A stretch of 23,405 bases of DNA, taken from positions 1-23,405 of the forward strand of contig JAQYWI010000072.1 in the NCBI GenBank assembly GCA_030145015.1, read 5' to 3'. This document shows positions 1 to 23,405 of this stretch, piece after piece. The stretch is from Desulfobacterales bacterium (GTDB taxonomy: Bacteria; Desulfobacterota; Desulfobacteria; Desulfobacterales; JAHEIW01). Within the stretch, counting starts at the first letter, position 1; each line of letters starts with the position of its first letter. The notes below the pieces were generated by a model. The model saw nothing but the letters and a program-made list of their open reading frames with translations, was not told the DNA's origin and searched no databases. The position numbers and the translations under genes are program-made.

Positions 1-2
1 GC

Positions 3-611
3 TGCAGGGCCTGTCATGCCTGTGTTGAAATCTGCGAATTCGGCGCACCCCGCTTGAGGGGTACCGAACCCAATCGCTTTTGCTGGATTGACCCCGCCAT
101 CTGTGAGGGCTGCGGATCCTGTGCAGCTCAATGCCCCTCAGGCGCAATTACAGCAGGGTATGCCACCGATACACAATTGGAAGTGATGTTGGATGCCATC
201 TGGGAACAGGCCGACCGGACCGATGAAAAACCGATCGTGCTGGTATTTACCTGTAACTGGAATCCTTACAGCGGGATGGAAACGGCAGCCGTCGAACAGT
301 TGTCCTATTCTGCGCGCGTTTATCCGATTAGAGTCATGTGTTTGGGGCGACTCAGGCCGGGGATTATCCTGAAGGCATTCGAGCGGGGCGCAGGTGGCGT
401 TCTTCTGTTGGGCTGCCCGCAGAATGAATGTCGTTATGAATTCGGGGGTCGTCGCTCCGAAGAGGCTTTTGCGGTTGCCAGAGATTTAGTTCGCACAATG
501 GGCTATTCGGATCAATGGCTTAAAATGGATCGGGTCGCGGCCGGTGATGGCAAAGCCTGGGTGAATAAAATTCACGCCTTTGTCGCCGGGCTAAACGGGA
601 GGCGGGGATAA
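3..611 (+). CDS. HdrA-MvhD fusion, 3' part only (5' end outside window)
   Basis: This is the C-terminal part of a heterodisulfide reductase subunit A-like flavo-iron-sulfur protein. The open frame runs in from the left edge, so I give the visible 202 residues rather than the internal TTG at 54. It shows the end of one ferredoxin cluster motif (CRACHACVEIC), then a complete one (CEGCGSCAAQCP), then an MvhD/FlpD-type hydrogenase iron-sulfur domain with FTCNWNPYSG, VMCLGR and GCPQNECRY. Known MvhD domains carry a [2Fe-2S] centre that passes electrons between HdrA and a partner oxidoreductase. Here the usual CNWC reads CNWN, although four other conserved cysteines remain. The stop lies 2 bp before the next start, so the two genes are surely co-transcribed. 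The flavin domain and any selenocysteine site lie outside the window. Confidence 0.88.
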   Translation, partial: CRACHACVEICEFGAPRLRGTEPNRFCWIDPAICEGCGSCAAQCPSGAITAGYATDTQLEVMLDAIWEQADRTDEKPIVLVFTCNWNPYSGMETAAVEQLSYSARVYPIRVMCLGRLRPGIILKAFERGAGGVLLLGCPQNECRYEFGGRRSEEAFAVARDLVRTMGYSDQWLKMDRVAAGDGKAWVNKIHAFVAGLNGRRG

Positions 612-613
612 TC

Positions 614-1762
614 ATGGGCAACCTGCAGGACATCATCAATCGCAACCGCGCCGGGTACTGTTTGGAATGCGGTAAATGCAGTGCGGTTTGCCCGATCACC
701 GTGTGGGAGACCCGCGCCTATTGCAGCCCGCGCCTGCTGATTGAGAAAGCCCTTAATCGGCATTCGGCTGATCTTTACGAAGATTCTCTGTTCTGGTCAT
801 GTTTGACTTGCAAAAGGTGCAGTGAGCTGTGTCCGTCCGATGTGTTATTTTCGGAGTTTATGCGGGATGCACGTGGATTGGCCCGAAACGACGGCCGGGC
901 AGGGGATTGCAGTCACGGTGGGGTCATCCAAACCTGGGGCGCGATGATGACTGACCCGGGCCTTGATCAGAACAGACTCGACTGGCTTGATCGTGATTTG
1001 AAAGTTTCCGACGATTCAGAAACGTTGTACTTTGTCGGCTGTTTACCTTACTACGAGGTGCAGTTTAAGCACCTGGGCATCGAGGGTTTGGAGATTGCCA
1101 GGGCAGCCGTGAGGATTCTGAACCATCTTGGAATCGAGCCCCAGGTGTTGTCCGATGAGCGCTGCTGTGGCCACGATCAGATTTGGGAAGGCGATACGGC
1201 CACATTTGACGCTTTGGCGCGACTTAATCTCGAACGTTTCAGAGCCAGCAAGGCCAAGCAGATTATTACCACCTGCCCCGAATGTGCCCGTACGCTCGGA
1301 AAGGATTACCCGCAACGGGTTGGGGAGCACGGGATGGAGGTGTTGCACCTCTCTCAATTCATCAGCCGGCAGCCGGCGGCTTCCAAGATCGAATGGGGCC
1401 CGGAACTAAAGAATGGCCCGGCAACTTATCAGGATGCCTGCCGGCTGGGCCGACACCTGGGCGTTTACGAGGAGCCGCGCATGTTATTGCGTGCTTCCGG
1501 GTTGGAGCTGGTTGAGATGGAGCGGGCACGCCGCAGCAGTCTTTGTTGCGGCACCAGCTGCTGGACAGCGTGCGGCCAGGTCAGCAAAAATATCCAGGTT
1601 GAGCGCTTAAAAGAAGCCAAAGCCACCGGTGCTGAACTCTTGATTACAAGCTGTGTTAAATGTCAGATCCATTTTAAATGTGCCCAGCAGGATCCGACTC
1701 TTGAAAATGATATCGCAATTCCGATACGTGATCTGACGACAGTGCTGGCCGATCGGTTGTAA
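614..1762 (+). CDS. HdrC/HdrB-like fusion (HdrD-like) iron-sulfur protein with two CCG domains
   Basis: This 382-residue cytoplasmic protein has no membrane segment. The N-terminal HdrC-like part has two [4Fe-4S] motifs: C16-C19-C22-C26 and C63-C66-C69-C73. Two cysteine-rich CCG domains follow. The first has C143, C184-C185 and C221-x2-C224; the second has C276, C311-C312 and C347-x2-C350. In HdrB/HdrD, CCG domains bind the non-cubane clusters that reduce disulfides. The same layout occurs in many sulfate-reducer electron-transfer complexes. ATG 614 follows GGAGG (598-602) that lies in the end of the preceding gene. Its partner is the HdrA-MvhD protein just upstream; the physiological substrate cannot be told from sequence. 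It is distinct from GlpC/LutA because of the second intact CCG domain and the HdrA neighbour. Confidence 0.87.
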   Translation: MGNLQDIINRNRAGYCLECGKCSAVCPITVWETRAYCSPRLLIEKALNRHSADLYEDSLFWSCLTCKRCSELCPSDVLFSEFMRDARGLARNDGRAGDCSHGGVIQTWGAMMTDPGLDQNRLDWLDRDLKVSDDSETLYFVGCLPYYEVQFKHLGIEGLEIARAAVRILNHLGIEPQVLSDERCCGHDQIWEGDTATFDALARLNLERFRASKAKQIITTCPECARTLGKDYPQRVGEHGMEVLHLSQFISRQPAASKIEWGPELKNGPATYQDACRLGRHLGVYEEPRMLLRASGLELVEMERARRSSLCCGTSCWTACGQVSKNIQVERLKEAKATGAELLITSCVKCQIHFKCAQQDPTLENDIAIPIRDLTTVLADRL

Positions 1763-1817
1763 GGCTTAAGAAGGCGTCCCGATTACCGGCATCTGTGCAT
1801 CGCAATAAATTAGTGCC

Positions 1818-2100
1818 CTAGTGTTGTGTCCCGCAAGTAATTTACAAAACACGGATTGGTTTTATCAATGTTATTCGTCTTTTTTTCGGTGCCAGGAAAA
1901 AATAGGTTTCAGGTTTCGGGTGTCAGGTGTCAGGAAGATACAGAGGACAGCCGACAAAAGACAGACTGTTTTCTGCTCTCAGTCATCTGTTTGCTGACAC
2001 CCGACACCTGAAACCATAGACATTTTATTGTTTAAAGAACTCTACTGAACTAAAATATACTACACGACTTTTGTAACATTTTTGTGGGACATGACACTGG
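1818..2100. repeat. Modular hairpin element, copy 1 (MITE-like, complete)
   Basis: This fills the 1763-2118 gap. The ends are imperfect inverted repeats about 35 bp long: left CTAGTGTTGTGTCCC... and right, read on the minus strand, CCAGTGTCATGTCCC..., both continuing to TTACAAAA. Inside is a second inverted repeat of 7-bp words: GGTTTCA GGTTTCG GGTGTCA GGTGTCA (1905-1932) facing TGACACC CGACACC TGAAACC (1995-2015). The centre differs from copies 2 and 3. No ORF lies inside and no target-site duplication is clear. The right end stops about 18 bp before the GTG of the histidine kinase, so the element forms most of that gene's leader. It could fold as one long cruciform or RNA hairpin. Confidence 0.75.
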
Positions 2101-2118
2101 GGCGAAGGGACGCGTATT

Positions 2119-3738
2119 GTGGCCAAAAAATTGACACCGGCCGGAACCCTGGATCCGGACTTTCTTCAAGGCGTTGTCCGTCAGGCAAGTTACCAATGCC
2201 GTGCAGACGGCAGTGGCTTTTACCTGTGGGATTCGGAACAGGAGCAGACATCACTGGTGGCCACACATAACCTGGCGCAAGTGCCCTGGGATGAGGGGTT
2301 GCCGGAACGTGTGATTGCCTCCAGGAAAGCCACGGTTGAAATCTATGCCGATCAGGCCGTATCTTTGGCGGCCCCGTTGATATGGCAAGACGCCGTCCGA
2401 GGCGTGCTCATCGTGTTTGATAAAAATGCAAAGCGGGCCTTTCGGGAGCGGGATACAGCCCTGCTTCAGTCCCTGGCGGACATGACCGCGGCCATGGCTC
2501 AGCAAAACGAGCGGCTGGCACGCATGACGACCCAGTTTCGGACATTGCATACGATTGATGTTGCGCTGACTTCCAGCCTGGAGCTGGAGCGCGTATTGAA
2601 TCTGATACTTGAAAAGGCAGCGGAACTGGTTGACGCCGAGCACGGTTCTTTAAGACAGCTGGACACCGGGTCCGGAAAACTGGTTCTCAAGGCCCATTAT
2701 GGAGACGGTTGGACGCCCGAAAAACTTGCCTATACCCCCCGGATCGGACAGGGGATCGCCCGGTGGGTGGCAGAGAATCGGCGCCCCTACTTGAGCCCTG
2801 ATGTCCGCGATGACCCACTTAACGTCGTCCTTTTTGAAGACATGCGTTCGAGCATATCGGTTCCGCTGCAATTTGGGCAAGAGGATCCGTCAGAGCCGGA
2901 TTCGCTTTTGGGCGTTTTACTTTTAGAAAGCTCGCGGGTGGCCGCCTTTGACCAACAGGATGTCGAACTTCTGGAAGCCTTAGCCCAGGAAGCGGTCATT
3001 GCGATCCAAAACGCCAGCCAGCATCAAAAGCTTCTGGCCGAGCAGGAAAAGCGGTTGGCTGCCGAAAAGTGGGCCATGATGGGCCAGGCCGCTACTGCTT
3101 TGGCGCATCGGATTAATAATCTGATGGGAATTGTGCCGGTCAGTGCCAGAGAAACCTTACGATCTTTGAGCAAATTAGAGGCAACTGATTCTGAGCGACT
3201 CTGGATTGAAGGCAATTTAGAGCGCATCGAGCGCAACGCCCGCTTTGTTCTCAAACTCAGCGAAGCATTGTTTCGCCCCTTCAAGGACTCCGGGCCCACC
3301 GCGCGCCTGGATGTCAACCACCTGCTGATTGAAGCGCTGGAGGCCGCCGATTTGCCGGATAATTTTGAAGTCAGCCGAAACCTTGAAAAGAATTTGCCGT
3401 TGGTGAGCTGCAGCCTGCTTTTGGTGGATATTTTTCTCGAGCTAATAACCAATGCGCGCAAGGCCATGGAAGATCGGGATCGGCGGCAATTGCAGGTGCG
3501 AACACGCTCGGATCAAGATGATGCCGGTCACTGGGTGGTGGTTGAGATCAAAGATAGCGGCAGGGGCATCCCCCCCTGGCAGATGGCCCATTTGTGGAAA
3601 ATGTTTCAACAGAGTGAAGACGGGCTGGGATTTGGATTGTGGTGGCTGCGTACGTTTATTGAGCGTCAGGGCGGCTCAATTGAATGTCACAGCAAGCCTG
3701 ATGACGGCGCCAGGTTTATTGTTCGGTTACCTGTGTAA
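2119..3738 (+). CDS. Cytoplasmic GAF-GAF sensor histidine kinase
   Basis: This 539-residue protein has no signal peptide or membrane helix. A degenerate GAF-like region spans roughly residues 10-130, a clearer GAF domain spans about 145-300, and a short coiled linker follows. The dimerisation/phosphoacceptor helix carries H330 in ALAHRINNLMG. The C-terminal HATPase domain has an N box (ELITNARKAM), G1 (DSGRGIP) and G2 (GLGFGLWW). The residue after the phosphoacceptor His is Arg rather than the Glu/Asp usual in HisKA kinases, which places it with the HRxNN-type GAF kinases. The start is GTG 2119, with AGGGA just upstream. The response regulator 105 bp downstream is the likely partner. GAF domains commonly sense small molecules or redox state, but the ligand here is unknown. 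Confidence 0.87.
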   Translation: MAKKLTPAGTLDPDFLQGVVRQASYQCRADGSGFYLWDSEQEQTSLVATHNLAQVPWDEGLPERVIASRKATVEIYADQAVSLAAPLIWQDAVRGVLIVFDKNAKRAFRERDTALLQSLADMTAAMAQQNERLARMTTQFRTLHTIDVALTSSLELERVLNLILEKAAELVDAEHGSLRQLDTGSGKLVLKAHYGDGWTPEKLAYTPRIGQGIARWVAENRRPYLSPDVRDDPLNVVLFEDMRSSISVPLQFGQEDPSEPDSLLGVLLLESSRVAAFDQQDVELLEALAQEAVIAIQNASQHQKLLAEQEKRLAAEKWAMMGQAATALAHRINNLMGIVPVSARETLRSLSKLEATDSERLWIEGNLERIERNARFVLKLSEALFRPFKDSGPTARLDVNHLLIEALEAADLPDNFEVSRNLEKNLPLVSCSLLLVDIFLELITNARKAMEDRDRRQLQVRTRSDQDDAGHWVVVEIKDSGRGIPPWQMAHLWKMFQQSEDGLGFGLWWLRTFIERQGGSIECHSKPDDGARFIVRLPV

Positions 3739-3740
3739 CC

Positions 3741-3825
3741 GGGTTCAAGGGTTCAACGTTCAAAGGTTCAGAAGTTAGGTAACATATGACAGAACCCTTG
3801 AACCTTTTAACCCTGAACCTTTTAC
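3741..3825. repeat. GGTTCAA-word inverted repeat between kinase and regulator
   Basis: A run of degenerate 7-8 bp words based on GGTTCA (3742-3771) faces its complement (3792-3824). The outermost 13 bp, GGTTCAAGGGTTC (3742-3754), match GAACCCTTGAACC (3792-3804) perfectly. The stem begins 4 bp after the kinase stop and ends before the regulator's GAGAGAGAAA leader. It could modulate read-through between the two genes. It has no T-run typical of an intrinsic terminator. Confidence 0.7.
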
Positions 3826-3843
3826 AGCTAGAGAGAGAAAAAA

Positions 3844-4323
3844 ATGCGAGGCAAAGTCCTGATTGTAGATGACTATTCAGATTGGCGCGATATGCTAAGC
3901 GGTCTGATCGAGCGGGAGGGACATCGGGTCGAAGCGGTCGGCACCCGGGAGACTGCTTTGGCCTATATTGATGAAAACAAAGACCTGGATCTGGTGATTT
4001 TGGATATCCGCCTGGTGGAGACCGAAGAAAACAATGAAGACGGCATGCGCTTGCTGGCTGAAATCCGTAAACGACTTTCTTTTACCAGGGTTATCATGGT
4101 CACGGGATACGGAACCATGGAGACGCAGCGCAAGGCCTTTAAAGAGTTTCAGGCTTTTGATTTTTTCAGTAAAGCCCAATTTGATTCGGACGAATTCAGG
4201 CGCGCATTTCAAGACGCCATCGAACAGACGGTCCGCGACCGTAAGAACTGGAAAGATAAAGAATTAATTCACGATCAAAATTATGAAATGTGGCAGCGTG
4301 ACAAACCCGATCCTGTCGGATAA
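3844..4323 (+). CDS. Single-domain response regulator (REC)
   Basis: This 159-residue receiver protein has no DNA-binding output domain. The acidic pocket is D9-D10 (LIVDDY), the phosphoacceptor is D54 (VILDIRL), the switch threonine is T87 (MVTGYG) and the conserved lysine is K110 (FFSKAQF). The residue after K110 is Ala where Pro is usual. About 45 C-terminal residues form a charged, probably helical extension. The leader AGAGAGAAAAAA serves as a weak ribosome site for ATG 3844. It lies next to the GAF kinase and 102 bp upstream of the selenoprotein HdrA. It probably acts by protein-protein contact or as a phosphorelay intermediate; its target is unknown. Confidence 0.88.
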   Translation: MRGKVLIVDDYSDWRDMLSGLIEREGHRVEAVGTRETALAYIDENKDLDLVILDIRLVETEENNEDGMRLLAEIRKRLSFTRVIMVTGYGTMETQRKAFKEFQAFDFFSKAQFDSDEFRRAFQDAIEQTVRDRKNWKDKELIHDQNYEMWQRDKPDPVG

Positions 4324-4390
4324 GTCCGTGCAGTTCGCGGATTGCTGCAGTCTCTGGAGAAAATCTTTAGTTCGGCTAGTGTCCCTAAGA

Positions 4391-4403
4391 CAGGCACTGC
4401 CTG
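4391..4403. promoter_or_regulatory. Palindrome upstream of hdrA
   Basis: CAGGCA-C-TGCCTG is a perfect 6-bp-arm palindrome in the short gap before hdrA, 10 bp upstream of its AAGGAGGA ribosome site. It could be an operator or a small leader hairpin. I see no convincing sigma-70 or sigma-54 promoter in this gap. Confidence 0.35.
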
Positions 4404-4425
4404 ATTTTAAACAAGGAGGAATACC

Positions 4426-6984
4426 TTGGCAAAAGAAGATTTACGTATCGGAGTTTTTGTGTGCGACTGTGGTTCAAATATCGCCGGGTTTTTAGATACC
4501 GAGGAAGTGCGCGAGTTCGCTGAAAACCTGCCGGATGTGGTTGTCTCGGTTCGCAATAAGTATACCTGCGCGGATCCGGGACAGCAGGAAATCCAGCGGA
4601 CGATTTTTGAAAACCGGCTGAACCGGATCGTGGTCGCATCCTGTTCACCATCCTCATATGAGCCGATCTTCCGACAATGCATTCAGGGGGCGGGACTTAA
4701 TCCATACCTGCTTGAAATGGCCAATATTCGCGAACACTGCTCCTGGGTTACCCCGGACGCCGGGGCCGCGACCGCAAAGGCCAGAGACATCGTTAAAGTG
4801 GCGGTTTCTCGCGCCAGGTGGCTTTTCCCGCAGGATGAAGAGCAAATCCGGGTTACTGATGCGGCCCTGGTTATCGGCGGCGGCGTGGCCGGCATGCAGG
4901 CAGCGTTGGATTTGGCCGATGCGGGGCATCCGGTGTATCTGGTTGAAAAAAAGCCGTCGATCGGCGGTATCATGGCGCAGCTAGATAAAGTCTATCCGGA
5001 TATTGAGTGCAGCATCTGAATTCTCGGCCCCAAAATGATGGATGTCGGTCGACATCCTAAAATTGAACTTCTGACCCACTCCGAATTAGAGGACATAACG
5101 GGATATGTGGGCAACTTCAAAGCCCGCATTCGCAAAAAAGCCCGCTATGTTGACGCGGAAGCTTGCGTTTCCTGCGGCGACTGTGCCAGCGTTTGCCCGG
5201 TCGTCGTTGCCGACGAATTTCAAATGGGCTTGAGCAGTCGCAGGGCGATATACATTCCTTTTCCGCAGGCAGTCCCGTCCGCATACGTGATCTCGGCCGA
5301 AGATTGTTTAGGTGAAAACCCGATCGCTTGCGGGAAGTGTCTCGAAGTTTGCGATAAAAAATGTATTGACTTTGACCAGGAGGATGAACTTCTGGAAGTC
5401 GAGGTCGGGGCCATAATTGTGGCCACCGGCATGGACGTGTATGATCCCGCAGCCCTGGATGAATATGGCTATACGCGTTTTGTCAATGTGGTCACCAGCA
5501 TCGAATTTGAGCGACTGATCTCCACCGGCGGACCCCTGGGGGGGCACCTGGGCCGGCCCAGTGACCAGGTAAGGCCCCGTCGCATTGGATTCATCCAATG
5601 TGTCGGGTCACGGACTCAGGATCCCAGGCGGGGCAATCCCTATTGTTCGAATATTTGCTGTATGAACACCATCAAAGACGCTCAGTACCTTATGGATACC
5701 TATCCCGATACCGAAGTGATCGTATTTTATATTGACCTGCGGGCTTACGGTAAGGGCTTTGAAGAACTTTTGATGCGAACGCGGGGCAATGGTGTGCGCT
5801 ATGTCCGCGGTTTGCCGGGTGATGTTCGTGAAGATCCCGGCACGCGTAATCTTATGTTAACCGTTGAAAATACGATCGAAAAGCGCCTTGAGAAGCACGA
5901 ATTTGACATGCTGGTTTTGGCAGTCGGCGCTGCGCCGGCGATTGAAACAGAAACGATTCGGCAGATGGTCAGCATTTCTAAATCACCCAGCGGTTTTTTA
6001 AAGGAAGCCCATCCAAAACTGCGCCCGGTAGAGACGCCCACCAAGGGCGTGTTCATTGCAGGTGCTGCTGAAAGCCCCAAGGACGTTCGCGAGAGTGTTA
6101 CCCAGGCCAGTGCTTCAAGCTCGCATGCTTCGATCCTGTTGAGAAAAGATCGATTTGCGGTCGAAGCCATCACGGCTGCTGTGTACGAGGATGCCTGCAC
6201 AAAATGCGGACTATGCGCGCGCGTCTGCCCATTTGGTGCCATCACCTGGCAAAAGAAACAGGTCCCGCAGATAATCAGCGCGGCCTGTGCAGGCTGCGGG
6301 ACCTGCGCTGCTGAATGTAAACCGCATGCAATTGAAATGCGGCACTTCTCGGACCAAGCAATTTATGCCCAGATTGACGCCATCCTGGAAGATGAACCTC
6401 ATGAAAAAATCGTAACATTTGCCTGTAACTGGTGCTCCTATGCCGGAGCCGATACTGCCGGAGTGAGCCGTTTGGCGTATCCGCCGAATGCGCGGATTAT
6501 CCGAACGATGTGTTCGGGTCGTGTCAATCCGGAATTTGTGTGGTATTCATTTCAAAAAGGCGCGCCGATGGTCCTGGTGTCCGGTTGCCACTACGTCGAC
6601 TGTCATTACCTGGACGCTAACCGCAGCACCGTGAGGCGCATGGACGGACTCTGGGACGGCCTGGATAAATCCGGGATTCGCCCTGAACGCCTGCTGCTTG
6701 AATGGTGTTCCGCTGCCGAGGGTGCACGCTGGCAAACCATTATGCAGGCCGCCGAGAAAACACGTCAGGCGGTCACCCCGGAAGAATTGGAACTCACGCG
6801 AGGCGTTTTGGCAAAAGCGCGTGTACCACGTCCTCGCAATCCCAAGCCCGCCGACGAAGAACAGGCGGCCGAATTTGAGTGCCTGCGCTGCGGACGTCGT
6901 TGGGACGGTGTTTTCAGTGTGAAATGGGAACGGGCCTGCCCTGAATGCCGATCCAATAGTGTGCGCTGGCTGCGAAAGGGGTAA
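4426..6984 (+). CDS. hdrA: Selenoprotein HdrA (HdrA-ferredoxin-MvhD-zinc ribbon fusion), UGA 5017-5019 read as Sec
   Basis: This is an 852-residue flavin-based electron-bifurcation subunit, called as one gene across an in-frame UGA at codon 198. TTG 4426 is chosen because AAGGAGGA (4413-4420) lies 5 bp upstream and the HdrA N-terminus (RIGVFVCDCGSNIAG) follows at once. Domains in order: HdrA N-terminal region (about 1-140); FAD-binding GGGVAG (151-156) and E174; cluster motif C195-S-I-U198 followed by ILGPKMMDVGRHPKI; ferredoxin cysteines 247-257 and 294-309; HdrA C-terminal lobe; two [4Fe-4S] motifs (C591-C601 and C621-C631); an MvhD domain (CNWC 667-670, C696, C721, C726); and a terminal CxxC...CxxC ribbon (819-841). 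HdrA homologues have Cys or Sec at the UGA position, and a SECIS hairpin follows. The reading frame and conservation continue unbroken, so a nonsense mutation is unlikely. Partner subunits are probably the Hdr proteins upstream or others elsewhere. Confidence 0.92.
5040..5057 (+). promoter_or_regulatory. Bacterial SECIS element of hdrA
   Basis: GGATGTC-GGTC-GACATCC forms a perfect 7-bp stem with a GGUC tetraloop. The loop starts 28 nt after the UGA (5017-5019). Bacterial SECIS elements lie inside the coding region just downstream of the UGA, with a short apical loop that begins with G; the E. coli fdhF SECIS also has a GGUC loop. SelB with Sec-tRNA would bind it. The stem encodes the conserved MDVGRHP peptide, so RNA and protein constraints overlap. 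Confidence 0.85.
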
Positions 6985-6998
6985 TTAAGATTACATTG

Positions 6999-7203
6999 TA
7001 GTATTGCATCCCGCAAGTAATTTACTAAAAACGGTCCTATTTTAGGTTTCGGGTGTCAGGTGTCAGGTTTCAGAGGTATTATTGGACGACACCCGAGGAC
7101 GAGTACGAGGACGAGTAAAATGAGGAGAATAAAATATCGTCCTCGTCCTCGAGAACCGATTGACACCTGAAACCATGGTCATTGTGTTATTTAAAGCACT
7201 CTT
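6999..7203. repeat. Modular hairpin element, copy 2 (right end lost)
   Basis: The left end (TAGTATTGCATCCCGCAAGT...) matches copies 1 and 3. The GGTTTCG/GGTGTCA word arm (about 7045-7071) faces TTGACACCTGAAACC near 7160-7174. Nested inside are GAGGAC/GAGTAC words (7095-7118) that face CGTCCTCGTCCTCGAG (7139-7154). The core is almost identical to copy 3. Homology stops after TTTAAAGCACTCT, so the right terminal repeat is missing. The element lies between the hdrA stop and korD. Confidence 0.72.
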
Positions 7204-7218
7204 GTACCCTTGATTTCC

Positions 7219-7247
7219 TTGACATTCATACCTAAAGTCACTATTGA
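7219..7247 (+). promoter_or_regulatory. Weak candidate promoter for korDABC
   Basis: A perfect -35 hexamer TTGACA (7219-7224) is followed after 17 bp by TATTGA, which fits the -10 consensus only poorly. It lies just to the right of truncated element copy 2 and 48 bp upstream of korD. It is the only promoter-like sequence I see in the gap. Confidence 0.3.
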
Positions 7248-7294
7248 GCCATCTTGCAGATTTTCCCAATACAAATTTAGCCGAGGAAATTTAT

Positions 7295-7519
7295 ATGGCA
7301 AAACCAAAACCAAAACCAAAACCAAAACTAAAAAAACATCATATAAACCGGGATTGGTGTAAGGGATGCGGAATATGTGTTGCGCTTTGCCCCAAAAAGG
7401 TCCTGGAATTAGACGATCAAGAAAAGGTTTCGGCGGTGCGCGCGCAAGACTGTATCTGTTGCAGACTTTGTGAGCTTCGCTGTCCGGACTTTGCAATCGA
7501 GATTGAAACCCAAGAATAG
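7295..7519 (+). CDS. korD: 2-oxoacid:ferredoxin oxidoreductase delta subunit (2[4Fe-4S] ferredoxin)
   Basis: This 74-residue ferredoxin-like subunit has two clusters, CKGCGICVALCP and CICCRLCELRCP. It would carry electrons from the thiamine-bound intermediate in the alpha/beta subunits to free ferredoxin. ATG 7295 is chosen over an in-frame TTG at 7244 because GAGGAAAT (7282-7289) sits right before it and the family starts here. The N-terminus is an odd Lys-Pro run (KPKPKPKPKLKK) encoded by a CCAAAA hexanucleotide repeat. The gene order D-A-B-C with gaps of 3-9 bp marks one operon. Confidence 0.88.
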   Translation: MAKPKPKPKPKLKKHHINRDWCKGCGICVALCPKKVLELDDQEKVSAVRAQDCICCRLCELRCPDFAIEIETQE

Positions 7520-7528
7520 GCATATCAT

Positions 7529-8677
7529 ATGAGTAAAAACGTAAAATTTGTCCAAGGCAACGAGGCCTGTGCTGAAGCGGCTCTGTATGCCGGGCTCAAT
7601 TTTTATGCCGGCTATCCGATTACACCGTCGTCCGAAATTACCGAATATCTGGCCTACCGCCTGCCGCAAATTGGCGGGAAGTTTATGCAGATGGAAGATG
7701 AAATTGCATCGCTGTGTGCCATCATTGGCGCTTCACTAACCGGCTGTAAAGTTATGACAGCCACCAGCGGGCCGGGTTTTTCCTTGATGCAGGAAGCTCT
7801 GGGCTATGCGATTATGGCGGAAATTCCATGTGTCATTGTCGATGTGCAGCGGGGCGGACCGTCCACCGGCCTTCCCACCCACGGCAGCCAGGGCGACATC
7901 AATCAGGCCCGTTGGGGAACCCACGGCGATCATGCCATCATAGCGCTTACGGCTTCAAACCACCAGGATGTGTTTGCCATTACCGTGGAAGCATTTAATT
8001 TAGCCGAAATTTACCGAACGCCGGTTATCGTGCTGCTTGATGAAGTCGTTGCCCATATGCGGGAGCGGCTCGTGATTCCGGAATCCGGTGAAATAGCGCT
8101 GGTCGAGCGACTGAAAACATCCGTCAAAGAAGGCGTTGATTATCATCCCTATTTACCGCGGGAAGATGGACGATTGCCCATGTCTGATTTCGGCGGCGTT
8201 CACCGCTTCAATGTCACCGGATTGGTCCATGACATGTGGGGTTTTCCATCCAGTGATCCCAACGTTGTCCATGGTTTGTTACATCACCTGGTCGATAAAA
8301 TCGAAAACCGGGCCCATCAGCTATCTCGATTTCAGGAATATTATACTGAAGATGCCGAGCATTTATTGCTGTCTTACGGATCTGCAGCCCGTTCCGCTCT
8401 TCATACGGTGGAAGATAGAAGACAGCGAGGCGAGCGCCTGGGGCTGCTGGAACTCCAGACCCTATGGCCATTTCCGGAAGATATGGTGCGTGAAAAATGT
8501 GCTGAGGTGAAGTCGGTCATTGTTGTAGAGCAGAACATGGGTCAGATGCTCCAGGCGGTTAAACGGGCGGTGGATGAACCCGGGAAGGTGTTTCTGGCCA
8601 ATCGAATAGACGGCGTCTTCATAACACCACAGGATATCATGAATATTCTGCGGGTGATCCAGGGAAAGGGGGTTTGA
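7529..8677 (+). CDS. korA: 2-oxoacid:ferredoxin oxidoreductase alpha subunit
   Basis: This 382-residue protein has the length of KorA alone, not the gamma-alpha fusion. It carries the pyrimidine-binding fold of 2-oxoacid:ferredoxin oxidoreductases: GYPITPSSEITEYLA near the N-terminus, the MQMEDEIASLCAIIGAS segment with the glutamate that activates thiamine diphosphate, and ATSGPGFSLMQEALGYA and QRGGPSTGLPTHGSQGD in the following strands. With KorB it oxidatively decarboxylates a 2-oxoacid plus CoA to acyl-CoA, CO2 and reduced ferredoxin, or runs in reverse in CO2 fixation. 2-Oxoglutarate is the likely substrate from subunit architecture, but branched-chain or other 2-oxoacids cannot be excluded. 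ATG 7529 lies 9 bp after korD. Confidence 0.9.
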   Translation: MSKNVKFVQGNEACAEAALYAGLNFYAGYPITPSSEITEYLAYRLPQIGGKFMQMEDEIASLCAIIGASLTGCKVMTATSGPGFSLMQEALGYAIMAEIPCVIVDVQRGGPSTGLPTHGSQGDINQARWGTHGDHAIIALTASNHQDVFAITVEAFNLAEIYRTPVIVLLDEVVAHMRERLVIPESGEIALVERLKTSVKEGVDYHPYLPREDGRLPMSDFGGVHRFNVTGLVHDMWGFPSSDPNVVHGLLHHLVDKIENRAHQLSRFQEYYTEDAEHLLLSYGSAARSALHTVEDRRQRGERLGLLELQTLWPFPEDMVREKCAEVKSVIVVEQNMGQMLQAVKRAVDEPGKVFLANRIDGVFITPQDIMNILRVIQGKGV

Positions 8678-8680
8678 CTC

Positions 8681-9484
8681 ATGGCCGTAAAGGATTATTT
8701 GCGAGAACGGTTTTTTCCCCATTTGTGGTGCCCGGGATGCGGTCACGGCATGATTTTAAACGGTCTTCTCCAAGCCATTGAAAAACTGGGAATGAGTAAA
8801 AATGAGATTGTTATGGTATCCGGCATCGGGTGCTCGTCCAGGATCACAGGCTATGTTGACTTTCACACCCTGCACACGATTCATGGCCGCGCCTTAGCGT
8901 TTGCAACCGGTGTAAAGATGGCACGCCCGGAGCTCAACCTCATCGTTCCCATGGGCGATGGCGATGCCCTTGCCATCGGCGGGAATCATTTTATCCATGC
9001 TGCCCGCAGAAACATTGACATCACCGCAATCGTCATGAACAACCGGATCTACGGCATGACCGGCGGGCAGTTTTCGCCGCTTTCGGGCGAAAATGTGCGC
9101 GCGACGACGGCGCCATATTTGACCATCGATCCCAGTTTTGATGTTGTGGCGCTGTCAAAAGCTGCCGGTGCTACCTTTGTTGCGCGAACGACTTCCTATC
9201 ACATTCAACAGATGACCGACATCATCCGACAAGCGATTCTGCACCCGGGCTTTGCGGTGGTGGAGATTTTTTCACAGTGTCCGACCTATTTCGGCCGTAA
9301 AAACAAAGCCGGAGATGCCGTGGATATGGTCCAGTATTTCAAAAAAAATACCACCTCGATTGGCTCAAAGGCCAAACAGGAAAATTCTGACTTAATTGAA
9401 CGCGGTATTTTTGTCCAAAAAGAGCTGCCGGAATATTGCAGCGAATACGAAAAAGTGGTTCAAAGGGCAATGAAAGGGCAATAA
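8681..9484 (+). CDS. korB: 2-oxoacid:ferredoxin oxidoreductase beta subunit (TPP-binding)
   Basis: This 267-residue protein holds the thiamine diphosphate/Mg site: G92-D-G-D95, then N120-N121 at the end of the motif (MGDGDALAIGG ... IVMNN). N-terminal C17-x2-C20 (WCPGCGHG) and C51 (GIGCSS) are typical of cluster ligands in the family. YGMTGGQFSP follows. It pairs with KorA to form the active site. The start, ATG 8681, is 3 bp after the korA stop, with the ribosome site GGAAAGGGGG in the end of korA. Confidence 0.91.
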   Translation: MAVKDYLRERFFPHLWCPGCGHGMILNGLLQAIEKLGMSKNEIVMVSGIGCSSRITGYVDFHTLHTIHGRALAFATGVKMARPELNLIVPMGDGDALAIGGNHFIHAARRNIDITAIVMNNRIYGMTGGQFSPLSGENVRATTAPYLTIDPSFDVVALSKAAGATFVARTTSYHIQQMTDIIRQAILHPGFAVVEIFSQCPTYFGRKNKAGDAVDMVQYFKKNTTSIGSKAKQENSDLIERGIFVQKELPEYCSEYEKVVQRAMKGQ

Positions 9485-9486
9485 AA

Positions 9487-10032
9487 ATGGAGAGATGCAG
9501 AATGGTGTTTTCGGGTTCGGGCGGGCAGGGCGTTATCACCGCAGCCATTATTCTGGCCGAAGCGGCGGTGCTCTATGACAACCTGAATGCCGTGCAATCT
9601 CAGTTCTACGGTCCTGAGGCCAGAGGCGGGGCAACGCGTTCAGATATCATCATATCAGATTCTGTAATCCATTATCCGAAAGTGATGCAACCCAATGTGC
9701 TGGTATGCCTGACACAGGCTGCCTATAATAAATTTTATCCGGCAATCCGGCCGGGCGGTTTGCTGATTACCGATACCCGGCATGTAAAAACTGAAAAGAA
9801 AGTTGACGCACAACAAAAAGAACTTGCGATGTATGAAACCATCATGGAAGCGATCGGCAAACCCATTGTGTTTAACATTTGCATGCTCGGTGCGGTTATC
9901 CAGCTGACGAACGTGGTTAAACCTAATTCCGTCCTGAAGATTTTAGAAAAAAGAATTCCGGCAGACTTTCTGGAAATGAATCGCAAGGCGCTGAATATAG
10001 GAATCAAGTTAGGTGAGGCCGCAACAGCATAA
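9487..10032 (+). CDS. korC: 2-oxoacid:ferredoxin oxidoreductase gamma subunit
   Basis: This 181-residue protein of the gamma family has the N-terminal nucleotide/CoA-loop-like SGSGGQGVITAA and the signature QSQFYGPEARGGATRSDI. ATG 9487 is chosen (2 bp after the korB stop, with AAAGGG in the end of korB) rather than an upstream in-frame start that would overlap korB. It closes the kor operon. Element copy 3 begins 3 bp after its stop and lies between it and the converging prepilin peptidase gene. Confidence 0.89.
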   Translation: MERCRMVFSGSGGQGVITAAIILAEAAVLYDNLNAVQSQFYGPEARGGATRSDIIISDSVIHYPKVMQPNVLVCLTQAAYNKFYPAIRPGGLLITDTRHVKTEKKVDAQQKELAMYETIMEAIGKPIVFNICMLGAVIQLTNVVKPNSVLKILEKRIPADFLEMNRKALNIGIKLGEAATA

Positions 10033-10034
10033 TG

Positions 10035-10306
10035 CTCGTGTTGCGTCCCCCAGGTAATTTACAAAACACGGTCCTATTTTAGGTTCAGGTTTCGGGTGTC
10101 AGGTTTCAGAGGTATTATTGGACGACACCCGAGAACGAGGACGAGTACGAGGACGAGTAAAATGAGGAGAATAAAATATCGTCCTCGTCCTCGAGAACCG
10201 GCTGACACCTGAACACTGACACCTGAAACCATAGACATTTAAGAACTCAGCTGGACTAAAATAAACCACTCGCCTTTTGTAACATTTTTGTGGGGCGCAA
10301 CACTAG
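10035..10306. repeat. Modular hairpin element, copy 3 (complete)
   Basis: The left end CTCGTGTTGCGTCCCC...TTTACAAAA mirrors the right end, which reads on the minus strand CTAGTGTTGCGCCCCAC...TTACAAAA. Nested arms are made of 7-bp words (GGTTCAG GTTTCGG GTGTCAG against CTGACACCTGAA...) and of GAGGAC/GAGTAC words against CGTCCTCGTCCTCGAG. It fills the gap between convergent korC and the prepilin peptidase gene, where a large hairpin could act as a two-way transcription barrier. It contains no ORF. Confidence 0.77.
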
Positions 10307-10321
10307 AACTCATTTCAGAAT

Positions 10322-11098
10322 TTACGGTCTTAAAAGATTAAAGTACCATGCGATCAATTGGGGTCCGAAAAGGATGTAAGTGATGCCGCCGATGGCCAGG
10401 AAAGGACCGAATGGAACTGCAAGTTTCATGGATTTGCGGGTTTTTAGCATAATGAGCATACCTGAAACCGTTCCGACCGCTGATGCCACAAATATGGTGA
10501 ATAGAACGCCTTTCCAACCTATTATTGCACCCATCATGCCTAAAAGCTTAATGTCTCCTCCCCCCATGCCCTCTTTTTTGGTTAGGAGATGATAAAACCA
10601 GGCCACCAGAAACAAGCTGCCGCCACCGATCAATATTCCCAGGATGGATTCAATATAGGTAACTTGCGGCAGTGCAAAACTGGCCGCGAAAAAGATGGGT
10701 ATTCCGGGCAGGGTGATCACATCGGGAATGATCTGGTGATCAATGTCAATAAACGTTATGACCAGCAAGGTGGCCATAAAGACATAATATACCAGCGCTT
10801 CAAGCGAGATGCCGTACTTAAAAAATACGCCCGCCGCAAACAAACCGCTCAGTAATTCAACGACAGGGTAGCGAAATGAAATCGGCGCATCGCAGTGGCG
10901 ACATTTTCCTTTAAGCCACACATAACTTAAGATCGGCATATTGTCGTAAAAACGAATAAGTGTGCCGCAACTTGGACACATAGAACGGGGATGGACAATT
11001 GATTTTGATTCCGGGAGTCGATATATGCACACATTTAAGAAGCTTCCGATACATAACCCAAAAATAAAGACCCAGACTTCAGTAAGATAATTTAGCAT
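10322..11098 (-). CDS. pilD: Prepilin peptidase / N-methyltransferase (A24 aspartic peptidase)
   Basis: This 258-residue polytopic inner-membrane enzyme cleaves type IV prepilin or type II pseudopilin leaders and methylates the new N-terminus. The N-terminal GSFLNVCIYRLPE and the zinc-binding cytoplasmic loop with two CxxC pairs (CPSCGTLIRFYDNMPILSY and CRHCDAPISFRYPVVE) are family hallmarks. The catalytic aspartates are in FIDIDHQIIPD and GGGDIKLLGMMG. About eight hydrophobic helices are visible. The frame stays open further upstream, but MLNYLTEVWVFIFGLCIGS starting at 11098 fits the family N-terminus, with AGGGATAGAG upstream. No pilin genes lie nearby. Confidence 0.9.
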   Translation of the reverse strand: MLNYLTEVWVFIFGLCIGSFLNVCIYRLPESKSIVHPRSMCPSCGTLIRFYDNMPILSYVWLKGKCRHCDAPISFRYPVVELLSGLFAAGVFFKYGISLEALVYYVFMATLLVITFIDIDHQIIPDVITLPGIPIFFAASFALPQVTYIESILGILIGGGSLFLVAWFYHLLTKKEGMGGGDIKLLGMMGAIIGWKGVLFTIFVASAVGTVSGMLIMLKTRKSMKLAVPFGPFLAIGGITYILFGPQLIAWYFNLLRP

Positions 11099-11154
11099 GA
11101 TCGTTTCTCTATCCCTTTTATTCTGATATATTTCATAAAAAAATAAGATGGATA

Positions 11155-11182
11155 TTGTCAAAGAAAAATTATGTCTTATTAT
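11155..11182 (+). promoter_or_regulatory. Candidate sigma-70 promoter for lon-tsaB (divergent from pilD)
   Basis: TTGTCA (11155-11160), a 16-bp spacer and TATTAT (11177-11182) each match consensus in five of six positions. On the minus strand the same place gives a perfect TTGACA (11161-11156) with TATGAA 18 bp on, toward pilD. The two promoters would overlap at their -35 boxes. A CCCACC/GGTGGG hairpin (11190-11211) follows in the lon leader. Confidence 0.45.
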
Positions 11183-11283
11183 AGATCGACCCACCTGTTG
11201 TGATCGGTGGGCGGGTTGCCATGATTTTTATTTCGGTCAAATATGGTTAATCTTGAGCCATTCGGCAACCCCCAGGAGATAAA

Positions 11284-13701
11284 ATGGCACGCAGCGATAA
11301 AGATGATCTGATCAGCCTGATTGAAGAAGATGACGAGGGCGCTGAAATCCCGACTTCCCTCCCGTTATTACCGGTTCGAGATATTGTGATCTTTAGCGAT
11401 ATGGTCCTGCCGCTGTTTGTAGGGCGCCAAAAGTCAATTCGAGCTGTAGAAGAAGGCGTGGCCAAAGATGGATTTTTGATGTTAGCCACCCAGAAGGATC
11501 CCGCAATTGAGAATCCCGGCACCGACGACATTTATACCATCGGCACCGTTAGCCGCGTTTTACGAATGTTGAAACTTCCCGACGGCAACGTTAAAGCACT
11601 GGTGCAGGGATCCGTCAAGGCCAGAATTACGAACTACCTGAGAAAACGGTCATCCTATCGGGTAAAAATAGAGTTTGTTGAAGAACAACCCGTTGAAAAA
11701 ATCAGTCTGGAAATAGAGGCTTTGATGAGGACCGTCGGGGAAAATTCGGAGAAGATCCTGTCCCTGCGCGGGGAGATGGCAGGAGATATCAGCACGATTT
11801 TGCAGAGTATTGAAGAGCCCGGTAAACTGGCCGATCTGGTCGCCTCCAACTTGAAGCTTAAAATCCAGGAATCGCAGGCCCTGCTTGAATTAAGCGATCC
11901 GATAAAACGACTTAAAAAGGTAAACGACTTACTCTCACGGGAACTTGAACTTTCAACTGTGCAGGCCAGGATCGAGTCTGACGTGAAAGATGAAATTTCG
12001 AAATCCCAGCGCGATTATTTTTTGCGCGAACAGGTGAGGGCGATTTACAAAGAACTCGGGGAACACGACGAGAAGGCGCTCGAGATCGAAGATTACCGCA
12101 AAAAGATCAAGCGCGCCAAAATGCCGAAAGAGGCTGATCAGGAAGCGATCAAGCAACTCAAGCGCCTTGAGCAGATGCATCCGGATTCGGCCGAAGCAAC
12201 GGTTTCACGTACCTATCTGGACTGGCTGGTCTCAATGCCGTGGCACAAGTCTTCCAGAGATAGCTTCGATATTCAAAAAGCCAAAACCATACTGGAAAAA
12301 GACCATTACGGTTTAAAAAAGGTAAAAGACCGCATCCTCGAATATCTGGGCGTCCGCAAATTAAATCCGAAGATGAAAGGCCCGATTCTCTGTTTTGTGG
12401 GCCCCCCCGGTGTTGGCAAGACATCTTTAGGCCAATCGATTGCCCGGGCCATGAAGCGCAAATTTATTCGGATTTCGCTGGGGGGTATCCGTGATGAGGC
12501 TGAAATCAGGGGCCATCGTCGGACTTACATCGGTGCCATGCCGGGGCGGATACTGCAGGGATTGAAGCAGTGCGCCAGCAACAACCCGGTTTTTATGATG
12601 GATGAGATTGACAAACTGGGCGCTGATTTTAGGGGGGATCCCTCCTCGGCTCTTTTGGAGGCCCTGGATCCGGAACAGAATTCTGCTTTCAGCGATCATT
12701 TTCTCAATCTGCCCTTTGATCTTTCGAAGGTGATGTTTATTCTAACGGCCAATTTAACAGATACGATCCCGTCCGCTTTGCTGGATCGGATGGAAATCAT
12801 TACGCTTTCCGGTTATACCGAAGAGGAAAAGATGGTGATTGCTGAAAACTATCTTATTCCGCGGCAGATCAAAGAAAATGGGCTAAAGACCAGATCGGTT
12901 AGCATTAGCTCGGGGGCCCGGCAACAGATCATCTCAGAATATACATCTGAAGCCGGATTGCGCAACCTTGAGAGGACAATCGGCGCCATCTGTCGCAAAG
13001 TTGCGCGTAAAATCGCCGAGGGTGAAAAAAAACCATTTGCAATTACCAAGAACAGCCTCCCGAAATACCTGGGGGTTCCTCAATATGGTCCCGAAATGGA
13101 TCAGGAAGAAAGCCAGGTGGGCCTGGCGACCGGCCTGGCCTGGACCCAGGCTGGAGGCGAAGCGTTGTATGTCGAAGCATCGTTAATCGGAGGTAAGGGC
13201 GATTTGATCGTTACCGGTCAGCTTGGAGATGTCATGCAAGAGTCGGCCCGGGCGGCAGTGAGCTATGCGCGGGCGAATCTGGCTTCGTTAGGAGTGGACG
13301 AAAAGAAATTTGAAAACCTGGATATCCATATTCATGTACCGGCCGGCGCGATCCCCAAGGATGGTCCCTCGGCCGGAATCGCTATGGCCACCGCTCTTAT
13401 TTCCGCTCTAACCAACAAATCCGTACGCAATGATGTGGCCATGACCGGCGAAATCACCCTCAGGGGGCGGGTGCTTCCCATTGGCGGATTAAAAGAAAAG
13501 GCGCTGGGGGCCATGCGGGCCGGTATTCGAACCGTGATTGTGCCCGAGAAAAACAGAAAGGATCTGACAGAGTTTCCCCGACATCTCAGGCGCAAAATTA
13601 AGTTTCTTGCGGTAAAGCATATGGATGAAGTGTTGTCACATGCGATTATCGGAATGAAGTCAAAGGGCCCATCGAAACGGGCCAAGGCCAGGCGCCGCTA
13701 A
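11284..13701 (+). CDS. lon: ATP-dependent Lon protease
   Basis: This 805-residue cytosolic AAA+ serine protease degrades misfolded and regulatory proteins. The LonN substrate-binding domain covers about residues 20-220 (LPLLPVRDIVIFSDMVLPLFVG), followed by a long helical linker. The ATPase domain has Walker A G373-PPGVGKT-S381 and Walker B VFMMDEIDKLG. The proteolytic dyad is S696 (KDGPSAG) and K739 (GGLKEKALGA), 43 residues apart as in E. coli Lon. The C-terminus ends in a basic tail (KRAKARRR). AGGAG (11275-11279) precedes ATG 11284. tsaB follows after 9 bp, probably in the same transcript. All expected residues are present. Confidence 0.97.
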   Translation: MARSDKDDLISLIEEDDEGAEIPTSLPLLPVRDIVIFSDMVLPLFVGRQKSIRAVEEGVAKDGFLMLATQKDPAIENPGTDDIYTIGTVSRVLRMLKLPDGNVKALVQGSVKARITNYLRKRSSYRVKIEFVEEQPVEKISLEIEALMRTVGENSEKILSLRGEMAGDISTILQSIEEPGKLADLVASNLKLKIQESQALLELSDPIKRLKKVNDLLSRELELSTVQARIESDVKDEISKSQRDYFLREQVRAIYKELGEHDEKALEIEDYRKKIKRAKMPKEADQEAIKQLKRLEQMHPDSAEATVSRTYLDWLVSMPWHKSSRDSFDIQKAKTILEKDHYGLKKVKDRILEYLGVRKLNPKMKGPILCFVGPPGVGKTSLGQSIARAMKRKFIRISLGGIRDEAEIRGHRRTYIGAMPGRILQGLKQCASNNPVFMMDEIDKLGADFRGDPSSALLEALDPEQNSAFSDHFLNLPFDLSKVMFILTANLTDTIPSALLDRMEIITLSGYTEEEKMVIAENYLIPRQIKENGLKTRSVSISSGARQQIISEYTSEAGLRNLERTIGAICRKVARKIAEGEKKPFAITKNSLPKYLGVPQYGPEMDQEESQVGLATGLAWTQAGGEALYVEASLIGGKGDLIVTGQLGDVMQESARAAVSYARANLASLGVDEKKFENLDIHIHVPAGAIPKDGPSAGIAMATALISALTNKSVRNDVAMTGEITLRGRVLPIGGLKEKALGAMRAGIRTVIVPEKNRKDLTEFPRHLRRKIKFLAVKHMDEVLSHAIIGMKSKGPSKRAKARRR

Positions 13702-13710
13702 TTCAAGTTT

Positions 13711-14388
13711 ATGAAAATCCTTGCCGTAGATACAGCGACAAAAAGCTGCAGCGTTGCCATAATCGAGGCCGGGTCCTTATCCGCCGAGTTAACAACCCTG
13801 AGAGATCAAACCCATTCAAAACATTTAATGGAATTAATCCATAGAGGACTGGGGATGGCCGGTATTAGCGCCGCTGAGTTAGACGGTCTGGCCGTTACGA
13901 TCGGGCCGGGTTCATTTACGGGACTTCGTATCGGGGTGAGTACCATTAAAGGTTTGGCCCATGCCCTGGATAAGCCGGTTGTCGGCATATCCAGTTTGGA
14001 TGCCCTTGCCTGGCAATGTGCCGATCGTTCTTATCTGATATGTGCGTTGCTGGATGCCCGCAAGGGCGAAGTCTATTCGGCGACGTATCGATACAGCGAT
14101 GATACCTTAACCCCCAAAAGCCCCGAGAACGCAAGCGCCCCGGGAGCAGCCCTTCAGAAAATCAAGGAGCCCTGTGTGTTTATTGGCAGTGGTGCGCAGC
14201 TTTATCGTCGAAATATAAGCACGGTATTGGGTGATCTGGCCCATTTTGCGCCTAAAAGCCAAAACATCATCCGGGCATCGAGCGTTGCGTTTCTCAGCAT
14301 GCAAAGATTTGAAACCCTTGATACCGTTGCGGTTGCCGAACTGGTCCCTCACTATATAAGGAAATCGGATGCGGAATTAAGCTTTTGA
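13711..14388 (+). CDS. tsaB: tRNA N6-threonylcarbamoyladenosine synthesis protein TsaB
   Basis: This 225-residue ASKHA-fold protein is a paralogue of TsaD. It forms the TsaBDE complex that installs t6A37 on ANN-decoding tRNAs. KILAVDTATKSCSVAI at the N-terminus and IGPGSFTGLRIG (residues 64-75) are the family signature, and LDARKGEVYSATY follows. The length is usual. It is 9 bp downstream of lon with little ribosome-site signal, so translation may be coupled. The -35 box of the psd promoter overlaps its stop codon. Confidence 0.93.
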   Translation: MKILAVDTATKSCSVAIIEAGSLSAELTTLRDQTHSKHLMELIHRGLGMAGISAAELDGLAVTIGPGSFTGLRIGVSTIKGLAHALDKPVVGISSLDALAWQCADRSYLICALLDARKGEVYSATYRYSDDTLTPKSPENASAPGAALQKIKEPCVFIGSGAQLYRRNISTVLGDLAHFAPKSQNIIRASSVAFLSMQRFETLDTVAVAELVPHYIRKSDAELSF

Positions 14389-14413
14389 CAATACATATTC
14401 ATGTTGATATAAA
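14385..14413 (+). promoter_or_regulatory. Strong sigma-70 promoter for psd
   Basis: TTGACA (14385-14390), a 17-bp spacer and TATAAA (14408-14413) match consensus in six and five of six positions. The -35 box overlaps the tsaB stop. Transcription would start near 14420, leaving a leader of about 65 nt before psd. Confidence 0.65.
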
Positions 14414-14483
14414 GAAGGTTTTAAATTTAGCACGGTTTATTTACGTTAACCCGCGTTGTTTTTAACCTGAGCATAGCGATTCA

Positions 14484-15164
14484 ATGGAGAAATATTCTTG
14501 GTCTGAGACGGCCGGCCAGACGGCCTTCCCGGTGGCGAGAGCCGGCTACCCGCTGATTTTCAGTGCGGCGTTTGTCACCTTGATTTTGGCCCTGCTGGGA
14601 ATGACCTACCTGACTCTTTTTAGCCTGGTGATCACTTTCTGTTTTTGCGGGTTTTTCAGGGATCCGGATCGAGCCATTCCCGATCAACCGGGCGGCATCG
14701 TATCACCTGCAGATGGAAAAGTCATTTTGGTGGGCAATGTTGATCGGACTTCTTTTTACGAAGGCAACTGCAAAAAGATCAGCATCTTTATGTCCGTATT
14801 TAATGTGCATGTTAATCGGATCCCATTTGACGGCAACGTAAGGGAGGTTCGTTATTACCCCGGGAAATTTTTTGCGGCAAATCTGGATAAAGCCTCTTTG
14901 AAAAATGAGCACAACGCTGTTTTCCTTGAAACAGAAAATGGGCAACGCCTGTGTGTGGTTCAGGTGGCGGGATTGATCGCCAGAAGGATCATCTGTAAGG
15001 TACAGCCCGGGGATGATATGGTTCGCGGACAGCGTTTCGGTCTCATTTGTTTTGGTTCGCGGCTCGATGTTTATCTGCCGGAAGATGTCGAAATCAAAGT
15101 GGCTGTCGGTGATAAAATAAAGGCGGGCGCATCTATCATCGGACACTTCCCAATGGATTCCTAA
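14484..15164 (+). CDS. psd: Phosphatidylserine decarboxylase proenzyme (short, PSD-A type)
   Basis: This 226-residue inner-membrane-associated enzyme converts phosphatidylserine to phosphatidylethanolamine. A hydrophobic stretch at about residues 22-57 anchors it. Signatures are RDPDRAIPDQPGGIVSPADGKV, FMSVFNVHVNR and the C-terminal RFGLICFGSRLDVYLP. G191-S192 is the self-cleavage site that gives beta and alpha chains, with Ser becoming the pyruvoyl group. The FGS form and short length fit the archaeal-like PSD class rather than the long E. coli type with LGST. ATG 14484 has only a poor ribosome site. A strong promoter lies 70 bp upstream. No pssA gene is visible on either side. Confidence 0.93.
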   Translation: MEKYSWSETAGQTAFPVARAGYPLIFSAAFVTLILALLGMTYLTLFSLVITFCFCGFFRDPDRAIPDQPGGIVSPADGKVILVGNVDRTSFYEGNCKKISIFMSVFNVHVNRIPFDGNVREVRYYPGKFFAANLDKASLKNEHNAVFLETENGQRLCVVQVAGLIARRIICKVQPGDDMVRGQRFGLICFGSRLDVYLPEDVEIKVAVGDKIKAGASIIGHFPMDS

Positions 15165-15234
15165 CGCAATCGGAACTAAAAAACGGTTAAACAAGAAAAC
15201 CGACAACGTTCGGATTTAACTTCGGTTACCCCAT

Positions 15235-15276
15235 CGCCGGATTTCGGCTAAGCGTCAGCGGATCGGCGGTTTTTTA
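15235..15276 (+). terminator. Possible Rho-independent terminator after psd
   Basis: CGCCGG (15235-15240) pairs with TCGGCG (15263-15268), with a smaller GGCT...AGC stem inside, followed at once by GTTTTTTAT. The stem is short and interrupted but the T-run is good. It separates psd from leuB. Confidence 0.5.
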
Positions 15277-15315
15277 TAAAACAGAGACAACTTTTTAATT
15301 TAACTGGGTGTGCGT

Positions 15316-16386
15316 ATGAAAAAGACATATGAAATAGCTGTAATCCCGGGCGACGGGACCGGATCTGAGGTTGTTGCCGAGGGCCTTAAGGTTCTTGAAA
15401 CCACGGCCGCTAAATGTAATTTCGACTACCATTTCACCACATACGATATCGGCGGTGAAAATTATCTGGCGACCGGTGAAACCATTTCCGATCAAGTGCT
15501 TGAATCCCTCGCACAAAAAGATGCGATTTTTTTAGGGGCCATCGGTCACCCGGAAGTCAAACCCGGAATTTTGGAGAAGGGTATTTTGCTGAAAACCCGG
15601 TTTACTTTAGATCAATATATAAACTTAAGACCGGTTAAGCTCTATGAAGGCGTATATACACCGCTTAAGGACAAGCTTCCCGAACATATTGATTTTGTCG
15701 TCGTACGTGAAAATACGGAGGGGATTTATGCCGGGGCCGGCGGTTGTTTGAAGCGCGGTACAGCCGATGAGGTCGCCACCCAGGAATCGATCAATACCCG
15801 CAAAGGCGTGGAACGTTGCATTCGGTATGCGTTTGAATACTGCCAAACAAGAAACAAGGCCAAAAAGCTAACGCTTTGCGCCAAAACCAACGTTTTGACT
15901 TATGCCTCTGATCTTTGGGAACGCGCATTTTACGAGGTGGCCGAAGAATACCCGGATATCGAAACCGATTATGCGCATATTGATGCCCTCTGCATGTGGA
16001 TGGTAAAAAATCCGGAGTGGTTCGATGTTATTGTGACCGATAATATGTTCGGTGATATTATTACCGATCTTGGCGCAATGATACAGGGCGGCATGGGAAT
16101 CGCAGCCGGCGCCAATATCAACCCGGATGGCGTTTCGATGTTTGAACCCATCGGAGGCTCGGCGCCCAAATATACCGGTCAGCAGAAAATAAACCCGATT
16201 GCAGCCATATCGGCAGCGCAGTTGATGCTGGAGACGATCGGAGAGAAAAAGGCAGCCGGCTTTATTGAAGCCGGTGTCGCTAAAGTACTGCGAGAAGATA
16301 TCAAAGATGTCGCTGCCGGCAAGATGGGGCATACCACCCGGGAAGTCGGCGATTTGGTGGTCAGGTATATTGAGGAAAACTGCTAG
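15316..16386 (+). CDS. leuB: 3-Isopropylmalate dehydrogenase-type NAD-dependent decarboxylating dehydrogenase
   Basis: This 356-residue protein of the isocitrate/isopropylmalate dehydrogenase family oxidatively decarboxylates 3-isopropylmalate in leucine synthesis. It shows the N-terminal VIPGDGTGSEV, substrate-site arginines in TRFTLDQYINLRPVKLY, VVRENTEGIYAG, the metal-binding VTDNMFGDIITDLGAMIQGG and the NAD-loop EPIGGSAPKYTGQ. The AIGHPEVKPGILEKGILL segment, in place of the GGPKW loop, matches the actinobacterial-type LeuB. Tartrate dehydrogenase-like activity is the main alternative. ATG 15316 is preferred to GTG 15310 on family length; the ribosome site is weak. asd follows 32 bp later, so both are likely one amino-acid biosynthesis operon. 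Confidence 0.85.
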   Translation: MKKTYEIAVIPGDGTGSEVVAEGLKVLETTAAKCNFDYHFTTYDIGGENYLATGETISDQVLESLAQKDAIFLGAIGHPEVKPGILEKGILLKTRFTLDQYINLRPVKLYEGVYTPLKDKLPEHIDFVVVRENTEGIYAGAGGCLKRGTADEVATQESINTRKGVERCIRYAFEYCQTRNKAKKLTLCAKTNVLTYASDLWERAFYEVAEEYPDIETDYAHIDALCMWMVKNPEWFDVIVTDNMFGDIITDLGAMIQGGMGIAAGANINPDGVSMFEPIGGSAPKYTGQQKINPIAAISAAQLMLETIGEKKAAGFIEAGVAKVLREDIKDVAAGKMGHTTREVGDLVVRYIEENC

Positions 16387-16418
16387 ATTGAAGAAATTCT
16401 AGCTGGAAGGGAATCAAC

Positions 16419-17441
16419 ATGGCTCAGAAAAAAATAAACATTGCGGTTGCCGGAGCCACAGGTGCTGTGGGAAACCAGATGATTCGATGTCTGGAAGAGA
16501 TGAATTTCCCGACCCATTCTGTTCAATTGCTGGCCTCGAGTCGATCGGTTGGGCGCCAGCTAAGATTTAAGGGTGACCTGATCGATGTAACAGAAATGAA
16601 AGCGGATTCCTTTAAAGGTATCGATATCGCGCTTTTTTCTGCCGGCGGCGGGACCAGTGAAAAATTTGCCCCCTTTGCTGCCAGGGATGGGTGTGTGGTT
16701 ATTGATAACTCAAGCGCCTGGCGCATGGATCCGCAGGTTCCATTGGTGGTGCCCGAGGTTAATTCCCACGCGATTGCACAGCATACTGAAAAGGGCATCA
16801 TTGCAAATCCGAATTGCTCCACGATTCAGATGGTGGTAGCGCTGCATCCGATTCACATAAAATACGGTATTAAGCGAATCGTGGTTTCCACCTATCAGGC
16901 GGTATCGGGCACAGGCAAAAAAGCAGTTGATGAACTCTTTGATCAATCCCGTGCGATGATTAATTTTTTGGATTATGAGAATAGGGTCTACCCGCATCGC
17001 ATTGCGTTTAATTGTTTGCCCCATATCGATGCATTTCTGGATAACGGGTACACAAAAGAAGAAATGAAAATGGTCAATGAAACCCGGAAGATCATGGAGG
17101 ATGATTCCATCGCCGTCACGGCCACAACTGTGCGCGTGCCTGTATTTTTCGGTCACTCCGAATCCGTTAATATTGAAACCAATGAACCCGTATCCGCTGA
17201 CGACGTCAGGGCATTGTTAGAAAACACACCGGGTGTTAAAGTGGTGGATGATCCTGCCAATAATTTGTATCCGCTGGCCACCGATGCGGCCGGGCAGGAT
17301 TTAACCTTGGTGGGGCGGATTCGCAATGATGAATCCATCCCCAATGGCATCAACATGTGGATTGTGGCGGACAATATCAGAAAAGGCGCGGCGACCAACA
17401 CAGTGCAGATTGCTCAGATTTTAGCTGATGAATATCTTTAA
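16419..17441 (+). CDS. asd: Aspartate-semialdehyde dehydrogenase
   Basis: This 340-residue NADPH-dependent enzyme makes aspartate semialdehyde for the Lys, Met and Thr pathways. It has the N-terminal Rossmann motif VAGATGAVGNQM, DNSSAWRM (residues 96-103) and the catalytic C133 in IANPNCSTIQM. QAVSGTGKKAVDEL and VRVPVFFGHSESVNIE complete the signature. A ribosome site, GGAAGGGAA, precedes ATG 16419. It lies behind leuB on the same strand. Length and residues are normal. Confidence 0.96.
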   Translation: MAQKKINIAVAGATGAVGNQMIRCLEEMNFPTHSVQLLASSRSVGRQLRFKGDLIDVTEMKADSFKGIDIALFSAGGGTSEKFAPFAARDGCVVIDNSSAWRMDPQVPLVVPEVNSHAIAQHTEKGIIANPNCSTIQMVVALHPIHIKYGIKRIVVSTYQAVSGTGKKAVDELFDQSRAMINFLDYENRVYPHRIAFNCLPHIDAFLDNGYTKEEMKMVNETRKIMEDDSIAVTATTVRVPVFFGHSESVNIETNEPVSADDVRALLENTPGVKVVDDPANNLYPLATDAAGQDLTLVGRIRNDESIPNGINMWIVADNIRKGAATNTVQIAQILADEYL

Positions 17442-17443
17442 TC

Positions 17444-17475
17444 ATCAATATCGAATAACGAATAACCAATAACTA
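17444..17475. repeat. CGAATAA heptamer words after asd
   Basis: Tandem degenerate 7-bp words CGAATAA-CGAATAA-CCAATAA follow the asd stop. They have the same word length as the hairpin elements elsewhere in the window but a different sequence, and no facing complement is obvious. Confidence 0.45.
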
Positions 17476-17481
17476 TTTACT

Positions 17482-17510
17482 CCAAATTGAGCTTGTCTCG
17501 CTCAATTTGG
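17482..17510 (+). promoter_or_regulatory. Perfect 11-bp hairpin in the greA leader
   Basis: CCAAATTGAGC (17482-17492) and GCTCAATTTGG (17500-17510) pair perfectly around a 7-nt loop, TTGTCTC. The stem ends 3 bp before the greA ribosome site GGAG (17514-17517). No T-run follows, so a leader attenuator or protein-binding site is as likely as an asd terminator. Confidence 0.55.
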
Positions 17511-17525
17511 GTTGGAGCTGGCAAA

Positions 17526-17993
17526 TTGGATCGAATCCCGGTTACTCAACAAGGTTTTGAAGCGCTTAAGAAAGAGCTCGAAAATTTAAAGAAAAATGAG
17601 CGCCCCCAAAACATAAAGGCGATTGAAGAAGCCCGCGCTCACGGTGACTTAAGCGAAAATGCAGAGTATGCTGCTGCCAAAGATCGTCAGGGGTTCATTG
17701 AGGGGCGCATTATTGATTTGGAATTTAAACTGGCACACCTGGATGTTATCGCAACCGACAAACTTCCCAAAGATCGGGTTGTTTTTGGGTGTAAAGTTGT
17801 TCTTGAAAATATCGAAACCGGTGAAGATGTCGTTTACCAGCTGGTGGGGCCGGATGAGTCGGACATTGAAAACGGTCGCATTTCCGTATCCTCGCCCCTC
17901 GGAAAAGCGATTATCGGTAAAAAGCCGGGTGATGAACTTACCCTTCAGGTGCCCGCCGGCAAACGCAGTTACGAATTGCTAGAGATTTTATAA
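17526..17993 (+). CDS. greA: Transcription elongation factor GreA
   Basis: This 155-residue protein rescues backtracked RNA polymerase by stimulating transcript cleavage. The N-terminal coiled coil carries the tip GDLSENAEY; the C-terminal FKBP-like domain ends in PAGKRSYELLEI. I chose TTG 17526 because GGAG lies 8 bp upstream and because numbering from it puts the acidic tip residues at D41 and E44, as in E. coli GreA. The longer frame from 17487 would include the leader hairpin. Regulation by the hairpin at 17482-17510 is possible. Confidence 0.93.
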   Translation: MDRIPVTQQGFEALKKELENLKKNERPQNIKAIEEARAHGDLSENAEYAAAKDRQGFIEGRIIDLEFKLAHLDVIATDKLPKDRVVFGCKVVLENIETGEDVVYQLVGPDESDIENGRISVSSPLGKAIIGKKPGDELTLQVPAGKRSYELLEIL

Positions 17994-18002
17994 ATTGTTT
18001 AA

Positions 18003-18102
18003 TTAGCCCAATTGGTTTAATTGGTTTTATTCGTTGAATTACGCAACCATAACCCTTTCTGTGACATAACCAATTAGACCAATTAAACAAATAAAACCAA
18101 CA
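18003..18102. repeat. AATTGGTTT-word inverted repeat between greA and rpoZ
   Basis: Degenerate words on the pattern CCAATTGGTTTAATTGGTTT (about 18008-18027) face AACCAATTAGACCAATTAAA (about 18068-18087) and then AATAAAACCAAC. The arms could form a stem of about 19 bp with a 40-nt loop. It is the same kind of construct as the GGTTCAA and GGTGTCA repeats, with a different word. Confidence 0.6.
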
Positions 18103-18127
18103 AAACATCTTGAATGGAGGTTTTTCC

Positions 18128-18358
18128 GTGGCACGAATTACGATTGAGGATTGTTTAAAAAGAGTTAGCAATCGATTTTTATTGGTAAACATGGTGTCCA
18201 AGCGCGTGAGACAGATCCGGGAAGGTTCTGATTACCTGGTCAGTTCACCCAAAAATGAAGATATTGTGGTCGCGTTGCGCGAAATCGCAGCCGGAAAAAT
18301 AGTAAAGGTGGAATCAGACGAAAAAGAGGATCAAAAACCGGAAATAGAAACCGCATAA
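18128..18358 (+). CDS. rpoZ: RNA polymerase omega subunit
   Basis: This 76-residue omega subunit helps fold the beta-prime subunit. MARITIEDCLKRVSNRFLLV and the following RVRQIREG match the family, with an acidic C-terminal tail (VESDEKEDQKPEIE). GTG 18128 is the start because GGAGG (18116-18120) lies 7 bp upstream and the family begins MARIT; the upstream in-frame TTG would add only leader residues. The length is at the short end of the usual range. Confidence 0.93.
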   Translation: MARITIEDCLKRVSNRFLLVNMVSKRVRQIREGSDYLVSSPKNEDIVVALREIAAGKIVKVESDEKEDQKPEIETA

Positions 18359-18377
18359 ATTCTACATTCCAACATTC

Positions 18378-18427
18378 CCTCCGGGGTGCAGGTCTTACGC
18401 GCCGGAGGCCAATTGGGGCCAAGCCCC
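18378..18427 (+). promoter_or_regulatory. Two hairpins just upstream of ttcA
   Basis: CCTCCGG (18378-18384) pairs perfectly with CCGGAGG (18402-18408), and GGGGC (18415-18419) with GCCCC (18423-18427). They fill the gap between rpoZ and the TTG of ttcA and end 4 bp before it. No T-run follows. They may control ttcA translation or end the rpoZ transcript. Confidence 0.4.
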
Positions 18428-18431
18428 TGAC

Positions 18432-19172
18432 TTGAACGCGTTGCCAATCAGCAGCTCAAAATATAAAGCGTTGAACCGGGAGGTCGGCAAAGCCGTGCAC
18501 CGGTATGAAATGCTGCAGGACGGCGATCGAATTGTTGTGGGACTGTCCGGAGGCGCCGATAGCTTGACGATGATGTGGATGCTATCCGAGCGCCAAGCGC
18601 GCATTCCGATAAACTATGAATTGTTTGCGGTCCACATTGATCCCGGATTTGAGGGCGGCTTCAGCGCATCACTTGAAACTTACTGTGCCAATAAAGGATT
18701 CGCCCTTCGAGTCGAGCATACCGATTACGGCGTTTTAGGGCACAGTTCAAGCAACCGCGAAAATCCCTGTTTTTTATGCGCCCGGCTGCGCAGAAAGCGT
18801 CTCTTTGAAATTGCGGATGAACTGGCCTGCAATAAAATAGCCCTGGGGCATAACAAAGATGATATCATTGAGACGCTTTTTTTAAACATCTGCTATTCAG
18901 GCGAAATCAGTACCATGGTTCCTGCCCAGCCGTTTTTTAAGGGCAAGTTTACGGTGATTAGACCTTTGGCCTTTGCCGATGAAAAGCGGATAAGAGACTT
19001 TGCCAGGGAGCAAAATTTTCCCGAGTTTGTCAATCCATGCCCTTCAGCAGATAACTCGAAGCGTCAGGAAATCAAAACCGTATTAAGGCGCTTATACCGC
19101 ACCAATAATAAAATCAAAGGCAATATCTTCAGGGCGATGAGCCGTGTGAGGCCGGATTATTTGCTTAAGTAG
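18432..19172 (+). CDS. ttcA: TtcA-family tRNA 2-thiocytidine(32) synthetase
   Basis: This 246-residue PP-loop ATPase thiolates C32 in certain tRNAs using a [4Fe-4S] cluster. The ATP loop is S39-GGAD-S44 (Ala where E. coli TtcA has Lys). Cluster cysteines are C113-x2-C116 (NPCFLCARLRR) and C203 (VNPCPSADN), at the places of C122, C125 and C222 in the E. coli family. ALGHNKDDIIETLF is also characteristic. TTG 18432 (or TTG 18441) is chosen because the family helix before DGDRIVVGLSGG needs residues upstream of the next candidate, GTG 18495. No good ribosome site precedes it; hairpins lie there instead. A related TtcA-like thiolase of other specificity is possible. Confidence 0.85.
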   Translation: MNALPISSSKYKALNREVGKAVHRYEMLQDGDRIVVGLSGGADSLTMMWMLSERQARIPINYELFAVHIDPGFEGGFSASLETYCANKGFALRVEHTDYGVLGHSSSNRENPCFLCARLRRKRLFEIADELACNKIALGHNKDDIIETLFLNICYSGEISTMVPAQPFFKGKFTVIRPLAFADEKRIRDFAREQNFPEFVNPCPSADNSKRQEIKTVLRRLYRTNNKIKGNIFRAMSRVRPDYLLK

Positions 19173-19183
19173 AAAACTGGATT

Positions 19184-19954
19184 ATGAAAGACACGCAAAA
19201 TCAGCGCGATTACCGCAACATTCCAATTGATCAGGTCGGCATCAAAAATTTGCGGTACCCGATAACCGTTCGCGATCGCCGTGACGGATCGCAAAATACG
19301 GTTGCCACGATCAATATGTATGTCGATTTGCCGCATGAGTATAAAGGCACCCACATGAGCCGGTTTGTCGAGATGCTTCACCTCTTGCAGCCGGAAGTTT
19401 CTTTGCAGAAATTTTCTGAAATCCTTGAAGATATGAAAAAGCACCTCAATGCGGCTTCGGCCCATATTGAAGTCACCTTTCCCTACTTTATCGAAAAAAA
19501 AGCACCCGTGAGCGCCTCCCCGGGTCTAATGGATTACACCTGTCGCATCATCGGGACCAGCGATCCATCCGGGAAAATCGATCTGGTTTCAGAGGTCATT
19601 GTGCCGATTTCATCTGTGTGTCCCTGTTCATTGGAAATCAGTGACCATGGGGCTCACAATCAGCGCGGCGAAGTGCAGCTGGCAACGCGCTTCAAAAAAT
19701 TTATCTGGATGGAAGATATGATTGACCTGGTGGAGGCGGCTGCTTCAACCGACGTGTACTCCGTTTTAAAGCGCGTGGATGAAAAGAGGATAACCGAAAC
19801 GGCATTTTCGAATCCGAAATTTGTGGAAGATATTGTGCGCGATATTGCCAAAAAGCTGGAAGAAGATGATAATATTACCTGGTTTTCGGTCAGCGCCGAG
19901 AATTTCGAATCCATCCACAATCACAGTGCCTACGCCCATATCACCAGCCACTAA
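19184..19954 (+). CDS. folE2: GTP cyclohydrolase I type IB (FolE2)
   Basis: This 256-residue enzyme converts GTP to 7,8-dihydroneopterin triphosphate, the first step to folate and, via QueD, queuosine. DYRNIPIDQVGIKNLRYPI at the N-terminus and SSVCPCSLEISDHGAHNQRG (C146, C148, H155, H158) are FolE2 signatures; the Cys and His lie at the metal site. The FolE2 class uses various divalent metals and often serves when zinc is short, but no Zur site is visible. ATG 19184 lies 11 bp after ttcA, so the two probably share a transcript. Confidence 0.94.
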   Translation: MKDTQNQRDYRNIPIDQVGIKNLRYPITVRDRRDGSQNTVATINMYVDLPHEYKGTHMSRFVEMLHLLQPEVSLQKFSEILEDMKKHLNAASAHIEVTFPYFIEKKAPVSASPGLMDYTCRIIGTSDPSGKIDLVSEVIVPISSVCPCSLEISDHGAHNQRGEVQLATRFKKFIWMEDMIDLVEAAASTDVYSVLKRVDEKRITETAFSNPKFVEDIVRDIAKKLEEDDNITWFSVSAENFESIHNHSAYAHITSH

Positions 19955-19983
19955 AAATTTCACATCTAAATAATTTTTTTCGA

Positions 19984-20039
19984 TTTGTTCCAATGGGCTG
20001 TGTTCTCCGCGGAAAATAAAGCATAGCGCATGGAACAAA
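19984..20039. other. Long imperfect stem-loop downstream of folE2
   Basis: TTTGTTCCA (19984-19992) pairs with TGGAACAAA (20031-20039). The stem continues inward with one bulge and one mismatch through GGCTGTG against CATAGC, giving about 17 pairs. A T-rich run (TTTCTTTTTTATC) lies 10-20 bp further right. It could be the folE2 terminator or a small structured RNA. Confidence 0.45.
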
Positions 20040-20258
20040 GCGGCAAAACCTTTCTTTTTTATCTTAAATTACAGGAAGACTTGAACTGGAAGATGAAACT
20101 TTGATGTTTGGATATGATTTGTATATTTGAAGATACTCGGTGATTCGGAAAATTCCATATTCCTTTAGAACATCCAACAAATTTTTGGTTCTCCCGAATT
20201 CCATCTTCAGGCACGATTTACACAATCCAAACCCTTGCAAAATGCTGTGGGATGCCAT

Positions 20259-20414
20259 ATGCAATCTCTAATGATCCAATTCAATGACAATGGCAATTAT
20301 AGTGCTCCTCTCGATTCTCTGGAAATTGAAACATACCATCAAAATGGGGGGTTTACCTTTCAAAAAACATTCCTTGAGCTGATAAATATTATCAGCGAAG
20401 CTTATATTCAATAA
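20259..20414 (+). CDS. Small hypothetical ORF upstream of the sigma-54 activator
   Basis: This 51-residue frame (MQSLMIQFNDNGNYSAPL...) ends 22 bp before the activator gene. GTGGGA lies about 7 bp upstream of ATG 20259; ATG 20271 is an alternative without a better site. The composition is mixed, with no cysteine, signal or membrane segment, and I recognise no family. The rest of the 19955-20436 gap holds a stem-loop and a degenerate AT-rich stretch with GAAGATG- and GATATTTG-like words (about 20090-20220). It may be spurious. Confidence 0.3.
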   Translation: MQSLMIQFNDNGNYSAPLDSLEIETYHQNGGFTFQKTFLELINIISEAYIQ

Positions 20415-20436
20415 GAATCTTAGGAAGGATGCCGGG

Positions 20437-22281
20437 ATGGGTAAAAAGCCGACCTATGAAGAGTTGTTAAAACGAGTCAAGCAATTAGAGAAGAATGTTG
20501 AGGAAAGTAATCGGGTGACAAAAGATCTTCAACAAGAAAAGAAGTTCTCTGAAAAGGTGCTAAATAGCCTTCCAGGTATTTTTTATCTTTATGATGAGGA
20601 TGGAAATAATGTTCGCTGGAATAGGAATCATGAAATTCTGACCGGGTTTTCCGCCGAGGAGATATCTCAACGGAAAATACTGGACTGGTTCGACGAAGAT
20701 GAAAAAAAACACATCGCCTCAAGAGTAAAGGAGACTTTTACTCGAGGGCAATCTGATGCCGAAGGCAATTTGATTGTTAAAAACGGAGAAAGGGTTCCGT
20801 ATTATTTTACCGCCATGCGAATGATCGCCGATAAAAAGAAATACCTTTTGGGCATGGGTACCGATCTGAGCAAGCTCAAAAAAACGCAAGACGAATTACG
20901 TAAAAGCGAGGAAAAATACAGACAGATTTTTGAAAATGCGGTGGAGGGTATTTTTCAGACAACACCACAGGGTCGTATTGTCAGCGCCAATCCGGCCATC
21001 GCACGTATTTTAGGATATGATTCGCCGCAGGAATTGATGGAAACGGTTAAAAATATCAAAAAGCAGCTCTATGTCTCAAAAGAGGTCAGGGATGATTTTA
21101 TACGAATAATTAAAACACAAAAGGAGGTCTCAGGATTTGAAATCCAGTTTTATCGTAAGGATGGAAGTCAGATTTGGGCGTCGGTGCATGCTCGACCGGT
21201 TTTGGACCAGAAAGGAACGCTGATACTCATCGAAGGGATCATGGCGGACATTACCAAGAAAAAACGCAAGACGGAAGAATTACAGCAGCGAGAAGCATAT
21301 CTACGGGAAGAGAATATTCGTTTACGATCGAACCTTCAAGATAGATATAAATTTGGTAATATTATCGGTAAAAGCCCGGCTATGCAGGAAATATATGAAC
21401 TCATTTTAAAGGCGGTGGTCACAGACGCAAATGTTATCGTGTACGGCGAGTCGGGAACAGGCAAAGAGATGGTGGCCGGCGCGATTCATGAAATGAGCGA
21501 CCGTAAGGGCAAAAAATTTGTTCCGGTTCATTGCGGCGCTATACCGGAAAACCTGATGGAAAGTGAATTTTTTGGTTATAGAAAAGGCGCTTTCACAGGA
21601 GCAAATGCAGACAAAAGCGGTTATTTTGATATTGCCGATGGCGGAACCCTGTTTTTAGATGAAATGGGTGAAATCAACCTGAACATGCAGGTTAAGCTTT
21701 TAAGGGTATTAGAAAGCAAAGAATATACGCCTGTTGGCGCAAATCAGGTGAAGCACTCCGACGTCCGCATTATCGCCGCAACCAATCGCAACCTTCGAGA
21801 ACAAATCGACAAAGGTTTAATGCGAGAAGATTTTTTTTACAGGATTCACATTTTACCGATTAATTTGCCGCCTTTACGGAAACGCAGAGAAGACATCCCC
21901 TTGTTGGTAGATTATTTCATAAATCTTTTCGCTAAAGGCAAATCGACTCAACCTCTGAGCGGGAAAATGCATGAGGCTTTGTTTAAGTACAGTTGGCCTG
22001 GAAACGTTCGGGAACTTCAAAATGTTATTTATCGGTATGTCGCTTTGAACCAGTTTGACATCATCACCTCAACCGAAACGCAAGATTTCGAATCTGATGA
22101 GGCCGCAAAAGCAATTGCCAACAAAGAATTTATATCTTTTAAAAAAGCCACAGAGAATTTCGAGAAAAATCTCCTTGCAAAAGCCTTGGAAACCAACCGG
22201 TGGCACCGGGAAAAGGCGGCTGCCAGTCTTGAACTCCCACCTCGCACATTCTACAGAAAAATAAAGAAACACAATCTATAG
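20437..22281 (+). CDS. PAS-PAS sigma-54-dependent transcriptional activator (bEBP)
   Basis: This 614-residue cytoplasmic enhancer-binding protein starts with a short coiled coil (residues 5-40). PAS domains follow at about 40-150 and 160-275. The central AAA+ domain has Walker A G337-ESGTGK-E344, the sigma-54 contact loop G384-AFTGA-389 and Walker B GGTLFLDEMGE (402-412). A Fis-type helix-turn-helix ends the protein (WHREKAAASLELPPRTFYRKIK). All parts needed to remodel sigma-54 polymerase are intact. It lacks a receiver domain, so PAS ligands or partners control it. GGAAGG precedes ATG 20437. Two palindromes and a -24/-12 promoter lie immediately downstream, making the next gene its likely target. 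Confidence 0.94.
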   Translation: MGKKPTYEELLKRVKQLEKNVEESNRVTKDLQQEKKFSEKVLNSLPGIFYLYDEDGNNVRWNRNHEILTGFSAEEISQRKILDWFDEDEKKHIASRVKETFTRGQSDAEGNLIVKNGERVPYYFTAMRMIADKKKYLLGMGTDLSKLKKTQDELRKSEEKYRQIFENAVEGIFQTTPQGRIVSANPAIARILGYDSPQELMETVKNIKKQLYVSKEVRDDFIRIIKTQKEVSGFEIQFYRKDGSQIWASVHARPVLDQKGTLILIEGIMADITKKKRKTEELQQREAYLREENIRLRSNLQDRYKFGNIIGKSPAMQEIYELILKAVVTDANVIVYGESGTGKEMVAGAIHEMSDRKGKKFVPVHCGAIPENLMESEFFGYRKGAFTGANADKSGYFDIADGGTLFLDEMGEINLNMQVKLLRVLESKEYTPVGANQVKHSDVRIIAATNRNLREQIDKGLMREDFFYRIHILPINLPPLRKRREDIPLLVDYFINLFAKGKSTQPLSGKMHEALFKYSWPGNVRELQNVIYRYVALNQFDIITSTETQDFESDEAAKAIANKEFISFKKATENFEKNLLAKALETNRWHREKAAASLELPPRTFYRKIKKHNL

Positions 22282-22293
22282 TGGCAACAAAAC

Positions 22294-22307
22294 TGCCATT
22301 TATGGCA
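22294..22307. promoter_or_regulatory. Upstream activator site 1 (TGCC-N6-GGCA)
   Basis: TGCCAT-TT-ATGGCA has perfect 6-bp arms. It shares ACTGCC-N6-GGCA with site 2 and lies about 157 bp upstream of the -24 GG. A further TGGCA (22282-22286) faces it. This is the position and symmetry expected for a Fis-type enhancer-binding protein. Confidence 0.55.
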
Positions 22308-22358
22308 AAACATGAAATCGGCTTAATATCAAATACTAACGTCCAGAATTTGATAGTT

Positions 22359-22376
22359 ACTGCCATAATCGGCAGT
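22359..22376. promoter_or_regulatory. Upstream activator site 2 (ACTGCC-N6-GGCAGT)
   Basis: ACTGCC-ATAATC-GGCAGT has perfect 6-bp arms and the same TGCC-N6-GGCA core as site 1. Its centre lies about 96 bp upstream of the -24 GG, a usual enhancer distance. Confidence 0.55.
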
Positions 22377-22461
22377 TTCCCTCCTCACAGACAGTAAGTC
22401 TCTTTGTGGCCATTTATTCATAACCAACTAATATAATTTCATATTTTTTAATTGACAGAAC

Positions 22462-22478
22462 TTGGCATGCCCTTTGCT
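22462..22478 (+). promoter_or_regulatory. Sigma-54 (-24/-12) promoter
   Basis: TTGGCATGCCCTTTGCT fits YTGGCAYG-N4-TTGCW. The invariant GG (22464-22465) and GC (22476-22477) are separated by 10 bp as required. Transcription would start near 22489, about 40 nt before the SCP2-like gene. Confidence 0.82.
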
Positions 22479-22530
22479 CTTAAAACCGGCATCAAGATGC
22501 GTTACGACAACCAAACCCTGGAGGATAATC

Positions 22531-23025
22531 ATGACTACGCATCAGTTTTGTACACCGGGATGGCTTAAAGAAAGTGCGCGAATTTATAAGGCGACGCCAG
22601 ACGCCAGCGATAAGCTGAAGAAGCTTACGGCAAAGATTTGTTTTCGTGTTAAATCCGATCCGGATTGGTGTCTTCGTGAAGATATCATTTTTTGTTCCTT
22701 TTTTGAAAAAGGTGAACTGAGGACGCTAAATTTTTTTACAGAAGATGAAGCTTTTCAAGCAGCCGAATATCTGATGGCGGCAACACCGCTGACATGGAAA
22801 AAGATATTAAGAAAAAAGCGCGATTTTGTCACCGATTTCATTATGGGTAAAATCGACCTGGAACTGGGCACCAAGGTGAGTATGCTTGAGCTGGCCCCTC
22901 ATGCCAATAATATGTTGGATTGTTTAACTCAGGTTGATCTACAGTTTCCTGATGAAATGTCAGCGGATGAATTGACAACATACCGCTCGAAAATGGAAAC
23001 TTTCCGGCTTGCAAAAGGTGCCTGA
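22531..23025 (+). CDS. Small SCP2-like (sterol carrier-type) protein, sigma-54 target
   Basis: This 164-residue soluble protein has neither signal peptide nor membrane helix. ATG 22531 follows GGAGG (22520-22524) with 6 bp spacing. The pattern fits the small SCP2-like proteins of anaerobic Deltaproteobacteria: an N-terminal GWLKES helix, a beta strand KICFRVK, then LTWKKILRKKRDFVTDFIMGKIDLELGT followed by a C-terminal helix (MLELAPHANNMLDCL). SCP2 folds bind lipids or acyl-CoA in a hydrophobic tunnel, so handling of fatty acyl or hydrophobic substrates is an inference. An imperfect hairpin (about 23021-23048) follows the stop. The family assignment is from memory of pattern only; it could be an unrelated small alpha/beta protein. 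Confidence 0.75.
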   Translation: MTTHQFCTPGWLKESARIYKATPDASDKLKKLTAKICFRVKSDPDWCLREDIIFCSFFEKGELRTLNFFTEDEAFQAAEYLMAATPLTWKKILRKKRDFVTDFIMGKIDLELGTKVSMLELAPHANNMLDCLTQVDLQFPDEMSADELTTYRSKMETFRLAKGA

Positions 23026-23183
23026 AGAATGCAACACTTCTCTCAGGGACCCAAATTTATTGCCCTAAGATGAACTTTGAGTTAGGATGCGCCAATCATA
23101 CCGATTATTTGATAGGCAGATATCCATCACTGGCCGGGTAAATGCAAACGCCTTTCTTTATCATTCAATATAGGAGGCACATG

Positions 23184-23333
23184 ATGTCCCGATGGCTGTC
23201 AAAGCGTTTTAGAAAAGACCTTCTGTCGTCTCAATCCGGATTAACTCGCAAACAAACCATTCTAATCATATTAACTTTCACCCTAATTGAGCGAAAATTA
23301 TGCTGCTTTTTTGACTTTAATTTCTTCCAATGA
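23184..23333 (+). CDS. Small ORF with strong ribosome site, possibly truncated gene
   Basis: AGGAGG (23172-23177) lies 6 bp before ATG 23184. The frame encodes 49 residues: a basic amphipathic start (MSRWLSKRFRKDLLSSQSG) and a hydrophobic middle (ILIILTF). Its last 11 codons lie antisense to the end of the minus-strand gene entering from the right edge, so the tail is unlikely to be genuine. It may be the stump of a second gene of the sigma-54 operon cut by an insertion. No family is recognised. Bases 23026-23171 hold nothing else I can support. Confidence 0.28.
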   Translation: MSRWLSKRFRKDLLSSQSGLTRKQTILIILTFTLIERKLCCFFDFNFFQ

Positions 23334-23405
23334 GTTGGAAATTTTCTCATATAGTGATTTCGTTTCGGAATTTTTAGTCATCTGAAGTACTTTATAGCCG
23401 TCTTC
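23298..23405 (-). CDS. 3' end of a gene entering from the right edge
   Basis: The minus strand is open from the edge to TAA at 23300-23298: 35 residues beginning EDGYKVLQMTKNSETKSLYE and ending in a basic KVKKAA. It reads like a genuine charged, helical C-terminus. A transposase tail is possible, because a small ORF on the opposite strand seems to end inside it, but I cannot name a family from so short a piece. Confidence 0.45.
   Translation of the reverse strand, partial: EDGYKVLQMTKNSETKSLYEKISNSLEEIKVKKAA

Follow-up and report, generated by a model that had tools for sequence, protein, structure and literature searches.

Can a stop codon in the middle of an hdrA gene be read as selenocysteine, and what would selenium do at that place? 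The question is raised by a stretch of 23,405 nucleotides from a Desulfobacterales bacterium, analysed here as a whole and called the window, in which two open reading frames lie in the same phase on the forward strand, one at 4426-5019 (197 aa, with a TTG start and a TGA stop) and one at 5035-6984 (649 aa). When the TGA at 5017-5019, the single in-frame TGA of the hdrA frame 4426-6984, is read as a residue, the two become one protein of 852 residues with the junction ECSI-U198-ILGPKMMDVGRHP. A join of these frames through one UGA had been proposed from the letters of the sequence, and the list of open reading frames and the read-through translation agree with it. Our results indicate that the mid-gene stop is almost certainly read as selenocysteine. 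The wider reading, in which an HdrA2-MvhD selenoprotein with a hairpin-guided Sec198 would form the core of a bifurcating complex and bind the iron-sulfur cluster of its partner through Sec198, we consider likely. The features of the locus are collected in Table 1.

Table 1. Features of the hdrA2-mvhD locus, in coordinates of the window
Feature	Position	Strand	Evidence or remark
Upstream HdrA-like protein end: C-terminal ferredoxin + FlpD	3..611	+	cut by window edge
HdrD-like (HdrC-HdrB fusion type), Fer4 + two CCG domains	614..1762	+	profile matches
GAF-domain sensor histidine kinase	2119..3738	+	profile matches
Single-domain response regulator	3844..4323	+	profile matches
Shine-Dalgarno-like AAGGAGG	4413..4419	+	6 nt 5' of TTG start; spotted by eye
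hdrA2-mvhD gene	4426..6984	+	TTG start, one internal TGA; predicted 852-residue selenoprotein
UGA codon, predicted Sec198, motif C195-S-I-U198	5017..5019	+	aligned with Cys197 of 5odc_A
SECIS-like hairpin GGATGTC-GGTC-GACATCC	5040..5057	+	7-bp stem; loop begins 28 nt after UGA
FlpD/MvhD domain, residues 662-777	6409..6756	+	PF02662 141.1 bits; matches solved MvhD chains
Zinc-ribbon-like Cys pairs C819, C822, C838, C841	6880..6948	+	Zn_ribbon_8 26.1 bits, cut-off 34.4
KorD-like ferredoxin of 2-oxoacid:ferredoxin oxidoreductase	7244..7519	+	no family above curated NCBIfam cut-off
KorA-like alpha subunit	7529..8677	+	NF006412 525.2 bits, cut-off 411
KorB-like beta subunit	8681..9484	+	NCBIfam scores under curated cut-offs
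KorC-like gamma subunit	9436..10032	+	PF01558 118.2 bits

One protein across the UGA

The kinship of the joined protein with the HdrA families is borne out by the HdrA2 model NF040770, which gives a single match across the UGA, from residue 7 to residue 787, with 1096.8 bits over profile positions 1-775 of 777. The curated cut-off of this model, 1100, lies about 3 bits higher, and relatives in two genomes (G006 and G004) pass it with 1106.2 and 1103.1 bits. Among solved structures the window protein matches 5odc_A, from a source organism that we take to be a Methanothermococcus, over residues 4-656 with 734.2 bits, and 9sfi_A with 633.3 bits. With the domain names of the N-terminal part taken from the accessible text of PMC9012536 and PMC12054007, the order is an N-terminal cluster domain, a FAD/thioredoxin-reductase-like domain with an inserted ferredoxin, a C-terminal ferredoxin, an FlpD/MvhD domain in the Cys form, which holds no second UGA, and a zinc-ribbon-like tail. 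The long fusion with ferredoxin, MvhD and a zinc ribbon was recovered as originally predicted, the 39 final residues resembling a zinc ribbon with a score under the Pfam cut-off; among 80 orthologue rows, made up of 79 loci and the window, each of the four cysteines of the tail is present in 28.

The database's best protein, P0002 (650 aa, 325 member sequences), is 97% identical and covers the downstream part only, 76% of the query, which fits the expectation that automatic annotation would report truncated genes. A second selenocysteine was sought in 18 other open reading frames of the window; three end in TGA, of which two meet further stops and one directly abuts the start of the next gene. 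A search of the window for RNA families at the gathering threshold and for tRNAs found none.

TGA and cysteine codons among relatives

A genome scan confirmed 209 relatives, and the best 80 of them were fetched for codon counts; the scan patterns were derived from the window protein, which biases this sample toward its own subfamily. Among these best 80 of 209 the codon aligned with residue 198 is TGA in 73 and TGT or TGC in 7, and the TGA relatives are spread over many phyla. An in-frame TGA where homologues have Cys, a feature by which bacterial selenoproteins are recognized, is therefore present. We also compared the window gene with ten close relatives by the Nei-Gojobori method, separately for the two sides of the TGA. 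On the 5' side dN/dS was 0.034-0.059 (7 of 10 comparisons estimable, dS being saturated in the rest) and on the 3' side 0.057-0.102 (4 of 10 estimable, with saturation in the rest), where the value of 0.102 belongs to L022, whose downstream part enters a scaffold gap. Purifying selection acts on both sides of the TGA. Since the HMM match spans the UGA, the TGA/Cys codon is conserved in relatives and dN/dS is low on both sides, the join of the two frames is not a matter of chance. In the record of L022 (6001-8616) hdrA meets a stretch of N beyond which the sequence is unrelated, apparently through a fault of scaffolding.

In a tree of 80 rows (L052 omitted), unrooted and obtained by a quick search with no bootstrap or AU test, the seven Cys rows fall together, with support 100, beside a TGA row. 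As they are one clade, a single change explains all of them, and the TGA/Cys contrast should be counted as one evolutionary event. The rows in question (L031, L032, L033, L036, L039, L050 and L051) are a Chloroflexota clade in which Val replaces the Ile after Cys, and its seven genomes still carry SelB.

A hairpin tied to the TGA

Bacterial SECIS elements are defined, in the available text of PMC1088965, as stem-loops close 3' of the UGA with a small apical loop that contains G. The hairpin at 5040-5057 corresponds to this definition in its position and its small G-containing loop, with a weak energy z-score. Folding energy was discarded as proof of a SECIS: the window hairpin gave z -0.70, with 44 of 200 shuffles folding equally well, and synonymous shuffling gave a mean z of -0.94 for 75 TGA rows versus -0.37 for 8 Cys rows, sets that include one extra TGA row (L067) and one distant Cys row (L075). 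Because energy was too weak alone, codon comparison and pair counting were used in its place.

Of the 74 TGA genes (window counted), 73 have all seven pairs of the hairpin and the remaining one, L019, has six; none of the 7 Cys genes has the full set. The GGT codon of the loop and the CAT codon of the stem are invariant in all 74 TGA genes; the seven Cys genes encode the same peptide, MMDVGRHP, with other codons and retain 3 to 6 pairs, the highest number being that of L039, which at 6 of 7 equals L019. For pair counting, 27 rows were picked by hand, comprising 22 of the 74 TGA genes and 5 TGA paralogues. In these chosen rows 189 of 189 cells are paired, five of the seven pairs are invariant, and one position varies as U-A, C-G or U-G and is paired in every row. 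Neither the observed proportion of paired cells nor the observed covariation score was reached by any of 500 shuffles; the number of pairs with two-sided change in the same rows, one, was reached by 207 of 500. More distant HdrA loci (L082, L086-L091, L093-L097) have another hairpin, CTGGTCG-AGGT-CGGCCGG, identical in sequence in 12 of 12 TGA loci and with its loop 23 nt after the UGA, which suggests that a second type of SECIS also serves this position of the protein.

Decoding of the UGA

The machinery for selenocysteine is found in the genomes of the relatives. SelB scored above its cut-off in all 15 genomes searched for it, the seven Cys-form genomes among them; SelA and SelD were each found in 9 of 9, with one TGA within each best SelD match; and tRNA-Sec was above cut-off in 8 of 9. 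The ninth genome, G005, is that of L022, the closest relative by HdrA identity, and yielded no tRNA-Sec above cut-off among the 150 of 591 candidates scored (best 43.2 versus 47 bits). Six Desulfobacterales, Desulfosarcina or Deltaproteobacteria genomes hold further HdrA-like matches with one internal TGA, among the matches listed and with 52 candidates scored per genome.

The original prediction of a selenoprotein is favored by the exchange of TGA and Cys codons, the full hairpin of TGA genes only, purifying selection, the machinery of the relatives and published precedent (PMC1794560 and PMC13188914, in their accessible parts). From such sequence comparisons we have very little doubt that the UGA at 5017-5019 would be decoded as Sec198, and the decoding would be done by SelB carrying Sec-tRNA and guided by the hairpin at 5040-5057.

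Two readings dispense with selenocysteine. Were the UGA a true stop, a protein of 197 aa and an internally started one of 649 aa, each with an in-frame start codon, could come together as an HdrA in two pieces, and Deltaproteobacteria are reported to have split hdrA genes in the available part of PMC1794560; we consider this highly improbable, however, because a start at ATG 5035 would lose residues 198-203, a reading by eye (not a scan) found no Shine-Dalgarno-like stretch 5' of that ATG, the protein of the seven relatives with Cys at the site aligns straight through, and the full hairpin occurs in the downstream codons only where the TGA is present. Least credible of all is a sequencing error or disabling mutation in a Cys-type hdrA or a pseudogene, which one stop codon in one record might suggest, given the same TGA in 73 of the best 80 of 209 relatives from many phyla, the purifying selection 3' of it and the hairpin tied to it.

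What Sec198 would do

With the UGA read as Sec198, the question becomes whether the residue is a cluster ligand or a redox thiol, two roles between which the original prediction had made no choice. Counted in the alignment, U198 corresponds to the second Cys of CSIC in 5odc_A, Cys197. In the accessible text of PMC9012536, Cys197 of the solved HdrA is a trans ligand, lent to the N-terminal iron-sulfur cluster of the partner HdrA; that this numbering is the one of 5odc we infer from their agreement. The other solved HdrA, 9sfi_A, has the non-standard letter X at the residue aligned with U198, which would fit selenocysteine. A search for literature on PDB 9sfi or 9t1s found none.

Double HdrA proteins provide a further line of evidence. 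Among the fetched bacterial loci, 28 FAD-domain units have Sec or Cys at 198 (22 Sec, 6 Cys) and no N-terminal domain of their own. In 22 of them a second unit follows in the same frame, and in the other six (L052, L067, L075, L090, L097 and L098) no unit follows in frame. The second units have the N-terminal domain in 22 of 22 cases and Sec or Cys at 198 in none, 15 having another residue there and 7 a gap; CxxC or CxxU occurs in that segment in 0 of 22. This tally of double proteins rests solely on same-frame pairs. In the unit tally one gene is counted twice, as that of L001 and once more within L081, and the 66 rows with neither Sec nor Cys include other Rossmann-fold fragments; 20 regions were picked by hand from HdrA-like matches in six genomes and do not represent independent samples.

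The half with Sec/Cys198 and the half with the N-terminal domain are thus complementary in all 22 double proteins, which favors a cluster ligand over a CxxU redox pair. C195 vanishes together with U198 in the partner units, so the result bears alike on U198 alone and on both residues. The double proteins are L035, L038, L054, L055, L063, L065, L069, L080, L082-L089 and L091-L096. In these bacterial proteins the Sec/Cys198 unit precedes the unit with the N-terminal domain, whereas in the archaeal HdrA fusions the unit with the N-terminal domain is reported to stand first (PMC9012536, accessible text).

The cluster-ligating half of the original alternative is consequently the better supported. 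Sec198, located in the FAD domain at the site of Cys197 in the solved HdrA, would most likely act as a ligand to the [4Fe-4S] cluster in the N-terminal domain of the partner HdrA, a role described for the Cys form, and selenium at this site would tune the cluster on the branch from FAD to ferredoxin. Thiol chemistry like that of thioredoxin reductase, with Sec198 and C195 as a CxxU redox pair cycling via a selenosulfide and not as a cluster ligand, seems unlikely against the description of the aligned Cys197 as a trans ligand (PMC9012536, same text) and the 22 of 22 complementarity; in its favor are the position of the site within a thioredoxin-reductase-like domain, the conservation of C195 in all 80 orthologue rows (window included), and CxxU as the family motif in the portion of the review PMC13188914 that was available.

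The ligand reading can be extended to bacterial HdrA in general, and here our opinion is evenly divided. The selenocysteine of these proteins may be a selenolate ligand, across the dimer interface, to a [4Fe-4S] cluster on the low-potential branch of a bifurcating enzyme, with a cluster-tuning role rather than that of a catalytic thiol, and Sec would probably be ancestral in an HdrA2-MvhD subfamily found in many phyla, the Chloroflexota clade having reverted once to Cys. Among the open-access papers listed by our searches we recognised no statement of a Sec-ligated cluster in HdrA.

Gene neighbourhood and the putative complex

At the level of genes, the features of an HdrABC bifurcating complex are present, namely an HdrA FAD domain, an HdrD-like protein and FlpD nearby. 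Upstream DNA of 5.5 kb or more was available for 55 loci, of which 51 encode an FlpD-like homologue and 53 an HdrD-like one upstream on the same strand, and 30 have there one or more Kor-like homologues, for the alpha, beta or gamma subunit. Among the 53 loci whose downstream DNA extends over 5 kb, Kor homologues were found downstream in 4 (L001, L003, L024 and L063). The relative L005 (81% identity) has none of the FlpD, HdrD or Kor neighbours.

Together with the adjacent HdrD-like and FlpD proteins, the HdrA2-MvhD protein would probably form a soluble complex and be its flavin-bifurcating core. The gene order suggests that the neighbouring 2-oxoacid:ferredoxin oxidoreductase probably feeds this complex or is fed by it. 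Such a complex would connect the chemistry of 2-oxoacids and ferredoxin with an acceptor of the Hdr type. To our knowledge, the use of CoM/CoB would not be expected in such a bacterium. Kor-type genes recur beside FlpD-HdrD-HdrA2 genes across several phyla, and this recurrence points to a Kor-Hdr complex, of which a limited literature search found no description.

The two-component system that had been noticed beside the gene consists of the GAF histidine kinase and the response regulator of Table 1. Such a pair lies upstream in 8 of 80 loci (L001, L002, L003, L004, L007, L010, L022 and L028), all of which fall in the 18-row branch of the tree that contains the window. In these eight the pair sits between the HdrD-like gene and hdrA; seven of the records are titled Desulfobacterales, Desulfosarcina, Desulfobacteraceae or Deltaproteobacteria and one Chloroflexi.

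The upstream protein cut by the window edge has a fuller copy in L081 (7133-10850), which is an HdrA/GltD-like fusion with no Cys at the 197 position; the ferredoxin and FlpD that share one frame in the window (3-611) are separate overlapping genes in L081. In the G001 relative the upstream protein is an HdrA-like fusion of 1111 residues with Fer4_20 and Pyr_redox_2, and another Kor-like set stands before it.

Comparison with known systems

Because standard gene calling splits the gene, a core protein of energy metabolism is readily misinterpreted in anaerobes. Should Sec198 be a trans iron-sulfur ligand, pairs of Sec and Cys HdrA would constitute a natural experiment on selenium and cluster potential in bifurcation, in which the seven Cys orthologues and the double HdrA proteins of this study could serve at once for comparison.

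That Sec HdrA is known from methanogens and some sulfate reducers had been anticipated, and agrees with the accessible text of PMC12054007 and PMC2702500. As far as the parts of these sources available to us go, HdrA was listed in 2006 with 16 bacterial selenoproteins, seven in Syntrophobacter fumaroxidans (PMC1794560), appears with CxxU and NF040770 in the table of a 2026 review (PMC13188914), and occurs in the Sec form in Asgard archaea as well (PMC11227280); in methanogens, partial hdrA genes have been attributed to misread selenocysteine (PMC12054007). HdrA fused to MvhD is likewise established, as type Ia or HdrA2 (PMC6019823 and PMC12054007, in part). Since both forms are established, the window gene adds a member to a known selenoprotein family.

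The window protein belongs to the same protein family as the bacterial Sec HdrA of PMC1794560 and PMC13188914. In the available text that family stands in a glpC-hdrA-frhD-frhG-frhA operon, whereas the window gene has MvhD and a zinc-ribbon-like tail fused to it and lies beside Kor and two-component genes. The C-terminal MvhD fusion is shared with HdrA2 of Methanosarcina acetivorans, a type Ia HdrA (PMC6019823 and PMC12054007, in part), where HdrA2B2C2 is reported to carry out F420H2-dependent electron bifurcation (PMC6019823, available text); the window protein differs in being bacterial, in its predicted Sec for Cys and in the HdrC-HdrB-type fusion next door. About 650 residues align with the HdrA of PDB 5odc (HdrABC-MvhAGD) and of 9sfi, but 5odc_A is a Cys form with a separate MvhD, whereas the window protein would be a Sec form with MvhD fused.

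Desulfobacterium autotrophicum HRM2 shares with the window a Sec HdrA, which in the window is predicted: according to the portion of PMC2702500 at hand, this sulfate reducer has Sec forms of HdrA1, HdrA2, HdrL1 and HdrL3. The Kor and two-component arrangement of the window was not seen for HRM2 in that portion. Its HdrL, an HdrA/glutamate-synthase fusion, resembles the upstream protein of L081. In HRM2, again within the same text, mvhD follows every hdrA or hdrL gene except hdrA4, and HdrA and MvhD are products of separate genes, whereas in the window they are encoded by one fused gene.
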